Positions 1 to 64,000 of a stretch of DNA of 64,000 nucleotides are shown here, piece by piece. A program made the position numbers and the translations under genes. The stretch's first letter is position 1, and each line of letters starts with the position of its first letter. Source of the DNA: Candidatus Rokuibacteriota bacterium (GTDB lineage Bacteria > Methylomirabilota > Methylomirabilia > Rokubacteriales > CSP1-6); NCBI GenBank assembly GCA_016184365.1, contig JACPCW010000075.1, forward strand, positions 1-64,000. The letters run 5' to 3'. The notes below the pieces were generated by a model, which was not told where the DNA came from, ran no database searches, and saw nothing but the letters and a program-made list of their open reading frames with translations.

Positions 1-2
1 AG

Positions 3-908
3 GCGCTGGCGTTCGACTCCGACACGGTGGCGAGCGTCATTCAAGACCTCCACGTCCTGAAGCAGAAATTCGCGACCCTGATGGAGCGAGCCGTCGAATA
101 CCTCGCGCTGTGTCGCGGCCCTGTCGACGACAAGGTCGTGGAGCGAGCGATCGAGGCTTTTGGCGACAAGGACGCGCGTGAACGGTTCTTCGAGTTCGTC
201 AAGGAGCTGCAGACGCTCTACGAGATCATCTCGCCCGACGCCTTCCTCCGGGATCATCTCGAGGCCTACGCGAGCCTCGGCGTCCTGCATGAGATCGTGG
301 GCAACGCATTCACCCGACGCCCCGCGCTTTACAAGGATCTCGCGCGCAAAACCGAGGCGCTGGTGCGCGAGCACGTTCAGAGCTACGGAATCACGACCAC
401 GCTGCCGGTGGTCCGGATCGACGAGGGCGCGCTGGCAGCGCTGAAGCGCTCGGGTGGGACAGATCCGGGTACGGTGCTGAACCTTGGACGAAGCCTCGTC
501 CAGGCTGCCTGCGGCGGCGACCGTCAGCCGTATCTCGTGCCGATCGGGGAACGGGCCGAGGCCGTCCTGGAAGCGTACGACGACCGGCAGATCGGGACGG
601 AGGCTGCGCTACGACAGCTCGAACGCCTCGTCATGGAGTTCCTCGAGGCGCGACGAGCCTCAGCGGAGAGCGGGTTCGACGTCAATGCGTTCGCGACGTA
701 CTGGACGCTCAAGCAAGCCGGCATCAGCGGTGCCGACGCGGTTGCGAAGCAGATCGAGGCGGCGTTCGTCCGGTATCCGGATCACCGAGAGAACGCCGAT
801 GACCGCCGCCGCGTCAAGGCGGCGTTGTACAAGGCGCTGCTGCCCGCCGTCGGAAAGGACCGCATGGTCGAGGTGGCCGACCGCATCCTCGCGATCGAAC
901 GACGATGA
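3..908 (+). CDS. hsdR: Type I restriction enzyme R subunit, C-terminal part (gene runs off the left edge)
   Basis: This frame is open from base 3 with no start in view, so the gene begins outside the window. The visible 300 or so residues match the helical C-terminal region (DUF3387 type) of type I restriction endonuclease R subunits. Landmarks are a PYLVPIGERAEAVLEAYDDR-like stretch, an FDVNAFATYW stretch and a closing LYKALLPAVG segment. In the complex this region contacts the HsdM/HsdS methylase core, while the nuclease and translocase domains lie upstream. The stop overlaps the next start as ATGA, so the two genes are co-translated. The methylase and specificity genes are not visible. Confidence 0.88.
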   Translation, partial: ALAFDSDTVASVIQDLHVLKQKFATLMERAVEYLALCRGPVDDKVVERAIEAFGDKDARERFFEFVKELQTLYEIISPDAFLRDHLEAYASLGVLHEIVGNAFTRRPALYKDLARKTEALVREHVQSYGITTTLPVVRIDEGALAALKRSGGTDPGTVLNLGRSLVQAACGGDRQPYLVPIGERAEAVLEAYDDRQIGTEAALRQLERLVMEFLEARRASAESGFDVNAFATYWTLKQAGISGADAVAKQIEAAFVRYPDHRENADDRRRVKAALYKALLPAVGKDRMVEVADRILAIERR

Positions 909-1243
909 CAACGGCCGCGCGGCGCCAGGGCATCGGTCAATTCCGCGCGCGAGTGAAGCACTGGGCGCGGCGGCTCGCGGTGAAGCCCGGCACGGTCGAG
1001 TTCGGGCGGCTGCGCACCAAATGGGCGTCATGCTCGTGGGATCGACGCCTGTCGTTCAGCGTGGACTTGCTGCGCGAGCCGATGGAGTTTCAGGACTTCG
1101 TCATCGTGCACGAGCTGCTGCACCTGCGAATCCGCAATCACGGGCCGCTCTTTCGGATGCTGCTGTCGGTGTATCAGCCGAACTGGCGTGCCGTTAGCGC
1201 CGGGCGCGTCGGTCGTCAGTGCTCCCGCCGCGTGGCGGTGTGA
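905..1243 (+). CDS. Small YgjP/SprT-like zinc metallopeptidase (DUF45)
   Basis: A 112-residue protein with an HELLHLRIRNHG motif near residue 70. The HExxH plus a downstream histidine is the zinc site of the YgjP/DUF45 branch of the M48-like peptidases. A RLRTKWASCS segment before it is also typical of this family. It is shorter than stand-alone YgjP (about 230 residues) and resembles the compact versions found next to type I restriction genes. The four-base ATGA overlap with hsdR supports a role linked to that system. The biological substrate is unknown. The last 20 residues are arginine-rich and non-conserved in appearance. Confidence 0.8.
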   Translation: MTTAARRQGIGQFRARVKHWARRLAVKPGTVEFGRLRTKWASCSWDRRLSFSVDLLREPMEFQDFVIVHELLHLRIRNHGPLFRMLLSVYQPNWRAVSAGRVGRQCSRRVAV

Positions 1244-1314
1244 ACAGCGTGTAACTGTTTCAGACGCGCGCCGCGCTTCCATCCGCGAGCCGTGGATGGT
1301 ACCAATGTAAGGTC

Positions 1315-2265
1315 ATGGGAAGCGCGATCGAGCTGATCGGGCGCCTCGAAGCCAACGTTGCACGCGCGCTGGTCGGCAAGCCTGAAGTCGTGCGCCTGGC
1401 CGTCGTCGGCCTCGTGGCCCGCGGCCATCTGCTGATCGAAGACGTCCCCGGCGTCGGCAAGACGACGCTGGCGTCGGCCCTCGCGCGGTCGATCGGCGGC
1501 GGCTTCCAGCGCATCCAGTTCACGTCCGACATGCTGCCGTCCGACATCCTCGGCGTCAGCGTGTGGGAGCCCGCGCGCGGCACGTTCGTCTTCAAGCCCG
1601 GGCCGCTGTTCACGAACGTCGTGCTCGCCGACGAGATCAATCGCACGACGCCGAAGACGCAGTCGAGCCTGCTCGAGGCGATGAACGAGGCGCAGGTCTC
1701 ACTGGACCATTCGACACACGCGCTGCCGCGGCCGTTCATGGTGCTCGCGACGCAGAACCCGCTCGAGTACGAAGGCACGCATCCGCTCCCGGAGTCGCAG
1801 CTCGACCGCTTCCTGCTGCGCATCCGCGTCGGGTACCCCGACACGCCCGACGAGAAGGCGATCCTCCGCGGCGACGCCATGCCGCCGCACGAATCGCTCA
1901 CGCCCGTGCTCGCCGTCGACGACGTGCTGTGGCTGCAGGACGAAGCCGAGCGCGTGCGCGCGGACGAGTCGGTGCTCGATTACCTGATGGCGCTCATCGG
2001 CGCCACGAGGAACTCCCCACTGCTCGCGCTCGGCGTCAGTCCGCGCGGGTCGCTCGCGCTGCTGCGCGCCGCGAAGGCGCACGCGCTGGCCGACGCTCGC
2101 GATTACCTCGTGCCGGACGACGTGAAGCGCCTGGCCGTGCCGGCCCTCTCGCATCGGATCCTCGTGCGCGCGCGCATGTCGAGCGACGCCGGTCGCGCGG
2201 AGCCGGCGGGCGACGCGGAGGCGATCATCCGCGCGATCGTGCGGGAGATCCCGGTACCGCGGTGA
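1315..2265 (+). CDS. MoxR family AAA+ ATPase
   Basis: A 316-residue AAA+ ATPase of the MoxR/RavA type. The Walker A motif DVPGVGKTTLA lies near residue 43, the Walker B motif VVLADEINR near residue 102, and the sensor-1 ATQNPLEYEG near residue 143. Full length for the family. MoxR proteins act as chaperone-like factors, and here the gene heads the classical triplet MoxR, DUF58, transglutaminase-like membrane protein. Its TGA overlaps a GTG (positions 2262-2264) that is the likely start of the DUF58 gene. Promoter elements upstream are not clear. Confidence 0.93.
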   Translation: MGSAIELIGRLEANVARALVGKPEVVRLAVVGLVARGHLLIEDVPGVGKTTLASALARSIGGGFQRIQFTSDMLPSDILGVSVWEPARGTFVFKPGPLFTNVVLADEINRTTPKTQSSLLEAMNEAQVSLDHSTHALPRPFMVLATQNPLEYEGTHPLPESQLDRFLLRIRVGYPDTPDEKAILRGDAMPPHESLTPVLAVDDVLWLQDEAERVRADESVLDYLMALIGATRNSPLLALGVSPRGSLALLRAAKAHALADARDYLVPDDVKRLAVPALSHRILVRARMSSDAGRAEPAGDAEAIIRAIVREIPVPR

Positions 2266-3350
2266 TCGGCGGAGATCGAGGAGCGTCGCGGGGAAGTCGA
2301 GGAGCGGCGCGGGTTCCCCGCGCCGCTTCCGAGCGCCGGGGGGATGCGGGGGGCCATGTCGGGGCCCCCCGCTATCGGTGGACGACCTGGCCGCGCCGCA
2401 CCCTCTGGCCGACGCGCGACGGCTGGTGGTGTCTCGCCGCCGCCGTCGGGCTCGGCTTCGCCGCGATGAACACCGGCAACAACCTGCTCTATCTCCTCGT
2501 CTCGATGCTCCTCGGCCTCATCATCGTGTCCGGCGTCCTCTCGGAGCAGTCGATGCGCCGGCTGCGGTTTGCGCCGGTCATTCCCGACGACGTGTTCGCC
2601 GGCCGACCCGCGCCGCTCGGCGTGGTGCTCGGCAACCGCAAGCGCTGGCGGACGTCGTACTCGCTGACCGTCGACGTCGTCGGCGCGAACCCGAGCCCGT
2701 CGGCCTACGTGCCGCGCCTGCCCGCCGGTGACGAGCAGATCGTCACGTGGGAAGCCGCGTTCGCGACGCGCGGGCGACACGCGTTTCCGTCGCTGCGCAT
2801 CTCGACGCGCTTCCCGTTCGGGCTCTTCCTGAAATCGGGGCAGGTGGCGATCGACGGCAGCATCGTCGTGTATCCCGCCGTCCGACCGATCGACGCCGAC
2901 GCGCGACGGCAGCTCGCCGCGGGCGGCGCGTCGATTCGCCGGCGCGGACGGGGCACGGAGCTCTACAACCTCCGCGACTATCACCCGGGCGACGAGCCGC
3001 GGATGGTGCACTGGCGCAGCAGCGCGAAGACGGGCGGCCTCGTCGTGCGCGAGCTCGAGGCGGACACCGCGGCCGACGTGCGCATCGTCCTCGACGGCCG
3101 GGGCGCGGACCGCGAGGCGCTCGAGCGCGGACTGTCGGAGGCCGCGTCGCTCGTCGTGCATCTCGCGCGGAGCGGCGGGGCCATCGAGCTGTCAGGGCCG
3201 GGCGTCCACGTGCCGCCGGGGCGCGGCCGTGACCATCGCCGCCGGCTGCTGACCGCGCTCGCCGTGTTCGATCGCGAGGCGGCCCGCGTGGCGTCCGCGC
3301 CGCGGCGGTCGCCGCGCGCGCTGCGCGAGATCCGGGTGGCGATCGGCTGA
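2262..3350 (+). CDS. DUF58 domain protein; N-terminus carries a repeat-derived stretch
   Basis: DUF58 proteins are membrane-anchored partners of MoxR ATPases. Two N-terminal hydrophobic segments lie around WWCLAAAVGLGFAA and NLLYLLVSMLLGLIIV. The DUF58 signature (YHPGDEPRMVHWRSSAKTG) sits about 100 residues before the end. The start is uncertain. The only GTG/ATG in frame ahead of the first membrane segment is GTG 2262, which overlaps the moxR stop as GTGA. Using it means that the repeat at 2297-2371 is translated as part of the N-terminus. The next ATG (2466) would cut into the first membrane helix. The stop overlaps the next gene as TGATG. Confidence 0.85.
   Translation: MIGGDRGASRGSRGAARVPRAASERRGDAGGHVGAPRYRWTTWPRRTLWPTRDGWWCLAAAVGLGFAAMNTGNNLLYLLVSMLLGLIIVSGVLSEQSMRRLRFAPVIPDDVFAGRPAPLGVVLGNRKRWRTSYSLTVDVVGANPSPSAYVPRLPAGDEQIVTWEAAFATRGRHAFPSLRISTRFPFGLFLKSGQVAIDGSIVVYPAVRPIDADARRQLAAGGASIRRRGRGTELYNLRDYHPGDEPRMVHWRSSAKTGGLVVRELEADTAADVRIVLDGRGADREALERGLSEAASLVVHLARSGGAIELSGPGVHVPPGRGRDHRRRLLTALAVFDREAARVASAPRRSPRALREIRVAIG
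2297..2371 (-). repeat. Two-hairpin dispersed repeat, copy 1
   Basis: The stem-loop AGCGGCGCGGGTTCCCCGCG comes first, then a GC-rich linker and GGGGGGCCATGTCGGGGCCC, so the element is in reverse orientation. It lies entirely inside the DUF58 reading frame if that gene starts at GTG 2262. Confidence 0.85.
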
Positions 3351-5437
3351 TGGCGCCGCTCGAAGCGTCGGTCGCGTCGCGTGCGCTCGTCATCGCGATG
3401 TACGTCCTCGTCGTGGACGGCGTCGTCGCGCTGAATCTCGGCGGACTGCTCGGACCGGTCGGCGCGGGACTCGTGGCGCTCGGGACCATCGGCAGCGTCT
3501 GGCAGGCGCGGCTGCGCGCGCCGCTCACGCGGATTCGCGGCGGCGCGACGATTCCCGGCGTGATCGCGGCCGCCGCGGCGCTGGTCGACGTGCTGTACCT
3601 CGCGGCGACCGTCCTCGACGGCCTGATCCACCTCCTGCTGTTCCTGCTGCTCTACCGGCTCTATACGCGCGAGACGCTGCGTGACGTCCGCGACATCAGC
3701 TTCATCTGCTTCTTCATGCTCGTCGCCGCGGCGCCGGGCACGTTCGACGTCGGGTTCCTCTTCGTGTTCATCGCGTTCCTCCTCGTCGGCACGGCGGTGC
3801 TCATGCTGCGGCACGTGCTGATGGAAGCGGAGCGGCCGGTGGACGCCACGGCGTTCGTGGCGGGCCGGCCACCCATCCTGCCGCGTCACGTGGTCTCGCT
3901 GACCGTCGCGGCGTCGGTGGCGACGCTCGCGATCACGGCGACGCTCTTCTTCGTCATCCCGCGCATCGGCCAGGCCGCGCTGCCGCTGCGCGCGAAGCTC
4001 GGGCGCATGGTGTCGGGCTTCTCCGAGCGCGTGAGCCTCGGCGCCTTCGGCGAGATCGAAACGGACGCCGCGGTCGTGATGCGCGTGCACATCCCCGAGG
4101 GCACGCCGTCGCCGGAGCTCCTGCCGGGCATCCGCTGGCGCGGCATCGCGCTCGACCGCTTCGACGGCCGCATGTGGACGCGCGACGATCCCGACCGGTA
4201 CCTCGTGCACCGCGGCCCGGGGGGATCGTTCGAGCTCGCGCGTCCGCGCGGCGGCGGGGTGCTGCTGACGCAGGAGATCTACCTCGAGCCGATCGGCAGC
4301 GACATCGTCTTCGGCGCGCCGCGGATCTTACGGATGGGCGTGCGCGCCGACGCGGTGACGATCGACTCGGCGGTGAGCGTGACGGTGGCCGCGGCCGCCG
4401 CGCGGCTGCGCTACGTCGTCGACTCCGAGCTCGAGCCGGCGTCGCCGCGGCGCCCGTCACGGCGGGTGCCGCCGCTCGACGACGACGACCGCCGGCGCTA
4501 TCTGCAGCTGCCGCCGATCGCGCCGCGCGTCGCGGCGCTCGCGCGCGAAGCCACGGCGGGCAGCGCCGGGCCCCTCGACGCCGCGCAGCGGCTGACCGCG
4601 CACCTCGCACAGCACTACCAGTACACGCGCGCGCTCGAGCGCACGACGGAGCTGCCGCCCGTCGAGGAATTCCTGTTCGTCGCGCGCTCCGGCAACTGCG
4701 AGTACTTCGCGGCGGCGCTGGCCATGATGCTCCGCAGCGTGGGCATCCCCACGCGCGTCGTGAACGGCTTTCAGCGGGGCGAGTGGAACCCGTTCGGCCG
4801 GTACTTCATGGTCCGGCTGCTCGACGCGCATTCCTGGGTCGAGGCGTACATCGACGACTTCGGCTGGGTGACGTTCGATCCGTCGCCGCGCACCGCCGGG
4901 CCGGGCGGTGAAGCGGTGGCGCGGCCGACGCCGATGAACCTCTACCTCGATGCGCTCCGGATGCGCTGGTATCGATACGTCGTGAACTGGAGCTTCACCG
5001 ATCAGATGCAGATGGCGGGCAGCGTGCGGCGCGCCACGAAGACATGGACGCCCGGGCTCGAATGGATTCCGCGCCGGCCGGACGTCGGCCGCGGCACGCT
5101 CGTCGCCCTGGTCATCGTCGTAGCGATCGGTGGCGCGATCGTCATCGTCCTCCGTCGTCGCGGCACGCTCGTCCTCGGCGGGCGGACGATCCCGCGCTTC
5201 TACGAGCGCGCGCTTCGCGCGCTCGCGCGCCGTGGCCTCGTGCCGGCGCGCGGCGAGACCGCGCGCGAGTTCCTCGCGCGCGCGACCGGCGCGGAGCCGG
5301 CGATCGCCGCGCCGCTCGCGACGGTCACCGCCGGCTATGAGCGCGTCCGGTTCGGCGGCGTCGCGCTGTCGGCGGACGAGCTCTCCGCGCTCGATCGGTC
5401 GGTCGAAGCGCTCGTGCCGCGCCGCCGGACCACGTAG
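3350..5437 (+). CDS. TgpA-like transglutaminase membrane protein (DUF3488 / transglutaminase core / DUF4129)
   Basis: A 695-residue protein. The first 210 residues hold several hydrophobic segments (DUF3488-type region). The periplasmic transglutaminase core contains the catalytic cysteine in SGNCEYFAAALAMML, the histidine in LDAHSWVEAY and the aspartate in WVTFDPSPR, so the Cys-His-Asp triad looks intact. One further membrane segment (LVALVIVVAIGGAIVIVL) precedes a cytoplasmic DUF4129-like tail. The substrate is unknown, although relatives are linked to cell-envelope integrity. It ends the MoxR-DUF58-transglutaminase operon. Confidence 0.92.
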   Translation: MAPLEASVASRALVIAMYVLVVDGVVALNLGGLLGPVGAGLVALGTIGSVWQARLRAPLTRIRGGATIPGVIAAAAALVDVLYLAATVLDGLIHLLLFLLLYRLYTRETLRDVRDISFICFFMLVAAAPGTFDVGFLFVFIAFLLVGTAVLMLRHVLMEAERPVDATAFVAGRPPILPRHVVSLTVAASVATLAITATLFFVIPRIGQAALPLRAKLGRMVSGFSERVSLGAFGEIETDAAVVMRVHIPEGTPSPELLPGIRWRGIALDRFDGRMWTRDDPDRYLVHRGPGGSFELARPRGGGVLLTQEIYLEPIGSDIVFGAPRILRMGVRADAVTIDSAVSVTVAAAAARLRYVVDSELEPASPRRPSRRVPPLDDDDRRRYLQLPPIAPRVAALAREATAGSAGPLDAAQRLTAHLAQHYQYTRALERTTELPPVEEFLFVARSGNCEYFAAALAMMLRSVGIPTRVVNGFQRGEWNPFGRYFMVRLLDAHSWVEAYIDDFGWVTFDPSPRTAGPGGEAVARPTPMNLYLDALRMRWYRYVVNWSFTDQMQMAGSVRRATKTWTPGLEWIPRRPDVGRGTLVALVIVVAIGGAIVIVLRRRGTLVLGGRTIPRFYERALRALARRGLVPARGETAREFLARATGAEPAIAAPLATVTAGYERVRFGGVALSADELSALDRSVEALVPRRRTT

Positions 5438-5440
5438 AAT
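5435..5440 (+). promoter_or_regulatory. Possible -10 element (TAGAAT) for the propeller gene
   Basis: TAGAAT overlaps the stop codon region of the preceding gene, 20 bases before the start. A GGAGG ribosome-binding site lies between this box and the ATG. No convincing -35 is visible. Confidence 0.35.
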
Positions 5441-5460
5441 CCGCGGGCGGAGGTTCCGTC

Positions 5461-6456
5461 ATGACATCCCACGCCATCCGAGCGTTCGCTGTCACCCTGG
5501 TCCTCGCCGGCCTCGCCGAGGCCGGCGGCTCCCATTACGGGATCACGCCGGGCCGGCGAACGACCTTCGAAGCCCGCGTCAGCGAGTGGCCGGTGCCGAC
5601 GCCGCAGTTCGCGCGCGATCCCGCGCCGGGACCGGACGGGGCGATCTACATCGCCGTGATGCAGGGCAACAAGGTCGCGCGCTTCGATCCGCGCGCGAAG
5701 ACGTTCAAGGAATGGGAGCTGCCGGCCGGCGCGCGTCCGCACGGCCTGCTCGTCGATCGCCGCGGACACGTCTGGTACACGGGCAACGGCAACGGCACGA
5801 TCGGCCAGCTCGATCCGGCGACCGGGCGCGTCGTGTCGCACAAGGCGCCGTCGGGCGGCGATCCGCACACGCTCGTCATCAACGACGCGCACGACACGAT
5901 CTGGTTCACCGTGCAGAGCGCCGGGCGTGTCGGGCGGCTCGACACGAAGACGGGCGCGATCACGGAATTCAAGACGCGCGGCAACCCGTACGGCATCACG
6001 CTCGATCGCGAGGGCCACGCGTGGTTCTGCCAGCTGTCCGGCGACCGGCTCGGCCGGATCGACGCGAAGACGGGCGCCGTGACCGAAGTCGCGCTCGAGG
6101 CGGGGTCGCGACCGCGGCGCATGGCGACCGCGCCCGACGGCTCGATCTGGGTGACGTACAACGGCAACGGCAAGCTCGTGCGCTTCGATCCCGCGGCGCG
6201 GAGGGTCGTGAAGGAGTACCGGCTTCCGGCCGGTCCCGAGGGCGCGCCGTACGCCGTGACGGTCGACGGCGCCGGCGTCGTGTGGGCGAACGAGATTCGC
6301 CACGACACGGTGGTGCGCATCGATCCGAAGACCGACGAGCTGCGCGTCGTGAAGTTGCCGTCGGACCGCGTCGGCATCCGCAAGATGATCGTCGACGCCG
6401 AGGGGCGGCTCTGGTACATGGGCAGCCACAACGGCCGCCTCGGCGTCATCGAGTGA
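5461..6456 (+). CDS. Secreted virginiamycin-B-lyase-like (Vgb) beta-propeller protein
   Basis: A 331-residue protein with an N-terminal signal peptide (hydrophobic run FAVTLVLAGLAEA). Repeated units of about 40 residues follow, of the form GRIDAKTGAVTE / IWFT / PYGITLD, giving a six- or seven-bladed propeller of the streptogramin-lyase (Vgb)/NHL type. Most chromosomal members of this family have no demonstrated lyase activity, so a specific reaction should not be assumed. GGAGG at 5449-5453 supports the start. The stop overlaps the next gene's ATG (TGATG). Confidence 0.82.
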   Translation: MTSHAIRAFAVTLVLAGLAEAGGSHYGITPGRRTTFEARVSEWPVPTPQFARDPAPGPDGAIYIAVMQGNKVARFDPRAKTFKEWELPAGARPHGLLVDRRGHVWYTGNGNGTIGQLDPATGRVVSHKAPSGGDPHTLVINDAHDTIWFTVQSAGRVGRLDTKTGAITEFKTRGNPYGITLDREGHAWFCQLSGDRLGRIDAKTGAVTEVALEAGSRPRRMATAPDGSIWVTYNGNGKLVRFDPAARRVVKEYRLPAGPEGAPYAVTVDGAGVVWANEIRHDTVVRIDPKTDELRVVKLPSDRVGIRKMIVDAEGRLWYMGSHNGRLGVIE

Positions 6457-7280
6457 TGCGCGCCGTCCTGCTCGGAACCGGCGCGCCGCCGCCGAATCCC
6501 GCCCGCCGCGGACCGTCGACGCTCGTCGCGCTCGGGCGCGAGCAGTTCCTGGTCGACGCCGGCAGCGGCGTCGGCGTCCAGCTCGTGCGCGCCGGCGTGC
6601 GGCCGTACGATTGGCCGCGCGTGCTGATCACGCACCATCACTCCGACCACACGATCGATCTCGGTCATCTGCTCATCACGCGCTGGATCGTCGGGCAGAA
6701 CGCGCCGTTCGAGGTCTGGGGCCCGGCGGGGACGAAGCGCCAGGTGGAGAAGCTGCTCGACTATCTCGACTGGGACATCGAGATCCGCCGCGCGCACATG
6801 CATGCGGGACGGTCGCGGCCTGCCGTGCACGTGACGGAGATCGAGGAAGGCACGCTCATGGAGGCCGGCGGCGTCACCGTCTCGGCGTTCGCCGTCGACC
6901 ACGATCCCGTCAAGCCCGCGTTCGGGTTCCGCTTCGACGGCGGCGGCCGGAGCCTCGCCATCTCCGGTGACACGCGGCCCAGCGAGAATCTCATGAAGTG
7001 GAGCCGCGGCGTCGACGTGCTGATCCACGAGTGCTGCGAGATGGCGAAGACGTCGTGGGCTCCCGGCTGCGGCTGGGCGTCGATCGAGGAGAAGATCCGC
7101 GACCTCGCGTCGTATCACACGCAGCCGCCGGATCTCGGACGTGTCGCCGCGGGCGCCGGCGCGAAGCAGCTCGTCGTCACGCACATCATGCCCGGTTCGG
7201 TGCCGGACGAGCTCGCCGGCCACGCCAAGGCGCAGTACCAGGGGCCGATCGTCATCGGCGAAGACCTCGTGGAGGTCTAG
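6456..7280 (+). CDS. Metallo-beta-lactamase fold hydrolase, RNase Z/arylsulfatase-like branch
   Basis: A 274-residue protein with the motif THHHSDHTIDLGH near residue 52 (HxHxDH), then GDTRPSENL and a late VTHIM histidine. Together these make the usual two-metal site. The N-terminal LLGTGAPPPNPARRG segment is typical of RNase Z-like and arylsulfatase-like members. It is too divergent to assign to tRNA maturation, and a small-molecule hydrolase is more likely. It is coupled to the upstream propeller gene (TGATG), and the amidase starts 8 bases downstream, so the three form an operon. Confidence 0.85.
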   Translation: MRAVLLGTGAPPPNPARRGPSTLVALGREQFLVDAGSGVGVQLVRAGVRPYDWPRVLITHHHSDHTIDLGHLLITRWIVGQNAPFEVWGPAGTKRQVEKLLDYLDWDIEIRRAHMHAGRSRPAVHVTEIEEGTLMEAGGVTVSAFAVDHDPVKPAFGFRFDGGGRSLAISGDTRPSENLMKWSRGVDVLIHECCEMAKTSWAPGCGWASIEEKIRDLASYHTQPPDLGRVAAGAGAKQLVVTHIMPGSVPDELAGHAKAQYQGPIVIGEDLVEV

Positions 7281-7288
7281 GAGATCCC

Positions 7289-8863
7289 ATGCTGGCGCTC
7301 CCGTTCCGCTCCGCGAAAGACCTCGCCGGCGCGATCCGCCGCAGGAAGCTGGGCGCGCTCGAGCTGCTGGACCTCTACGTCGCGCGCATGGAGACGTTCA
7401 ATCCCACGGTGAACGCGATCGTCGTCACGGATCTCGAGGCCGCGCGCAAGCGGGCGCGCGCCGCGGACCGTGCGCTCGCGCGCGGGCAGGTGTGGGGCCC
7501 GCTGCACGGCGTGCCGATGACGATCAAGGAGTCGTACGACGTGGTCGGCATGCCGACGACGTGGGGCGTGCCGGAGCTGCGGAACAACTTCCCGACGCAG
7601 AACGCGCTGGCGGTCGACCGTCTGCTCGCGGCGGGCGTCGTGCTCTTCGGCAAGACCAACGTGCCGATTCATCTCGCGGACTGGCAGAGCTTCAACGCGA
7701 TCCACGGCACGACGAACAATCCGTGGGACGTGACGCGAACGCCGGGCGGATCGTCGGGCGGCGCCGCGGCGGCCCTCGCGACGGGCATGACGGCGCTCGA
7801 AGCGGGCAGCGACATCGGCTCGTCCATTCGGAACCCGGCGCATTACTGCGGCCTGTTCGGACTGAAGCCGAGCTGGGCGATCGTGCCGCCGCGCGGGCAG
7901 GCGATGCCGGGACGCATCACCGTGAGTGACATCGACGTCTGCGGACCGCTGGCGCGCTCGGCCGACGACCTCGATCTCGCGCTGGCGGCGATGGCCGGTC
8001 CCGACGAGATCGATGGCGTCGGCTGGAAGCTCGCGCTGCCGTCGCCGACGAAGAAGTCACTGCGCGAATACCGCGTCGCCGTGATGCTGACGTCTCCCGA
8101 ATCCGAGGTCGACCGCGAGGTGCAGGACCGGCTCCAGGCGCTCGCCGACTTCCTCGCGAAGAAGCGGGCGAAGGTGAGCGACCGCGCGCGCCCCGCCGTC
8201 GACATGGCCGAAGCGCATCGCGTCTACATCTCGCTGCTGCGCGGGGCGACGTCCTACCGGATCACGCCCGAGGAGTTCGCGACGCAGCTCGACGACGCGC
8301 GCCGCCTGCGCGACGACCCGAGCTACTACGCGCGGATGGCGCGGGCCAACACGATGCATCACAAGGACTGGCTCGCGCTCGACGAGGCGCGCCAGCGGAT
8401 GCGGTGGCAGTGGAAGGCGTTCTTCGACGAGTGGGATCTGTTGCTCTGCCCCGTCGCGGCGTCGGCCGCGTTTCCGCACCAGCAATCCGGCCAGCGCTGG
8501 GAGCGCACGATCCGCGTGAACGGCAAGGACGTGCCGACGACCGATCAGCTCTTCTGGGCCGGCTATACCGGCATGGCGTATCTGCCCTCGGCGGTGGCGC
8601 CGTGCGGCCGCACGCCGGCGGGGCTGCCGGTGGGTGTGCAGATCGTTGCCCCCCAGTACGGCGACCGTCTCGCGATTCACTTCGCCCGGCTGCTGGAGCG
8701 CGAGTTCCAGCCGTTCATCCCGCCGGATGATTACTTGGGGGGCCCCGGCATGGCCCCCCGGAATCGGGAAGCGAAGGGGGCTACGCCCCCCTCGGACTCC
8801 CCCGGCCAGCGCTCGGCGCGCCCCGGGAAACCCGTGGCGCGCCTCGATTCCGGCGCTAGCTGA
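7289..8863 (+). CDS. Amidase signature family enzyme with a repeat-derived C-terminal tail
   Basis: A 524-residue protein of the amidase signature family (Ser-cisSer-Lys triad). The lysine lies in VPMTIKESYD near residue 76, and the serine-rich loop is PGGSSGGAAAALATGM near residue 152. It hydrolyses an amide whose identity cannot be read from the sequence. The natural end appears to be near the FIPPDDYLGG segment. The last 40 or so residues are encoded by the dispersed repeat at 8737-8848, and the stop lies just past it. Start ATG follows GGAG. Confidence 0.9.
   Translation: MLALPFRSAKDLAGAIRRRKLGALELLDLYVARMETFNPTVNAIVVTDLEAARKRARAADRALARGQVWGPLHGVPMTIKESYDVVGMPTTWGVPELRNNFPTQNALAVDRLLAAGVVLFGKTNVPIHLADWQSFNAIHGTTNNPWDVTRTPGGSSGGAAAALATGMTALEAGSDIGSSIRNPAHYCGLFGLKPSWAIVPPRGQAMPGRITVSDIDVCGPLARSADDLDLALAAMAGPDEIDGVGWKLALPSPTKKSLREYRVAVMLTSPESEVDREVQDRLQALADFLAKKRAKVSDRARPAVDMAEAHRVYISLLRGATSYRITPEEFATQLDDARRLRDDPSYYARMARANTMHHKDWLALDEARQRMRWQWKAFFDEWDLLLCPVAASAAFPHQQSGQRWERTIRVNGKDVPTTDQLFWAGYTGMAYLPSAVAPCGRTPAGLPVGVQIVAPQYGDRLAIHFARLLEREFQPFIPPDDYLGGPGMAPRNREAKGATPPSDSPGQRSARPGKPVARLDSGAS
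8737..8848 (+). repeat. Two-hairpin dispersed repeat, copy 2 (expanded linker)
   Basis: GGGGGGCCCCGGCATGGCCC is followed by an extra AGGGGGCTACGCCCCCCT hairpin, then GCGCTCGG, the stem GCGCGCCCCGGGAAACCCGT and CCTCGA. It is translated as the amidase tail. Confidence 0.8.
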
Positions 8864-9008
8864 AGGCCGCGACGGCGTGCACGACGAGCCGCGGATCGAC
8901 CGGTCCGCGGAGCACCATGTCGACGTCGAGCCGCCCGGCTTCCGCGATGACGTCGAGTCTCGCGGCATGATCCGCCCACGCGGAAGCCCATGGTCGTAGA
9001 ACCATCAT
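8856..9008 (-). pseudogene. 50-codon remnant resembling the C-terminus of a larger protein
   Basis: A minus-strand frame from ATG 9008 to TAG 8856 encodes 50 residues with ordinary protein character: a WADHAARLDVIAEAGRLDVD helix, then VLRGPVDPRLVVHAVAAF. It looks like the tail of a longer protein whose 5' part is gone, or a very small unassigned gene. The family was not identified. The rest of the stretch from 8864 to 9169 shows no other gene. Confidence 0.3.
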
Positions 9009-9169
9009 CCAATTCCAGTCGACTGGTCAGTTCCGCTACGCTCCCATCTGATGCAGCGGTCGCGGACGTTCGGAGAAATGTTTCCGGGGCGGGCGGTTGC
9101 ATGCCGCGGGAGGGCCGAATCACCCCTGACCCGGAACCGGCAGCTTTCTTGCATAGTTTCAAAAGCAGG

Positions 9170-10234
9170 ATGAGCCGACTGGCCCGGTCCTTCGGGTTCT
9201 GGCGACCGCGACGACCGCAGCGTCTCGCGTTGGCGCTGGCGGGGGGCGGCGTCATCGGCGGGATGTACGAAGTCGGGGCGCTCGCCGCACTGGAAGAGCG
9301 CATCGGATATGGCCGATTCGACATTTATGTCGGCTGTAGCGCGGGGGCCGTCGTGGCCTCCCTCATCGCCAACGGGGTCGGCGCCCGCGACCTCTACCAG
9401 ATGCTGGACCAGGACGTCGACGACCCGTTGAACTTCCGGCGGGGCGCTGTCTACGCACCCAACGCCTTCCGCAACGCCTGCGCCAGCTTCTGGCGACTCG
9501 TCTGGGCGGTCGGGAAAAACGCCATGGCCGGGATCCGCGGCTCGGTGCCCGACATGCTGGCCCGGGCGGAGCGCGACATGCCGGCCGGCTTCTTCTCGCT
9601 GTCCGCGCTCGAGCAGTTTCTCCGGAACGGCTACGACGCCCGCCGGCTCGAGAACTCGTTCCGCGGCCTCGGACGCACGCTGCTGATTCCGGCGATCGAC
9701 CTGAACACCGCCGAGCGCGTGGTCTTCGGGCGGGGCGAGCTGGCCGACGTCGCGATCAGCGAAGCCGTGGCGGCGTCCTGCGCGATCCCCGGGTTCTTCG
9801 AGCCGTACACGATCGGCGGTCGGGATTACGTCGACGGCGGGGTGGGGTTCAGCGGTCACGCCGATCTCGCCGCCGAAGCCGGCGCCGACACCGTCGTCGT
9901 GATCAATCCGCTCGTGCCGACGCTCGTCGACGACGGCGCGTCGATGCGCGCGCGCGGCGTGTACACGATCATGGAGCAGGCGAACCGCATCTACAGTCAG
10001 AACCTGCTGCATCTCGGCATGTCGGTGCTGAGCGTGAAATTCCCGCGCACCGAGTTCCACCTGATCCAGCCGCCGCGCACGTGCACGCTGCTGTTCGGGC
10101 CGTCGATGGGATTCGAGGCCTCGCGCCAGGCGCTCCGCTTCGGCTACGAGTCCACCATCGCGTGGCTCGACGCCCAGGGGGCGCCGCTCGTTCGCCGTCT
10201 CGTGCAGCCGACGCCTGCTCTGCTGCCCGCGTAG
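9170..10234 (+). CDS. Patatin-like phospholipase
   Basis: A 354-residue protein. The oxyanion loop AGGGVIGGMYEVGAL lies near residue 25, the nucleophile elbow GCSAGA (GxSxG) near residue 53, and the catalytic aspartate in YVDGGVGFSGHAD near residue 220, so the Ser-Asp dyad is complete. It is probably an acyl hydrolase acting on phospholipids or neutral lipids. I chose ATG 9170 because the longer frame upstream is low-complexity and unlike the family. AGCAGG directly precedes the ATG at unusually short spacing. The gene is convergent with sthA; the inverted repeats at 10241-10498 lie between them. Confidence 0.88.
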   Translation: MSRLARSFGFWRPRRPQRLALALAGGGVIGGMYEVGALAALEERIGYGRFDIYVGCSAGAVVASLIANGVGARDLYQMLDQDVDDPLNFRRGAVYAPNAFRNACASFWRLVWAVGKNAMAGIRGSVPDMLARAERDMPAGFFSLSALEQFLRNGYDARRLENSFRGLGRTLLIPAIDLNTAERVVFGRGELADVAISEAVAASCAIPGFFEPYTIGGRDYVDGGVGFSGHADLAAEAGADTVVVINPLVPTLVDDGASMRARGVYTIMEQANRIYSQNLLHLGMSVLSVKFPRTEFHLIQPPRTCTLLFGPSMGFEASRQALRFGYESTIAWLDAQGAPLVRRLVQPTPALLPA

Positions 10235-10240
10235 CGTCAC

Positions 10241-10411
10241 GCGCCTCGAGCGCAGCGTCTCCGGGACGGGTGGGGGTCTCCCACCACGACGCGCTCGCAC
10301 CGATTGCCCTTCGACGCGTTCCCACTCTCGACGTTGGGTGACCGAAGGGACCGTTGGCAGGAACGGGTGAACCGACCCCCACCCGTCCCGGAGACGCTGC
10401 GTTCGGGGCGC
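10241..10411. repeat. Long inverted repeat with 28-bp perfect arms
   Basis: Arms 10251-10278 and 10374-10401 are exact reverse complements. With two mismatches the pairing extends to 10241 and 10411. The loop is about 95 bases. It sits between two convergent genes and has no ORF of its own. Confidence 0.8.
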
Positions 10412-10467
10412 TCCCGTCGGCGTGCTCACGCCGGCCCCGGCATCGAGCCTGCGCCGAGCCTTGGCTC

Positions 10468-10498
10468 GAGCGCCGCGCTGCGCAGCAGCGCGGCGCTC
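10468..10498. terminator. Perfect 14-bp stem, 3-base loop hairpin at the end of sthA
   Basis: GAGCGCCGCGCTGC and its exact complement flank GCA. The hairpin touches the stop codon of the minus-strand gene. No T-tract follows, so it is either a rho-independent-like stem or an mRNA 3' stabiliser. Confidence 0.6.
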
Positions 10499-11918
10499 AC
10501 TGCTTCGCGCTTGCTCTCTTCGCCAAGGCGCCTAATCCGTCGTAGGCCGCGTACTTGTAGGCTTCGCCCAGCGTCGGATAGTTGAAGACCGCGCTGATGA
10601 ACGCGTCGATCGTGCCGTCGAACTGCAGCACCATCAGCGCCACGTGGATCAGCTCCGATGCGGATTCGCCGATCACGTGCGCGCCCAGGAGACGCTTGTC
10701 GTCGGCGCGGAAGACCAGCTTCACCTGGCCCGTCAGATCGCCGATGATCTGGCCGCGCGCGTTGATGCGGTACGACGATCGCCCGACGCCGTAGTCGATC
10801 CGTTTTTCGCGGCAGCTTTCTTCCGTCTCGCCGACCATCGCGACTTCGGGAATCGTGTACACGCAGAGCGGAAAGATCGGCGCGACGCGCGTCTTGTACT
10901 TCAGGTCGAAGGCGTGAACCATCGCGACGCGCGCCTGCTCCATCGACGTCGCGGCGAGCGCGGGGAAGCCGATCACGTCGCCCGCGGCGTAGACGTGGGA
11001 TATCGCCGTCTGGTAGTGCTCGTTCACCGCGATCTGTCCCCGGTCGCTGACCGGCAGGTCGATGTTCTCCAGCCCGAGCGCGGCGGTGTTTCCCAGGCGG
11101 CCCGCGGCGACGAGGACGCTGTCGACCTCGAGCGCGGCGCCGTGCCTGAGATCGACCTTCACGCTGGTACTGCCCGGCACGTACGCCGCGACGCTCTCGT
11201 TCAGCCGCACGTCCACGCCGAGCAGGCTCATCCGCATGCGGAGCGATTCGGAGAGCTCGCCGTCGAGGAACGACAGCAGCCGGTCGCGACCGTCGATCAG
11301 CGTCACCCGGATGCCGAGCGCGGCGAACATCGTCGCGTATTCGCAGCCGATGACGCCGGCGCCGACGACCACCATCGACCGCGGCATCTTCTGCATGTCG
11401 AGGATCTCGTCGCTGTCGTACACGCGCGCGTCCTCGAACGGAATGCCCTTGCCGCGGCTCGGAACGGATCCGGTCGCGACCAGGAACACGTCGCCCTGCA
11501 CGGTCGCGGGCGCGCCGCCGGCGGCGGGCGCGACCGTCACCGTGTGCGGATCGACGAAGCGCGCGCGCCCGTGCGTGAGATCGATGCGGTGCCGCTCGAC
11601 GTTTTGTCGAATGACCTCGCGCAGCGAGCGGACGACTTCCTGCTCGCGGTAGAGGAAATCCTGCACCTCGACGTCGTCCTTCAGGCTGTAGTCGATGCCG
11701 TAGAGCCCGCGCTGGCGGAGACCGGAGAAGTAGAGCGCGCTTTCGCGCAGCGTCTTCGACGGGATCGTCCCGGTGTTGACGCCGGCGCCGCCGAGATGCG
11801 GCGTGGCTTCGATCAGCGCGACGCGCTTGCCGAAGTACGCGGCCTGCGCCGCGCCCTTTTCACCCGCGGGACCGCCGCCGATGACGACGAGGTCGTAGCG
11901 GGATGGCGCGTCCGTCAC
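10497..11918 (-). CDS. sthA: SthA-like soluble pyridine nucleotide transhydrogenase (Si-specific)
   Basis: A 473-residue flavoprotein disulfide reductase. The FAD motif is VVIGGGPAGEKGA near residue 11, the NAD(P) motif VVVGAGVIGCEYA near residue 185, and the second FAD motif HVYAAGDVIG near residue 310. Where lipoamide dehydrogenase and glutathione reductase have GGxCxNxGCxPSK, this protein has GGAGVNTGTIPSK, so both redox cysteines are absent. That fits SthA, which transfers hydride between NADPH and NAD+, rather than a disulfide reductase. E. coli SthA also lacks the second cysteine. The start is GTG 11918, overlapping the upstream stop as GTGA. Confidence 0.85.
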   Translation of the reverse strand: MTDAPSRYDLVVIGGGPAGEKGAAQAAYFGKRVALIEATPHLGGAGVNTGTIPSKTLRESALYFSGLRQRGLYGIDYSLKDDVEVQDFLYREQEVVRSLREVIRQNVERHRIDLTHGRARFVDPHTVTVAPAAGGAPATVQGDVFLVATGSVPSRGKGIPFEDARVYDSDEILDMQKMPRSMVVVGAGVIGCEYATMFAALGIRVTLIDGRDRLLSFLDGELSESLRMRMSLLGVDVRLNESVAAYVPGSTSVKVDLRHGAALEVDSVLVAAGRLGNTAALGLENIDLPVSDRGQIAVNEHYQTAISHVYAAGDVIGFPALAATSMEQARVAMVHAFDLKYKTRVAPIFPLCVYTIPEVAMVGETEESCREKRIDYGVGRSSYRINARGQIIGDLTGQVKLVFRADDKRLLGAHVIGESASELIHVALMVLQFDGTIDAFISAVFNYPTLGEAYKYAAYDGLGALAKRASAKQ

Positions 11919-13105
11919 ACCACGCCCCTCGTCCGGAGCGCGGCGATGTCGTCGGCGCCGTACCCGAGGTCCTTCAGCACGTGCTCGGTGTGCTCGCCGG
12001 ACGCGGGCGCGGCCCGCCGGATCGAGCCCGGCGTGTCGGACATCTTGATCGCGACGCCGAACTGCCTGATGTGGCCGTGCGTCGGATGCTCGACGTCGAC
12101 GACCATCTGGCGGTGCCGCACCTGCGGATCGCCCGGCACCTCCTCGACGTCGTAGACCTTGCCGACGCAGACATCGGCACCCACGAGGATCTCGTACCAC
12201 TCGTCGCGCGTGCGCGTCTTGATGACCGCCTCGATCTCGCGGCGCGCGGCGTCTTCCTCGGCGTTGGCCGCGCGCACGAACTGATCGGGCTTGCGCGCGT
12301 GCTTCGCGAAGTCGGGCCGGCCGATCGCCTTGCAGAAGTTCTCCCAGAGCCAGGGCTCGGTGCAGCCGATCGTCAGGAGCTTCGCGTCCTTCGTGTCGTA
12401 GATCGCGTAGTACGGATAGGAGCCGCCGAGGAATCCCGCGCCGCGCTTCGGCGCCCGGCCGTCGCTGAAGAAGAAGCGCATGTTCGGCGTGGCGGCGAGG
12501 AGCGAGATGCTCGTGTCGAGATACGACACGTCGACGTGCTGACCGCGCCCCGTCCGCTCACGCGCGAAGAGGGCGATCATGATGCCGAGCGCGCCGTGCA
12601 GGCTCGCGCCGCCGTAGTCGGCGACGACGTTCAGCGGAATGGCGGGCTTCCGATCGCCCTCGCCGATGAGCCCGAGCATGCCGGCCATCGACAGGTAGTT
12701 CATGTCGTGCGCCGGATAGCTCTGGTACGGGCCGTCCTGGCCGAAGCCGGACAGCGAGCAGTACACGATGCGCGGGTTCAGCGCCTGGATCGTGTCGTAG
12801 TCCGCGCCGAGCCGCTTCATGACGCCGGGGCGGAAGCCCTCGACGATCACGTCGGCCGACGTGGCGAGCTTGCGGAACACGGCCTGGCCCTCGGGCGCCT
12901 TGAGATTCAGCGACAGGCTCCGCTTGTTGCGGTTGACGAACGAGAACGCGGCGCGCCGCGCCGCTTCGGCGTCGCCGGCGGCGTTCGGATCGGGCGTCTC
13001 CACCTTCAGCACGTCGGCGCCCATGTCGGCGAGCAGCATCGTGCAGAGCTCGCCCGGCGCCACGCGCGCCAATTCGAGAATCTTGATGCCGTCGAGCGCT
13101 CCCAT
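11915..13105 (-). CDS. CaiB/BaiF (family III) CoA-transferase
   Basis: A 396-residue protein. The N-terminal segment LDGIKILELARVAPGELCT, the LADMGADVLKVETP stretch and NRNKRSLSLNLK are typical of family III CoA-transferases such as formyl-CoA:oxalate CoA-transferase. The catalytic aspartate expected near residue 170 is probably in HGALGIMIALFAR / DVSYLDTS. It moves CoA between carboxylic acids; the substrates are unknown. A strong AGGAGG ribosome-binding site (13111-13116) fixes ATG 13105. The upstream MmgE/PrpD gene and downstream sthA are on the same strand. Confidence 0.9.
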   Translation of the reverse strand: MGALDGIKILELARVAPGELCTMLLADMGADVLKVETPDPNAAGDAEAARRAAFSFVNRNKRSLSLNLKAPEGQAVFRKLATSADVIVEGFRPGVMKRLGADYDTIQALNPRIVYCSLSGFGQDGPYQSYPAHDMNYLSMAGMLGLIGEGDRKPAIPLNVVADYGGASLHGALGIMIALFARERTGRGQHVDVSYLDTSISLLAATPNMRFFFSDGRAPKRGAGFLGGSYPYYAIYDTKDAKLLTIGCTEPWLWENFCKAIGRPDFAKHARKPDQFVRAANAEEDAARREIEAVIKTRTRDEWYEILVGADVCVGKVYDVEEVPGDPQVRHRQMVVDVEHPTHGHIRQFGVAIKMSDTPGSIRRAAPASGEHTEHVLKDLGYGADDIAALRTRGVV

Positions 13106-13128
13106 GTCGGCTCCTCCTGATTGAAGCT

Positions 13129-13199
13129 GGGGGCCCCGAAATGGCCCCCAGACCCCCAAAGCTCGGAGCGTCCCGGGGAACCCCCGGGGCGCTCCTCGA
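13129..13199 (+). repeat. Two-hairpin dispersed repeat, copy 3
   Basis: GGGGGCCCCGAAATGGCCCC, linker, GCTCGG, the stem AGCGTCCCGGGGAACCCCCG and CCTCGA. It fills the gap between the MmgE/PrpD stop and the CoA-transferase ribosome-binding site without entering either frame. Confidence 0.85.
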
Positions 13200-13210
13200 A
13201 TCTCAGCCCG

Positions 13211-14572
13211 TTATTCGAGATCGGTCGCGAGACGCGACGTCAGCGCACGGATGTCGGGGATGTCGTCGAGATGTTCGAGCTGTATCGCGACGCCGTCGGC
13301 TTCGTCGCGCGGCAGCACGAGCGTGGCGCAGGCAACGAACTTCTCGCGCAGGCGCGCATCGGACAGCGGCGTGTCGGGATGCCCCTGCGCGCCGCGCGCC
13401 GGCACGGCGAGCGTGCGGCCGTCGGACAGGCGGATGGTCACGCGGCTCCACGCCTGTCGCTCGAGATCGTCCGGCAGCGACGCGTCGACGACCATGCGCA
13501 CGCGGTTCATCAGCGAGCGCGCCGGCTCCGCGACGTCCGCATCGCCGAAGGACGCGAGGTCGACCCGTCCGTCGGCCAGCGCCGCGGCCGCGCAGTACTG
13601 CATCGAGAACTTCCGCTCGAGTCCGGTGGCCGGTCGCGGGTGCCGCAGGACGTCCGGGACGACGCGATGCACGCCGACTTCGACGTCGGCGATCTGATCG
13701 GCGCGGAGCCGCTCACGCTCGCGCAGCTCGAGCAGCGTGTCGATGGCGGCATGGGTCAGCGCGCACGACGGATACGGCTTCACGGCGATGCGCGACGTGT
13801 CGACGTGCCAGACCCGGCCCAGCTGATCGAGCGCGGCGTCGAGCACGCCGCGGCCGCCGAATGCGGCGACATACCCCTGGTTGCCCTCGAGGGCCGTGTC
13901 GGAGGCGGTGAAGCCTTCGCGCGCGAGCAGCGCCGCCCACACGCCGTTCCGGGCCGCATGCCCGGCGTGGTAGGGCTTCGTCATCGACCCGAAGTTCTCC
14001 TTCAGCCCCGACGCGAGCGACGCCGCCATGCCGAGCGCATGGCGCGTCTCGGTCACGTCGAGTCCGAAGATGCGCGCTGCGGCCGCCGCGCAGCCGATCG
14101 TGCCGACGGTCGACGTGGCATGCCAGCCGCGCGCGTAGTGGTCCGGATTCACCGCGGCGCCGAGCGTCGCGCTGATCTCGAAGCCGATGACGTAGCCGAG
14201 CGCGACGGCGCGGCCGTCGGCCGGCTGCGCCTCCGCCGCGGCCAGCGCGGCGCCGAAGAGCGGGACCGATGGATGTCCCATCAGCGAGAAGTTCGTGTCG
14301 TCGAAGTCGTGCGCATGGCCGGCCACGCCGTTGGCGAGCGCGGCCCACGCCGGCGAGGTGCGAACGCGCGTGCCGATCACCGTCGCGATGGGCAGGCCGC
14401 CTTCCGCACGTATCGCGCGCCGCACGATCGCGGCGGCCGGCTCGGTCGCGCCGGCGAGCGTGACGCCGACCGTATCGAGCGCGGCGCGACGGACGAGCGG
14501 CAGCGCCGCGGCGGGGCAGTCTTCGAGGGACGTCTTCACGACGAATTCGGCGATCCGCGCGGTGGCCGTCAT
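13211..14572 (-). CDS. MmgE/PrpD family protein (2-methylcitrate dehydratase fold)
   Basis: A 453-residue protein. The helical N-terminal domain includes the RRAALDTVGVTLAGA segment, the HAHDFDDTNFSLMGHPS loop near residue 90 (where family active-site residues fall) and KPYPSCALTHAAID near residue 260. Characterised relatives are 2-methylcitrate dehydratase, cis-aconitate decarboxylase and iminodisuccinate epimerase, so only the fold class is safe to call. A CoA-transferase neighbour suggests a dicarboxylic or hydroxy-acid pathway. ATG 14572 is in good agreement with the family N-terminus. Confidence 0.87.
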   Translation of the reverse strand: MTATARIAEFVVKTSLEDCPAAALPLVRRAALDTVGVTLAGATEPAAAIVRRAIRAEGGLPIATVIGTRVRTSPAWAALANGVAGHAHDFDDTNFSLMGHPSVPLFGAALAAAEAQPADGRAVALGYVIGFEISATLGAAVNPDHYARGWHATSTVGTIGCAAAAARIFGLDVTETRHALGMAASLASGLKENFGSMTKPYHAGHAARNGVWAALLAREGFTASDTALEGNQGYVAAFGGRGVLDAALDQLGRVWHVDTSRIAVKPYPSCALTHAAIDTLLELRERERLRADQIADVEVGVHRVVPDVLRHPRPATGLERKFSMQYCAAAALADGRVDLASFGDADVAEPARSLMNRVRMVVDASLPDDLERQAWSRVTIRLSDGRTLAVPARGAQGHPDTPLSDARLREKFVACATLVLPRDEADGVAIQLEHLDDIPDIRALTSRLATDLE

Positions 14573-14600
14573 GGACGGGACGTTACCACGGACGTGTGTC

Positions 14601-15296
14601 TCACTTCGCGTCGTGGAAGATGATGCCGAGCGTGTAGCGCGAGCCCCGCGTGATCGTCGACACGCCGTGACGCAGCGTCGCGCGATACCACCCGCGCGTG
14701 CCGCGGACCGGCCGGTGGCTGGTCGCGAACACGAGCGCCTCGCCCTGCGCGAAGGCGAGCGCTTCGCCGCGCGACTGCGCGCGCGGCCGCTGCTCGACGA
14801 GCAGGAACTCGCCGCCGTCGTAGTCGACGTCACGCCGCGAGAGGAAGCAGGTGACCTGCAGCGGAAACGCGATCTCGCCGTAGAGATCCTGGTGCAGGCA
14901 GTTGTAGCCGCCGGCTTCGTAATGCAGGAGCAGCGGCGTCGGCTTCGTCTGGCCGTGTCGCGCGCACAGCGCGTGGAAGTCGGCGAGCGTCGGGGGAAAG
15001 CGGCGGCGCAAGCCGAGCGCCTGCTGCCAGCCGTTCGCGACGGCGACGAGCGGTGCGTACGCCGCCGCGCGCAGCTCCTCGACGACGGCCGGCAGCGGGC
15101 GCGCGAAATATTTGTAGTCGCCGACGCCGAACCGGTACCGCTCCATGTCGACGCGCGACCGGAAGCGCGCATCGTCGGCATACAGCGTGATCAGTGACCG
15201 GCATTCGTCGGGCGTCAGGATGGCGGGGAGCCGCGCGAAGCCCGAGCTCCACAGCGACGGCCCGACCGCGGCCCAGTCGACGGCAGCGAGCCGCAT
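14601..15296 (-). CDS. 2-oxoglutarate/Fe(II)-dependent oxygenase (prolyl-4-hydroxylase-like)
   Basis: A 231-residue protein of the 2OG-Fe(II) oxygenase superfamily. The iron ligands HxD are in CLHQDLYGEIAFP near residue 145. The distal histidine is in TLRHGVSTI near residue 207, and the 2-oxoglutarate-binding arginine ten residues later in RGSRYTLGIIFH. A DYDGGEFLLVEQRP strand between them is standard. It hydroxylates a protein or small molecule that cannot be named from the sequence. The start is ATG 15296, whose first base is the edge of repeat copy 4; the frame continues upstream only into the repeat. Confidence 0.86.
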   Translation of the reverse strand: MRLAAVDWAAVGPSLWSSGFARLPAILTPDECRSLITLYADDARFRSRVDMERYRFGVGDYKYFARPLPAVVEELRAAAYAPLVAVANGWQQALGLRRRFPPTLADFHALCARHGQTKPTPLLLHYEAGGYNCLHQDLYGEIAFPLQVTCFLSRRDVDYDGGEFLLVEQRPRAQSRGEALAFAQGEALVFATSHRPVRGTRGWYRATLRHGVSTITRGSRYTLGIIFHDAK

Positions 15297-15365
15297 CGAG
15301 GAGCGCCCCGGGTTCCCCGGGGCGCTGCCGAGCGTGGGGGGGTTGGGGGCCATGTCGGGGCCCCC
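15296..15365 (-). repeat. Two-hairpin dispersed repeat, copy 4
   Basis: TCGAGG, the stem AGCGCCCCGGGTTCCCCGGG, CGAGCG, then GGGGGCCATGTCGGGGCCCC. It separates the sensor kinase stop from the oxygenase start and abuts both. Confidence 0.85.
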
Positions 15366-15368
15366 AAT

Positions 15369-17096
15369 CTAATTGACGGGGAGCGTCACGTGGAAGGCGG
15401 CGCCCTGGGACCCGGTGCGCTCGGCCCAGATGCTGCCGCCGTGCAGCTCGACGAAGTTCTTCGAGATCGCCAGACCGAGACCGGCGCCGCCGGCCTCGCG
15501 CCCGAGCGCGTTGTCGCGGAACGGCTCGAAGAGCCGCGGCAGATCCGACTCGGCGATGCCCGGCCCCGTATCGCGCACCGTGAGCTGCACGAGATCGGCG
15601 CGCGGACGGACGCTGACGGTGACGGCCCCCTGGTTGGTGAACTTCACGGCATTGGACAGGAGGTTCAGCATCACCTGGCGGACCTTCGTGCGATCCGCGC
15701 GGATCATCGGCAGCGTGTCCGCCATGTCGAGCCGGAGATCGAGCCCCTTGGCGCCGGCGAGCGGACGGAACGACTCGACGGATTCGCGCACGAGCCCGGC
15801 GAGATCGACCTCCTCGAGACTCACGTCGACCTTGCCGGCCTCGATCTTCGACAGGTCGAGCACGCTCGAGATGACCTGGAGCAGATGCGTCGCGCTCTGG
15901 ACCATCGATTCGACGAACGCGCCCTGCCGCGGGGTCAGATCCCCGTCGTGCCGCTTGAGCAGCATGCGCGAGAAGCCGAGGATCGAGTTCAGCGGCGTCC
16001 GCAGCTCGTGGCTCATGTTGGCGAGGAACTGGCTCTTCGCGCGGTTGGCGCGCTCCGCGGCATCGCGCGCGCGCGACAGCTCGTCCTCGACGCGCTTGCG
16101 CCCGCGGATGTCGCGATAGATGCCGACGAGGCCGATCGGCGCGCCGCTGCTGCTGCGCAGCAGGCCCGTCCGCACTTCGAACGGCACCGCGGAGCCGTCC
16201 TTGCGGATGCCGATGATCTCGGCCGGCGGCAGCGGCTCACCGGCCAGGAGGCGCTCGATGCGACCCCGCGAGGCTTGCGCGATGGCCGGCGACGTCAGGA
16301 TCGCCCACGACTGGCCGACGAGCTCGGCGCGCGTATACCCCATCGCGGCCTCGAGCGCGCGGTTGACGCCGGTGATCGTGCCGTCGAGGTCGGACGTCAT
16401 GATGGGATCGTTCACGGTTTCGAACAGCGTCCGGTACCGCGACTCGCTCTCGCTCTGCGTCGCGAGCGCCTCGCGCGCCACGCGGATCGCCGTGAGGAGC
16501 TTGCGCCGCACCGTCGCGGCCGTCTGCGCGGCGATGCCGAGATACGCGTTGCCGGCGGCGATGAAGGCGAGCTTCGTCAGCGCCGCGCTCCATGCGAGCG
16601 GGCGTCCCTCGACGAACCCGAGATACAGAAGCAGCCCGCCGTAGCTGGCGACCGACAGCGCGCCGAAGCGCAGCACGCGCCGCGGCCCCGCCATGCGCTG
16701 GTCGGCGGCGCGCATGATCATCGTCAGGAACAGCCAGCTCTGGTCGCCTCCCGTCGCGTAGATGACGAACGTCCACGCCACGACGTCGAGCGCCATGAAG
16801 AAGTCGCCGAGATCGATCCGCGCGGTGACCGAATACCACCGCCACAGCACGACCCAGGAGCCGATGGAGTAGAGGAGCATCCCGGCCGCGAGCAGCGCGT
16901 ACGACGACGGGGAAAAGCTCTCCAGAATGAAGAGGTTGTGGAGCAGCGCGCAGACGAGGACGATCGCGTTTCCGACGAGACGCGCCACCGGGTACGCGAC
17001 GACGTTGAGGCGCCGGCGCTGGGTGTTGCGATGCTGCTCCGCTTCCCTCGGCTCGAGATAGATGTCGGGGTTGGAGGAGCGCCGGTCGATCTTCAA
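15369..17096 (-). CDS. Membrane-bound PAS sensor histidine kinase
   Basis: About 575 residues. The N-terminal third has five or six hydrophobic segments (for example LVGNAIVLVCALLHNLFIL and LLAAGMLLYSIGSWVVLW). A PAS domain follows (TLFETVNDPIMTSDLDGT to IYRDIRGRK), then a HisKA domain with the phosphoacceptor histidine in NMSHELRTPLNS, and a HATPase domain with the N box LLSNAVKF and DTGPGI and GLGLAI boxes. No cognate response regulator is adjacent. The start is uncertain; TTG 17096 is the first usable codon ahead of the membrane region and lies just downstream of the palindrome at 17100-17114. Confidence 0.88.
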   Translation of the reverse strand: MKIDRRSSNPDIYLEPREAEQHRNTQRRRLNVVAYPVARLVGNAIVLVCALLHNLFILESFSPSSYALLAAGMLLYSIGSWVVLWRWYSVTARIDLGDFFMALDVVAWTFVIYATGGDQSWLFLTMIMRAADQRMAGPRRVLRFGALSVASYGGLLLYLGFVEGRPLAWSAALTKLAFIAAGNAYLGIAAQTAATVRRKLLTAIRVAREALATQSESESRYRTLFETVNDPIMTSDLDGTITGVNRALEAAMGYTRAELVGQSWAILTSPAIAQASRGRIERLLAGEPLPPAEIIGIRKDGSAVPFEVRTGLLRSSSGAPIGLVGIYRDIRGRKRVEDELSRARDAAERANRAKSQFLANMSHELRTPLNSILGFSRMLLKRHDGDLTPRQGAFVESMVQSATHLLQVISSVLDLSKIEAGKVDVSLEEVDLAGLVRESVESFRPLAGAKGLDLRLDMADTLPMIRADRTKVRQVMLNLLSNAVKFTNQGAVTVSVRPRADLVQLTVRDTGPGIAESDLPRLFEPFRDNALGREAGGAGLGLAISKNFVELHGGSIWAERTGSQGAAFHVTLPVN

Positions 17097-17099
17097 ACT

Positions 17100-17114
17100 G
17101 TTACTGACAGTAGC
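17100..17114. promoter_or_regulatory. Near-palindrome, possible operator
   Basis: GTTACTG-A-CAGTAGC is an inverted repeat with one mismatch. It lies immediately upstream of the kinase start in the divergent region shared with the caspase-like gene. Confidence 0.35.
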
Positions 17115-17163
17115 ATGTTCAGATCGAACGGGGTGGTCGAGGAATGACCACCCACGCCGATGT

Positions 17164-17169
17164 TTGACA
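17164..17169 (+). promoter_or_regulatory. TTGACA, possible -35 for the caspase-like gene
   Basis: An exact consensus -35 hexamer 31 bases before ATG 17200. The hexamer at the matching -10 distance (17187-17192) is poor, so the promoter is tentative. Confidence 0.35.
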
Positions 17170-17199
17170 AGCACCGCCGGGCTGCCGCACTGTCGTTGA

Positions 17200-18396
17200 A
17201 TGTCCCGCCGATCCGGTGCCTGGCTCCTCGCCGTCGTCGTCGTCCTCGTCGCGCTCGGGCTCGTTTCAGCGTCCGCGCAGGAACCGTCCGAAACGCCGCG
17301 ACTGCCCGGATTGCCGCGACCGTCGCAGGCGCCGCTTCGCATCGTCGCGCCGTCGATCCAGATCACGTCGCCGCCGGCGGACGCGACGTTCCATCAGGAG
17401 AACGTCCGGCTGGTCGCCGCGACGACGTCGCTCGCCGGCGTCGCAAACGTCGCCGTCACCGTCAACGGCCGCGCGGTCCCGACGCCGCTCAACGCGCTCG
17501 AGCGCGGCTCGCGGCACGTCACCATCGAGGCCACGCTCGAGCTCGCGCCGGGCGACAACGTCATCAACATCGCGGTGACGGACGCGGTGGGCGGACGGTC
17601 GACGGTGTCTCGCCGCGTGAAGCGCTCGCTGCTCACCGCGAGCGGCGACATCGCCGAGCTCCACGCCGTCGTCATCGGCGTGCGGTCGTATCGGCACGCG
17701 GCGGTCCCGACGCGGCGGTTCGCGGAGAACGACGCGCGCGCCGTGGCCGACGCGCTCGTGCGCGGCGGCCTCAAGGCGGCGAACATGCGCGTCCTGCACG
17801 ACGGCTCCGGCGATGCGCCGACGCTCGGCCGCGTCAACGACGCGCTCGGTGACTGGCTCTACGACCGGGTCGGCGCCCGCGACAGCGTCGTCATCTACTT
17901 CGCCGGCCACGGCGCGAAGGACGACGAGCGCGCCTATCTGCTCCCGCGCGATGCGGATCCCGGGGTGCCGGAATCGACGGCGCTGGACCTCGAGCGGCTC
18001 GAAAGCCTGGTCCGCCGGCTGCGTGCACGGCAGGTGCTGATCGTGGTCGATGCGCCGTTCGCCCGGATGTCGGGCGGATTCGCCGGCGCGACGACGGTGC
18101 AGCAGGCGATGACGCTGATCACGCGACGCGCCGGCCGCGCGGTGATCGCCGCGAGCGGTGGCAACGAGGAAGCGCTCGAGCTGGCGTCGCTCAAGCACGG
18201 CCTCCTCACGCACTACGTCGTGCGGGGGCTCGACGGCGACGCCGACGCCGATCGCGACGGTGTCATCACCGGGCCGGAGCTGTTCGCGCACGTCGAGCGC
18301 CACGTCGAGGAACACGCGTCGAACCTCGGCGCGCGGCAGCGTCCCGTGATGTACGGCAACCTCGCCGACCTGCCCGTGCTGGCGCGCCGGAAGTAG
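17200..18396 (+). CDS. Secreted caspase-fold (peptidase C14-like) protein lacking the catalytic cysteine
   Basis: A 398-residue protein. There is a signal peptide (hydrophobic run AVVVVLVALGLVSASA), then a beta-sandwich-like region at residues 50-140 and a caspase p20-like domain from about residue 155. The catalytic histidine motif VIYFAGHGAKDD is present (His237). The matching cysteine motif, normally DAC followed by SGG, here reads VVDAPFARMSGG, with Pro286 (codon 18055-18057) in place of Cys. A late calcium-loop-like DGDADADRDGVITGPEL segment is also present. I infer a non-catalytic pseudo-caspase. It is convergent with the small lipoprotein gene, leaving 6 bases between stops. Confidence 0.82.
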   Translation: MSRRSGAWLLAVVVVLVALGLVSASAQEPSETPRLPGLPRPSQAPLRIVAPSIQITSPPADATFHQENVRLVAATTSLAGVANVAVTVNGRAVPTPLNALERGSRHVTIEATLELAPGDNVINIAVTDAVGGRSTVSRRVKRSLLTASGDIAELHAVVIGVRSYRHAAVPTRRFAENDARAVADALVRGGLKAANMRVLHDGSGDAPTLGRVNDALGDWLYDRVGARDSVVIYFAGHGAKDDERAYLLPRDADPGVPESTALDLERLESLVRRLRARQVLIVVDAPFARMSGGFAGATTVQQAMTLITRRAGRAVIAASGGNEEALELASLKHGLLTHYVVRGLDGDADADRDGVITGPELFAHVERHVEEHASNLGARQRPVMYGNLADLPVLARRK

Positions 18397-18402
18397 CGCC
18401 GG

Positions 18403-18681
18403 TTACCCGGCCGTCTTCGCGTAGCCGCGCGCCTTCATGCAGTCGGCAAAGCTCGTGTCCGACCGCTGGTCATCGAGCACGACGCGTACCGCGTCCGTCA
18501 CGCCGCCCACGTACATGTCCGGGCTCGGGTAGATCCTGTCGTACGCCTCGCGGCGGCATTCCCAGTCGTCGTGCGTCGTCTGGTGCGTCGTGGCGCCGGA
18601 CTTCGACCAGACGTCGTCCAGATCGAACGTGGTGCAGGCGGTGAGGGCGAGCGACGTGGCGAGCACGAGCGTGCGGACCAT
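18403..18681 (-). CDS. Small predicted lipoprotein
   Basis: A 92-residue protein with a lipoprotein signal peptide: basic start, hydrophobic LVLATSLALTAC, with the cysteine as the lipidation site. The mature part has a CRREAYDRIY segment and a SFADCMKARGY ending, a pattern seen in small outer-membrane or periplasmic lipoproteins of unknown function. AGGAG upstream of ATG 18681 supports this start over the longer frame. It is the last gene of the ABC importer / lactonase run. Confidence 0.7.
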   Translation of the reverse strand: MVRTLVLATSLALTACTTFDLDDVWSKSGATTHQTTHDDWECRREAYDRIYPSPDMYVGGVTDAVRVVLDDQRSDTSFADCMKARGYAKTAG

Positions 18682-18703
18682 CGATCTCTCCTGTGCGCGG
18701 CGG

Positions 18704-19459
18704 TCAGCGGTACGCATCGGGCGCCTGGCGGACCGTCTGCCAGAACACCGGGTCATGACTCGGGAACACGCGCCCGCGCACGAGGCGCGCGAGCGTCTTC
18801 AGCCGGCGGATCGCGTGGAAGGCGAGGGTCGGATTCCACACGACGCCGGGGACGCGGTCGTGATCGAGATGCTCCTGCCAGTACACGCAGTCACCGGCGA
18901 GGATGACCGGCCCGCTCTCGGGCAGCTCGACGCAGAGCGACTGGTGGCCCGGCGTGTGGCCGTCCGTTCGCAGCGCCGTGATGCCGGGCATCAGCTCGGT
19001 GTCGCCGTCGAGCAGCTTCCAGCGATAGCCGGGCAGGTCGAAATTCTTCCGGTAGTAGAGCGGCGCGAAGAACGGCGCCGGGTTCAGCGCGTACGCGTGC
19101 TCGTCGCGCTGCACGCAGAGCTCGGACCCGGGAAACAGATGCGCGCCGCCGGCGTGGTCGTAGTGGAGGTGCGAGATGACGACGAGATCGATGTCCTTCG
19201 GTTGGATGCCGAGCGTGTCGAGCCGGTGCACGAGGAGATCGTCGTCGGTGAAGCGCGCGAGCGGGTCGTTTTTGACGAGTCCGGCCACGGCGCGCGGCGC
19301 GAGACCGGTGTCGAACAGCACGAGCCCGTCGGAGGTGCGCGCGAGCCAGCACGTGACGGGGATCTGCACGCGCTCGCCGGAGAAGTCGCCATAGAAGAGC
19401 ACCGAGCGCTCGACGCCCATGAATCCGTTCTGGAGAGCGTAGAGGGCCTGGACCGGCAT
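18704..19459 (-). CDS. N-acyl-homoserine-lactonase-family metallo-beta-lactamase hydrolase
   Basis: A 251-residue protein. The zinc motif SHLHYDHAGG (HxHxDH) is near residue 97, the second-site histidine in TDGHTPGHQS near residue 169, the bridging aspartate in ILAGDCVYW near residue 190, and a final histidine in VFPSHDPVFW. This is the AiiA/AttM-type arrangement, though many family members open other lactones. Located between a sugar-type permease and a small lipoprotein on the same strand, it may hydrolyse an imported or periplasmically generated lactone; this is inference from context. Confidence 0.82.
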   Translation of the reverse strand: MPVQALYALQNGFMGVERSVLFYGDFSGERVQIPVTCWLARTSDGLVLFDTGLAPRAVAGLVKNDPLARFTDDDLLVHRLDTLGIQPKDIDLVVISHLHYDHAGGAHLFPGSELCVQRDEHAYALNPAPFFAPLYYRKNFDLPGYRWKLLDGDTELMPGITALRTDGHTPGHQSLCVELPESGPVILAGDCVYWQEHLDHDRVPGVVWNPTLAFHAIRRLKTLARLVRGRVFPSHDPVFWQTVRQAPDAYR

Positions 19460-19477
19460 CGCGACGGGGATTCTACC

Positions 19478-20383
19478 TCACTCCTTGACGGCGCCGCCGA
19501 GGAGGCCGCGGACGAGATGGCGCTGGAGCCCGAACACGATGGCGATCGGCGGCACGCTCGCGAGGACGGCGGCGGCGGCGAGATCGCCCCAGGGCACTTC
19601 GAACACGCCGGGGAAGAGGGCGAGCGCGACCGGGACGGTGCGGCTCGCCTCCGTCGCCGTGAACGTGTAGGCGAACAGGAATTCGTTCCAGCTCGCGAGG
19701 AACGTGATCACCGCGGCGGCCGCGGCGCCCGGTGCGATGGCCGGCAGGATCACGTAGCGCAGCGCCGCGGTCGGCGAGGCGCCGTCGACGAGCGCGGCCT
19801 CTTCCATCTCGCGCGGCAGCTCGCGGATGAAGCCGGCGAGCAGCCACAGCGCGAGCGGCAGCGCGAACGACGTGTGCGCGAGCACCACCGCGGCCCAGGT
19901 GTCGCGCAGCCCGAGCGCCCGCACGATGAGATAGAGCGGCGCGACCGTCGCGATCGCGGGAAACGCCGTGCCCATCACGACGCCGAGCATGATCGCGCGG
20001 CGTCCTGGGACGCGCAGCCGCGCCAGGGCGTACGCGCCGGCGACGCCGAGGAGGATCGCAACAGCCGTCGTGACTACCGCGATGCCGGCGCTGTTCCCGA
20101 GCGCGCGCGGCAGCGGGCTCGCCGTCGCGACGTTCACGTAATGCGCGCCCGTCAGCCGCGTGATCCCGACGCCGGACTCCATCAGGTCCGCGTCGGGGCG
20201 CAGCGACGTCACGAGCTGCCAGGCGATCGGCGAGGCGTAGAACGCGAGCGCGGCGAGCACGACGACGTCGCGGACGCGCGATTGATCATGGTGGGGGCCC
20301 CGAAATGGCCCCCAGCCCCCCCACGCTCGGCGGGCGCCGGCGAAGCCGGCGCCCGCCTCGATCGCGCGCTGCCTCCCGGTCAC
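19478..20383 (-). CDS. ABC sugar transporter permease (MalG-like); N-terminus includes repeat copy 5
   Basis: About 301 residues with six hydrophobic segments, and the inner-membrane permease EAA loop (EEAALVDGASPTAALRYVIL) near residue 200. MalG/UgpE-type. The only in-frame start codon upstream of the first membrane segment is GTG 20383, overlapping the preceding permease stop as GTGA. That start places the dispersed repeat inside the first 35 codons. It pairs with the permease encoded at 20380-21240. No ATPase is encoded nearby, so a shared MsmK/UgpC-type ATPase elsewhere is likely. Confidence 0.85.
   Translation of the reverse strand: MTGRQRAIEAGAGFAGARRAWGGWGPFRGPHHDQSRVRDVVVLAALAFYASPIAWQLVTSLRPDADLMESGVGITRLTGAHYVNVATASPLPRALGNSAGIAVVTTAVAILLGVAGAYALARLRVPGRRAIMLGVVMGTAFPAIATVAPLYLIVRALGLRDTWAAVVLAHTSFALPLALWLLAGFIRELPREMEEAALVDGASPTAALRYVILPAIAPGAAAAAVITFLASWNEFLFAYTFTATEASRTVPVALALFPGVFEVPWGDLAAAAVLASVPPIAIVFGLQRHLVRGLLGGAVKE
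20292..20361 (+). repeat. Two-hairpin dispersed repeat, copy 5
   Basis: GGGGGCCCCGAAATGGCCCC, CACGCTCGG, the perfect stem GGCGGGCGCCGGC with loop GAA, and CCTCGA. It is read in frame near the start of the minus-strand permease. Confidence 0.85.
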
Positions 20384-21240
20384 CGGCGCCGCTCCTCGCG
20401 CTCGAGCACGACCGAGTAGAGCCATGCCGTCGCGATCACCAGCGCGAAGACCACCGTGGCGACGGCGGCGCCGAACCCGAGCTGCAGCGTCTGGAAGAGA
20501 CTGCGGTACGCATAGAGCGTGAGCGTCTCCGTCGTGCTCGCCGGGCCGCCGCCCGTCAGGACGAACGGCAGATCGAACACGCGCAGCGCGTCGAGCGTGC
20601 GGAACAGCGCGGCGACCAGCAGCACCGGGACGAGCAGCGGCAGCGTGATGGTGCGGAACGCCGCGATCCGGCCGGCGCCGTCGACTGCCGCCGCCTCGTG
20701 GACCGAGACGGGAATCGCGGCGAGCCGCGCGAGCGCGATCAGCGCGACGAACGGCATCGTGCGCCACGCGTCGGCGACGACGACGGAGCCGAGCGCCAGG
20801 CCGGGTTCACCGAGCCAGTTGATGGCGCGTCCGCCCAGGAGCGCGTTGACGAGGCCGCTGGTGGGATGCAGCAGCCATTCGAAGGCGCGCGCGGCGACGA
20901 CGCCGGGCACGCACCACGGCAGCAGCAGCAGCCCCACCGCGGCCGCGCGCCACCGCCGCTGCCCGTTCACGGCGAGCGCGAGCGCGACCCCGGTGACGAC
21001 CTCGAGCAGGACCGACACCACCGTGAACAGCGCCGTCACGCGCACCGCGCTCCAGAACGCCGGGTCGCCGAGGAGGAATCGATAGTTCGCGAGGCCGACG
21101 AACGTCTCGATCTGGAAGACGGGCACGCGGCGCTCGAGGGACAGCGCGATGACGGAGAACGCGGGGTAGGCCGTGACGACCGCGAGCGCGGCCAGCGCCG
21201 GCGCCAGGAGCACCAGACCGAGACCGCGCGTGCGGATCAT
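20380..21240 (-). CDS. ABC sugar transporter permease (MalF/UgpA-like)
   Basis: A 286-residue inner-membrane permease with six hydrophobic segments and an EAA loop (HEAAAVDGAGRIAAFRTITL) near residue 190. The N-terminal helix LVLLAPALAALAVVTAYPAF is typical of family-1 carbohydrate importers. The start ATG 21240 overlaps the binding-protein stop as ATGA, and its own stop overlaps the second permease start. The three genes are therefore translationally coupled in the order binding protein, permease, permease. Confidence 0.9.
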   Translation of the reverse strand: MIRTRGLGLVLLAPALAALAVVTAYPAFSVIALSLERRVPVFQIETFVGLANYRFLLGDPAFWSAVRVTALFTVVSVLLEVVTGVALALAVNGQRRWRAAAVGLLLLPWCVPGVVAARAFEWLLHPTSGLVNALLGGRAINWLGEPGLALGSVVVADAWRTMPFVALIALARLAAIPVSVHEAAAVDGAGRIAAFRTITLPLLVPVLLVAALFRTLDALRVFDLPFVLTGGGPASTTETLTLYAYRSLFQTLQLGFGAAVATVVFALVIATAWLYSVVLEREERRR

Positions 21241-22523
21241 CGCCGTCGAGGCCGGCCCCGGCTTCGCCGGGGCCGGTCCGAGCGTCGGGGGGTCTGGGGG
21301 CCATGTCGGGGCCCCCAGGTGAAATAATCCAGCCGGTGGCGCGCGTCTTCGAGCGCGCGCTCCGGCGATTTGACGCCGAGGATCGCCGCGGAAAATTCCG
21401 GCTGGAGCGTGGCGGAGATCGTCTGGTACCAGGGCGTCACCGGCCTCGGTCGTGCGGTGTCGAAGATCTCGCGGAGCACGCCGCCCGCGTGCAGCGACGG
21501 CCGCGTCGGATGGAGGCCGACGGCGCCGGCGATCGCGCGCTGCGCGTCGGGTTGCGTGAGGAATTCGACCAGACGCCACGCGGCGTCGGGATGCCGCGTG
21601 CCGCGGTTGATGCCGAGATGCGCGCCGCCGAGCGCGCCGCCGCCGGGCAGCGGCGCGATGCCGACGCGGCCGCGCAGCGGCGACTCGGGTGATTCGAACA
21701 GGTCGATGGCGTACGGCCAGTTGCGCAGGAACACCGCGCGGCCGCTGCCGAACTCGCGCCGCGAGATTTCTTCGTCCGCCGCCGTCACCAGCGACGGCGA
21801 CGCGCCCGACCGGACGAGATCGCGACGCCATCGAAGCGCGGCCGCGGCGCGCGCGGGATCCGGAAAGAGCGCGCCGTCGGCGCCGAGGAGATCGGTGCCC
21901 GCGGCCCACAGGCTTTCCAGCACGTTGACGACGAGGCCCTCGTACTGCTTGCCCTGCCACACGAAGCCGGCGAGCTTCGGATCGCGTTCACGGTCGCGGA
22001 TCAGAGACGCGTGAGCCGCGAGCTCCGCTTCGGTCCGTGGCGGTGCCAGACCGTGCCGCGCGAGGAGATCGCGACGGTAGTAGAGCAGGCCGACGTTCGT
22101 GACCCAGGGCACGGCCCAGACGCGGCCGTCTTCGGTGGCGGCGTGGACCGTCGACCGAAAGTGCTCGGCGCGCGCCGTGCCCGGCCACCGATCCGACAGG
22201 TCGAGCAGCCAGCCGGCGCGCGCGAACTCCGGCACCCAGATGACGTCGAGCATCAGGACGTCGAAGCCGCTCGCGCGCGCCTCGAGGTTGATGACGTAGA
22301 ACTGGTGCTGCACGTCCGCGGTCCACGGCAGCGACTCGCGCGTGACGGTGATGCCGGGATGACGGCGCTCGAATTCGCGGAGCAGCGCGGGCAGGGGATC
22401 GCGCTCGCCCGGCATCCGCGAATGACGGAAGACCAGGCGGGCCGGCTCGTCCGCGCGCGGCGCGTTGCCACAGCCCGCGGCGGCGAGGAGGAGGAGCGCG
22501 AGCGCGATCAGTCGGCGTGCCAT
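21237..22523 (-). CDS. ABC sugar-type extracellular solute-binding lipoprotein
   Basis: A 428-residue family-1 binding protein. The lipoprotein signal ends in LLLLAAAGC, with Cys18 as the lipid anchor. Typical features are FERRHPGITVTRESLPW, FDVLMLDVIWVPEFA and the late GGAHLGINRGTRHPDAAW segment that precedes the hinge helix. The natural end is near RHRLDYF. The last 25 or so residues (TWGPRHGPQTPRRS and an arginine-rich run) come from repeat copy 6. ATGA overlap with the permease is preserved. The imported sugar or polyol is not identifiable. Confidence 0.88.
   Translation of the reverse strand: MARRLIALALLLLAAAGCGNAPRADEPARLVFRHSRMPGERDPLPALLREFERRHPGITVTRESLPWTADVQHQFYVINLEARASGFDVLMLDVIWVPEFARAGWLLDLSDRWPGTARAEHFRSTVHAATEDGRVWAVPWVTNVGLLYYRRDLLARHGLAPPRTEAELAAHASLIRDRERDPKLAGFVWQGKQYEGLVVNVLESLWAAGTDLLGADGALFPDPARAAAALRWRRDLVRSGASPSLVTAADEEISRREFGSGRAVFLRNWPYAIDLFESPESPLRGRVGIAPLPGGGALGGAHLGINRGTRHPDAAWRLVEFLTQPDAQRAIAGAVGLHPTRPSLHAGGVLREIFDTARPRPVTPWYQTISATLQPEFSAAILGVKSPERALEDARHRLDYFTWGPRHGPQTPRRSDRPRRSRGRPRRR
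21246..21317 (-). repeat. Two-hairpin dispersed repeat, copy 6
   Basis: TCGAGG, the stem GGCCCCGGCTTCGCCGGGGC, CGAGCG, then GGGGGCCATGTCGGGGCCCC. It encodes the C-terminal tail of the binding protein. Confidence 0.85.
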
Positions 22524-22530
22524 TCGATAG

Positions 22531-22536
22531 TAGAAT
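22531..22536 (+). promoter_or_regulatory. Possible -10 element (TAGAAT) for the acyl-CoA dehydrogenase gene
   Basis: It lies 30 bases before ATG 22567 in the divergent gap, with GGGGAG between it and the start. No clear -35 is visible. Confidence 0.35.
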
Positions 22537-22566
22537 CGCTCAAATCATCGCGGGGAGCGTCACAGC

Positions 22567-23730
22567 ATGGATTTCGCGTTCACCGAGCAGCAGGAACTGA
22601 TCCGGAAGGAAGTCGCCGCCCTCGCGCGCAGCTTCTCGCTCGATTACTGGCTCGAGAAGGACCGCAAGGCGGAGTTCCCGTGGGACTTCGTGCGTGCGTT
22701 CGCGCAGGGCGGCTGGCTCGGCACGATCATCCCCGAAGAGTACGGCGGCTCGGGCCTCGGCGTCACGGAAGCGTGCATCGTGCTCCACGAGATCTGCGCC
22801 GCCGGCGCCGGCACGTCGGGCGCGTCACCGGTCCACTTCTACATGTTTCCGCCGATGCCGATCATCAAGCACGCCTCCGAAGCGCTGCGCCGCCGGTACC
22901 TGCCGAAGCTCGCGAACGGCGAGATCATGATGTCGTTCGGCGTGACCGAGCCGAACGCCGGCACCGACACGTCCCGCATCCAGACCGTTGCCGAGCGCCG
23001 CGGCGATCGCTTCGTGGTGAACGGTCGAAAAGTCTGGAACACGCTCGCCCAGGAGGCCACGCACATCCTCCTGCTCGCGCGGACGTCGCCGCGCGATCCC
23101 GCGAAGCCGTTCACGGGCATCACGCTCTTCATGGCGGACTTCGACCGGACGAAGATCACCGCGCGCGTCATCGACAAGCTCGGTCGCGCCGCCGTCGACT
23201 CGAACGAGATCTTCATCGACGGTCTCGAGATCCCCGCGGACCACGTCGTCGGCGAGGTCGGCAGCGGCTTCTACCACCTGCTCGACTCGCTGAATCCGGA
23301 GCGCATCTCCACGGCGATCGAGGCGGTCGGGATCGGACGCGCCGCGCTCGAGCGCGCCGTGCAGTACGCCAAGGACCGCGTCGTCTTCGATCGTCCGATC
23401 GGCCAGAACCAGGCGATCGCGCATCCGCTGGCCATGGCGTGGGCCAAGCTCGAGGCCGCCGAAGCGATGTGCTACAAGGCCGCCTGGCTCTTCGACAACG
23501 GCAAGCCGTGCGGCGCCGAGGCCAACACCGCGAAGCTGCTCGCCGCGGACGCCGGGTTCGAAGCGTGCGACGCCGCGCTGCAGACGCACGGCGGCTACGG
23601 CTACGCGAAGGAGTTCTACGTCGAGCGCCTGTGGCGCGAGATCCGGCTCTACAAGATCGCGCCGGTGTCGCAGCAGATGGTGCTCAACTACCTGTCGGAG
23701 CACGTGCTCGGTCTGCCGAAGAGCTACTGA
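22567..23730 (+). CDS. Acyl-CoA dehydrogenase
   Basis: A 387-residue FAD enzyme with the full family layout: helical N-terminal domain, signature SFGVTEPNAGTDTS near residue 123, and C-terminal helices with THGGYGYAKEF. The short- and medium-chain enzymes carry their catalytic glutamate in an IYEGT motif near the end; here that stretch reads LYKIAPVSQQ. A glutamate at residue 245 (SLNPERIS) matches the alternative base position of isovaleryl- and long-chain enzymes. I infer that branched or longer acyl chains are the more likely substrates. Divergent from the ABC binding protein. Confidence 0.92.
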   Translation: MDFAFTEQQELIRKEVAALARSFSLDYWLEKDRKAEFPWDFVRAFAQGGWLGTIIPEEYGGSGLGVTEACIVLHEICAAGAGTSGASPVHFYMFPPMPIIKHASEALRRRYLPKLANGEIMMSFGVTEPNAGTDTSRIQTVAERRGDRFVVNGRKVWNTLAQEATHILLLARTSPRDPAKPFTGITLFMADFDRTKITARVIDKLGRAAVDSNEIFIDGLEIPADHVVGEVGSGFYHLLDSLNPERISTAIEAVGIGRAALERAVQYAKDRVVFDRPIGQNQAIAHPLAMAWAKLEAAEAMCYKAAWLFDNGKPCGAEANTAKLLAADAGFEACDAALQTHGGYGYAKEFYVERLWREIRLYKIAPVSQQMVLNYLSEHVLGLPKSY

Positions 23731-23738
23731 TTCACTCC

Positions 23739-23813
23739 GGGGGGAGCGAACCGCCGCTCCCCCCGGGACCCCCCACCGGTTCGACCAACAGCTTGCGCGG
23801 GCGAAGCCCGCGC
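23739..23813. terminator. Double hairpin between convergent genes (divergent repeat relative)
   Basis: The first stem is GGGGGGAGC with GCTCCCCCC (23739-23764). The second is GCGCGGGC-GAA-GCCCGCGC (23795-23813). The layout is the same as the dispersed repeat but the sequence differs. It probably works as a bidirectional terminator between the dehydrogenase and prmA. Confidence 0.6.
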
Positions 23814-23838
23814 TCGAACGTGCGATCAACGCGTGCGA

Positions 23839-24732
23839 TCAGACGCGTGAGAACACGAGGGTCGTCCAGCCCTCGCGCGTACGCCGGCCGCGGAGTGTGA
23901 AGCGGCCGCCGAGGCTCGCGAGCACGTCGTCGGCCTCGCGGTCTTCGATGCCGCCGAGGACGAGATGCCCGCCGCGCTTCACCAGCGCCGGATAGCGCGC
24001 GGCCAGCCCCCGGTGGATCGGGGCGAGGAGATTGGCCGTCACGAGGGGCGCCGGCTCGGCCTCGACCGCCGCCGCATCGGCCACGACGCATCGGATGCGG
24101 TCCGCGACGCCGTTCCTTGCCGTGTTGGCGGTCGCACACGCGATCGTCCCGGCGTCCTCGTCGACCGCGACGACATGCCGGACGCCGAGCCGGGCGGCGG
24201 CAATCGCGAGAATGCCCGACCCGGTGCCGAGGTCGATCGCCGCGCGCGGCGCCCGCCGGCGCGCGACGAGCGGCTCGAGCGCTTCGAGACATCCGACGGT
24301 CGTCGGGTGGTGTCCCGTGCCGAAGCCGCCGGGCTCGATGACGATGACGGTGCGATCGGTCTCGACGTTCTCGATCCACGGCGGCGTGACGAGGAGGCCG
24401 CGCCCGATGGCGATCGGAAAGAGGTATTCGGGCCAGGCCTCGGCCCAGTCGCCGCCGGTGACTTCCATGAGCCGCACGTTTCCCGAGACCGGCACCCCGA
24501 GCGCGGCGAGGTCGCGGCGCACGCGATCGACGAGCGTGTCGTCGGCGGCCGCGTCGTCGAACAACGCGGTGAGCGACGAACGCGCGTCGTCGAGCGGCTG
24601 CTCGAGCGACCCGAGCGCCCCGCGCGCGCGCACGACGGCGGCGGCGGTCGTCGACGCCGACCGTGGAATGACGACGGCGAGCTGCCAGTAGCGGCGATCC
24701 GCGTCGGCGACGCGACGCGCCCGGCGCGTCAC
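23839..24732 (-). CDS. prmA: Ribosomal protein L11 methyltransferase
   Basis: A 297-residue class I SAM methyltransferase. The SAM-binding loop IDLGTGSGILAIAAARLG is near residue 165. The PrmA signature EPGGFGTGHHPTT is just upstream, and the catalytic-loop motif LVTANLLAPIH is near residue 230. PrmA methylates L11 of the large ribosomal subunit. It is the last gene of the seven-gene run from the phosphomannomutase. The start is GTG 24732, overlapping the PAP2 stop as GTGA. Confidence 0.87.
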   Translation of the reverse strand: MTRRARRVADADRRYWQLAVVIPRSASTTAAAVVRARGALGSLEQPLDDARSSLTALFDDAAADDTLVDRVRRDLAALGVPVSGNVRLMEVTGGDWAEAWPEYLFPIAIGRGLLVTPPWIENVETDRTVIVIEPGGFGTGHHPTTVGCLEALEPLVARRRAPRAAIDLGTGSGILAIAAARLGVRHVVAVDEDAGTIACATANTARNGVADRIRCVVADAAAVEAEPAPLVTANLLAPIHRGLAARYPALVKRGGHLVLGGIEDREADDVLASLGGRFTLRGRRTREGWTTLVFSRV

Positions 24733-25328
24733 GCGTCGGCCGGTGGCAGCGCGGCGATCAGCGCCGCCGCGGAGGCGAGCGCGAGGCCGAGCGTGACGCC
24801 GCCGAGCGCGTCCGACGGCCAGTGCGCGCGCAGCATGACGCGTGCGACGGCCACGAGGACGATCATGACGAGCGCCCCGAGGCGGATCAGCACGCGAGGC
24901 GGCGGACGGAGCGAGCCCGCGAGATACATGACGGCGCCGAAGTACGCCGCGGCCGCGGTCGCGTGTCCGCTTGGAAAACCGAGCGACGTGTCGAACGGCC
25001 GGGGCCGGGCGATCAGCAGCTTGACGGCGTCCGGTCCCGCCGCCGCAACCACCATGAGCCCGACCCAGAGCCACCACCGGCGACGGGCGCGCGGAAAGAG
25101 CACGAAGAGCAGGGCCGTGCCCGGGATGAGGAGCCGATAATCGCCGGCGGCGTTGATCACGCGCATCGCCGCGATCATCGGCGGCGAGGCGAGCGCGAGG
25201 AGCTGGTCGCGCAGTGCCGCGTCCGCCGGCAGCACGCCGGCGAGCGCCGCGGCGGCCGACAGCGCCGCGAAGCACGCGAGCGTCACGAGCAGCACGCTCC
25301 GCGGATGCAGCAGCGCCACGCGCGTCAT
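24729..25328 (-). CDS. PAP2 superfamily membrane phosphatase
   Basis: A 199-residue membrane protein with about six hydrophobic segments. The three phosphatase motifs are present: KLLIARPRPF (KxxxxxxRP), PSGHAT (PSGH), and RVMLRAHWPSD (R, H and D of the third motif). It probably dephosphorylates a lipid pyrophosphate such as undecaprenyl-PP or a phosphatidate. ATG 25328 overlaps the copC stop (ATGA). Its presence in a copper-related operon is unexplained. Confidence 0.88.
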   Translation of the reverse strand: MTRVALLHPRSVLLVTLACFAALSAAAALAGVLPADAALRDQLLALASPPMIAAMRVINAAGDYRLLIPGTALLFVLFPRARRRWWLWVGLMVVAAAGPDAVKLLIARPRPFDTSLGFPSGHATAAAAYFGAVMYLAGSLRPPPRVLIRLGALVMIVLVAVARVMLRAHWPSDALGGVTLGLALASAAALIAALPPADA

Positions 25329-25714
25329 TGCGGCGGGCGGAGGCCGACCGTGAACACGAAGCTCGACTCCAGCACGTGACCGTCGACGGACAGCACGCGG
25401 TATCGCACCGTGTACGCGCCGGGTCGCAGCGTGAACACGCCGACCGACAGGCGTTTCGGATCATCGGGACCGACCACGACGTCCTGCTTGTCGAGGCGCG
25501 AGCCGGACGCGCTCCACACGGACATCGACGAGTACGCCGCTTCGAGGCGCTCCGCGAACCACAGCTCGACGCGGCTCGGCGGCATCTCGAGGATGGCGCG
25601 GGCCGCGGGAGACGAGCGGACCAGCGAGGTGTGCGCGTGCGCGATCGCGGGAAGCAGCAGGACCGCGACCATCGGGAGCAGCCGGATCAGGCGCGCGGTG
25701 CGCGGGCCGCTCAC
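25325..25714 (-). CDS. copC: CopC-domain periplasmic copper-binding protein
   Basis: A 129-residue secreted protein. The signal peptide ends at AIAHA, giving a mature protein that begins HTSLVRSSPA, so the N-terminal histidine copper ligand is in place. The late VDGHVLESSFVFTV segment supplies the second histidine. These are the CopC copper(II)-site residues. The start is GTG 25714, overlapping the propeller gene stop (GTGA). Together with the CopD-domain fusion two genes upstream, it forms a CopC/CopD copper-uptake or delivery pair. Confidence 0.87.
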   Translation of the reverse strand: MSGPRTARLIRLLPMVAVLLLPAIAHAHTSLVRSSPAARAILEMPPSRVELWFAERLEAAYSSMSVWSASGSRLDKQDVVVGPDDPKRLSVGVFTLRPGAYTVRYRVLSVDGHVLESSFVFTVGLRPPQ

Positions 25715-26685
25715 CGGGGCCGCAGCGCCATCCCGTGCGGCGCCTTGCCGACCGGGATCGTGCGGATCTGCGTGTGCGTGGTCACGTCGATCACCGCCAC
25801 GAGATCGGCGTAGCGATTGGTCACGAACGCGTGGCGGCCCGCCGGGTCCATGACGACCAGGTCCGGGTACGCCCGCTGCGGAATCGTCGCGACGATCTTG
25901 TCGTCCGCGGTGCTGATGACGATGACCTTGTTCGCTTTCCGGAGCGTCGTGTAGAGGAACTTGCCGTCGGTCGTCAGCGTGCTCTCGTGGACGATGCCCG
26001 GCACCGGGATCGTGCCGGTCACCTTGTGCGTCTCGGTGTCGACCTTCAGCACGGCCTTGTTTTCGCCGGCGGCGAGATAGAGCGTGCGGCCGTCCGGTGA
26101 CAGGGCGAGGCCCATCGCGTCGCCGCCGCCGTGGACGAGGCGCGTCACCGTCTGGCGCGTCGTCGTGTCGATGACGGTCACGTCGCCCGCCGTCTCGCCC
26201 GACACGTAGAGCAGCCGCGCGTCCTTCGAGAAGATCGCGTGCGCCGGCCACGTCGACACCTCGATCTTCGTCTCGACGCGGTCGGTGCCCAGGTCGTAGA
26301 CGATGACGTCGTCGCCGCTCGTCTCGCTGGCCCAGTCGAGCACGTAGAGCGTGCGGCCGTCCGGCGAGAAGCTGAGGTTGTACGGGTTGCCGCCGATCTT
26401 CACGCGCTTCGCCAGCTTCTTGCCGTCCGCGTCGACGATGCCGACATCGCGGCTCTTGTCGTAGATGACCCACGCCGTCCTGCCGTCCGGGTGGAACTGG
26501 ACGCGGTTCGGCTTGCCGGGACCGAGCGGGATCGTGCCCGTCACTTCGAACGTGGTCGTGTCGATGATCGAGATCGAGTTCGACTTCGTGTTCGTCACGT
26601 AGAGCGTTGCCGCCGTCGCCGCCGCCGCCCACGTCAGGAGCCCGGTCATCGCCGCCAGAGCCGCGCCCAGCACCATCCGCCTCAC
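25711..26685 (-). CDS. Secreted YVTN-type beta-propeller protein
   Basis: A 324-residue protein. A signal peptide (LAAMTGLLTWAAAATA) is followed by repeats of the form TLYVTNTKSNSISIIDT / LSPDGRTLYL, a seven-bladed YVTN propeller. There are no obvious catalytic residues. Such proteins are often found beside cytochrome and copper genes, and here it sits between the CusF-like protein and CopC, so a role in binding or scaffolding during periplasmic copper handling is a reasonable inference. Confidence 0.82.
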   Translation of the reverse strand: MRRMVLGAALAAMTGLLTWAAAATAATLYVTNTKSNSISIIDTTTFEVTGTIPLGPGKPNRVQFHPDGRTAWVIYDKSRDVGIVDADGKKLAKRVKIGGNPYNLSFSPDGRTLYVLDWASETSGDDVIVYDLGTDRVETKIEVSTWPAHAIFSKDARLLYVSGETAGDVTVIDTTTRQTVTRLVHGGGDAMGLALSPDGRTLYLAAGENKAVLKVDTETHKVTGTIPVPGIVHESTLTTDGKFLYTTLRKANKVIVISTADDKIVATIPQRAYPDLVVMDPAGRHAFVTNRYADLVAVIDVTTHTQIRTIPVGKAPHGMALRPR

Positions 26686-26698
26686 GTCGCGTGCCTCC

Positions 26699-27196
26699 TC
26701 ATGGCGTCGCCGCCCGAATGGCCGTGATGACCACGTTGGGCGGCGTCCCTCTCAATGTAAACCGGACGGCGTCTCCGACGCGGACCGATTCGTGGATCTC
26801 CGGCGCCGCCGTGCGGAAGCCCATCGTCATCGACGGCATGTAGCCGGGAATGTCTTCATGGGTGACGACGAGGACGCTCAGCTCGGGCAGCGCGGCCCGG
26901 ACGACGCCACGCACCTCCCATTGCTGCTCGCCGGCGGCCGCGCCGCCCCCGGCCCGCGCCGCGGCCGCCTCGCGCTCGGCGCGCTCGGCGCGCGCTCGCG
27001 TTTCCGCGAGCTCCGTCGTCAGCCGGTCCGCGCGGCGACCCCACCACGCATACCCCCACCCGACGCCGACGAGCAGCGCCAGGTTCAGGACCACGACGAG
27101 GCGCGCCGCCGATATTCGTGCTGGGGGCCCCGACCTGGCCCCCAGACCCCCCGGCGTTCGGCGGTCGTCGGCGGAGCCGCCGCCTGCCTCGATCAC
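26699..27196 (-). CDS. Membrane-anchored CusF-like copper-binding protein; repeat in N-terminus
   Basis: A 165-residue protein. The start GTG 27196 has a GGAGGAG site 5 bases upstream, so translation runs through repeat copy 7 before a single membrane segment (VVVLNLALLVGVGWGYAWW). A short coiled coil (TELAETRARAERAERE) follows. The C-terminal domain has HEDIPGYMPSMTMGF, the methionine/histidine copper-binding loop of the CusF-like family commonly found with SCO1 and cytochrome oxidase genes. Lies between the CopD fusion and the propeller gene. Confidence 0.84.
   Translation of the reverse strand: MIEAGGGSADDRRTPGGLGARSGPPARISAARLVVVLNLALLVGVGWGYAWWGRRADRLTTELAETRARAERAEREAAAARAGGGAAAGEQQWEVRGVVRAALPELSVLVVTHEDIPGYMPSMTMGFRTAAPEIHESVRVGDAVRFTLRGTPPNVVITAIRAATP
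27122..27192 (+). repeat. Two-hairpin dispersed repeat, copy 7
   Basis: GGGGGCCCCGACCTGGCCCC, then GTTCGG, the imperfect stem GGCGGTCGTCGGCGGAGCCG and CCTCGA. It begins two codons after GTG 27196 and is translated as the N-terminus of the CusF-like protein. Confidence 0.82.
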
Positions 27197-27209
27197 GCGC
27201 TCCTCCGGC

Positions 27210-29147
27210 TCAATGCACGTGCTCGTCGGCCGGAGGCGCCGACTGCGGCTCCTCGTTGAGCTGCTGGACCTCGGCGAGGAGCAGGTTCGGATCGCGCGTC
27301 TCCCCGGCCGCCGCCGCCCACCGGGCGCGGAGGTACCCCTGCCGGTCGATCAGGAACTCGGTGTGCGGCGCATCGGTGAACAGCCGATACGCCGCGACGA
27401 TCTCGGGAGCGCCCGACGTCACGACCGGGAACAGCACGCGCGGCGTGGCGCCGAGCCGCGCGATGGCGTCCGGTCCGGCGTCCATCGGCACCGCGAGGAG
27501 CTCCAGCCCGAGCACGCCGAGGAGGCGGTGCGCGTCCGCGAGCTGGCCGAGCCGCTCGCGTGATCCGGGCAGCGTGTAGAGGATCAGCAGCACGGCGCGC
27601 CGACCGCGAAACTCCCGCAGCGAATACGGCGTCGAGGGACCGACGGCGAACGAGAAGTCCGGCGCGACCAGGCGCGCGCCGTCGGGGTCGACGGTGGGCG
27701 GAAGCCGGCGGACCGCCGCCGCGGCGCCGAGCGCTCGCACGGTGTTCACGAGGTCCCATCGCTGCTCCTCGTTCAGCCGGCTGCCGAAGGCGGGCATGCT
27801 CGACCCTGCGATCCCGTGCGTGATCCACCAGTAGAGATCGCCCGCGGTGTGGTAGGCCGTGCGGCTGCCGCGCAGGTCGGGCGGCGGCTTCGTTCCGGCC
27901 GGCGCGGCGGGGCCACCGCCTTCGCCCGACGTCCCGTGGCAGCCGGCGCAGTGTTCGCGGAAGAGCGCGACGCCCGCGGCCATGGACGTCGCGGTGTACG
28001 GCACCGCGGGCCGGCGATACGTCGTCGGGTAGGCGTCCACCGCGAGCGGCGGCAGCGCCGTCGAGGCGCCGAGCACGACGAGCGCGATGCCTCCGCCGAC
28101 CGCGAGCCCGCGACGGCGCGCGACGAATGCGGCGAGCGCCGCGACGATGCCGAGCACGACGATCTGGCTGCCGATGAGCACGCGCGTGCGGCCGCCGGGC
28201 AGATCGATCAGCGCGTCCCACGTGAAGCGGAACGCGAACGGCCAGGCCGGGTCGACGTGCCGCGCGGGCGGCGTCGAGGCCATCGCGGCGACGATCGCGA
28301 CGACGATCAGGCCGAGCGCGGTCTCGACGGCGACGAACGCGGCGAGCCGCCGCATGGCCGGTCGTCCGATCGCCGCCGCCGGTCCCGACAGCGCGGGCAG
28401 CATCCGCCGGCGATTGACCGCCCCCAGCGCGAGCACGGGCACGATGACGAGGAGCTTCAGCAGCATGAGCCGGCCGTAATCCGTGCCGACCAGCGCGGCG
28501 CCGCCGCCGATGTGCGTCACCGCGTTGACGAGGCCGGTGACGACGAGCACGACGACGGCGGTGAAGGCGAGACGCGAGAACCGACGGACGGCGAGGACCG
28601 CGAACGCGCGGCTGTCTTCGCCGCTCTCGTGACTCGTCGCGCGGAGCAGCAGCGCGACCGGGACCAGGCCGCCGAGCCACACGCCGGCGGCGATCAGATG
28701 CACCGCGTCGACGAGCACCGCCACGGCGGTGTCCGGCTCGACCGCCGCCGCGTGGCCGGCGGCCGCGCCCAGCGCGGTCGCCACGACGCCGAGCAGCACC
28801 GCTTCCCAGCGCGCCGCGAGCCAGTCGGCGCGCGCGCGCGTGTCGAGACGGAGCGCGAGAAACGCCGCCAGCACCGCGATGAGGCTCGTCCGGAACAACG
28901 TGACGACGCCGCCGCGCGTGTCGAGCAGCACGCGCGCGAGCGCGTCCGGATCGGTGAGCGCGTCGAGGCGATCTTCGAGCGTGACGGCCTGCACGGCGAA
29001 GACGCCGAGCCCGGACACGATGGCGGCGAGTGCCAGGGCCCGCGCGAGACGCACCATGCGCGCGTCCCACGCGCGCGCCGTCGGCCGATCCGAGCGGCGG
29101 GCCACGAGCGGCAGGACGACGACGCCGACCAGCGCGAGCGAGGCCAC
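27210..29147 (-). CDS. CopD-domain / cytochrome c / redoxin fusion membrane protein
   Basis: A 645-residue protein. Residues 1-390 hold about nine hydrophobic segments, including the CopD motif LVDAVHLIAAGVWLGG. A c-type heme site CAGCHG lies near residue 402, with a methionine ligand probably in SSMPAFGS. From about residue 485 there is a thioredoxin/AhpC-like domain (DFSFAVGPSTPYSLREF), but where CxxC would sit it reads LYTLPGSRERL, so there is no redox cysteine. The start is GTG 29147, although a protein-like RWAHLV segment precedes it without a start codon, so the true N-terminus is uncertain. Probably couples copper import to electron transfer. Confidence 0.85.
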   Translation of the reverse strand: MASLALVGVVVLPLVARRSDRPTARAWDARMVRLARALALAAIVSGLGVFAVQAVTLEDRLDALTDPDALARVLLDTRGGVVTLFRTSLIAVLAAFLALRLDTRARADWLAARWEAVLLGVVATALGAAAGHAAAVEPDTAVAVLVDAVHLIAAGVWLGGLVPVALLLRATSHESGEDSRAFAVLAVRRFSRLAFTAVVVLVVTGLVNAVTHIGGGAALVGTDYGRLMLLKLLVIVPVLALGAVNRRRMLPALSGPAAAIGRPAMRRLAAFVAVETALGLIVVAIVAAMASTPPARHVDPAWPFAFRFTWDALIDLPGGRTRVLIGSQIVVLGIVAALAAFVARRRGLAVGGGIALVVLGASTALPPLAVDAYPTTYRRPAVPYTATSMAAGVALFREHCAGCHGTSGEGGGPAAPAGTKPPPDLRGSRTAYHTAGDLYWWITHGIAGSSMPAFGSRLNEEQRWDLVNTVRALGAAAAVRRLPPTVDPDGARLVAPDFSFAVGPSTPYSLREFRGRRAVLLILYTLPGSRERLGQLADAHRLLGVLGLELLAVPMDAGPDAIARLGATPRVLFPVVTSGAPEIVAAYRLFTDAPHTEFLIDRQGYLRARWAAAAGETRDPNLLLAEVQQLNEEPQSAPPADEHVH

Positions 29148-29183
29148 GAGATGCGCCCAGCGGAAGACCGGTCCGACCGCGGC

Positions 29184-30557
29184 TTACTCCACGGGGAGCG
29201 TCACGAAGGGATACTGCCGGAGCGCGCCGTAGATCACGCGCTTCATCTCCGCGATCGCGGATTCGCTCGTCGCTTCGAAGCGCAGCGTGAGGTAGGGGTT
29301 CGTGTTCGACGCGCGCACGAGTCCCCAGCCGAGCCCCGGGAAGATGACGCGCGTGCCGTCGATCTCGATCGTCTCGTAGCGCGCGCGCAGCGCGCCGGCG
29401 AGCTCGCCGACCAGGCGAAACTTCTCGCCGTCGGGACACGGCGCCTTGAGCTCGGGCGTGGCGTGGAGGTGCGGGATCGAATCGAAGAGACTCGAGGCCG
29501 GGCCCTCGGCGCGCGCGATGACGTCGAGGATCTTCGCCGCGGCCAGCAGCCCGTCGTCGACGCCGTAGTAGTTCTCCGCGAAGAACATGTGACCGCTGAC
29601 CTCGCCGCCGAGCAGGATGCCGTCGTCACGCATCTTGCGCTTGAGGTGCGAGTGCCCGGTCTTCCACATCACCGGGACGCCGCCGTGCTTCGTGATGTCG
29701 TCGATGAGCGACTGCGAGGACTTCACGTCGAAGACGATGCTGGAGCCCGGACGGCGCGCGAGGAGATCGCGCGCGAGGAGGATCAGGATCAGATCGGCTT
29801 CGTGCCGGCGGCCGCGCTCGTCGATCAGCCCGACGCGGTCCGCGTCGCCGTCCCACGCGAGCCCGACGTCCGCGCCGGTCTCGAGCACTTTGTCCTGCAC
29901 GTCGACCACGTTCACGGGGTCCTCGGGATCGGGCAGGTGGTTCGGGAAGCTGCCATCGGACTCGCAGTGCAGCTCGATCACCTCGCAGCCGAGGCGCCGG
30001 AGCAGGTCGGGCGCGTAGAGGCCCGCGACGCCGTTGCCGGCATCCGCGACGACCTTGAGCGGGCGGTGGAGCGTCACGAGCGACGTCACGGTGTCGAAAT
30101 AATCCGCGCGCGGACTGCGCGGCTCGACGGCGCCGCGACCGTGCTCGTACTCCTCCCGCTCGATGGTCGTCCGCAGCCGCTGGATCTCGTCCTCGGAGAG
30201 CGGCGCCGCGCCGGGATGCACCATCTTCACGCCGTTGTACTCGACGGGATTGTGGCTGCCCGTGATGTTGGCGCCGCCGTCGAGCCGCCAGTGCGCCGTC
30301 GCGAAATAGAGCACCGGCGTCGTCACGAGCCCGAGGTCGACGACGTCGACGCCGGCGGCCGTCACGCCGCTGGTGAACGCCGTCTTGAGGTCCGCCGACG
30401 AGAGCCGGTTGTCCTGGCCGACGGCGATCGTGCGCCCGCCGTTGCGGCGGATCAGCGTGGCGTAGGCGCGCCCGATCTTCTCGAAGACCGCGGGATTGAT
30501 GTCGGCGCCGACGCGCCCGCGTACGTCGTAGGCGCGAAAGATGTGTGGGTTGAGCAT
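29184..30557 (-). CDS. Phosphomannomutase/phosphoglucomutase
   Basis: A 457-residue alpha-D-phosphohexomutase with all four active-site loops: phosphoserine loop ITGSHNP near residue 96, metal loop DGDADR near residue 235, sugar-specificity loop GGEVSGHMF near residue 315, and phosphate-binding loop RASNTNPYLTLR near residue 420. GEVSGH fits a dual phosphomannomutase/phosphoglucomutase. It interconverts hexose 1- and 6-phosphates for polysaccharide synthesis. It heads the seven-gene minus-strand run ending in prmA; the gap to the next gene is 36 bases. Confidence 0.92.
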   Translation of the reverse strand: MLNPHIFRAYDVRGRVGADINPAVFEKIGRAYATLIRRNGGRTIAVGQDNRLSSADLKTAFTSGVTAAGVDVVDLGLVTTPVLYFATAHWRLDGGANITGSHNPVEYNGVKMVHPGAAPLSEDEIQRLRTTIEREEYEHGRGAVEPRSPRADYFDTVTSLVTLHRPLKVVADAGNGVAGLYAPDLLRRLGCEVIELHCESDGSFPNHLPDPEDPVNVVDVQDKVLETGADVGLAWDGDADRVGLIDERGRRHEADLILILLARDLLARRPGSSIVFDVKSSQSLIDDITKHGGVPVMWKTGHSHLKRKMRDDGILLGGEVSGHMFFAENYYGVDDGLLAAAKILDVIARAEGPASSLFDSIPHLHATPELKAPCPDGEKFRLVGELAGALRARYETIEIDGTRVIFPGLGWGLVRASNTNPYLTLRFEATSESAIAEMKRVIYGALRQYPFVTLPVE

Positions 30558-30582
30558 TGGGACGTCCCTGGCTTTGTGGGAA

Positions 30583-30590
30583 TATCGTAC
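30583..30590. promoter_or_regulatory. Overlapping divergent -10 elements
   Basis: Read on the plus strand it is TATCGT, five bases before ATG 30594. Read on the minus strand it is TACGAT, leading toward the mutase. Both genes appear to share this short 36-base divergent gap. Confidence 0.4.
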
Positions 30591-30593
30591 CGC

Positions 30594-31325
30594 ATGCGAC
30601 CTCGCGAGTTCGTCCTGGTCCACGGCATGAGTCATGGCGCCTGGGCCTGGGAGCTGCTCACACCGCTGCTCGAGCGACGCGGACATCGCGTCGTCGCCGT
30701 CGAGCTGCCCGGTCACGGCCGTCGCGCGCACGAGCGCGGGCGCGCGTCGATCGACGCGTACGGCGAGGCGGTCGCGGATGCGATGGCGCGCGGCGGCGTC
30801 ACGTCCGCGGTCCTCGTCGGCCACTCGATGGGCGGCGTCGTCATCCAGCGCGCGGCGGAGCTCGCCACCGACCGCATCGGACATCTCGTCTTCCTCGCCG
30901 CGGTGGTGCTGCCGCGCGGCGGCAGCCTGCTCGGCACGCATCTGCCGACGGCGTCGCGCGAGCTCTTTCGCGGGCTCGCCGCGTCGGGCGGCGGTGTCGT
31001 GCAGTATTCCGCCGCGATGGAGCACGCCCGCTGGTACGGCGATCTCGCGCCCGGCGATCCGCGGCTCGTCGCCGCGCTGACGCGCATCACGCCGCAGCCG
31101 CTCCGCCCGTGGAGCGAGCGTCTCGATCTCTCCCGTTTCTGGGCGCTCGATCTGCCGCGGACCTACATCCGCTGCCTGCGCGACGCCGCCGTGACGGCCG
31201 CTCTCGGCGCCGCGAACGCGCGGCGGCTCGGTGTGGTACCGGTCGACATGGACACGGCGCACTGTCCGATGGTGTCGGCGCCCGATGCGCTGGCGGCACG
31301 GCTCGACAAGATCCCGAACCGATAG
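30594..31325 (+). CDS. Alpha/beta hydrolase
   Basis: A 243-residue alpha/beta hydrolase. The oxyanion-side motif FVLVHGMSHGAWAW is near residue 6, the nucleophile elbow VGHSMGG near residue 72 (Ser74), and a catalytic histidine probably in MDTAHCPMVSAP near residue 224. The short lid and the LVHGxxHGAW start resemble plant-type methylesterase/hydroxynitrile-lyase relatives. The substrate is unknown. A second, related hydrolase is encoded at 57468-58178. It is followed after 8 bases by a carboxymuconolactone-decarboxylase-like gene. Confidence 0.87.
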   Translation: MRPREFVLVHGMSHGAWAWELLTPLLERRGHRVVAVELPGHGRRAHERGRASIDAYGEAVADAMARGGVTSAVLVGHSMGGVVIQRAAELATDRIGHLVFLAAVVLPRGGSLLGTHLPTASRELFRGLAASGGGVVQYSAAMEHARWYGDLAPGDPRLVAALTRITPQPLRPWSERLDLSRFWALDLPRTYIRCLRDAAVTAALGAANARRLGVVPVDMDTAHCPMVSAPDALAARLDKIPNR

Positions 31326-31333
31326 AGGACCCG

Positions 31334-31723
31334 ATGGACGATCCCGAGCTCCGCGACCGCACGAAGCAGACCGCGAAGATGCTGTTCCACACGCTGCCGG
31401 CCGGTGTCGGCTTCGACACGTGGAAGAAGCTCGACAAGCAGCTCGCCCGCGAGCTGTCCATGTTCTTCACCGGCAAGCTCTACAGCCGGGACGTCATCTC
31501 GCAGGAGCAGCGCGAGCTCTGCGCGGTCGCCTCGCTGACGGTGCTGCATCGGCCCCGCGAGCTGCACGCGCACGTCCACGCCGCGCTCAACGTCGGCGCC
31601 ACCCGGCAGGAGGTGACCGAAGTGATCTTCCAGCAGGTCACCTACGGCGGCATGCCGGTCGTCGTCGAAGCGCTCGACGTTCTCGTCAACGTGTTGAAAG
31701 AACGGGGCGAATGGACCGCGTAG
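31334..31723 (+). CDS. Carboxymuconolactone decarboxylase (CMD) family protein
   Basis: A 129-residue helical protein of the CMD/AhpD family. The core reads QRELCAVASLTVLHRP then ELHAHVHAALNVGATRQEV. A single cysteine precedes the histidine cluster and there is no CxxC, so it is the CMD-like rather than the AhpD peroxidase-like form. These often act on lactones or beta-keto acids of aromatic degradation. Located directly after an alpha/beta hydrolase, which supports a shared catabolic role. Confidence 0.85.
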   Translation: MDDPELRDRTKQTAKMLFHTLPAGVGFDTWKKLDKQLARELSMFFTGKLYSRDVISQEQRELCAVASLTVLHRPRELHAHVHAALNVGATRQEVTEVIFQQVTYGGMPVVVEALDVLVNVLKERGEWTA

Positions 31724-31779
31724 CCTGACCGACCCGCCCGGCTCGCCGGTACGCCCCTTGCTGATCTCTGTCAGGCGAC

Positions 31780-32181
31780 GTGTCTTTGCCGGGACTCGCA
31801 CGAGTACACGCGCATCAGACGACCCCACGCGGCGGCCGCAGACCGGCATGGCGCCTCGAGCTGGGCGCCATGGCCGGACCGGACGGCGTCACGTTCCGTG
31901 TGTGGGCGCCGAAGCGTTCGCGCGTCGGCGTCGTCATCGAAGGCGCCGGCCGGCGCATCGTTCCGCTCGCGCCCGAAGCTGACGGCTACTTCGCCGGCGT
32001 CGTGCCTGACGCCGGCGCGGGCACCCGCTACCGGTACCTGCTCGACGGCACCGGCGTGTTCCCGGATCCGCGCTCGCGCTTTCAGCCCGACGGCCCGTTC
32101 GGTCCGTCGATGGTCGTCGATCCGCAGGCGTATCGCTGGCACGACGCGGGCTGGCGCGGCGTCGCGATGCCGGGACAGGTT
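31780..32181 (+). pseudogene. treZ: Malto-oligosyltrehalose trehalohydrolase (treZ), 5' fragment
   Basis: The frame encodes the N-terminal E-set/CBM48 domain of TreZ: RLELGAMAGPDGVTFRVWAP, then PLAPEADGYFAGVVPDAG and GPSMVVDPQAYRWHDAGWRG. It stops matching after GVAMPGQV, where intact TreZ would go on to the catalytic barrel. Beyond that point the DNA continues, in another frame, as the C-terminal part of a glycogen-debranching enzyme. The catalytic domain is completely missing, so this is a deletion remnant and not a functional enzyme. Confidence 0.75.
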
Positions 32182-32584
32182 CCCGATCCTCGACGAGACG
32201 CGGTGGCGCGATGTGCTCGACGTCGTGCGCGAGCGGCTGCTCACACCGTGCGGGCTCCTGACGCTCGACCCCGCGCATCGCGAATACCACCCGCGCTACG
32301 AAGGCGATCTGCGCACGCGCGACGCCGCGTACCACCAGGGCCTCGTGTGGACGTGGCTCATCGGGCACTTCGTGGACGCGTGGCTCCTCGTGTACGGCGA
32401 CCGGGCGACGGCCCGCGGGTTCCTGGCCGCGATCGGCGATCATCTGAGCGACGCGGGCATGGGGACGATCAGCGAGATTTTCGATGCGGAAGCGCCGCAC
32501 GTCGCGCGAGGATGTATCGCCCAGGCCTGGAGCGTCGCGGAGGTGCTCCGGGCGATTCTCGGGACGGAGGGACCGACCGAGTGA
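32180..32584 (+). pseudogene. Glycogen-debranching enzyme (amylo-1,6-glucosidase type), 3' fragment
   Basis: The frame reads FPILDETRWRDVLDVVRERL, LTPCGLLTLDP, YHPRYEGD, YHQGLVWTWLIGHFVDAWLL, MGTISEIFDAEAPH and AQAWSVAEVLRAIL. This is the end of the (alpha/alpha)6 domain of bacterial glycogen-debranching enzymes. No start or N-terminal domain remains, and the upstream part is replaced by treZ in a different frame. Its stop overlaps a GTG at 32581, the original start of the inositol-phosphatase gene. Confidence 0.75.
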
Positions 32585-32718
32585 GCGAACGTGCGCTGGC
32601 CGCGGCGGTGGACGCTGCGCGCGCCGCGGGCGAGATCGCCATGCGGTACGTCCTTGAACGGGTTCGACGGCGTCCGCCAGCCCGGGCGATCGTCTCCAGA
32701 GAGGGACCGCCCGAGTGA
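32581..32718 (+). pseudogene. Duplicated, truncated 5' end of the inositol-phosphatase gene
   Basis: From GTG 32581 the first 68 bases are identical to those at 32715-32782, the 5' end of the intact gene. The frame then diverges (RYVLERVRRRPPARAIV) and stops at 32716-32718, overlapping the intact copy's GTG as GTGA. The upstream 15-20 bases (GAGGGACCGNCCGA) are repeated too. A 134-bp tandem duplication is the simplest reading. Confidence 0.75.
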
Positions 32719-33473
32719 GCGAACGTGCGCTGGCCGCGGCGGTGGACGCTGCGCGCGCCGCGGGCGAGATCGCCATGCGGTATTACCGCGGCGGTTTCGA
32801 CGTCGTGATCAAGGCCGATCAGAGTCCGGTGACGCAGGCCGACCGCGAAGCGGAGGCGGCGATCGTCGACGTGCTGTCGAGCGCGTTCCCCGAGTACGGC
32901 TTCCTCGGTGAAGAGCTCGGCAGCCACGGGAACGCCGAGACGCGGTGGATCGTGGACCCGATCGACGGCACGCGAAACTTCGTCCGGCGCATCCCGTTCT
33001 GGGCCACGCTGATCGCGCTCGAGGAGCGCGGCGAGATCACCGTCGGCGTCATGCACGTGCCGACGACGGGGGAGCTCTACACCGCGCGGCGCGGCGGTGG
33101 CGCATGGCTCGGCTCGGAACGCCTCGAGGTCTCGACGATCGACGTCATGCGTGACGCGTTCTTCGTCCACGCCGGTCTCGGCCTCGTGCGCCGGCAGGGC
33201 TGGTGGGAAGGCGTGGAGCGGCTCATCGACGCGACGGACCGGCAGCGCGGGTTCGGCGATTACCTCGGCTATGCGCTCGTCGCGTCCGGGAAAGCGGAGA
33301 TCTACGCGGAGCTCGATCTCAAGCCCTGGGACCTCGCCGCGCCGAAGATCGTCGTCGAAGAGGCGGGCGGGCGTTTCAGCGACTTCGCCGGCCGCCCGAC
33401 GATCTATACCGGCACCGCGCTCGCGACCAACGGCCGGCTGCATACCGCCGCGCTGTCGCTGATCCGCCGCTGA
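32715..33473 (+). CDS. Inositol monophosphatase family protein (histidinol-phosphatase-like)
   Basis: A 252-residue magnesium-dependent phosphatase. Metal-site motifs are GEELGS near residue 63, WIVDPIDGTRNF near residue 75, and the C-terminal LKPWDLAAPKIVVEEAGG near residue 207. The FVRRIPFWATLIAL stretch resembles HisN-type histidinol-phosphate phosphatases more than true inositol phosphatases, but no substrate call is safe. The start is GTG 32715. It is followed after 17 bases by the glycosyltransferase gene. Confidence 0.88.
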   Translation: MSERALAAAVDAARAAGEIAMRYYRGGFDVVIKADQSPVTQADREAEAAIVDVLSSAFPEYGFLGEELGSHGNAETRWIVDPIDGTRNFVRRIPFWATLIALEERGEITVGVMHVPTTGELYTARRGGGAWLGSERLEVSTIDVMRDAFFVHAGLGLVRRQGWWEGVERLIDATDRQRGFGDYLGYALVASGKAEIYAELDLKPWDLAAPKIVVEEAGGRFSDFAGRPTIYTGTALATNGRLHTAALSLIRR

Positions 33474-33490
33474 CCGACGCCGCGGTCGGC

Positions 33491-34408
33491 ATGCGCCAGA
33501 CGCTCGCCATCCATCCCGGCCCGCTCGGCGACGTGCTCCTCGCCGTGCCCGCGCTGCGCGTGCTGCGTTCGCGGTATCCCACCGACGCGATCATCCTCGC
33601 GGGACAGGTGCGCATCGGCGAGCTGCTGGTCTCGCTCGACGTCGTCGAAGGCCACATGCGCTTCGAGCGCCTCGGGCTCGATCAGCTCTTCGCGGGCGAG
33701 CCCGAGGAGGATGCGCTCGCGCCGGTGCGCGCGGCCGCGCGCGTCGTCTGCTGGTTCGGATCGCGCGATCCGCTGTTCGCGCGACGGCTCGCGGCCATCG
33801 CACCGGACGCCGTCGTGGACGCGCCGTGGACGCCGGACGAGCTCGTGTGGCGACATCTCGTCGCGTCCGTCGCGACGGCGGCGGAGGACGCCGATCGCGG
33901 TCCGGTGCGCGTGCCGCCCGAGCTCGTGACCGAAGGCAGGCGCGCGCTCGAAGGCGCGGGGTGGGATGGCACGACGCCGCTGCTGATCGTCCACCCGGGC
34001 GCGAGCGGCGCCGCCAAGCGGTGGTCCGCGGAGGGCTACGCCGAGGTGCTCGCGCAGGTGTCGACGCGCGCGCGCGTGGCGATCGTGGTGCACGAAGGTC
34101 CGGCCGACCACGACGCCGTGAAGGCGCTGCGGCCGCGGCTCGCGCCCGGGATCGGCACGCTGACGAACCCGCCGCTGCCGGTCCTCGCCGGCGCGCTCGT
34201 GCACGCGCGCGCGTTCGTCGGCAACGACTCGGGGATCAGTCATCTCGCGTCGGCCGTCGGCGCGCCGAGCCTCGTGCTGTTCACGTCCGGCATGCGCGGG
34301 TGGGAGCCCTGGTCGCCGACCGCGACGGCGCTCGTCGTGTCGATGGCGGACCTCTATCGCGAGGACGTGGACGCGGTCGCCACCGCGCTCGCGCGACTCC
34401 TCGCATGA
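33491..34408 (+). CDS. Glycosyltransferase family 9 (heptosyltransferase-like)
   Basis: A 305-residue GT-B enzyme. The N-terminal LAIHPGPLGDVLLAVPALRVL is the usual start of GT9 heptosyltransferases. The donor-binding half has LLIVHPGASGAAKRW near residue 160 and FVGNDSGISHLASAVGAPSLVLF near residue 245. It probably transfers a heptose or related sugar to lipopolysaccharide. Together with the mutase at 29184 it suggests an envelope polysaccharide theme. Stop and next start overlap (ATGA). Confidence 0.88.
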   Translation: MRQTLAIHPGPLGDVLLAVPALRVLRSRYPTDAIILAGQVRIGELLVSLDVVEGHMRFERLGLDQLFAGEPEEDALAPVRAAARVVCWFGSRDPLFARRLAAIAPDAVVDAPWTPDELVWRHLVASVATAAEDADRGPVRVPPELVTEGRRALEGAGWDGTTPLLIVHPGASGAAKRWSAEGYAEVLAQVSTRARVAIVVHEGPADHDAVKALRPRLAPGIGTLTNPPLPVLAGALVHARAFVGNDSGISHLASAVGAPSLVLFTSGMRGWEPWSPTATALVVSMADLYREDVDAVATALARLLA

Positions 34409-34596
34409 CGGACGACCGTGCCGCGCGCCGCCGGTCGCATCGCGGCCTCGTGCTCGCGGCCGGCGTGATCGTCGTCGCCGGCTTCGGCGTCGCGCTCGTC
34501 GAAGCGTTCAAGCTGCCGAAGGGCTCGATCTGGGTCGTCGTCGCGCTCGCCGCGATCGCCGTCGGCGTCATCCGCGCGCTCACCGCGAGGCGTTAG
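34405..34596 (+). CDS. Small two-helix membrane protein of unknown function
   Basis: A 63-residue protein with two predicted membrane segments (LVLAAGVIVVAGFGVALV and IWVVVALAAIAVGVIRAL) separated by a short KLPKGS loop, and arginine-rich ends. It is translationally coupled to the GT9 gene, which is the main reason to believe it. No family recognised. Confidence 0.62.
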   Translation: MTDDRAARRRSHRGLVLAAGVIVVAGFGVALVEAFKLPKGSIWVVVALAAIAVGVIRALTARR

Positions 34597-34608
34597 CGCG
34601 GCCGCCGG

Positions 34609-34614
34609 TACACT
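34609..34614 (+). promoter_or_regulatory. -10 element TACACT placed for a leaderless transcript
   Basis: TACACT is followed by exactly six bases (GGGGGC) and then ATG 34621, so a transcript starting seven bases after the hexamer would begin on the start codon. Confidence 0.45.
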
Positions 34615-34620
34615 GGGGGC

Positions 34621-35781
34621 ATGGCCAGGGCGCGCCCACGTGACGGCGACGGGCGGGGCGAGGCGATGAAAGTCGACGCGCGTGTCGGCGCCGTCCCGAG
34701 CGAGGCGCTCGCCGCGTCGTTCCCGCCGCTCGATCTGCCGATCCCGCCGCCGTTTCCGCCGATGGAAGCCAGATCCGTCGCCGAGATCCCGGCGGGACCG
34801 GGCTGGATCTACGAACCGAAGTGGGACGGCTTCCGCTGCCTGGCGTTCCGGCATCGCGAGCAGGTGGTGCTGCAGTCGAAGGCCGGGCAGCCGCTGACTC
34901 GCTACTTCCCCGAGGTCGTCGAGATGCTCGCGCGCCTCGCGCCCACACGATTCGTGCTCGACGGCGAGATCGTCGTCGCGCAGGACGGCGTGCTGTCGTT
35001 CGACGACCTGCTCCAGCGCATCCATCCCGCCGCGAGTCGCGTGCAGAAGCTCGCGCGCGCGACGCCGGCGACGCTCCTCGTCTTCGATCTTCTCCTCGAC
35101 GCCGGCGGTCAGTCGCTCATCCAGCGGCCGTTCACCGAGCGTCGCGCGGCGCTCGAGTCGTTCGTCGCCGCGCTCGGCGCCGTCGACGGGCTCGCGCCGT
35201 CGCCCGTGACGCCGGACCGCGCGATCGCCGAGCGGTGGATGCAGGAGCTCGGCGCCGCCGGGCTCGACGGCGTCATGGCGAAGAAGGCGGCCGAGCCGTA
35301 CCGCTCGGGCGAGCGGACCGGCATGCAGAAGATCAAGCGGATGCGCACGGCGGAGTGCGTGGTCGGCGGGTTCCGATACGCGTCTCAGGGCGGTGAGATC
35401 GGCTCGCTCCTGCTCGGGCTGTACGACGACGACGACGGGCTGCTGCATCACGTCGGCTTCTCGTCGAGCTTCACGCGCGACGAGCGGCGGGGCCTCAGGC
35501 CGATCCTCGAGCCGCTCGTCGAAACGCCGGGATTCACGGGCAGCGCGCCGGGTGGGCCGAGCCGCTGGGCGAGCGAGCGCTCGACGGAGTGGCAGCCGTT
35601 GCGCAACGTCCTCGTGGCCGAGGTGCGCTACGACCACTTCTCCGGCGATCGCTTCCGACACGGCACGAAGTTCCTTCGCTGGCGGCCCGACAAGAATCCG
35701 CGTCGCTGCACGTTCGACCAGGTTCGTTCGCGCGGTGGCCGCGGCGTCCTGCGGCAGTTCGGGCTCGAGCGCGGCGCCTGA
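34621..35781 (+). CDS. ATP-dependent DNA ligase (LigC/LigD-ligase type)
   Basis: A 386-residue ligase. The nucleotidyl-lysine motif is EPKWDGFRC near residue 62. Further motifs are FVLDGEIV, LLVFDLL, GLDGVMAKKA and MQKIKRMRTAECVVGG, and the OB-fold domain includes LLLGLYDDDDGLLHHVGFSS and RHGTKFLRWRPDK. Length fits a stand-alone ligase related to mycobacterial LigC, without the polymerase or Ku-partner domains of LigD. A later ATG (34666) is an alternative start, but the -10 spacing favours 34621. It probably acts in repair. Confidence 0.9.
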   Translation: MARARPRDGDGRGEAMKVDARVGAVPSEALAASFPPLDLPIPPPFPPMEARSVAEIPAGPGWIYEPKWDGFRCLAFRHREQVVLQSKAGQPLTRYFPEVVEMLARLAPTRFVLDGEIVVAQDGVLSFDDLLQRIHPAASRVQKLARATPATLLVFDLLLDAGGQSLIQRPFTERRAALESFVAALGAVDGLAPSPVTPDRAIAERWMQELGAAGLDGVMAKKAAEPYRSGERTGMQKIKRMRTAECVVGGFRYASQGGEIGSLLLGLYDDDDGLLHHVGFSSSFTRDERRGLRPILEPLVETPGFTGSAPGGPSRWASERSTEWQPLRNVLVAEVRYDHFSGDRFRHGTKFLRWRPDKNPRRCTFDQVRSRGGRGVLRQFGLERGA

Positions 35782-35830
35782 TCGACGCGACGCCCTGCCG
35801 TGCCGGTGCCGCTGCTGTCAGCGCGCGAGG

Positions 35831-35991
35831 CGCGGTGGCGGGTCGGTGAGCCGGGATGGGGTCGCATCCCACGAGATTTCAGCACCCATCACCGTCCTGA
35901 GCCGTTCCCACTCCGCCACCGCGGGTTCGACGTCACCCGCGGCAGGCACGGGGCTGTCGACCCCATCCCGACTCGCCGACCCGCCACCGCG
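35831..35991. repeat. Inverted-repeat element, copy A (34-bp termini)
   Basis: The left terminus 35831-35864 and right terminus 35958-35991 are reverse complements with two mismatches. About 93 bases lie between, including CATCCCACGAGATTTCAGCA. No ORF fits it. The size and ends resemble a MITE or a structured RNA. Confidence 0.75.
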
Positions 35992-36058
35992 TCATCGCGC
36001 GCGCCGCCGCCGCGTCATCGCGCGCGACACTGCCGCGTCATCGCGCGCGCCGCGGCTG
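35991..36058. repeat. 23-bp tandem repeats after copy A
   Basis: GTCATCGCGCGCG begins at 35991, 36014 and 36037, giving three units of 23 bases with varying last third. Confidence 0.7.
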
Positions 36059-36071
36059 TCCGGGCGCGGCG

Positions 36072-36231
36072 CGCGGTGGCGGGCCGGCGAGGCGGGATGG
36101 GGTCGCATCCCACGAGATTTCAGCACCCATCACCGTCCTGAGCCGTTCCCACTCCGCATCGCGGGTTCGACGTCACCCGCGGCAGGCACGGGGCTGTCGA
36201 CCCCATCCCGACTCGCCGACCCGCCACCGCG
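36072..36231. repeat. Inverted-repeat element, copy B
   Basis: The same element, 241 bases after copy A. The core is nearly identical (one base missing at CCGCATCGCGG versus CCGCCACCGCGG). The 34-bp ends are at 36072-36105 and 36198-36231. Confidence 0.75.
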
Positions 36232-36300
36232 TCATCGCGCGCGACGCCGCCGCGTCATCGCGCGCGACACTGCCGCGTCATCGCGCGCGCCGCCGCGACA
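36231..36300. repeat. 23-bp tandem repeats after copy B
   Basis: GTCATCGCGCGCG starts at 36231, 36254 and 36277, followed by a degraded GACATCGCG unit at 36297. Bases 35782-36344 hold no gene that I can support. Confidence 0.65.
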
Positions 36301-36344
36301 TCGCGTCCGACGCCCGCTCATCTCGCGAGGGCCGTGTCCGGCGT

Positions 36345-37709
36345 CTACTCGATCCGGCGCATGCGGTCGAAGTCCGGCGTCGCGCCCACCGCGAAGCCGA
36401 CGCACCTCAGCGAGCCGATCGCCAGACGGCCCGCCCGGATCCGCAGGCGCACCACGCCGCCGTCGTCGTGATAGAGGTCCGGGTGCGCTCGCAGAAATGC
36501 CTGTTGTTCATCCTGCGTCGCCGCCGCGAAGCCGTTCACGTAGTGATGGCCGTTCTTTTCGACGTGCTCGAGCCCGAGCACGCTCGCCAGCGCCAGATCC
36601 TGCTGCACGCCCGGTCCCGCCTGGGTCGTCAGGTCTTCGGCCGACATGAAGTACCGCGGCGCGCCGGCGTCACGGTTCCAGTTCACGCAGCGCGCGCGGT
36701 TCAGCAGCGATTTGTAGAGACCCTTGCACGTCTTGCTCGACACGCCGGTGTAGCCGCGGTCGCGCGCGCGCACGAAGCTGTCGAGCTCCGCGTCCGATTC
36801 GTCCACGATCACGGGCCGGCAGGCGGCGAGCCGCGACACGTCGGCGTCGAGCGCGCGCGTGCGCGTGACCGGCTGCTCGATGAAGAGCGTCGACCCCGCG
36901 AGCCGACGCAGGGCGGGTTCCGACTCGATCGCGCGCCAGAGCTCGATCACCGCCTCGACGTCCTCGTACTGCTCGTTGCCGTCGAGCGTCACGTGGTACG
37001 GCTCGGCGCGGCGATCGAGGACCCGCGCGATCGCGGTGAGGCGCCCGACGTCCTGCCGGGCGTCGCCGCCGACCTTGAGCTTGTAGTACGCGTGGCCGTA
37101 CGTCTCCACCACGTCCGCGAGCGTCTCCGGCAGGCCGTCGTCGACGCGCGCGGTGCGGGCCAGGTCGTCATCCGTGATCGGATCGACGAGACCGACGGTA
37201 TGGCGCGCGTGGATGGTGTCGGCGGCGTCGAGCGTCGCGAGCCATGCGCCGACGTCGAAGTCCGCGAGGTCCGGCGCCAGGTCCGTCGCCGCGATGCCGG
37301 GCACGTTCGCCGTGATCGCCTCCTGGAACGTCATCCCGAGGCAGCGACTGACCGCGTCGAGCACGGCGCGGTCGATCACGGCCGGTCCGAAGGCGGCGAC
37401 GAGCGGGTTGAGCGTTCGGGATCCGCACGCCTCGAGCTGCGGGCGGTACGTCGCCGCGTAGAAGCCGAACGGCGACGGTGCCGGCTCCGCCAGGTACAGC
37501 GCCCGGGCGACGCGGAGCGAGACACGGAGCTGCTCTTCGTTGTCTTCGTTGGTGAGCGCGAGGTTCTTGTCGAACCACTTCGGCGCGAGCATCTCGGCGG
37601 CGACGCCCCAGGCGTCCCGGCCGTCGAGCGCGACCCGCACGCGGACGAACGCCTGGAGGCCGCGGTCGAGCGTGACCACGCCGAAACGGAACGGCATCCG
37701 GAAGCGCAC
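36345..37709 (-). CDS. Enolase-superfamily enzyme (mandelate racemase / muconate-lactonizing-like)
   Basis: A 454-residue enolase-superfamily protein. The catalytic lysine motif YYKLKVGGD (KxK) is near residue 210. Metal ligands lie in TLDGNEQYEDVEA, FIEQPVTR and VIVDESDAE, and the second lysine in GVSSKTCKG near residue 325. The reaction is proton abstraction from a carbon next to a carboxylate; the substrate is unknown. The start is doubtful. GTG 37709 is the first usable codon, yet the ten codons before it (VREIHLFERP) look like the normal N-terminal strand and have no start codon. Confidence 0.83.
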   Translation of the reverse strand: MRFRMPFRFGVVTLDRGLQAFVRVRVALDGRDAWGVAAEMLAPKWFDKNLALTNEDNEEQLRVSLRVARALYLAEPAPSPFGFYAATYRPQLEACGSRTLNPLVAAFGPAVIDRAVLDAVSRCLGMTFQEAITANVPGIAATDLAPDLADFDVGAWLATLDAADTIHARHTVGLVDPITDDDLARTARVDDGLPETLADVVETYGHAYYKLKVGGDARQDVGRLTAIARVLDRRAEPYHVTLDGNEQYEDVEAVIELWRAIESEPALRRLAGSTLFIEQPVTRTRALDADVSRLAACRPVIVDESDAELDSFVRARDRGYTGVSSKTCKGLYKSLLNRARCVNWNRDAGAPRYFMSAEDLTTQAGPGVQQDLALASVLGLEHVEKNGHHYVNGFAAATQDEQQAFLRAHPDLYHDDGGVVRLRIRAGRLAIGSLRCVGFAVGATPDFDRMRRIE

Positions 37710-37765
37710 CGGACGCTCGAAGAGGTGAATCTCGCGGACGCGAACGGGCCTCGGTCCTCCACCGT

Positions 37766-37806
37766 CTCGCCGCGCCCGGGCGGACCCGGGACGCGGCGTG
37801 CTCGAC
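37766..37806. repeat. Hairpin resembling the second stem of the dispersed repeat
   Basis: CGCCGCGCCCGGGCGGACCC with GGGACGCGGCGTGCTCGA. It lacks the GGGGCCCC half. Located just upstream of the enolase-family gene. Confidence 0.45.
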
Positions 37807-37816
37807 GGAGCCGAGT

Positions 37817-38431
37817 TTACTGCCGCGGCAGCGCGGACGGCGGTGGCGTGTGGTCGACGAGGATGCCGCTCGCGACCGGCGAGCCACTGATCCGCGTCGG
37901 CGCGAACACCGTCACCTGATCGCCGGGCTTCAGGTCGCGGCGGATGTCGGCATCGATGGCCGAGACGTCGACGTTCACGCGCTGGCCGCGGCGATTCGTC
38001 ATCGCGAGCGACCGGCCGCGGAGGCTTTCCACGACACCGACGACGACGTCGGGCGACTCGAGGATGCTCCGCGCGCTGTCCGACGCGACCACCGCCGGCA
38101 GCGCCGCGCCGTCCGAGCCGTTCGGGTCATCGCGCCGCACGACCTGGGCGAAGAGCAGATGTCCCGCCTGGAAGCCTTCGCGGCCGAGCATCTGGACGCG
38201 CTCACCGGCGCGGACGCGCGGGAATGACTCCGCCGCGCCGAATTCCGCAAAGTGCATCACTCCGTCGTCGCCCTGGACGACGACGACCACCGGCTCGGTC
38301 GACATCTCGAGCGGTGCCACGACCGTACCGGTGATGAGCCGGAAGTCACCCGGCGCGGCATCCGCGAGCGAGGCCATCCACAGGACGCCTGCGACCATGG
38401 CGGCGGCGAGCGCGACTCTCAGGGAACGCAT
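37817..38431 (-). CDS. Secreted protein of unknown function (DUF5666-like beta-barrel repeats)
   Basis: A 204-residue protein with a signal peptide (ALAAAMVAGVLWMASLADA). The mature part alternates short strands with segments such as DGVMHFAEFG and GQRVNVDVSA, and ends in DLKPGDQVTVFAP, the sort of small OB-like modules seen in DUF5666 proteins. No catalytic residues are evident. The conserved LKPGDQV segment is the main basis for the comparison, and the assignment is weak. Upstream start ATG 38431 fits the signal peptide. Confidence 0.65.
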   Translation of the reverse strand: MRSLRVALAAAMVAGVLWMASLADAAPGDFRLITGTVVAPLEMSTEPVVVVVQGDDGVMHFAEFGAAESFPRVRAGERVQMLGREGFQAGHLLFAQVVRRDDPNGSDGAALPAVVASDSARSILESPDVVVGVVESLRGRSLAMTNRRGQRVNVDVSAIDADIRRDLKPGDQVTVFAPTRISGSPVASGILVDHTPPPSALPRQ

Positions 38432-38637
38432 GTCAGGCTCCTTGTCGGTTTCGGTTACACCACGCCCGCCGATCGGCGGTGCAGCCGACGTGCCAGCGAC
38501 TTGGCGGTGACGAGCGACCTTCCATCCCGGTGGCAGCGCGCATGCAACGCCTTGCGGTGAGGCCCGACCGTCGCGACGGCAGGCGCTTGGACGGGTTGGG
38601 CGGACGCCCGGCGCGACGGTCGCGCGAAGGGGGGCTT

Positions 38638-39006
38638 ATGACACTCGTCAGACAGACATGTCTCGCCGCCATCGTCGCGCTGGTGGCCGTCGCGACGCCG
38701 GCGCCGGGCCAGACGCTCCGTGAAAAAGTCGATGCCGGCGGCTACGATCCCGTCACGTCGATGAAGGTCCGATACCCCGACGAGAAGATCAGCGACGCGC
38801 AGCGCGCGCTGAGGGATCAGGGGTACGACCGCGGTGAGATCGACGGCCTGCACACCCCGCAGACGCAGCAAGCGATTGCGGAGTTCCAGCGTGACCACGG
38901 TCTGATCGGCACCGGCGAGCTGAACGCCGCGACGACGGCTGCGCTCGTCGGTGAAGACGCGCCCGTTGCCGCGTCGCCGCGGATGGAAGACGTGCAAAGC
39001 CGATGA
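38638..39006 (+). CDS. Secreted peptidoglycan-binding-domain protein (first half of a split gene)
   Basis: A 122-residue protein with a signal peptide (CLAAIVALVAVATPAPG). One peptidoglycan-binding type 1 domain follows: ISDAQRALRDQGYDRGEIDG to TQQAIAEFQRDHGLIGTGEL. After VAASPRMEDVQSR it meets TGA at 39004. A second, similar domain lies immediately downstream in another frame, and the unit preceding each domain (GGYDPVTSMKVRY and RSYDPVGAMRAAY) matches. I infer that the ancestral gene had two domains and was split by a frameshift near 38990. Confidence 0.72.
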   Translation: MTLVRQTCLAAIVALVAVATPAPGQTLREKVDAGGYDPVTSMKVRYPDEKISDAQRALRDQGYDRGEIDGLHTPQTQQAIAEFQRDHGLIGTGELNAATTAALVGEDAPVAASPRMEDVQSR

Positions 39007-39277
39007 GGCCCGGGCGACGTTCGAGCGGAGCTACGATCCGGTCGGCGCGATGCGTGCCGCGTACGCCGAGGACGACGTCCGCGCGGCGCAGCTCGAGCTC
39101 GAGCGCCTCGGCTGTGACACCGGCCCCGTGAACGGCGCGTTCACGACGGAAACGGAAGCGTCGCTGCGCGCCTTCCAGCGCGATCACGGCCTGCGCCCGC
39201 ACGGCGCGCTCGATGCACGGACGAAGGCCGCGCTGGCCGCATCCGCGGCCAGCGCGGCGCGGCGGACGACCCGCTGA
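38951..39277 (+). pseudogene. Second peptidoglycan-binding domain, frameshifted remnant
   Basis: The frame encodes FERSYDPVGAMRAAY, then VRAAQLELERLGCDTGPVNG and TEASLRAFQRDHGLRPHGAL, a peptidoglycan-binding type 1 domain. It overlaps the end of the first half in a different frame, and its nominal start region (MKTRPLPRRRGWK) is a shadow of that gene. On its own it has no signal peptide, so it is unlikely to work unless joined by frameshifting. Confidence 0.6.
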
Positions 39278-39311
39278 CCGCCGACTCCCGCCTGCGCACT
39301 CTCCGCGCGCT

Positions 39312-39640
39312 GCGTACGGAACGCGATCAAATTCACGCCGCCCGGCGGATCGATCGACGTCACCGTGACGCAGGACGGCCGCCGGGCGCGCCTCGTCGTC
39401 AGCGACACGGGCCAGGGCATCGATCCGGCGCTGCTGCCGCACGTGTTCGAGCGGTTCCGGCAGGGCGAATCGGGGCGCCGCCGGCCCGCCGGGCTCGGGC
39501 TGGGTCTGGCGATCGCGCGTTACATCGTCGAGCAGCACGGCGGCCGGATCACCGCCGAGAGCGCCGGGCTGGGGCGCGGCGCGACGTTCACCGTCGACCT
39601 GCCGCGCGATGCGCCCGGCAACGCGGTCGAGGCCGGGTAG
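39312..39640 (+). pseudogene. Histidine kinase ATPase-domain fragment
   Basis: The frame is open from about 39300 and reads RNAIKFTPPGGSIDVTV (N box), VSDTGQGIDPALLPHVFERF (G1/F boxes) and GLGLGLAIARYIVEQHGG (G2 box), ending in ATFTVDLP. There is no HisKA or sensor domain ahead of it, and no plausible start before the N box. It is the last 110 residues of a sensor kinase whose 5' part was deleted. Confidence 0.7.
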
Positions 39641-39647
39641 GGCCCGT

Positions 39648-40718
39648 TCAGCGGGCCGGTTTCTTCCAGATGTCGCGGTCGTGCATGAGCTTGACCTGCC
39701 GCTTGATGACCTTCTCGCGATACTCGGCGTGCGTCATCGGCGCGCGCTTGAGGTAGAGGTTCTTCGGGTAGATCGGCGTCTCGTACACGAGCTGGTAGAG
39801 CTCGGTGCGCAGATCCTTCATCCAGTTGTCCCACTGGGCCCGCGCGCGATGGTCGCGTAGCGCTTCGATGTCGATGACGCCGCCGACGTAGGTGGATCCG
39901 GCGCCGTAGTCCTGCCGGCCGACGATGCGGCCCTTGTAGTCGATGACGAACGACCGGCCGCCGAACGTGTCGATCGGCGTCGTCTCTTCGGGGAAGAGGT
40001 AGTACGTCCCCATGTTGGGCGCGACGATGTACATGTTGTTGTCGAGCGCCCGGGCGCGGCTCTGGATCTCGAAGATCTCGTTGCCGGTCGCCGGGTGCGG
40101 ATACGAGGCGCGGTACACGACTTCGGCGCCGTTCATCGCGAGCGCCCGCGCGTTCTCCGGGTAGCTGCCTTCGTTCGCCATCATGATCCCGAGCCGGCCG
40201 ATCTCGGTGTCGGCGACGGGCCAGAACGCGTCGAGGCTGCGGCCGTACTTCTCGATCCACCAGTCGTACACGTCGTGCGGACACACCGAGTGCTCGACCG
40301 GGAACAGCGGCGAGACCTTGTAGTGTTTCAGGATCACCTTGCCGCGCGGGTTGATGATGAACCCGACGTTGAAGAACCGGTCCTCGAGGTCGGGATGCTT
40401 CGCCTTCGCCTGCGCCATGATGAAGGCGTTGTACTCCTTCGCGATCTTCCCGAGCGCCTCGGTCTCCTCGCCGGGGATGTCGATCGCGCACTCGCGCGCG
40501 AACGTCGCGTGGTCCAGATCGAGCACCTCGTCGTTGAACGCCTGGAGGGCGCCTTCCGGGAACGCGATGAGCCGCACCGGCAGATCGAGGCTCGAGAGCC
40601 ACGCCGCCGCCTTCACGAGATGGGACAGGTGCTCGAGGTTGATCCTGATGTCCTTGCGCCTGCGGATGCCGCGCACGGTGGGGATGAGGCCGACGGCGGT
40701 GTAGGGCTTGATCGCCAT
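39648..40718 (-). CDS. Nitrilase-superfamily (carbon-nitrogen hydrolase fold) protein lacking the catalytic cysteine
   Basis: A 356-residue protein with the nitrilase fold. The glutamate motif IAFPEGALQAF (Glu55) and lysine motif LKHYKVSPLFP (Lys134) of the Glu-Lys-Cys triad are present. Where the cysteine should be, the protein reads GIMMANEGSYPE, with Ala181 (codon 40176-40178) at the nucleophile position. The surrounding family pattern is well kept, including EVVYRASYP and RSFVIDYKGRIVG. It either has another role (binding, or subunit of a complex) or uses a different nucleophile. ATG 40718 fits the family start. Confidence 0.85.
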   Translation of the reverse strand: MAIKPYTAVGLIPTVRGIRRRKDIRINLEHLSHLVKAAAWLSSLDLPVRLIAFPEGALQAFNDEVLDLDHATFARECAIDIPGEETEALGKIAKEYNAFIMAQAKAKHPDLEDRFFNVGFIINPRGKVILKHYKVSPLFPVEHSVCPHDVYDWWIEKYGRSLDAFWPVADTEIGRLGIMMANEGSYPENARALAMNGAEVVYRASYPHPATGNEIFEIQSRARALDNNMYIVAPNMGTYYLFPEETTPIDTFGGRSFVIDYKGRIVGRQDYGAGSTYVGGVIDIEALRDHRARAQWDNWMKDLRTELYQLVYETPIYPKNLYLKRAPMTHAEYREKVIKRQVKLMHDRDIWKKPAR

Positions 40719-40797
40719 GAGCGCGCTCCTTTGTCCGGTTACGGCATGGTCACCGCGGGGATCATACCGTTCCCGCGGGGAGCGCGACGGCGCGCGT

Positions 40798-40826
40798 TTG
40801 CCGCCTCTCCGGCCATCTGCTAACGT
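40798..40826 (+). promoter_or_regulatory. Sigma-70-like promoter (TTGCCG, 17-base spacer, TAACGT)
   Basis: The -35 at 40798-40803 and -10 at 40821-40826 are spaced 17 bases. The expected start point is within a few bases of ATG 40836, so the leader is very short or absent. Confidence 0.5.
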
Positions 40827-40835
40827 CCGGACACG

Positions 40836-41885
40836 ATGACGTCGGCGCGCCGGCTCGCCCTCACGTTGATGCCGCTCGAGAATCGCCGCGAGGTCTGCCT
40901 GACGCTCGCCACGTCCGCCGAGCGCGTCGGTTACGACGGATTCTTTCTGCCCGAGACGTGGTCGTGGGACATCACCGTGCTGCTCGGCGAGATCGCCGCG
41001 CGCACGCACCACATCACGCTCGGCACCGGGATCCTCGGCATCTGGGGCCGGTCGCCGGCGACGATCGCGATGGCGGCGGCCACGCTGGCGACGGCGTCCG
41101 GCGGTCGATTCATGCTCGGCCTCGGCACGAGCACGCCGCAGCTCGCGGAAGGTCTGCACGACGTGCCGTTCACCCGGCCGCTCGGCCGCATGCGCCGCAC
41201 GGTGAACCAGGTGCGCGCGCTGCTCGGCGGCGAGCGCGTGCCGCTCGCCGGATCGTCGGGCGCGCGGCCGCTGAAGCTGAACGTCCCGCCGCAGCCGCCG
41301 ATTCCGATCTGTCTCGCGGCGCTCGGCGACGACTCGACGCGCCTCGCCGGCGAGATTTCCGACGGCTGGGTGCCGTTCATCTATCCGGTGTCGCGGCTCG
41401 AGGTCGGCATGGCGCTCCTGCGGGAAGGCGCCGCGCGCGGCGGACATCCCGACCGGCTGCCCCCGATCTACCCGTCGATCCCGACCGTCGTCGCGGCGGA
41501 CAGTGCCACCGCTCGCGCGGGCGCGGCGTGGGTCGTGTCGTTCTACCTCTCGACGATGGGCGCGATCTATCGTGACTCGCTCACCCGGTTCGGGTTCGGC
41601 AAGGAAGTCGCGGCCGTGCTCGCGGCGAACTCGCCGAAGCACACCGGCGTGGTGCCGCCGGATGCCGAGATCCTGCTCGACGAGCTGATCGTGTACGGCA
41701 CGCCCGACGAGGCCTGCCGGCGGCTCGCGCGCTGGTACGCGGCCGGCGTGGACATGCCCATCTTGTTGTTGCCGCCGCACATGACCCCGGACCAGATCGC
41801 GCTGCACCTCGAGACTTTTCGACGTGGGGGCCCCGACATGGCCCCCCCACCCCCCGACGCTCAGAGCGTCCCGGCGAAGCCGTGA
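40836..41885 (+). CDS. LLM-class (luciferase-like) flavin-dependent oxidoreductase with repeat-derived tail
   Basis: A 349-residue TIM-barrel protein of the luciferase-like monooxygenase class, probably F420-dependent. It has GYDGFFLPETWSWDI near residue 31, ITLGTGILGIWGRSPATIAM near residue 60, and GRFMLGLGTSTPQLAEGLHD near residue 90. The C-terminal domain ends near IALHLETFRR; the final 15 or so residues (GGPDMAPPPP and beyond) are translated from repeat copy 8. Substrate unknown. It is followed by a damaged UroD-family gene. Confidence 0.87.
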   Translation: MTSARRLALTLMPLENRREVCLTLATSAERVGYDGFFLPETWSWDITVLLGEIAARTHHITLGTGILGIWGRSPATIAMAAATLATASGGRFMLGLGTSTPQLAEGLHDVPFTRPLGRMRRTVNQVRALLGGERVPLAGSSGARPLKLNVPPQPPIPICLAALGDDSTRLAGEISDGWVPFIYPVSRLEVGMALLREGAARGGHPDRLPPIYPSIPTVVAADSATARAGAAWVVSFYLSTMGAIYRDSLTRFGFGKEVAAVLAANSPKHTGVVPPDAEILLDELIVYGTPDEACRRLARWYAAGVDMPILLLPPHMTPDQIALHLETFRRGGPDMAPPPPDAQSVPAKP

Positions 41886-41894
41886 CGCTCTTCG
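41825..41894 (+). repeat. Two-hairpin dispersed repeat, copy 8
   Basis: GGGGGCCCCGACATGGCCCC, GACGCTCAG, the imperfect stem AGCGTCCCGGCGAAGCCGTG and TTCGA. It is read as the tail of the LLM oxidoreductase. Confidence 0.85.
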
Positions 41895-41915
41895 ATGTCC
41901 GCTAGGAGGCCATGC

Positions 41916-42933
41916 ATGGAACCGACGCAGGTCACCGGACGCCAGCGCGTCTCGGCCGCCTACAAGGGCGGCTTCGCCGACCGCGTGCCCGCCTATCCGA
42001 TCGCCGGCTCGTTCGCGGGATGCGCCGACGGCCTGTCGATCGAGGAGTACTGCACGAGCCCGAAGAAGGCCGTGAAGGCGATGATCAACTACTACGAGCG
42101 GTACCAGCCGGACATCATGATCGCACGTGCTGCAGGACGACAAGGGCAAGCTCGCGAAGCTCGAGGTGCCCGATCCGTATCGCCACGGCCGGCTGCCGGA
42201 CTTCCTGGAGCAGTGCGAGGCGCTGTCCGCGCAGAAGTTCCCGAGCGGGCTCGGCGCCGTGCTCGTCGGTCCGTGGACGATCGCGATGCTCATGCGAAAC
42301 CCCGAGCTCATGTGTCTCGACACCATCGACGATCCGGCATTCGTGCACGAGCTGATGCGGTTCGCCACGGAGTACGCCAAGCGCTTCGGCGACGCGGTGC
42401 TCGAGCGGAAGATCGGGCTGAGCTACACCGATCCGACGGCGTCGTGCTCGCTGGTCGGACCCGACACGTATCGCGAGTTCATCAAGCCCTACCACCAGGA
42501 CATGGTGAATTACTTCAAGGCGAAGAAGGCCGGCACGACGATCCACATCTGCGGCACGACGCACCAGATTCACGAAGACCTGGTGGACGTCGGGTTCGTC
42601 GCCATCACGATCGACCTCGATCAGCAGGCGGACCCGGCGCTCAAGGTCGATCAGCTCGACAAGCTCGTGACGCTCGGCAACCAGCGCAACGTCGTCGCCG
42701 TCGGCAACGTCGACGTCACGATCTTCGAGCGCGCGAGCCAGGCCGAGATCGAGGCCGAGGTGCGGCGCTGCATCGACACCGTCGGTCCCCGGTCGCGGTT
42801 CGTGCTGTCGACCTCGTGCGAGCTGCCGCCGCGCGCGAATCCCGACTGCGTGAAGTGGATGATGGACGCCGCGCGCGACTTTGGTCGCTACGATCGGATC
42901 TTCGACGGAAAGGTTCCCACCGCCTCCGCTTGA
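41916..42933 (+). pseudogene. Uroporphyrinogen-decarboxylase-family protein, interrupted by an internal deletion/frameshift
   Basis: The start ATG 41916 has AGGAGG seven bases upstream. The first frame gives RVSAAYKGGFADRVPAYPIA to YERYQPDIMIA and then breaks down at about 42122. The family continues in another frame from VLQDDKGKLAKLEVPDPYRH to the stop at 42931-42933, including SYTDPTASCSLVGPDTYREF and IHICGTTHQIHEDL. In UroD-type corrinoid methyltransferases an additional stretch normally lies between these halves, so bases are missing rather than simply shifted. Either a real deletion or an assembly error; the second frame remains otherwise intact. Confidence 0.75.
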
Positions 42934-43643
42934 GCGCTTCCGTCGCTGACACGTTCGCGGCGCTTCCGCGGCGCTTCCGTGGACTTGGCGCCGTCACCGG
43001 CACGCTGAAGCCCGCGGATCTTCCCGATCCGCTCGTCGTCGAGTACGACGTGGCCGGGCCCGGGGGCGGGTGGTGGCACGTGATCGCGGATGCGCACGGC
43101 TGCACGGTGCACGAAGGCCGCGCCGACGATCCGTGGATCGGCGTGCGCGTGCTCGCCGACGACTGGATCGATCTTCACGCCGGCCGCATGTCCGTGTGGA
43201 CGCTCATCCGATCGGGACGCCTGACGTTCACGCCGGAATATGGCGAGGCGTCGGATCTTCCGTACCTCGGCCTGCTCGGGCCGGCGGTCGAGCCTCCCCG
43301 CAATGCCGCGTGGCTCGCGCTGCATCGGCTCGAGCCGGCCCGGCGCGGCTGTTTCGTCGCCGGGTCGCGACCCGACTTCGACCTCTACGAGTGCTGGCGC
43401 AGCACGGTGATGCTCGCACCGAACGGGCGAACGATCGCGATCGTCGCGGGCCTCGCGTGGGCCATCACCATCTGGTGGCTGCGGGCACGGCCGTTGGCGG
43501 GTATCGGCGCGGCGTTGGTGACGGGGATCGTGCTCTTCGTCGTCGCGCTCGGTCTGATCCGGCTCGCGAACCTCGACCGGCGTGTCTTCACGTTCGCCCT
43601 GGTGAGCGGTCTGCTGACCGTGCGCCCGCGCAGCCGGGATTGA
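42930..43643 (+). CDS. SCP2-like domain protein with two C-terminal membrane segments
   Basis: About 237 residues if started at TTG 42930, which overlaps the previous stop as TTGA. Residues 15-115 (LVVEYDVAGPGGGWWHVIAD to WIDLHAGRMSVWTLIRSGRL) resemble an SCP2 sterol-carrier-type lipid-binding domain. Two hydrophobic segments follow near residues 160-205. The rest is unassigned. The stop abuts the ABC ATPase stop on the opposite strand as TGATCA. The function is unknown, and lipid binding is a guess from fold resemblance. Confidence 0.55.
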   Translation: MSASVADTFAALPRRFRGLGAVTGTLKPADLPDPLVVEYDVAGPGGGWWHVIADAHGCTVHEGRADDPWIGVRVLADDWIDLHAGRMSVWTLIRSGRLTFTPEYGEASDLPYLGLLGPAVEPPRNAAWLALHRLEPARRGCFVAGSRPDFDLYECWRSTVMLAPNGRTIAIVAGLAWAITIWWLRARPLAGIGAALVTGIVLFVVALGLIRLANLDRRVFTFALVSGLLTVRPRSRD

Positions 43644-44393
43644 TCAGGGCGCGCCTCCCTGCTGGCGCTCGACCTCTTCCATGATCATCGTGTTCAGGTC
43701 GTCGATCAGCTTCAGCCGCTCGACGCGGCCGTCGTTCCGGATCAGCTCGCGGATGCGCGACGGCCGCGCCGACAGCATGACGAGCGTCGTGCCGATCTCG
43801 ACGGCTTCCTCGATGGCATGCGTCACGAAGAGGATGGTGCGGCCGGTCTCGCGCCAGATGCGGCGGACTTCGCGCTGCATGATGCGGCGGTTCTGGGCGT
43901 CGAGCGCGCCGAACGGCTCGTCCATCAGCAGGACGTCCGGTTCGATGGCGAGCGCGCGGGCGATGGCGGCGCGCTGCCGCATGCCGCCGGATACCCGACC
44001 GGGATAGTACGTCTCGAATCCCGCGAGCCCGACGAGCCCGAGATAGCGGCGCGCCGTCGCGAGACGCTCGGTCGCGGGCATGCCGAGGGGTTTCAGGACG
44101 AGGGCGACGTTGTCCTCGAGGGTCATCCAGGGCAGGAGGCGGTCCTCCTGGAACACGACGCCGATGCGCCGCTGGTGCGGCCGCCCGGCGACGATGAGCT
44201 CGCCGTCGATGCCGACCGCGCCGCGGGTCGCCGGCTCGAGACCGCCGATGATGCGCAGCAGCGTGGTCTTGCCGCAGCCGTTCGGCCCGAGCAGGCAGAG
44301 GAACTCGCCGGCGTCGACGGAGAACGACACGCGGTCGATGATCGGGATGAGGTAGTCCTTGCCGACGTCCTCGACGACGAGCTTCACCGCCAT
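43644..44393 (-). CDS. ABC transporter ATP-binding protein (NitT/TauT/SsuB type)
   Basis: A 249-residue ATPase. Walker A LLGPNGCGKTTLL is near residue 37, the Q loop in VVFQEDRLLPW, signature VSGGMRQRAAIARALA near residue 135, Walker B DVLLMDEPFGALD near residue 155, and the H-loop histidine in FVTHAIEEAVE. This is the nitrate/sulfonate/taurine class. It overlaps the permease end by 10 bases. With the permease and binding protein it makes a complete importer in one operon headed by trpB2. Confidence 0.92.
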   Translation of the reverse strand: MAVKLVVEDVGKDYLIPIIDRVSFSVDAGEFLCLLGPNGCGKTTLLRIIGGLEPATRGAVGIDGELIVAGRPHQRRIGVVFQEDRLLPWMTLEDNVALVLKPLGMPATERLATARRYLGLVGLAGFETYYPGRVSGGMRQRAAIARALAIEPDVLLMDEPFGALDAQNRRIMQREVRRIWRETGRTILFVTHAIEEAVEIGTTLVMLSARPSRIRELIRNDGRVERLKLIDDLNTMIMEEVERQQGGAP

Positions 44394-45133
44394 CGCATGA
44401 GCCGTCGCGACAGCGCGTCGAACACGAGCGCATCCGTCAGCATCATCACCAGGATCATGACGACCGCCCAGACGAAGACCATCTGCGTGGCGAGGATCTC
44501 GCGGCTGTAATTCATGATGTAGCCGATCCCGGACGTCACGCCGAAGATCTCGGCGACCACCGACACCTTCAGCGCGAGCCCGAAGCCCACCTTCATGCCG
44601 GCGATCAGGTACGGCAGCGTCGACGGCACCACGATCGCGCGGAACTTCTCGCGGCCCGAGAGCCGGTAGACGTCGCCCATCTCGAGCAGGCGGCGGTCGA
44701 CGCTCTCGACGCCTTCGATGAGGTTCGACGCCACGACGGGCAGCGTGATCATGAACGTCGTGAAGATCGGCGCCCAGTGCGACAGGCCGAACCAGATGAT
44801 GGAGATGACGATCCACACGAAGACCGACGTGGCGTTCAGCACGGCGGTGAGATCGCGGACGATGCCGCGCGCGGTGCGCGACACGAACCCGAGCAGGGCC
44901 GCCACCAGCGCCGTGACGACGGCGGCGCCGAACCCGATCACGATGCGGGAGAGTGACGCCGCCGTGTGCGTCCAGATCTCTCCCGTCCGCACCACCTCGA
45001 CGAAGCCGACGATGACCGACCACGGCGAGGGCAGGACGTAGGCGCCGTACCGCCACGACACCGCGGTCCAGACCGCGACGATGAGCGCGACGACGGCGAG
45101 GGTCGGCAGGCGCAGGCGGGCGACCCAGGTCAC
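44384..45133 (-). CDS. ABC transporter permease (NitT/TauT type)
   Basis: A 249-residue inner-membrane permease with six hydrophobic segments and an EAA-type loop (LLEMGDVYRLSGREKFRAIV) near residue 150. The LPSPWSVIVGFVEVVRTGEI start is typical of SsuC/TauC-class permeases. The start is GTG 45133, overlapping the binding-protein stop as GTGA. Imports the ligand bound by the product of the preceding gene. Confidence 0.9.
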   Translation of the reverse strand: MTWVARLRLPTLAVVALIVAVWTAVSWRYGAYVLPSPWSVIVGFVEVVRTGEIWTHTAASLSRIVIGFGAAVVTALVAALLGFVSRTARGIVRDLTAVLNATSVFVWIVISIIWFGLSHWAPIFTTFMITLPVVASNLIEGVESVDRRLLEMGDVYRLSGREKFRAIVVPSTLPYLIAGMKVGFGLALKVSVVAEIFGVTSGIGYIMNYSREILATQMVFVWAVVMILVMMLTDALVFDALSRRLMRWR

Positions 45134-46122
45134 GCCCGGTGAAAGAACTCCTTCCTGATGCGCTCCGGGTTGTCCCAGACGTCCGACTTCAGGAAGCCGA
45201 ACTCCTTGTTGATCTTGAGCTGGGCGATCAGCGTGTCGACCTGCTCGTCCGGCAGGCCGTGAAGCATGCGGACGGTTTCCTTGTGCGCGACGTCGATCAC
45301 GTCCTTGGGCAGCTTGGTGACCTCGGCCACGATCTCCTTCGCGCGCGCCGGCTTGTTGTACCAGATGTCCACGGCGTCGCGTTGCGCGTCGTTCAGGTCG
45401 CGCGCGATCGGCGCGTGCTTCTCGAGGAACTCCTTGTGCACCAGGTAGCACACGTGCACCGGGAAGCCGCTCGCCCGGCCCGTCGCCTTGCGCCACAGGT
45501 CGATCTGCTTCGCGAGATAGACGCCGTCGCCGCGATGCACGACGCTGTCGGTGATCGGCTGCCAGGCGATGATCGCGTCGACGTCCTTCTTCGCGAGCAG
45601 CGTCACCATGTCCGGCGGCGCCGTCGCCGTCACGATCTGCGCTTGCTTCTGGATGTCGAAGCCGTAGCCCTTTCGGAGCAGCGCGTTGATGTCGAAGAAC
45701 GTCGACGTGCCGACGATGGCGGCGATCTTCCTGCCTTTCAGGTCTTCGACCTTCGTGAGCCCCGCGTCCTTGCGGGCGACGATGGCGCCGAGCACGGCCG
45801 TGGCGACGCCGGTCACCTTGAGCGGCACGCCGTCCTCGAACGCCTTCGCGGCCAGCGCGAAGCTCATGTCGATCGCGTCGACGTTCTTCGACGCGAGCTG
45901 GTTCAGGAGCGGGCCGGGTGCGCCGGCGATGACCGAGTATTCCGCCTGCCAGCCGCGTTTGCCGAGCAGGTCTTCCTTGTGAATGATCTCGGTCGCGGCC
46001 CAGCCGAGCTGGAGATACGCGAGCCGCACCTTGCCCTTGCCGGTCTGGGCGCGCGCGCCGGCGGGCGCGACGAGCACCGCGGCCGCCGTGCCGGTCGCCT
46101 CGAGAAACTCGCGACGCTTCAT
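45130..46122 (-). CDS. ABC transporter substrate-binding protein (NitT/TauT type, Tat-like signal)
   Basis: A 330-residue periplasmic binding protein. The N-terminus [20 protein letters not shown] has a twin-arginine-type signal. Mature features are [38 protein letters not shown], and the lobe-crossing [20 protein letters not shown], as in taurine/nitrate/thiamine-precursor binding proteins. The stop and start overlap the neighbours (ATGA with trpB2, GTGA with the permease). Given trpB2 in the same operon, an aromatic or amino-acid-like ligand is possible but not shown. Confidence 0.88.
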
Positions 46123-47504
46123 ACCTTCACCTGGGGCACGCCGCGCAGCGCCTCGGCGATCTTCTCCGCCGGGTATTCGTAGTCCTGGAGCTTGCCGGCC
46201 AGGAACTGCTCGTACGCGCCGAGATCGAAGTGGCCGTGCCCCGAGAGGTTGAACACGATCGTCTTGCGCTTGCCTTCCTTCTTGCACCGCTCGGCCTCGT
46301 CGATGACAACGCGGATGGCGTGCGCCGCCTCCGGCGCCGGGATCACGCCTTCCGAGCGCGCGAACTGCATCGCGGCCTGGAACGTCGCGATCTGCGGGAC
46401 GGCCACGGCCTCGATCACGCCTTCGTCGTACAGCTTGCAGACGAGCGGCGCCATGCCGTGATAGCGAAGCCCGCCCGCGTGCAGCGGCGCGGGAATGAAG
46501 CCGTGCCCGAGCGTGTGCATCTTCACGAGCGGCGTCATGCCGACGGTGTCGCCGAAGTCGTACGTGTACGTGCCCTTGGTGAGACTCGGGCACGCGCTGG
46601 GCTCGACGGCGATGAGGCGCAGCTTCTTCTTCTTGCCGGTGAGCTTGTCCGCGGCGAACGGGAAGCTGAGCCCGGCGAAGTTCGAGCCGCCCCCGGCGCA
46701 GGCGATGACGATGTCCGCCTCGTCATCCGCCTTCTCGAGCTGCTTCTTCGTTTCGAGGCCGATGATGGTCTGATGCATGAGCACGTGGTTCAGCACGGAG
46801 CCGAGCGAGTACTTCGTGTCGTCACGCGTCGCGGCGTCTTCGACCGCTTCGCTGATCGCGATGCCCAGCGAGCCGGGCGAGTTCACGTCCTGATCGAGCA
46901 CCTTCTTGCCGGCCTGCGTGTCGGTGCTGGGGCTCGCGACGACCTGCGCGCCCCACGTCTCCATCATGATGCGGCGATACGGCTTCTGCTGATACGACAC
47001 CTTGACCATGTACACCTTGCACTGGAGACCGAAGAGCTGGCTCGCGAACGCGAGCGCCGAGCCCCACTGACCGGCGCCGGTCTCCGTGCTGAGACGGGTG
47101 ACGCCTTCCTTCTTGTTGTAGTACGCCTGCGCGACCGCGGTGTTCGGCTTGTGACTGCCGGCCGGGCTGACGCCTTCGTACTTGTAGTAGATCCGTGCGG
47201 GCGTACCGATCGTCTTCTCGAGCCGGCGCGCGCGGAAGAGCGGACTCGGACGCCAGAGGCGATAGACGTCGCGGACGGCATCCGGGATCTCGACCCAGCG
47301 GTCGGTGCCGACTTCCTGCTTGATGAGCTCCATCGGGAACAGCGGCGCCAGGTCGGCGGGACCGATCGGCTGGCCGGTGCCGGGATGGAGGACGGGCGGC
47401 GCCGGGGTCTTGAAATCGGCCTGGATGTTGTACCACTTCGCCGGGATGTCTCTCTCGTCGAGCGTGAACTTCGTGCGCTGTTTGTCCGCGGCAGCTGACG
47501 CCAT
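46119..47504 (-). CDS. trpB2: Tryptophan synthase beta chain, TrpB2 type (PLP-dependent)
   Basis: A 461-residue PLP enzyme. The internal lysine motif [17 protein letters not shown] is near residue 125 (Schiff-base lysine), the substrate-binding [18 protein letters not shown] near residue 150, and the PLP phosphate loop [17 protein letters not shown] near residue 272. Length and the extended N-terminus are those of TrpB2, which makes tryptophan from indole and serine, often without TrpA. AGGAGG upstream fixes ATG 47504. No trpA or other trp gene is in view. It is first in an operon with a NitT/TauT-type importer. Confidence 0.92.
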
Positions 47505-47607
47505 TGGGGGGACCTCCTGTCGGACGACTCGCGGAGAAAAGTGGCGACACGATACCACGACCGATTCGGGCCGGTCGCTGGCACCCGGATTGAATCATTC
47601 GGGCGCC

Positions 47608-48840
47608 GTGGCACGATCGCGTCCCGTGCCCGCATCGTCGTCGGCGGCGCAAGCCGTCGAACAGCGCGTGTCGCCGTGGAAGCTGGGCGGTCTCGGCGTC
47701 CGCGAGCTCGGGAAGCGCCTGTACAAGGAAGCGTGGACCGACGAGATCATGGATCGCGCGGCCGGTCTGGCGTATTACTTCCTGTTCGCGCTGTTCCCCG
47801 CGCTGCTGTTCCTCACGTCGCTGCTCGGCATGCTGCCCATCCCGGATCTCATGAACCGGCTGATGTCGTACGTCGAGCAGACGCTGCCGGGCGACGCGGC
47901 GTCGGTGATCCAGAAGACGCTCGGCGAGATCGTGCGCGGCGCGCACGGCGGCCTGCTGTCGATCGGCGCGCTCGCGGCGCTGTGGGCGGCGTCCGCCGGA
48001 CTGGCGTCCATGATGACCGCGCTCAACGTCGCCTATGGCGTCGAAGACACCCGGCCGTGGTGGAAGCGCCGCGCGATCGCCGTCGCACTCACGCTCGCGC
48101 TGTCGCTCCTGGTCCTGTCGGCCATGGTGCTGCTGGTCTTCGGCGGCCCGATCGGCCGGTTCCTCGGCGACACGATCGGGCTCGGGAATGCCGCCGTCAT
48201 GGCCTGGAACATCGCGCAGTATCCCGTCGCGATCGCGTTCGTCGTCGCCGGCGTCGCGCTGCTCTACTTCGTGGCGCCGGCCGTCGAGCAGCGCACGTGG
48301 TACTGGGTGACGCCCGGATCCATCGTCGCCACCGTCGCGTGGATCGGCATGTCGCTCGGTCTCAGGCTCTACGTCACGCAGTTCGGGAACTACGGCGCGA
48401 CGTACGGCTCGATCGCGGGCGTGATTCTCTTGATGCTGTGGCTGTACCTGGCCGGTCTCGTGATCCTGCTGGGCGCCGAGATCAATTCCGAGATCGAGCA
48501 TGCGGCCGCCGCGCAGGGCGCGCCGACGGCGAAGGCGGAAGGCGAGCTGGCGCCCGGCGTGCCGGGGCCGCCGCCGCGCGCGCAGCAGGAAGTGGTCGAG
48601 CGCGATGTGGCCGAACGCGTCGCGCTGCGCGGCCAGTCGGTCCCCCTGCCGGGCGCCGGTCCGTTCGCCCAGAGCGCGACCGCGCGCGTGGCCGACGCCG
48701 GTGTCGGCGCCGCGCACACGATCCGCGCGCTCCCGTGGGTGGCCGCGTGGGGGTCGATGCGGCTCGTCGCTCGCGTGACCGGAAGGCTCGCGGGGCGCCG
48801 CCGCCGCCGAACCCCGCGCGACTATCGCCGCGCGGCTTGA
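47608..48840 (+). CDS. YihY/BrkB-type inner-membrane protein with long C-terminal tail
   Basis: A 410-residue protein (404 if started at GTG 47626). The core has six hydrophobic segments with the family landmarks AGLAYYFLFALFPALLFLTS near residue 50, LWAASAGLASMMTALNVAY near residue 130, and the late GSIAGVILLMLWLYLAGLVILLGAEINSE region. A 120-residue cytoplasmic tail, alanine/arginine-rich, follows. The role of YihY proteins is not settled (once misnamed RNase BN). Divergent from trpB2. Confidence 0.87.
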   Translation: MARSRPVPASSSAAQAVEQRVSPWKLGGLGVRELGKRLYKEAWTDEIMDRAAGLAYYFLFALFPALLFLTSLLGMLPIPDLMNRLMSYVEQTLPGDAASVIQKTLGEIVRGAHGGLLSIGALAALWAASAGLASMMTALNVAYGVEDTRPWWKRRAIAVALTLALSLLVLSAMVLLVFGGPIGRFLGDTIGLGNAAVMAWNIAQYPVAIAFVVAGVALLYFVAPAVEQRTWYWVTPGSIVATVAWIGMSLGLRLYVTQFGNYGATYGSIAGVILLMLWLYLAGLVILLGAEINSEIEHAAAAQGAPTAKAEGELAPGVPGPPPRAQQEVVERDVAERVALRGQSVPLPGAGPFAQSATARVADAGVGAAHTIRALPWVAAWGSMRLVARVTGRLAGRRRRRTPRDYRRAA

Positions 48841-48852
48841 GATCGATTCACA

Positions 48853-48921
48853 TGGGGCCCCCGACATGGCCCCCATACCCCCAGCGCTCGGAAACCGGCC
48901 CGGCGCAGCCGTGCCGGTCGA
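48853..48921 (+). repeat. Two-hairpin dispersed repeat, copy 9
   Basis: GGGGCCCCCGACATGGCCCC, GCGCTCGG, the stem ACCGGCCCGGCGCAGCCGTG and CCGGTCGA. Tandem with copy 10 in the gap after the YihY gene. Confidence 0.85.
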
Positions 48922-48933
48922 TTGTTTGAGATG

Positions 48934-49005
48934 GGCGCCCCCCGACATGGCCCCCATACCCCCCAACGCTCGGAACCGGCGCGGCGCAGCCGTGCCGGTC
49001 CTCGA
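48934..49005 (+). repeat. Two-hairpin dispersed repeat, copy 10
   Basis: Repeats copy 9 with small changes (GCGCCCCCCGACATGGCCCC, stem ACCGGCGCGGCGCAGCCGTG). The pair fills most of 48841-49071, which otherwise holds only the ribosome-binding region of the next gene. Confidence 0.85.
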
Positions 49006-49071
49006 CTTACCGTGCGATGCACTCGTAGACTCGGGTCCGCGACGATCATCATCGATCCGGAGGAGCCCGTC

Positions 49072-49896
49072 ATGGCGAGCGCGACGATCGAGATCCGGAA
49101 GCTCACCCCGCACTGCGGCGCGGAGATCGGCGGCGTCGATCTCGCCGCCGCCATGGACGACCCGACGTTCGCCGCGGTTCACCAGGCACTGGCCGACCAC
49201 GGCGTCATCTTCTTCCGCGACCAGACGCTGACGCCCGAGCAGCAGAAGGCGTTCGCGCGCCGCTTCGGTGAGCTGCACATCCATCCGGCGTATCCGCACC
49301 TCCTCGCCGGCCATCCGGAGATCATGGAGATCTACGCCGACGAAAAGTCCCAGCGCGTTGCCGGCGAGGCGTGGCACTCGGACGTGTCGTGCGATGCGGA
49401 GCCGCCGCTCGGAACCGTCCTCTATATGGTCGAGGTGCCGCCCGTCGGCGGCGACACGCTCTTCGCCAGCATGTACGCGGCGTACGACACGCTGTCGGAG
49501 CCGATGAAGCGGCTGCTCGAAGGCATGACGGCGATTCACGACGGCGAATACGTGTATCGCGGGCGCTACGAAGGCGTGGTCGAGGAAGGGAAGGTCTATC
49601 CGAAGTCGGAGCACCCGGTCATCCGCACGCATCCGGTGAGCGGGCGCAAGGCGCTCTTCGTCAACAGCACGTTCACGACGCGCATCGTGCAGCTCGCGAA
49701 GCACGAGAGCGACGCGATCCTCGGGATGCTGTTCCGGCACGTCGAGACGCCGGAGCTCCAGTGCCGCTTCCGGTGGGACGTCGGCTCGGTCGCCTTCTGG
49801 GACAACCGCGGCGTGCAGCACCACGCGATGTGGGATTACTACCCGAATCGCCGCCGCGGCCTGCGCGCGACGATCCGCGGCGACAAGCCCGTGTGA
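49072..49896 (+). CDS. TauD/TfdA-family 2-oxoglutarate-dependent dioxygenase
   Basis: A 274-residue 2OG/Fe(II) dioxygenase. The iron ligands are in AWHSDVSC (HxD) near residue 101 and the late VQHHAMWDYYP histidine near residue 253. The 2OG-binding arginine is in RRRGLRATIRG. N-terminal GAEIGGVDLAAAMDDP is typical of TauD/TfdA. It probably hydroxylates a sulfonate, aryloxyacid or alkyl acid, with the resulting product breaking down. GGAGGAG eight bases before ATG 49072 supports the start. Confidence 0.9.
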   Translation: MASATIEIRKLTPHCGAEIGGVDLAAAMDDPTFAAVHQALADHGVIFFRDQTLTPEQQKAFARRFGELHIHPAYPHLLAGHPEIMEIYADEKSQRVAGEAWHSDVSCDAEPPLGTVLYMVEVPPVGGDTLFASMYAAYDTLSEPMKRLLEGMTAIHDGEYVYRGRYEGVVEEGKVYPKSEHPVIRTHPVSGRKALFVNSTFTTRIVQLAKHESDAILGMLFRHVETPELQCRFRWDVGSVAFWDNRGVQHHAMWDYYPNRRRGLRATIRGDKPV

Positions 49897-49905
49897 TCGA
49901 CAGGG

Positions 49906-49940
49906 AACCGGCCCGGCATAGCCGGACCGGTCCTCGATTA
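49906..49940 (+). repeat. Partial repeat (second hairpin only)
   Basis: AACCGGCCCGGCATAGCCGG, then ACCGGTCCTCGAT, the stem and CCTCGA end of the family without the GGGGCCCC half. It lies between the dioxygenase and the PIN-domain gene. Confidence 0.6.
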
Positions 49941-50354
49941 CGCGCGAGGCGCGAGCGGGATTCGCGTTCCGTCGGGTCGGCGCCAGATCGTCCGGAACTC
50001 GCGATCATACGTCCAGACGCGAAAGCGTCGTTCGCGCCCTGACACGACGGCGAGGTAGCCGTCAGCCCAGTCGGGCTCGTGGTCTTCGTACTTGTCGAGC
50101 CACTCGAAGACTTCCGCCCACAGGCGGGATTCGTCGTCGGCGAGGTACGCGGTGACGGCGAACTCGTCGAGGAAGCGCCGCAGGCGCTTGCGCTGGATCG
50201 AACGCGTCAGCAGCGCGCACGCTTCCGTGAGCACGGCGCCGCAGGCGACGAGAGGCTCGCGGCCGATCCGATCCAGGTCGCGCAGGGCGGCCGCGTTCAG
50301 CGCGTCGCGGGGGTCGCAAAGCGCTACGAGTGGCGCCGTATCGAGCAGGATCAC
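49938..50354 (-). CDS. PIN-domain (VapC-like) toxin ribonuclease
   Basis: A 138-residue PIN-domain protein. Acidic residues at the expected sites are Asp5 in ILLDTAPLVALCD, Glu44 in LTEACALL, and the pair in PDWADGYLA near residue 95, consistent with a metal-dependent ribonuclease. The start is GTG 50354, overlapping the antitoxin stop as GTGA, the normal toxin-antitoxin arrangement with antitoxin first. The likely target is tRNA or mRNA, by family analogy. Confidence 0.83.
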   Translation of the reverse strand: MILLDTAPLVALCDPRDALNAAALRDLDRIGREPLVACGAVLTEACALLTRSIQRKRLRRFLDEFAVTAYLADDESRLWAEVFEWLDKYEDHEPDWADGYLAVVSGRERRFRVWTYDREFRTIWRRPDGTRIPLAPRA

Positions 50355-50635
50355 GATCGTCGACGCGCCAGCCGCCGGGCGATCGCGCGCCGTACCGCAC
50401 GACGGTCGGTGAGGTCGAGCCGCCGGGGCCGCGGCCCAGGCGGATCGGGATACTCGGCGTAGATGAGGGCCATGACCTCCCGTGGACGCGGTCGGCGGGC
50501 CCGACGCACCCGACGCTGCCCGTGGGCTTCTCGGATCGCGTGGCGGACGAGATCCGAGATGCGGATGCCCGCCTGGCGGAGCTCGGCCGCGCGGCGGTCA
50601 TCCTCCGGATCGAGCCTGACGTTGAGGAGTCTCAC
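50351..50635 (-). CDS. Ribbon-helix-helix antitoxin
   Basis: A 94-residue protein. The N-terminal LLNVRLDPEDDRRAAELRQA then GIRISDLVRHAIREAHG gives a ribbon-helix-helix DNA-binding fold. The arginine-rich C-terminal half is the probable toxin-binding part. The start GTG 50635 coincides with the expected transcription start of the promoter at 50642-50670, so the message looks leaderless. It would repress its own promoter together with the toxin. Confidence 0.75.
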   Translation of the reverse strand: MRLLNVRLDPEDDRRAAELRQAGIRISDLVRHAIREAHGQRRVRRARRPRPREVMALIYAEYPDPPGPRPRRLDLTDRRAVRRAIARRLARRRS

Positions 50636-50641
50636 GGCGCC

Positions 50642-50670
50642 AGTGTAAAGACGTTCGGTATTTACGTCAA
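50642..50670 (-). promoter_or_regulatory. Toxin-antitoxin promoter and possible operator
   Basis: On the minus strand: TTGACG, 17-base spacer, TACACT, then six bases and the GTG start. The stretch GTAAA..CG..CG..TTTAC across the spacer and -10 is an inverted repeat, a good candidate for antitoxin binding. Confidence 0.65.
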
Positions 50671-50676
50671 CGCGCG

Positions 50677-51414
50677 CTAGAACCGCATCCGGCGGAACGC
50701 CTCCGCGGCCGCCAGGCCGGCGCGCTTGCCGGCCTCGGCGGCCCAGCCGCGCAGCAGCGGCTCGACCCACTCGCCCTTTCCCACCTGACAGGCGTGCGCT
50801 TTCAGCGCGGCGATCTTCGTGTCGAGCGTCTTGCCGACGTCGACCCACGCGTTCGGCGACAGCGACCCGCTGATCCAGAGCTCGCGCACCTTGTGCGGCT
50901 GGAGGCCTTCGCCGAGCAGCTCGGGAAAGATCGCGCGCGTTTCCGCGGACGGGAAGACGGCGTCGACCGCCGCGCTCGCGGCGGCGCGGTGGTCCGGATG
51001 GTTCAGGTACTCCGTGCCGTACCACCGGACCGTCGGATCGCCGCACACCACGACGTCCGGACGCACGCGGCGGATCACGCGCGTCAGATCTCGGCGCAGC
51101 GTGATGGTCGGCTCGAGCGTTCCGTCGTGGTAGCCGAGAAAGACGACCTCGCGCACGCCGAGGATCTTCGCGGCCGCGCGCGACTCGCGCTCGCGGATCG
51201 GGATCAGCCCCTCGAAATCCGGCGTGTGGTCGTTGGTCCCGGCGCCGCCGGTCGTGACCAGGCAGAACGTGACGTCGCGCCCCTCGCGCGTCCAGCGCGC
51301 GACGGAGCCGGCCACGGTGAATTCGAGATCGTCGGGATGCGCGGCGATGCCGAGGATCTTCTTCCGCGTGGCCGGCAGCGCCGTGTCACCGGGCGAGGTC
51401 GTTCGCTTGGCCAT
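50677..51414 (-). CDS. PIG-L (LmbE-like) family deacetylase
   Basis: A 245-residue zinc deacetylase. The metal motif IAAHPDDLEFTVAGS (HPDD) is near residue 25, and the third ligand in YLNHPDHRAAA near residue 137. It probably removes an acetyl group from an N-acetylglucosamine-like substrate or a thiol conjugate. It is encoded just downstream of, and on the same strand as, a YciI-like gene. The gap to the antitoxin promoter is short and contains no other gene. Confidence 0.88.
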   Translation of the reverse strand: MAKRTTSPGDTALPATRKKILGIAAHPDDLEFTVAGSVARWTREGRDVTFCLVTTGGAGTNDHTPDFEGLIPIRERESRAAAKILGVREVVFLGYHDGTLEPTITLRRDLTRVIRRVRPDVVVCGDPTVRWYGTEYLNHPDHRAAASAAVDAVFPSAETRAIFPELLGEGLQPHKVRELWISGSLSPNAWVDVGKTLDTKIAALKAHACQVGKGEWVEPLLRGWAAEAGKRAGLAAAEAFRRMRF

Positions 51415-51419
51415 CGCGA

Positions 51420-51956
51420 CTACAGCACGTAGAGGAAGGGGCGCGCGGCGAGCGCCGCGGCGTCCCAGAAGCCGCTGTCCCGGAACCACGCGAGCGCTTC
51501 CGCCGCGTCGCCGGTTCTCGCGAGCGCGACGGTGGCGCCGCCCTCGAGGAATCCGCCGAACTGGATGCGGCCGGCGCCGCGCATCTCGATCATCGCGAAC
51601 TGCGCCATGTCCTCGTCGACCGTCGGGCCTTCCACGATCGTGGCGCGCCGGGAGCCGTCGAGCACGATCGGCGGCGCTTCCCACGGCTCGACGAAGCCCT
51701 TGAACGTGCGCGGCGTGTACCGCGTCCACGCCTTCGCGAGCCAGTACGGGTCTTCCTCGATGACGTGTTTCAGCTGCGGCGGCTGCTGGAGGCGATAGAA
51801 CAGCTCGGCGCTCTTGCCGTCGGCGGCGGGGCCGCCGGCGATGACGATGCCGGCGGCACGCAGCCCGGTCAGCCGCTGGATGTGCGCCTGCCGGTGCGCC
51901 TCGCGGCGTGTGAGGTAGTCGTCCGACGTCTCGATCGTGACGTGGTAGACGATCAT
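51420..51956 (-). CDS. YciI-like protein, two tandem domains
   Basis: A 178-residue protein. Residues 1-85 (VYHVTIETSDDYLTRREAHR and GLRAAGIVIAGGPAADG) form a YciI-like ferredoxin-fold domain, with the histidine of HRQAHIQRL as the usual conserved residue. The second half (DEDMAQFAMIEMRGAGRIQF to EALAWFRDSGFWD) looks like a partner domain. The role of YciI proteins is poorly known. Five bases separate it from the deacetylase start. Confidence 0.65.
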   Translation of the reverse strand: MIVYHVTIETSDDYLTRREAHRQAHIQRLTGLRAAGIVIAGGPAADGKSAELFYRLQQPPQLKHVIEEDPYWLAKAWTRYTPRTFKGFVEPWEAPPIVLDGSRRATIVEGPTVDEDMAQFAMIEMRGAGRIQFGGFLEGGATVALARTGDAAEALAWFRDSGFWDAAALAARPFLYVL

Positions 51957-51960
51957 GGCG

Positions 51961-52515
51961 CTATGCCGGCGGCCAGAGCGACTCGGGAACGAGCGCGAGG
52001 TCGGGGAATGGCGGCAATGAGAGAGCCTCGGTGCCGTGCGCGGTGGCGACGAGCCGGTAGCCGTCGTCGACCAGTTCATACGCGTCGATGGTCCGCGCTT
52101 CGGGATCGACGATCCAGTAATACGGCACGTGGTATCGCGCATAGAGCTGCAGCTTCGTGACGCGGTCGATCCGCGGCGTGCTCGGCGAGATGATCTCGAC
52201 GGCGAGCGTCGGCGGTCCTTCGATGGCGCGTCGCGTGACGACGTGCTGCCGAGTCGGATCGATGTAGATGAGGTCGGGCTGGACGACCGTGGTGTTGCTG
52301 AGGATCACGTCGAGAGGCGCATACCGAATCTCGCCGGCTCCGCGTTCCTTGACGTGCGCGCGCAGGATGTCGCTGAGGCTCGCGCTGATGCGTTGATGCG
52401 GTGTGCCAGGTGAGGGCGTCACGGACAGCTCGCCCTCGTGGATTTCGTAGCGCCGGCCGTCGTCGGGGAGCGCCGCGTAGTCCTCGTACGTGAGCACCGC
52501 TCGATGCGTCGCCAT
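51961..52515 (-). CDS. Uma2 family (DUF820) PD-(D/E)xK nuclease-like protein
   Basis: A 184-residue protein. The order of landmarks is YEDYAALPDDGRRYEIHEGE, VVQPDLIYID and LAVEIISPSTP, which contain the acidic residues of the restriction-endonuclease-like fold. A later YARYHVPYYWIVDPEARTID segment is also standard. Uma2 proteins occur in many copies in some bacteria and their function is not established. The start ATG 52515 is a good match to the family. Four bases separate it from the YciI-like gene. Confidence 0.85.
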   Translation of the reverse strand: MATHRAVLTYEDYAALPDDGRRYEIHEGELSVTPSPGTPHQRISASLSDILRAHVKERGAGEIRYAPLDVILSNTTVVQPDLIYIDPTRQHVVTRRAIEGPPTLAVEIISPSTPRIDRVTKLQLYARYHVPYYWIVDPEARTIDAYELVDDGYRLVATAHGTEALSLPPFPDLALVPESLWPPA

Positions 52516-52627
52516 GTCGAACCCGATTGTACGCGCGCCACGCGAGCGAGCGCAGGCGCCGCGCGCACGATCGGGAATGTGCCCGGAACAATACGGGGCG
52601 CCGTATCCGCCGTGATACCGTGAAAAC

Positions 52628-55279
52628 GTGGATGTTTTCGAACAGTTCCGGTCGCGGTTCCCTTTCCCGCTCGATGAGTTCCAGGTCGAGGCGTGCCGCG
52701 CGATCCAGGGCGGGCCGTCGGTCATCGTGTCGGCGCCGACCGGCGCAGGGAAGACGCTCGTCGCGGAATTCGCCATCACCCTCGCGCTCGCGACGGGCAA
52801 GCGGCTCGCGTACACGACGCCGCTGAAGGCGCTCTCGAACCAGAAGTTCGCGGACTTCACGCGCGCGTACGGCGAAGACACCGTCGGCATTCTCACCGGC
52901 GACGTCAAGATGAACCCGCACGCGCGCGTGCTCGTGATGACGACCGAGATCCTCCGTAACGCGCTCTACGGCAGCGGCCTCGACGAGCTCGGCTTCATCG
53001 TGCTCGACGAATGCCACTACATGGGCGACGAGGGCCGCGGCACGGTGTGGGAGGAGATCATCGTCAACGCGCCGGAGAACGTCCAGCTGGTCGGGCTCTC
53101 GGCGACGGTCGCGAACGTGAAGGAGATCGCCGACTGGATCTCGCTCGTGCACCGGCCGATCGTGCCGATCTTCCATCCCGAGCGGCCGGTGCCGCTGTCG
53201 TTCGCGATCGCCGACCTCGCCGCCGAGATCCACGACTTCCGCGCGGTGAAGGAACGCCGCGCGCGCGTCATCGGCGACGAAACCTACAGTCCGGACGATC
53301 GCGGCCGCTGGTACACGCGGCGCGTCGCCGATCCCGTGATCGTGGTCGACGAGCTCGAGCGACGCGGCTGGCTGCCGGCGATCTACTTCATCTTCAGTCG
53401 CGTCGGTTGCGAGCGCGCGCTCGACCAGCTGCTCGCGGAAGGCCGCGGTCTGCTGACGCCCGAACAGCGTCGCGACGTCGATGCGGCGATCGGTGACGCC
53501 GTCGGGGAATCGCCCACGATCGCCGAATCCCCGCTGAACCAGAGCGTGTTCCAGGCGCTGCGCCTCGGCGCCGGGCTGCATCATGCCGGCGTGCTGCCGT
53601 CGCTCAAGCGCCTGATCGAGACGCTCTTCGAGCGCGGACTGTGCAAGGTCGTGTTCGCGACGGAGACCATGGCGCTCGGCATCCACATGCCGGCGCGCAG
53701 CGTCGTGCTCCAGGGCCTGACGAAGCGCACCGAGCACGGCTTCCGCTCGCTCACGACGAACGAGCTCACGCAGATGGCCGGACGCGCGGGTCGCCGCGGC
53801 ATCGATCCCGAGGGCAAGTGCGTGATCGCGATGGACGCGCGCGACGGTCTCGAGGACATCATCCGCGTCGTCGAGGGCACGCCCGAGCCGATCGAGAGCC
53901 AGTTCAAGCTCGGCTACGGTTCCGTCGCCCTGCTGCTCTCGACGGGCGCGCCGCCGGACGTGCTGCGCCGCCGCATCGAGTCGTCGTTCGGCCAGTATCA
54001 GAACCTCAAGCGCATTCGCGAAGTCGAAGCGGAGGTGCGCCGGCTCGAGGAGGCGGTGACGGAAGCGCGCCGCTTCGAAGCGCCATGCGGCGACTTCGAG
54101 CGGATCGGGCGCTATCGCCGCGCACGGGAGGAGGCGGACGCACGCCGCCGTTCGCTCGGCAAGGGCGGCCGCCGCGGCGAGCGGACGGTCTTCGAAGCGG
54201 AGCCGGGGCGCCTGGCGCTCGTTCGCCGTCGCGGCGGCGCGGAGCTCGCGGTCATCCTCGGCACGCACTCGATGCGCGGCCACAAGGTGCTCGTCGACGC
54301 GCTGCTGCCGCACGGCTCGGTCGTGCGCCTGAAGGGCAACCTCGTCAAGCGCATCTTCTGGTCGACGCCGCCGCTCTACGTGCCGCGCGACCGCGGTCGC
54401 GCCGAGCACGATCGGGGACGCGGCGATCGCCGCCGCGGCCCCGCCGACCACGACCGCAACGCGCGCGACGGACGGCTGCGCGGGCTGGCCAGCGAGCTGT
54501 CGGCGCTGTCGATCGACGAGCTGCTCACGCGCGAGCGCTCGCAGGGCCCCGAAGCCGTCGTGCATGCGATCGAGTGCCATCGCTGTCCGTTCAGCTCGGT
54601 CCCGCGCTGCGATCAGGCGTGGCGGGAGACGGACCGGCTCACGAAGCGGCTCGACCAGCGACGGCAGACGCTCGAGGCGATCCGCGGCGCGTACTGGCAG
54701 GAGTTCCTGCGCGTCGTCGAGGTGCTCGACCAGTTCGGCGCCGTTCGCGGCCATGACGTCGAAGCGAAGGGCCGGCTCATCGCCTCGCTCCGGCACGACA
54801 ACGAGCTGCTCGTGGCCGAGATGGTGTCGCGCGGTGTCTTCGCCGATCTGTCGCTCGCGGAGGCGGCGGCGGTCTGCTCCGTGCTGATCGAGGAGTCACG
54901 GTCCGGAGAGCCGACCATCGCGCGCATGTTCCTCAAGAAGCATCCGAAGCTGCGCCGGCGCATGGACCACATCGTCACGATCGCGGAATCCGTCTGGGAG
55001 GCGCAGCGCGCGCGGCAGCTCGGCATGCCGGTCGCCGTCCATCCGGGATTCATGCCGTCGGTGTTCCGGTGGGCGTCGGGCGACGACGACTGGACCGGGA
55101 TCGTCGAGCAATCGTTCGGCGGCCACGACGGCGACCTGATCCGCGCGATGCGCCGGCTCATCGACCTCCTGCGGCAGCTCGCGGACAGCGACGAGGTCCC
55201 GACGGAAACGGTGCGGCTCCTGTCGCAGGCCTCGCGGATCGTCGATCGCGGGATCGTCCTGGAGTCTGCGCTGATTTAG
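52628..55279 (+). CDS. Large Ski2/HelY-type DEAD-box RNA helicase
   Basis: An 883-residue superfamily 2 helicase. Motif I SAPTGAGKT is near residue 39, motif II DECHYM (DExH) near residue 128, motif III VGLSATV, and motif VI QMAGRAGRRGID near residue 380. A basic insertion (residues 590-625, rich in R, D and G) follows, then a cysteine-containing ECHRCPFSSVPRCDQ segment near residue 640, and a C-terminal DSHCT-type helical domain. It resembles mycobacterial HelY and eukaryotic Ski2/Mtr4, enzymes that unwind structured RNA for decay. The start is GTG 52628. Confidence 0.9.
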   Translation: MDVFEQFRSRFPFPLDEFQVEACRAIQGGPSVIVSAPTGAGKTLVAEFAITLALATGKRLAYTTPLKALSNQKFADFTRAYGEDTVGILTGDVKMNPHARVLVMTTEILRNALYGSGLDELGFIVLDECHYMGDEGRGTVWEEIIVNAPENVQLVGLSATVANVKEIADWISLVHRPIVPIFHPERPVPLSFAIADLAAEIHDFRAVKERRARVIGDETYSPDDRGRWYTRRVADPVIVVDELERRGWLPAIYFIFSRVGCERALDQLLAEGRGLLTPEQRRDVDAAIGDAVGESPTIAESPLNQSVFQALRLGAGLHHAGVLPSLKRLIETLFERGLCKVVFATETMALGIHMPARSVVLQGLTKRTEHGFRSLTTNELTQMAGRAGRRGIDPEGKCVIAMDARDGLEDIIRVVEGTPEPIESQFKLGYGSVALLLSTGAPPDVLRRRIESSFGQYQNLKRIREVEAEVRRLEEAVTEARRFEAPCGDFERIGRYRRAREEADARRRSLGKGGRRGERTVFEAEPGRLALVRRRGGAELAVILGTHSMRGHKVLVDALLPHGSVVRLKGNLVKRIFWSTPPLYVPRDRGRAEHDRGRGDRRRGPADHDRNARDGRLRGLASELSALSIDELLTRERSQGPEAVVHAIECHRCPFSSVPRCDQAWRETDRLTKRLDQRRQTLEAIRGAYWQEFLRVVEVLDQFGAVRGHDVEAKGRLIASLRHDNELLVAEMVSRGVFADLSLAEAAAVCSVLIEESRSGEPTIARMFLKKHPKLRRRMDHIVTIAESVWEAQRARQLGMPVAVHPGFMPSVFRWASGDDDWTGIVEQSFGGHDGDLIRAMRRLIDLLRQLADSDEVPTETVRLLSQASRIVDRGIVLESALI

Positions 55280-55290
55280 TCCGGCGCTGC

Positions 55291-55296
55291 TATGCT
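55291..55296 (+). promoter_or_regulatory. -10 element TATGCT placed near the start codon
   Basis: TATGCT is followed by seven bases and then ATG 55304, so the transcript would have no or almost no leader. No ribosome-binding site is visible. Confidence 0.4.
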
Positions 55297-55303
55297 CTCT
55301 CCC

Positions 55304-55792
55304 ATGCGAAAACTCGCCGCCGGTCTGGTGCTGCTCGCCCTCTCGTCGGGCTGTGCGACGTTCGTCGAGAAGCGCACCTCGCAGGGCCCCACCGCCGAGG
55401 AGATGTTCAAGATGCGCGTCGTCATGCAGAACGGCCGCGAGCCCAACTTCGAAGAGCGCGGGCACTGGCAGGACCAGATGGACCACCGCATCTCGAAGTT
55501 CCTGCACGAGCACCCGGAGATCGCGAATTCCTACGACGTGATGGCCTTCCGCTTTTCGCGGCAGGTGGCCGTCGGGATGACGGCCGAGCAGGTGACCGTG
55601 CTGCTCGGCGGGCCGGACACGAAGGTGACCGACCAGGCCGAGATGGAAAGGCTCGCGCGCAAGTTCTGGCCGCAGATCAAAGGCAAGGCGAAGGAAGTGT
55701 GGCTGTATCCCGGCGGCTGGCGCATCTTCATCGCCGACGGCCGCGTCGTCGACATGATTCAGTACCTGCCGCCCAGTCTGCGCCTCGGCTGA
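55304..55792 (+). CDS. Predicted lipoprotein with SmpA/OmlA-like fold
   Basis: A 162-residue lipoprotein. The signal ends LVLLALSSGC, with Cys17 as anchor. The mature region has VAVGMTAEQVTVLLGGPDTK and EVWLYPGGWRIFIADGRVVD, the pattern of SmpA/BamE-like small outer-membrane proteins (GMTxxQVxxLLGxP). The 70 residues before that domain are unassigned. It probably acts at the outer membrane. The gamma-glutamyltransferase gene follows after 15 bases. Confidence 0.78.
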   Translation: MRKLAAGLVLLALSSGCATFVEKRTSQGPTAEEMFKMRVVMQNGREPNFEERGHWQDQMDHRISKFLHEHPEIANSYDVMAFRFSRQVAVGMTAEQVTVLLGGPDTKVTDQAEMERLARKFWPQIKGKAKEVWLYPGGWRIFIADGRVVDMIQYLPPSLRLG

Positions 55793-55807
55793 GGCGAGGA
55801 GTTCCCG

Positions 55808-57466
55808 ATGGTCCGCTCCCGACTGCACGTCACGAAGAAGACCCCGCTCGCCGCCCGCGGCCTCGTCACCGCCGAGCACCATCTCGGCGCCGACGTCGGC
55901 GCGCAGATCCTCGCGCGCGGCGGCAACGCCGTCGACGCGGCCGTCGCCACCGCCTTTGCCATGACGGTGGTCGAGCCGTTCATGTCGACGATCGCCGGCG
56001 CGGGCACGATGCTGATCCACCTCGCGAAGCGCGACGAGACGGTCGTGCTCGACTTCAACGGCAACGCGCCGCTGCGCGCGCACGAGACGATGTACCGCCT
56101 GATCGGCGGCATCGCCACGCACGCGCTGTTCGCCTGGCCGCAGGTCGAGGACGACGCGAACGTCTTCGGCCATCGCTCGGTCGCCGTGCCGGGATCGGTG
56201 AAGGGGCTAGCGCTCGCGCTCGAGCGCTACGGGACGATGACGCTCGCGGACGCGATCGCGCCGGCCGTGAAGCTCGCGCGCGAGGGCGTCGAGGCGGACT
56301 GGTACCTGTCGCTGATGCACGCCAAGTACCTCGAAGAGCTGCTGGCGTTTCCGGAAAGCGCGCGCGTGTACCTCCGCAACGGCCGGTTCGTTCACCGCCC
56401 GCCGGCGCTCGATCCCGGTGACCGCGCGACCTTTCCGGATCTCGCGCGGAGCCTCGAGCTCATCGGCCGTGACGGTCCCGACGCCTTCTATCGCGGGGCG
56501 ATCGCGGACGCGATCGTCGACGAGATGTCGCGCGGCGGCGGTCTCATCGGCAAGGAGGACCTCGCCGCCTACGAAGTCCGCGTGCTGCCGCCGCTGCGCG
56601 GGAAGTATCGCGGGCTCGACGTCGCGTTCTCGCCGGGGGCGACCGGCGGCATCACCGCGCTCGAGATCCTGAACATCCTCGGGCAGTACCCGTCGGACCG
56701 CGCCGGCTGGAACACGGTGGAAGGGCTCGACCATCGCGGGCGAGCGGCCCGCCGCGCGTTCCTCGATCGCTTCGAGGAGATCGGCGACCCGCAGTTCGTG
56801 AAGGTCGACTGGGAGCGCCTCGCGTCCGCGGCGTACGCGAAGGAAGTCGTCGCCGGGTTCAAGCGCGGCGGAGCGTCGCGCGCGCGGCGGAGCGAATCGC
56901 GCCGCGCGGAGGACTGCACGACGCACGTCTGCGCCGTCGACCGCCAGCGCAACATGGTCGCGCTGACGCACACCGCGGTGTCGCTGTTCGGCTCGCGCGT
57001 CGTCGCGCGCGACACCGGCATCCTCCTCAACAACGGCATGATCTGGTTCGACCCCGAGCCCGGCAAGGCGAATTCGATCGCGCCGGGCAAGCGCGGCATG
57101 GTGAACATGGTGCCGGCGCTCGCGTTCCGTCGCGGCGAGCCGTATCTAACCGTCGGCGCGCCGGGCGGGCGGAAGATCGTCTCGGCGATCCCGCAGGTGA
57201 TCGCGAACGTCGCGGACGGCACGGGCACGCTGCAGCAGGCCATCGAGGCGCCGCGCGTGCACGACGAGGGCGGACAGCTGGAAGTCGACGACCGCGTCGG
57301 CGACGCCGCGCTCGAAGCGCTGCGCAAGCGCGGTCACGACGTGCTGCCGCGGCACGAGACGTACTCGACGCTGCGGTTCTCGCGTCCGATCGGCATCCGC
57401 GTGACGCCGAAGGGGCTCGAGGCGGGTCTGGACGCGCTCGGCGCGGCGGCCGCCGCGGGGCGCTGA
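55808..57466 (+). CDS. Gamma-glutamyltransferase family protein (cytoplasmic form)
   Basis: A 552-residue N-terminal-nucleophile hydrolase. ARGGNAVDAAVATAFAMTVVEP is near residue 37. The autocleavage site and catalytic threonine are at DCTTHVCAVDRQRN near residue 375. Late landmarks are MVNMVPALAF and LTVGAPGGRKIVSAIPQVI. No signal peptide, so the enzyme is probably cytoplasmic; such forms often act in catabolism of gamma-glutamyl compounds or cephalosporin-like amides rather than glutathione export. The next gene begins one base after its stop. Confidence 0.9.
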   Translation: MVRSRLHVTKKTPLAARGLVTAEHHLGADVGAQILARGGNAVDAAVATAFAMTVVEPFMSTIAGAGTMLIHLAKRDETVVLDFNGNAPLRAHETMYRLIGGIATHALFAWPQVEDDANVFGHRSVAVPGSVKGLALALERYGTMTLADAIAPAVKLAREGVEADWYLSLMHAKYLEELLAFPESARVYLRNGRFVHRPPALDPGDRATFPDLARSLELIGRDGPDAFYRGAIADAIVDEMSRGGGLIGKEDLAAYEVRVLPPLRGKYRGLDVAFSPGATGGITALEILNILGQYPSDRAGWNTVEGLDHRGRAARRAFLDRFEEIGDPQFVKVDWERLASAAYAKEVVAGFKRGGASRARRSESRRAEDCTTHVCAVDRQRNMVALTHTAVSLFGSRVVARDTGILLNNGMIWFDPEPGKANSIAPGKRGMVNMVPALAFRRGEPYLTVGAPGGRKIVSAIPQVIANVADGTGTLQQAIEAPRVHDEGGQLEVDDRVGDAALEALRKRGHDVLPRHETYSTLRFSRPIGIRVTPKGLEAGLDALGAAAAAGR

Positions 57467-57467
57467 C

Positions 57468-58178
57468 ATGCAGACGTACGTCCTCGTCCACGGCGCGTGG
57501 CACGGCGGCTGGTGCTGGATCAAGGTCACGCGCCTGCTCACGGATGCGGCGAACATCGTGTACACGCCCACGCTCACCGGCCTCGGCGAGCGCACGCACC
57601 TGGCGCGTCCCGAGATCGATCTGGACACGCACGTCCAGGACGTGGTCGCCGTGCTGGAGACCGAGGAGCTTCGCAACGTGGTGCTCGTCGGTCACAGCTA
57701 CGCCGGCCAGGTGATCAGCGGCGTCGCCGCGCGCGCGGACAAGCGCATCGCCCGGCTCGTCTATCTCGACGCGTTCGTGCCCGAGGCGGGTCAGTCGCTG
57801 CTGTCGCAGCTGCCGCCGGACCGCGCCGACGCCATGCGCAAGGCCGTCGAGACCGAAGGCGACGGCTGGCGGCTCGCGCCGTTTCCTCCCGAGCGACTCG
57901 GCGTCACGAGCCAGCGCGATACGGAATGGCTCCAGCGTCATCTCGTCCCGCAACCGTTCCGGACGTTCGAGCAGGCGCTGCCCGCCGCCGCGCCGGCGAA
58001 GCTGCCGCGCACGTACATCTACTGCTCGAAGCCGGCGATGGGCGCGTTCGACCCGTTCGCCGAGCGGCTGCGCGAGGACCGCAAGTGGCGGTTCCACGAC
58101 GTGAAGACCGGGCACGACGCGATGGTCACCGCGCCCGGAGAGATCGCGAAGATCCTGATGGCCGAGGCCAGGGCCTGA
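57468..58178 (+). CDS. Alpha/beta hydrolase (methylesterase/hydroxynitrile-lyase-like)
   Basis: A 236-residue protein. YVLVHGAWHGGWCWIKV is near residue 3, the nucleophile elbow VGHSYAG near residue 77 (Ser79), and catalytic histidine in VKTGHDAMVTAPGE near residue 216. The short protein and HGAWHGGWCW start match the plant methylesterase/hydroxynitrile-lyase subgroup found widely in soil bacteria. The physiological substrate is unknown. Located directly after the gamma-glutamyltransferase gene. Confidence 0.88.
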   Translation: MQTYVLVHGAWHGGWCWIKVTRLLTDAANIVYTPTLTGLGERTHLARPEIDLDTHVQDVVAVLETEELRNVVLVGHSYAGQVISGVAARADKRIARLVYLDAFVPEAGQSLLSQLPPDRADAMRKAVETEGDGWRLAPFPPERLGVTSQRDTEWLQRHLVPQPFRTFEQALPAAAPAKLPRTYIYCSKPAMGAFDPFAERLREDRKWRFHDVKTGHDAMVTAPGEIAKILMAEARA

Positions 58179-58179
58179 C

Positions 58180-58249
58180 CGAGGGCGCCCCGGGTTTCCC
58201 GGGGCGCTCCGAGCGAAAGGGGGCTTGGGGGCCATTTCGGGGCCCCCAA
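58180..58249 (-). repeat. Two-hairpin dispersed repeat, copy 11
   Basis: CCGAGGGCGCCCCGGGTTTC stem, CTCCGAGCG, then GGGGGCCATTTCGGGGCCCC. It separates the hydrolase stop from the CMD-like gene start and enters neither frame. Confidence 0.85.
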
Positions 58250-58253
58250 CAAT

Positions 58254-58508
58254 ATGGAAGAGAAAGTCATCGCGAGCTGGAAGTACAGGAAGGGCGCGCT
58301 CGACCAGAAGACCGCGTTCCTGTGTTACCTGACGGCGAACCTGGCGGTCGGGAACACCCACTGAGCGAAGCGCGACCTGGCGGGGGCCAGGGCAGCGGGC
58401 GCGACGGAGGACGAAGTCCGCGAGGCGATCAGCTTCGCGATCCGCGCGAATGCGGCGAAGACGCACGCCGACATCCTGAAGGTCTGGAACGATGGCGGCG
58501 GAAGTTGA
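58254..58508 (+). pseudogene. CMD/AhpD-like gene with in-frame TGA: candidate selenoprotein or nonsense pseudogene
   Basis: From ATG 58254 there are 36 sense codons, TGA at 58362-58364, then 47 more sense codons to TGA 58506. Both sides look like one CMD/AhpD-type helical protein: LDQKTAFLCYLTANLAVGNT before, and ARAAGATEDEVREAISFAI after. Counting back from the conserved AGAT, the TGA falls at the second cysteine of the AhpD CxxC motif; the first cysteine position is Asn and the usual histidine is Asp. Reading-through ends 14 bases inside the next gene, as expected for an operon. A selenocysteine-type hairpin follows the TGA. The alternative is a simple nonsense mutation. Confidence 0.55.
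58371..58397 (+). promoter_or_regulatory. Hairpin after the TGA, SECIS-like in position
   Basis: The stem CCTGGC/GCCAGG (58376-58381 and 58386-58391) with loop GGGG is extended by CGC/GCG. The loop begins 17 bases after the TGA, within the range for bacterial selenocysteine insertion elements. Hairpins are common in DNA this GC-rich. Confidence 0.35.
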
Positions 58509-58806
58509 GCTGACGGCCGCGTTCTCGACCGTCCCGGCGACCGAGGCCGAGGACATGAAGCGCGTGCTCGTCGAGACCGTGCAGCAGATCGCGCAGGACG
58601 ACGGCACGTTCAAGCGGGCGCGGCTCGTGTTCACCGAATCGGACGAGCGCTGCGGCCTGACGGCCGAGCTCGACGGCGTCAAGCGTGAAGGCGTGCCGCT
58701 CCAGATCGATCTCGAGACGCTCGAAGACGCGAAGACCTCCGCGGGCGCCCGCGCCCAGCTCAAGGAGGCGATCCGCCTCTACTTCCGCCGCGTCCAGGGG
58801 CGGTAG
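58492..58806 (+). CDS. Conserved hypothetical protein
   Basis: A 104-residue protein of mixed alpha/beta character: EVELTAAFSTVPATEAEDMK, then FKRARLVFTESDERCGLTAE and LKEAIRLYFRRVQGR. No signal peptide or membrane segment. No family recognised. It overlaps the end of the CMD-like frame by 17 bases, and its TAG overlaps the next GTG by one base, so it lies in an operon with the methyltransferase. Confidence 0.6.
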   Translation: MAAEVELTAAFSTVPATEAEDMKRVLVETVQQIAQDDGTFKRARLVFTESDERCGLTAELDGVKREGVPLQIDLETLEDAKTSAGARAQLKEAIRLYFRRVQGR

Positions 58807-59507
58807 TGGGCGCCGGCGACGGCGTGCTGCTCTACGTCTACCGCGGCGCCACGTTTCGCGTCCCGGACGACGTGCAGCCGCCGAAGGCCGGCTCCCGATT
58901 CTTCGTCTCGCACCTGACCGTCCGTCCCGGCGAGCGCGTGCTCGAGCTCGGCTGCGGTCTCGGCCTCGCCGCCGTCCTCATGGCGAGGGAGGGCGCGCGT
59001 GTCGTGGCCACCGACGTCGTGCCGTCGGCCGTGGCGGCGACCCGGGCGAACGCGATCCTGAACGGCGTCGACGTCGACGTCCGGCTCGGCGACTGCTACG
59101 CGCCGGTGGCCGGGGAGCGGTTCGATCTCGTCTGCACGAACCCGCCGCAGATGCCGACGCCCTCCGGCGCGGCGCGCGACGATGCCGCCGCGGCCGCCGA
59201 CAACGGCGGGCGCGACGGCTGGGCGCTGCTCGATCGCGTGATCGACGGCGCGCCGGCGCATCTCGTGCCCGGCGGTCGGCTGCTGTTCACGATCTTCGCG
59301 TTCCTCGGACGCAAGCGCGCGCTCGCGAAGCTCGAAGCGCGCGGCTTCACGCCCGCCGTCGTCGCGTCGGAGACGCAGAGCTTTCCGCGGATCGGCTACG
59401 AGCGCCTCGATCACCTCCGCCGCCTCGACGCCGAGGGCACGCTCCCGGCATCGGGGACGCCGCGCACGGTCGAGCGGCTCGTGGTCGAGGGACGGCTGAG
59501 CGCCTGA
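58806..59507 (+). CDS. Class I SAM-dependent methyltransferase (HemK/RlmG-like NPPY type)
   Basis: A 233-residue methyltransferase. The SAM-binding loop VLELGCGLGLAAVLMAREGA is near residue 45, and an acidic TDVV strand follows. The catalytic motif FDLVCTNPPQMP (NPPx) near residue 107 marks an amino- or glutamine-methyltransferase, as in PrmC/HemK and RlmG. The target is unknown. The start is GTG 58806, overlapping the upstream TAG by one base; its stop overlaps the YdjC start (TGATG). Confidence 0.83.
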   Translation: MGAGDGVLLYVYRGATFRVPDDVQPPKAGSRFFVSHLTVRPGERVLELGCGLGLAAVLMAREGARVVATDVVPSAVAATRANAILNGVDVDVRLGDCYAPVAGERFDLVCTNPPQMPTPSGAARDDAAAAADNGGRDGWALLDRVIDGAPAHLVPGGRLLFTIFAFLGRKRALAKLEARGFTPAVVASETQSFPRIGYERLDHLRRLDAEGTLPASGTPRTVERLVVEGRLSA

Positions 59508-60247
59508 TGCGCCGGCTGATCGTCAACGCGGACGACTTCGGCCTGACGCCGGGCGTGAGCCGCGGCATTCTCGCGGCGCACCGCCGCGGCATCGTGACGT
59601 CGACGACGATGCTCGTCACCGGGAGCGCCGACCGTGAGCTCGTCGGGGAGGCGCGCGACACCGGGCTCGGTCTTGGCCTGCACGTGAACTTCACGCTCGG
59701 CCAGCCGCTCACGCGCGGCCGCTCGCTCGCGGGCGGGGACGGCCGGTTCATCCGCGACGCGCGCCGGGCCGCCGCGCAGGTGACCGCGGCGGACGCCGAT
59801 CGCGAAGTGCAGGCGCAGGTCGACGCGTTTCTGACGCTGGTGAAGCGCGCGCCGACGCATCTGGACTCGCACCATCACGTCGGAACGTACGGCGCCGTCC
59901 GTCCCGCGTTCCTCGCGGCCGCGCGGCGCCTCGGCGTGCCCGTCCGCAGCGAGGACGCGCCGGCCCGCGCGCGCGCGCGCGGCGCCGGTCTCCGGACGAC
60001 GGATCACTTCTTCGGCGGCTCGGGCCCCGACCCGTACTGGTCGCCGGCGCGGACGCTCGCGCACCTGCGCACGGTGCCGCCGGGCGTGTCGGAGTTCATG
60101 ACGCATCCGGGGGTCTTCGACGCGGACCTCGCGTACAGCCGGTACGGCCGGCAGCGCGAGACGGAGCTGATCGCGCTCGGCGGCCCGGACGCGCGCGCGG
60201 CGGCCCACGCGCTCGGCATCACGCTCTGCGATTTTTCGGACCTTTGA
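59507..60247 (+). CDS. YdjC/ChbG-type carbohydrate deacetylase
   Basis: A 246-residue protein. The metal-binding start RLIVNADDFGLTPGVSRGI (NADDFG) and THLDSHHHVGTY near residue 118 supply Asp and His ligands. FMTHPGVFD near residue 200 gives a further histidine. Relatives remove acetyl groups from chitooligosaccharides (ChbG) or hopanoid sugars (HpnK), and either is possible. Translationally coupled to the methyltransferase. Confidence 0.88.
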   Translation: MRRLIVNADDFGLTPGVSRGILAAHRRGIVTSTTMLVTGSADRELVGEARDTGLGLGLHVNFTLGQPLTRGRSLAGGDGRFIRDARRAAAQVTAADADREVQAQVDAFLTLVKRAPTHLDSHHHVGTYGAVRPAFLAAARRLGVPVRSEDAPARARARGAGLRTTDHFFGGSGPDPYWSPARTLAHLRTVPPGVSEFMTHPGVFDADLAYSRYGRQRETELIALGGPDARAAAHALGITLCDFSDL

Positions 60248-60250
60248 AAT

Positions 60251-60418
60251 GGGGGCCCCGACATGGCCCCCATACCCCCCAACGCTCGGGGCGTCCCGGC
60301 AAAGCCGTGACGCCCCTCGATAACGGCGGCTGTCGCGGCAAAGCCGTGACGCCCCTCGATAACGGCGGCTGTCGCGGCAAAGCCGTGACGCCCCTCGATA
60401 ACGGCGGCCGTCCCGGCG
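60251..60418 (+). repeat. Two-hairpin dispersed repeat, copy 12, with the second hairpin amplified three times
   Basis: GGGGGCCCCGACATGGCCCC, ACGCTCGG and the stem GGCAAAGCC...CCTCGAT. The AAAGCCGTGACGCCCCTCGA unit then recurs at 60301, 60340 and 60379, an exact 39-base period. It lies just before the ROK gene. Confidence 0.85.
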
Positions 60419-60434
60419 CCGCGGCCTCGCGCCG

Positions 60435-61445
60435 ATGAGTGATGAGTCGCGCCTCGCCGTCGGTGTGGATGTCGGTGGCACGACGATCGCCGCCGGTGTC
60501 GTCGATGACGGCGGTCGCGTCCTCGCCGACCTGCAGCGCCCGACGCACGGCGGCGTCGGCGCCGAAACGACGATCGTCGAGCTCGTCGAGCGCGTGACCG
60601 CCGCCGCGGGACTCGACGTCGCACGCGTCGCCGGTATCGGCGTCGGCGTTCCCGCGCTCGTCGACGCCGGCCGGGGCGTCGTCGGTCCCGAAGCTCCCCA
60701 CGTGCCCGAGCTTGCCGGCCGACCGCTTGCCGAGATCGTCGCGACCCGCTTCGGCGTGCCGGCCTTCGTCGACAACGACGTCAACGCGCTCGCGCTCGCG
60801 GAATGGCAGTTCGGCGCCGGGCGAGGCACGCAATCGCTGGTCGTGCTCGCGGCCGGCACCGGGTTCGGCTCCGGCATCGTCCTCGATGGCGTGCTCGTCC
60901 GCGGCGCGCACGGCCTGGGCGCGGAGTTCGGCCACACGCCGGTGAAGTTCGACGGCCGCCCCTGCTGGTGCGGCGGCCGCGGCTGCCTGGCGGTGTACGC
61001 GAGCGGCCGCGGCGTCGCGGAAGCGGCGCGCGAGCGCGTCGCCGCCGACCGCGATTCGGCGCTGCTTCGTGACGCGGGCGGCGACGCGGCGCGCATCACG
61101 GCCGCGATGGTGTTTGCGGCGGCGGAGCGTGGAGAGCCCGTGGCCGCGGCCGTCGTCGACGAGGCGTGCCGCGCGCTCGGTGCGACGATCGCGGTCGTCG
61201 TGAACGGGCTGAATCCCGAGGTCGTCGTGATCACCGGCGGCGTCGCGGCGTCCTACGCCCGACTGGAGCGCCGGGTGCTGGCCGCCGCGGCCGACCATGC
61301 GCTGTCGCGCGCGATCGCGGCGACGCGGGTCGTGATCGTGCCCGGCGACAAGCGCGTCACCGTGCGCGGCGCGGCCGCGCTGGTCTTCTACGAGCTGGCG
61401 CGCGCCGGGACGGCCGGCGCGCCGCACGCGTGGCGTCCGTCCTGA
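60435..61445 (+). CDS. ROK-family sugar kinase (glucokinase-like)
   Basis: A 336-residue ROK protein. The phosphate-binding GVDVGGTTIAAGVV is near residue 9, FVDNDVNALALAEW near residue 111, and AAGTGFGSGIVLDG near residue 137. The zinc motif is GHTPVKFDGRPCWCGGRGC near residue 168 (HxxxxxxxxxCxCxxxxC). The absence of a DNA-binding N-terminal domain makes it a kinase rather than a repressor. It probably phosphorylates glucose or N-acetylated hexoses. The next gene starts inside its last codons. Confidence 0.9.
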   Translation: MSDESRLAVGVDVGGTTIAAGVVDDGGRVLADLQRPTHGGVGAETTIVELVERVTAAAGLDVARVAGIGVGVPALVDAGRGVVGPEAPHVPELAGRPLAEIVATRFGVPAFVDNDVNALALAEWQFGAGRGTQSLVVLAAGTGFGSGIVLDGVLVRGAHGLGAEFGHTPVKFDGRPCWCGGRGCLAVYASGRGVAEAARERVAADRDSALLRDAGGDAARITAAMVFAAAERGEPVAAAVVDEACRALGATIAVVVNGLNPEVVVITGGVAASYARLERRVLAAAADHALSRAIAATRVVIVPGDKRVTVRGAAALVFYELARAGTAGAPHAWRPS

Positions 61446-63055
61446 ACGACGACCGGCCGCATCCCGAGCCCGGGAGTGACGCGCCGCCGCCGCACCCGGC
61501 GATGCCGGCGGAGCCGATCGACCCCGCCGCCGATCCGACGCCGCCGGCTCCCGACGCGACAACCGATCCGCTCGCGGCCCCGCTCGTTCCGGACCGTCCG
61601 CCGCCGCCACCGTTGTCGCGCGCGGTCACGCTGCTCGCCGCGCTCGTCGTGCTCGTCGGCGTCTGGGTGCTCGCGACGCCCGGCTCGCTCGAGTCACGGC
61701 TCGCCGGTGTGCGAGATCCGGAGCGCGCGCTCGCGATCGTCGTCGGCCGCACGATGGACCTGCACGAAGCGATCGGCCGGACGCCGGCGTGGCGGCGGTG
61801 GATCTACGTGGCGCTCGGCTTCGAGGGCGCGGACGACGCCGGCCAGGCGCGGCAGTGGTACGACGAGCTCGCATCGGTGTCGCTCGATTCGCGCGTCGAC
61901 ATGCATCTCGCGATCCTCGAGGCGGAGACCGGCCGGCGCCACGCCGTCCGGCGGCGGGTCGCGGAATGGGCCAAGCGCGAGGAGCCGCTGCCGAGTCTCG
62001 CGAGCCTGCTCGCCGACGCGTATCTGGTCCCGGCGGCGGACGGCGGAACGCCGGCCGCGTTTCCCGGTGACGTCCTGCACGAGTGGCTGCTCGAGGACTG
62101 GTTCCGCGATCGACTGACCCTCGCGCTCGCCGCGCGGCTCGGCGAGCCGGCGGTCGCCGCGGCGGCGCGCGCCCGGCTCGAGGCGCGCGGCAACCGGCTG
62201 CTCGCCCGCCTCACGGTGCTCGTCGCGATCACGCTGCTCATCGGCGCGATCGGGATCGTGGCGACGATCGTCGTCGCGATCCGGATCCGGCGCCGGCGCG
62301 ACGCGGTGCGCGCCGGCACGGCCGCAATCCCGCCGCCGTGGTCCGGGTCGCGCGGCGCGGCCGTCCTGCTGCGGGGCGGTGCGCTCGGCACGCTGATCGG
62401 CGCGGCGCTGCTCCTCGTGCTGGTGTTCGCGCTGCCGTGGCTGTCGGTTCGCGGCTGGGAGGAAGCGGCGGAGAAACTCCTCGAATTCGGCACCGGCCTG
62501 CTGCTCGTTGTCCCGGCGCTGATGCTGGCGCGCCGCCATCTGTTCCGGCCGAGCGGCGTCACGGCCGTCGACGCGCTCGGGCTCCGCGTGGTTCCCGGCG
62601 GTGCGTCGCGCATCGTGCTCGTCGTCGTCGCGGTCGCCGGCGTCGTCAGCGTCGGCGACGTCGCGTTCGGGCTGATCACCGATGCGGCCGGCGCGACCGG
62701 CCACTGGACCGAGTGGTTCCAACCCGACCTCGTGTTCGGCGACGCGCGCGACGTCGCGATGGCGCTCGCGGGCGCCGTCGTGCTCGCTCCGGTGACGGAG
62801 GAGCTGCTGTTTCGCGGGCTGCTCTTCGCGTCGCTGCGGCGGCGGCTGGCGTGGCCGATCGCCGCGGTGATGAGCGCGGTCGCGTTTGCGGTCCTGCATG
62901 GCTACGGCCTGCAGGGCTTTGCCAGCGTGATGTGGAGCGGCCTCGTGTGGGCGTGGGCCTTCGAGCGCACGGGGAGCCTGTGGCCGGCGGTCATCGGCCA
63001 CGCGCTCGGGAACCTCTCGGCGTCGGCTCTGGTGCTGGTGGCTCTGCGGGGTTGA
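61430..63055 (+). CDS. CPBP-family intramembrane metalloprotease
   Basis: About 541 residues. A proline-rich cytoplasmic start is followed by one membrane segment and a 150-residue soluble helical region. The membrane domain begins near residue 255. The protease motifs are VTEELLFRGLLFASLRRR (EExxxR) near residue 450, FAVLHGYGLQG (FxxxH), and a late VIGHALGNLSA (HxxxN). The large N-terminal soluble part is unusual for the family. GTG 61430 is the first in-frame start ahead of the proline-rich segment and overlaps the ROK stop region. Confidence 0.83.
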   Translation: MASVLNDDRPHPEPGSDAPPPHPAMPAEPIDPAADPTPPAPDATTDPLAAPLVPDRPPPPPLSRAVTLLAALVVLVGVWVLATPGSLESRLAGVRDPERALAIVVGRTMDLHEAIGRTPAWRRWIYVALGFEGADDAGQARQWYDELASVSLDSRVDMHLAILEAETGRRHAVRRRVAEWAKREEPLPSLASLLADAYLVPAADGGTPAAFPGDVLHEWLLEDWFRDRLTLALAARLGEPAVAAAARARLEARGNRLLARLTVLVAITLLIGAIGIVATIVVAIRIRRRRDAVRAGTAAIPPPWSGSRGAAVLLRGGALGTLIGAALLLVLVFALPWLSVRGWEEAAEKLLEFGTGLLLVVPALMLARRHLFRPSGVTAVDALGLRVVPGGASRIVLVVVAVAGVVSVGDVAFGLITDAAGATGHWTEWFQPDLVFGDARDVAMALAGAVVLAPVTEELLFRGLLFASLRRRLAWPIAAVMSAVAFAVLHGYGLQGFASVMWSGLVWAWAFERTGSLWPAVIGHALGNLSASALVLVALRG

Positions 63056-63062
63056 TTGGAGC

Positions 63063-63133
63063 TGGGGGCCCCGACATGGCCCCCAGACCCCCAACGCTCG
63101 GACACGCCCCGGGGAACCCGGGGCGCGCCTCGA
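63063..63133 (+). repeat. Two-hairpin dispersed repeat, copy 13
   Basis: GGGGGCCCCGACATGGCCCC, CAACGCTCGG, the stem CGCCCCGGGGAACCCGGGGC and GCCTCGA. It sits between the convergent CPBP and thioredoxin genes and may act as their shared terminator. Confidence 0.85.
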
Positions 63134-63152
63134 CGGCCTGAAGCGGCTCCGG

Positions 63153-63653
63153 TCAGGATTTTCCCGCGCGCAGCGCCTCGTCGAGCAGCCGCGGCAGGCG
63201 CGTCACCGCCGACTCGCCCTCGATGCGCGCGGTCATCGCGCCCCGGCGGTCGATGACGATCGTCGTCGGCGTGCCCTTGAAATCGAAGAGGTTCGCCACC
63301 GCGAGCCGCGGGTCGAGCGCGACCGGGTAGGGCACGGGGTGCCGGCGCATGAACCGGCGCGTGTCGCGGGCGGTGTCCTGGACGTGCAGCGCGATGAAGT
63401 CGACGCCGCGCGCGCGGTACCGCTCGACCACGCGCGCGAAGCCTGCCGCCTCGCGCACGCAGGCCTTGCACCACGACGCCTGGAAGCGGATGACCATCGG
63501 GCGCTTGCCCATCCGCTCGCGCGAGTCGAACGTCGTCCGCGAGTCGAGGATCTTGACGCGGAAGCCGGGCGCGTCCTGATCGGCGGCGCGGACGGTCCCG
63601 ACCGGCGCCAGCACGAGCGCCGCGAGGACGAGGAGAGCAGCGACGGCGGGCAT
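63153..63653 (-). CDS. TlpA-like periplasmic thioredoxin
   Basis: A 166-residue protein. The signal peptide is VAALLVLAALVLAPVGTVRA. The thioredoxin active site is FQASWCKACVREA (CxxC) near residue 62, and the cis-proline loop FKGTPTTIVIDRRG is near residue 125. TlpA/ResA-type proteins reduce periplasmic disulfides, commonly for cytochrome c or copper-site assembly. Divergent from the FAD-linked oxidase gene by about 30 bases. Confidence 0.88.
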   Translation of the reverse strand: MPAVAALLVLAALVLAPVGTVRAADQDAPGFRVKILDSRTTFDSRERMGKRPMVIRFQASWCKACVREAAGFARVVERYRARGVDFIALHVQDTARDTRRFMRRHPVPYPVALDPRLAVANLFDFKGTPTTIVIDRRGAMTARIEGESAVTRLPRLLDEALRAGKS

Positions 63654-63672
63654 CGAGTCATCATAGCCCTGT

Positions 63673-63678
63673 TAGAAT
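63673..63678 (+). promoter_or_regulatory. -10 element TAGAAT placed for a leaderless transcript
   Basis: TAGAAT, six bases (GGCCGC), then GTG 63685. No clear -35 and no ribosome-binding site. Confidence 0.45.
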
Positions 63679-63684
63679 GGCCGC

Positions 63685-64000
63685 GTGTCGATGAGAGACC
63701 TCGAACGCGAGCTCCGGCACGTCATCGCCGGCGACGTGCGTTTCGACGCGATGTCGCGCCTCCTCTATTCCACCGACGCGTCGATGTACCAGGTCGAGCC
63801 CATCGGTGTCGTCGTCCCGCGCCATGCCGACGACGTGCAGGCGTCCATCGGCGTCGCGCAGAAGAACGGCGTCGCGCTGCTCCCGCGCGGCGGCGGCACG
63901 TCGCTCACCGGCCAGACGGTGAACCACGCGCTCGTCATGGACTTCTCGCGCTGGATGCACCGCATCCTCGAGGTCGACACCGAAGAGCTCTGGGTCCGCG
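63685..64000 (+). CDS. FAD-linked oxidase, glycolate/D-lactate type, N-terminal part (runs off the right edge)
   Basis: The first 105 residues of an FAD-binding PCMH-type oxidoreductase: YSTDASMYQVEPIGVVVPRH, then GVALLPRGGGTSLTGQTVN, the pyrophosphate-binding loop of GlcD/D-lactate dehydrogenases. The frame is open to the last base. The substrate is a 2-hydroxy acid by family analogy. GTG 63685 and ATG 63691 are alternative starts; the -10 spacing favours the GTG. Confidence 0.85.
   Translation, partial: MSMRDLERELRHVIAGDVRFDAMSRLLYSTDASMYQVEPIGVVVPRHADDVQASIGVAQKNGVALLPRGGGTSLTGQTVNHALVMDFSRWMHRILEVDTEELWVR

Follow-up and report, generated by a model that had tools for sequence, protein, structure and literature searches.

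AhpD-like and CMD selenoproteins carrying a CxxU motif have been described before (PMC1088965, PMC2398784, PMC9312934, PMC13188914). The AhpD-like 1, AhpD-like 2 and CMD-domain selenoproteins from marine metagenomes have the CMD/AhpD fold, with selenocysteine (Sec) at the second active-site position, and are all listed as CxxU (PMC1088965, PMC2398784). The GSU3128 family (NCBIfam model NF041047, 'distant AhpD homolog') is likewise a small CMD/AhpD domain of the CxxU type with Sec at the second motif position. In ArsM_AhpD_UU (NF041537) and MduS (NF045649) an AhpD domain forms the C-terminal part of arsenite methyltransferase selenoprotein fusions of ~340 aa. The proton relay of M. tuberculosis AhpD comprises Glu118, Cys130, His132, Cys133 and His137, and a further member of the fold, TTHA0727 of Thermus thermophilus (PDB 2cwq), is described as having no peroxidase activity and an unknown function (PMC3141380). 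The selenoproteome of Methylomirabilota is of current interest because a metagenome-assembled genome (MAG) from this phylum is reported to hold the record of 63 predicted selenoproteins, the most of any bacterium (Deng et al. 2026, as cited in PMC13188914).

The DNA analyzed here, a stretch of 64,000 nucleotides referred to as the window, belongs to a Rokubacteria-type MAG of 5.58 Mb and 90% completeness. It contains a frame of 84 codons on the + strand (58254-58505; start ATG at 58254, stop TGA at 58506-58508), whose sole interruption is a TGA at codon 37 (58362-58364), followed by 47 sense codons. The read-through product has 84 residues, MEEKVIASWKYRKGALDQKTAFLCYLTANLAVGNTHUAKRDLAGARAAGATEDEVREAISFAIRANAAKTHADILKVWNDGGGS. 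We propose, with a probability of about 0.92, that this UGA is decoded as Sec by SelA, SelB, tRNA-Sec and SelD under a hairpin at 58376-58391, yielding a selenoprotein of 84 residues with the CMD/AhpD fold (Table 1). From machinery, conservation, selection and hairpin together, Sec insertion as such appears near certain on computational grounds.

Table 1 Features of the candidate selenoprotein locus within the window.
Feature	Position	Strand	Evidence or remark
Candidate selenoprotein gene	58254..58508	+	Translation; CMD domain; orthologues in 40 genomes
In-frame UGA, predicted Sec37, second Cys of AhpD CxxC	58362..58364	+	TGA in every orthologue; Cys in distant relatives
N-T-H-U motif	58353..58364	+	Positional alignment; Asn in place of first (resolving) Cys
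Predicted bSECIS stem-loop CCUGGC-GGGG-GCCAGG	58376..58391	+	Fold, synonymous constraint, covariation, rules of PMC13188914
104-aa overlapping downstream gene	58492..58806	+	ORF list; Pfam; neighbourhood comparison
MTS-type small methyltransferase	58806..59507	+	Pfam PF05175, E 8e-19; neighbourhood comparison
Dispersed-palindrome copy GGGGGCCATTTCGGGGCCCC	58227..58246	+	Directly 5' of start codon

The MAG encodes selA, selB, selD and tRNA-Sec, the complete machinery for a bacterial selenoprotein gene. selB is present as one full-length gene (368 bits, above the cut-off), the selA match scores 591 bits, and a tRNA-Sec with a UCA (tca) anticodon was found by Rfam and ARAGORN alike; these three are neighbours on contig C55. 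The selD match (349 bits) is located on the window's own contig. The other matches in these searches, all below the cut-offs, probably represent ordinary tRNAs and translation factors. In the genomes sampled around the MAG, selB was present throughout (60/60) and above the cut-off in 55. The first-pass annotation had held that a missing selB and tRNA-Sec would speak against a selenoprotein; with all four components found, this objection falls away. The selD gene of the MAG (L095, G000:C2:114596-115540) contains an in-frame TGA as well, and SelD is, given this codon, probably a selenoprotein itself.

Orthologues were searched for in 148 genomes and then in 95 genomes of the class. They are 81-91% identical; within the same family, 40 of the 57 genomes carry one, spread over 22 genera. 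The gene was not found in two congeners of the window genome, which are 82% and 92% complete, nor in any of the nine sampled genomes of another genus, g9 (0/9). Codon 37 is TGA in every orthologue (38 distinct sequences), and neither Trp nor Cys was found at this codon in any orthologue of the 40 genomes. In distant CMD proteins and paralogues, from the same class and elsewhere, the residue in the Sec37 column is usually Cys. The UGA is thus either kept or, in distant relatives only, swapped with Cys, and coding conservation extends to both sides of it. As far as the sequences collected here tell, Sec/Cys exchange is visible with distant relatives only, and a Cys orthologue within the clade, termed NxxU, was not found.

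Selection is equally strong on both sides of the codon, with a dN/dS of 0.111 upstream and 0.099 downstream of the TGA. The read-through frame is stop-free for 39 codons past the TGA in all 37 full sequences, and the two other frames contain stops in many of them. The read-through product matches the Pfam CMD model PF02627 with an E-value of 4e-9 and 36.8 bits, exceeding the gathering cut-off of 23. Several claims of the first-pass annotation are borne out by these results: a single CMD domain continues across the TGA as one protein family, coding quality is kept for 47 codons up to the next gene, whose ATG at 58492 is overlapped by the 3' end of the selenoprotein gene, and the homologues, named there as the check for Trp or Cys/Sec at this codon, show Trp nowhere.

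A nonsense mutation or sequencing error in an ordinary CMD gene would be a natural explanation if the window sequence were viewed singly, and the disturbed 5' end of the window copy fits such a view. However, the same TGA in every orthologue of 40 genomes, together with purifying selection past it (dN/dS ~0.1), led us to reject this explanation, whose probability is close to nil. The frame would equally be open if an altered code or suppressor tRNA had UGA read as another amino acid such as Trp or Gly. However, the invariant Trp9 is encoded by TGG and never by TGA in 37 of 37 sequences, TGA terminates both the selenoprotein gene (58506) and the preceding gene (58176-58178), distant relatives have Cys at this position, and tRNA-Sec is present. 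A changed genetic code was rejected on these grounds and seems hardly conceivable.

Bacterial SECIS elements (bSECIS) are defined by a stem of 4-16 bp, a loop of 3-9 nt, a G in the first two loop positions, a spacing of 16-37 nt between UGA and loop, and an MFE of no more than -7.5 kcal/mol (PMC13188914). The window hairpin lies within all of these limits, with a 6-bp stem, a 4-nt loop with G first, 17 nt from UGA to loop and -16.7 kcal/mol. The first-pass annotation had thus placed the hairpin (from 58376, loop 17 nt past the TGA) and its bacterial SECIS geometry correctly. Its caveat that strong hairpins are common at this GC is equally justified, as the hairpin neighbourhood, with an MFE of -16.7 to -21.8 kcal/mol, is only ~2 SD better than shuffles. 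This makes a single-sequence hairpin weak evidence at this GC, as is confirmed by some Cys-bearing relatives, which form stems with as many as six pairs at other places in the permitted range; conservation is what makes the hairpin strong evidence.

The stem codons Leu CTG, Ala GCC and Arg AGG show zero synonymous change in 37 sequences and are the only three invariant ones among 43 four- or six-fold sites; elsewhere in the gene, AGG accounts for just 5 of 128 Arg codons. The loop reads AGGU in 28 of the 37 sequences, GGGC in seven, AGGC in one and GGGG in the window copy only. This unmatched loop, the palindrome in front of the window copy and the lack of the gene in both incomplete congeners are points against the proposal. 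In TGA-bearing paralogues the hairpin recurs at the identical 17-nt position, built from other stem letters (CUUCGC/GCGAAG and CUUUGC/GCAAAG). In a joint alignment of clade and paralogues, none of the six stem pairs is lost: two persist through compensatory change, and 99.1% of cells are paired. The covariation score of 0.39, compared with 0.13 for shuffled alignments (0/500 reach 0.39) and at most 0.17 for slid versions, stems from the clade-versus-paralogue comparison only, since the stem is invariant inside the NxxU clade, and with few sequence groups it represents few independent events. Cys-bearing relatives form 0-4 of the six pairs at the place of the hairpin. An Rfam search gave no relevant match near the selenoprotein gene.

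A conserved hairpin directly past the codon would also suit a true stop, in which case the gene would encode a conserved 36-aa peptide and the hairpin would have a part in termination or RNA stability or allow re-initiation on a second short frame. This explanation was rejected and is highly improbable, as a single CMD domain extends in frame beyond the codon, where selection is just as strong, the hairpin geometry equals the bSECIS model and recurs in paralogues, and the Sec machinery is present in the genome. According to the selenoprotein reading, the hairpin at 58376-58391 would instead direct Sec insertion at UGA 58362 by SelA, SelB, tRNA-Sec and SelD.

Counted from the AGAT motif, and in agreement with the first-pass annotation, the TGA stands where AhpD has the second cysteine of its CxxC, and Asn34 occupies the place of the first. 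The missing first cysteine, also pointed out there, is a real property of the clade: 36 of 37 orthologous sequences have Asn34 and one has Thr, so that the CxxC, CxxU or UxxC redox pair of AhpD is lacking. His36 and Asp41 are invariant across the 37 sequences. By position, His36 aligns with His132 of M. tuberculosis AhpD, and the pair His132-Cys133 corresponds to His36-Sec37 (AhpD residues from PMC3141380). In contrast, Phe22, Asn34 and Asp41 stand at the places of Glu118, Cys130 and His137, which makes the canonical active-site disulfide impossible. Counting Sec as Cys, two of five proton-relay residues are kept by position, and Phe22 is variable in the clade. With Asn at the place of the first Cys, the canonical CxxC peroxidase cycle of AhpD is therefore not to be assumed. 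The invariant Cys24 might be considered a stand-in resolving cysteine; however, it should face elsewhere because it lies two residues past the AhpD Glu118 position in the same helix.

An AlphaFold2 model built from 20 orthologues reached a pLDDT of 86 and a pTM of 0.71. The best PDB matches of the model were all CMD/AhpD proteins with a probability of ~1.0, none with an E-value below 0.001. The closest solved relative by both profile and fold is TTHA0727, which likewise has no first cysteine (Ser70) and keeps the second, with Cys where the window protein has Sec. In comparison to the window protein, TTHA0727 has a longer chain and is a hexamer.

Sec37 would sit at the catalytic (second) Cys position of the AhpD active-site helix with the invariant His36 beside it. 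Because the partner cysteine is Asn, the selenol of Sec37 probably works alone. The likely mechanism is a reaction of this lone selenol, activated by the neighbouring His36, with an oxidant or disulfide, after which an external thiol would reset it; alternatively, Sec37 could be joined to a partner in a mixed selenosulfide. The internal bond seen in AhpD would not arise. A redox role of the protein is likely, and a peroxidase-type activity is conceivable, if somewhat doubtful.

Sec nearly always serves in redox chemistry. This established knowledge, and the retention of His36 beside Sec, argue against a protein that contains Sec and yet is no peroxidase or disulfide enzyme, binding a metal, a small molecule or a partner instead. 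Such a role would resemble TTHA0727, the closest solved relative, in which the first Cys is missing as well and which is described as having no peroxidase activity (PMC3141380), and it would agree with the conserved place of the gene beside a methyltransferase; we consider it unlikely. With the resolving Cys gone and Sec fixed in every orthologue, the question arises what role a lone selenol plays in an AhpD fold and why it is never replaced by Cys.

In the phylogenetic tree, the NxxU proteins form a clade with 100/100 support and a long stem, and the CxxU clade (98/96) and the GSU3128-like proteins are separate from it; the order among these three groups is weakly supported, long branches are present, and GSU3128 is represented by the best model matches from three genomes of another phylum. 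The window protein matches NF041047, NF041537 and NF045649 with E-values of ~1e-9 to 1e-11, all far below the curated cut-offs. The best short-protein match is the GSU3128 model NF041047 (E 5e-11), with 42.6 bits against a cut-off of 110. In contrast to the GSU3128 family, the window protein has Asn for the first Cys and falls into a separate clade; unlike the marine-metagenome set, it is NxxU and comes from Rokubacteria-type genomes. The C-terminal AhpD domains of ArsM_AhpD_UU (E 4e-11) and MduS (E 6e-10) also match it; however, the AhpD domain of the window stands alone, and a separate methyltransferase gene is found two genes downstream.

The first-pass annotation had proposed a new selenoprotein, while remarking that AhpD-like and CMD selenoproteins are known from metagenomes. 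The selenoprotein reading is supported and the remark is confirmed (PMC1088965, PMC2398784), so the protein is not new in kind: judged by motif and tree, NxxU is a new subgroup of the known CMD/AhpD-like selenoproteins, next to the GSU3128 type. The NxxU motif is absent from the text of the review PMC13188914, published in 2026, and the groundwater survey of Deng et al. 2026 may already include the gene. With these genes, uncultured bacteria of soil and groundwater gain a well-supported clade of selenoproteins. Because the curated models stay below their cut-offs, annotation probably cuts NxxU genes short or misses them.

Downstream gene order is largely kept. Across 32 orthologous loci, the 104-aa gene adjoins the selenoprotein gene in about 29 and the MTS methyltransferase follows downstream in about 31; upstream genes are less constant. 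A Pfam search of the 104-aa protein returned no match. The kept order suggests a functional link of the selenoprotein with the 104-aa protein and the methyltransferase. Tentatively, NxxU may even be a separate class across Rokubacteria-type genomes, with a lone Sec and no Cys form, which instead of the AhpD peroxide cycle carries out an undescribed selenol-based reaction together with these two proteins.

Further TGA-bearing CMD genes were observed in the class. The same genome encodes a second CMD selenoprotein with the CxxU motif G-C-T-S-U (L093, G000:C13:18490-18693, - strand) and the hairpin CUUCGC-GGCU-GCGAAG, and genes of this type are widespread in the class. In an AhpD-like gene found in one of 94 genomes (L102, G039:C330:6849-7121), a pair of in-frame TGA codons lies three apart (U-L-P-U), with a hairpin at the same SECIS position; the product is possibly a CMD protein in which Sec takes the place of both active-site cysteines. 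A third TGA-bearing group (L172, L173 and L174), from another family of the class, shows C-(A/Y)-P-U and a hairpin CUUGGC-GU(C/G)-GCCAAG downstream of the TGA.

Most relatives have an AGGAGG-type Shine-Dalgarno sequence where the window copy carries a palindrome. As this palindrome, not AGGAGG, precedes the start codon, expression of the window copy may differ from that of its relatives. A search for plasmids gave no match. A 39-bp tandem repeat of 3.2 copies lies at 60293-60417 of the window, in the gap before a ROK-family gene. Sequences close to GGGGGCCATNTCGGGGCCCC occur 12 times in the window (at 2349, 8739, 13130, 15345, 20294, 21296, 27124, 41827, 48854, 58227, 60252 and 63065). The genome as a whole has 361 copies (173 forward, 188 reverse), compared with 0 for the reversed control. 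One congener has 302 copies, another 34, and genomes of other genera 0-20; the palindrome looks like a REP-type intergenic element expanded in the genus.
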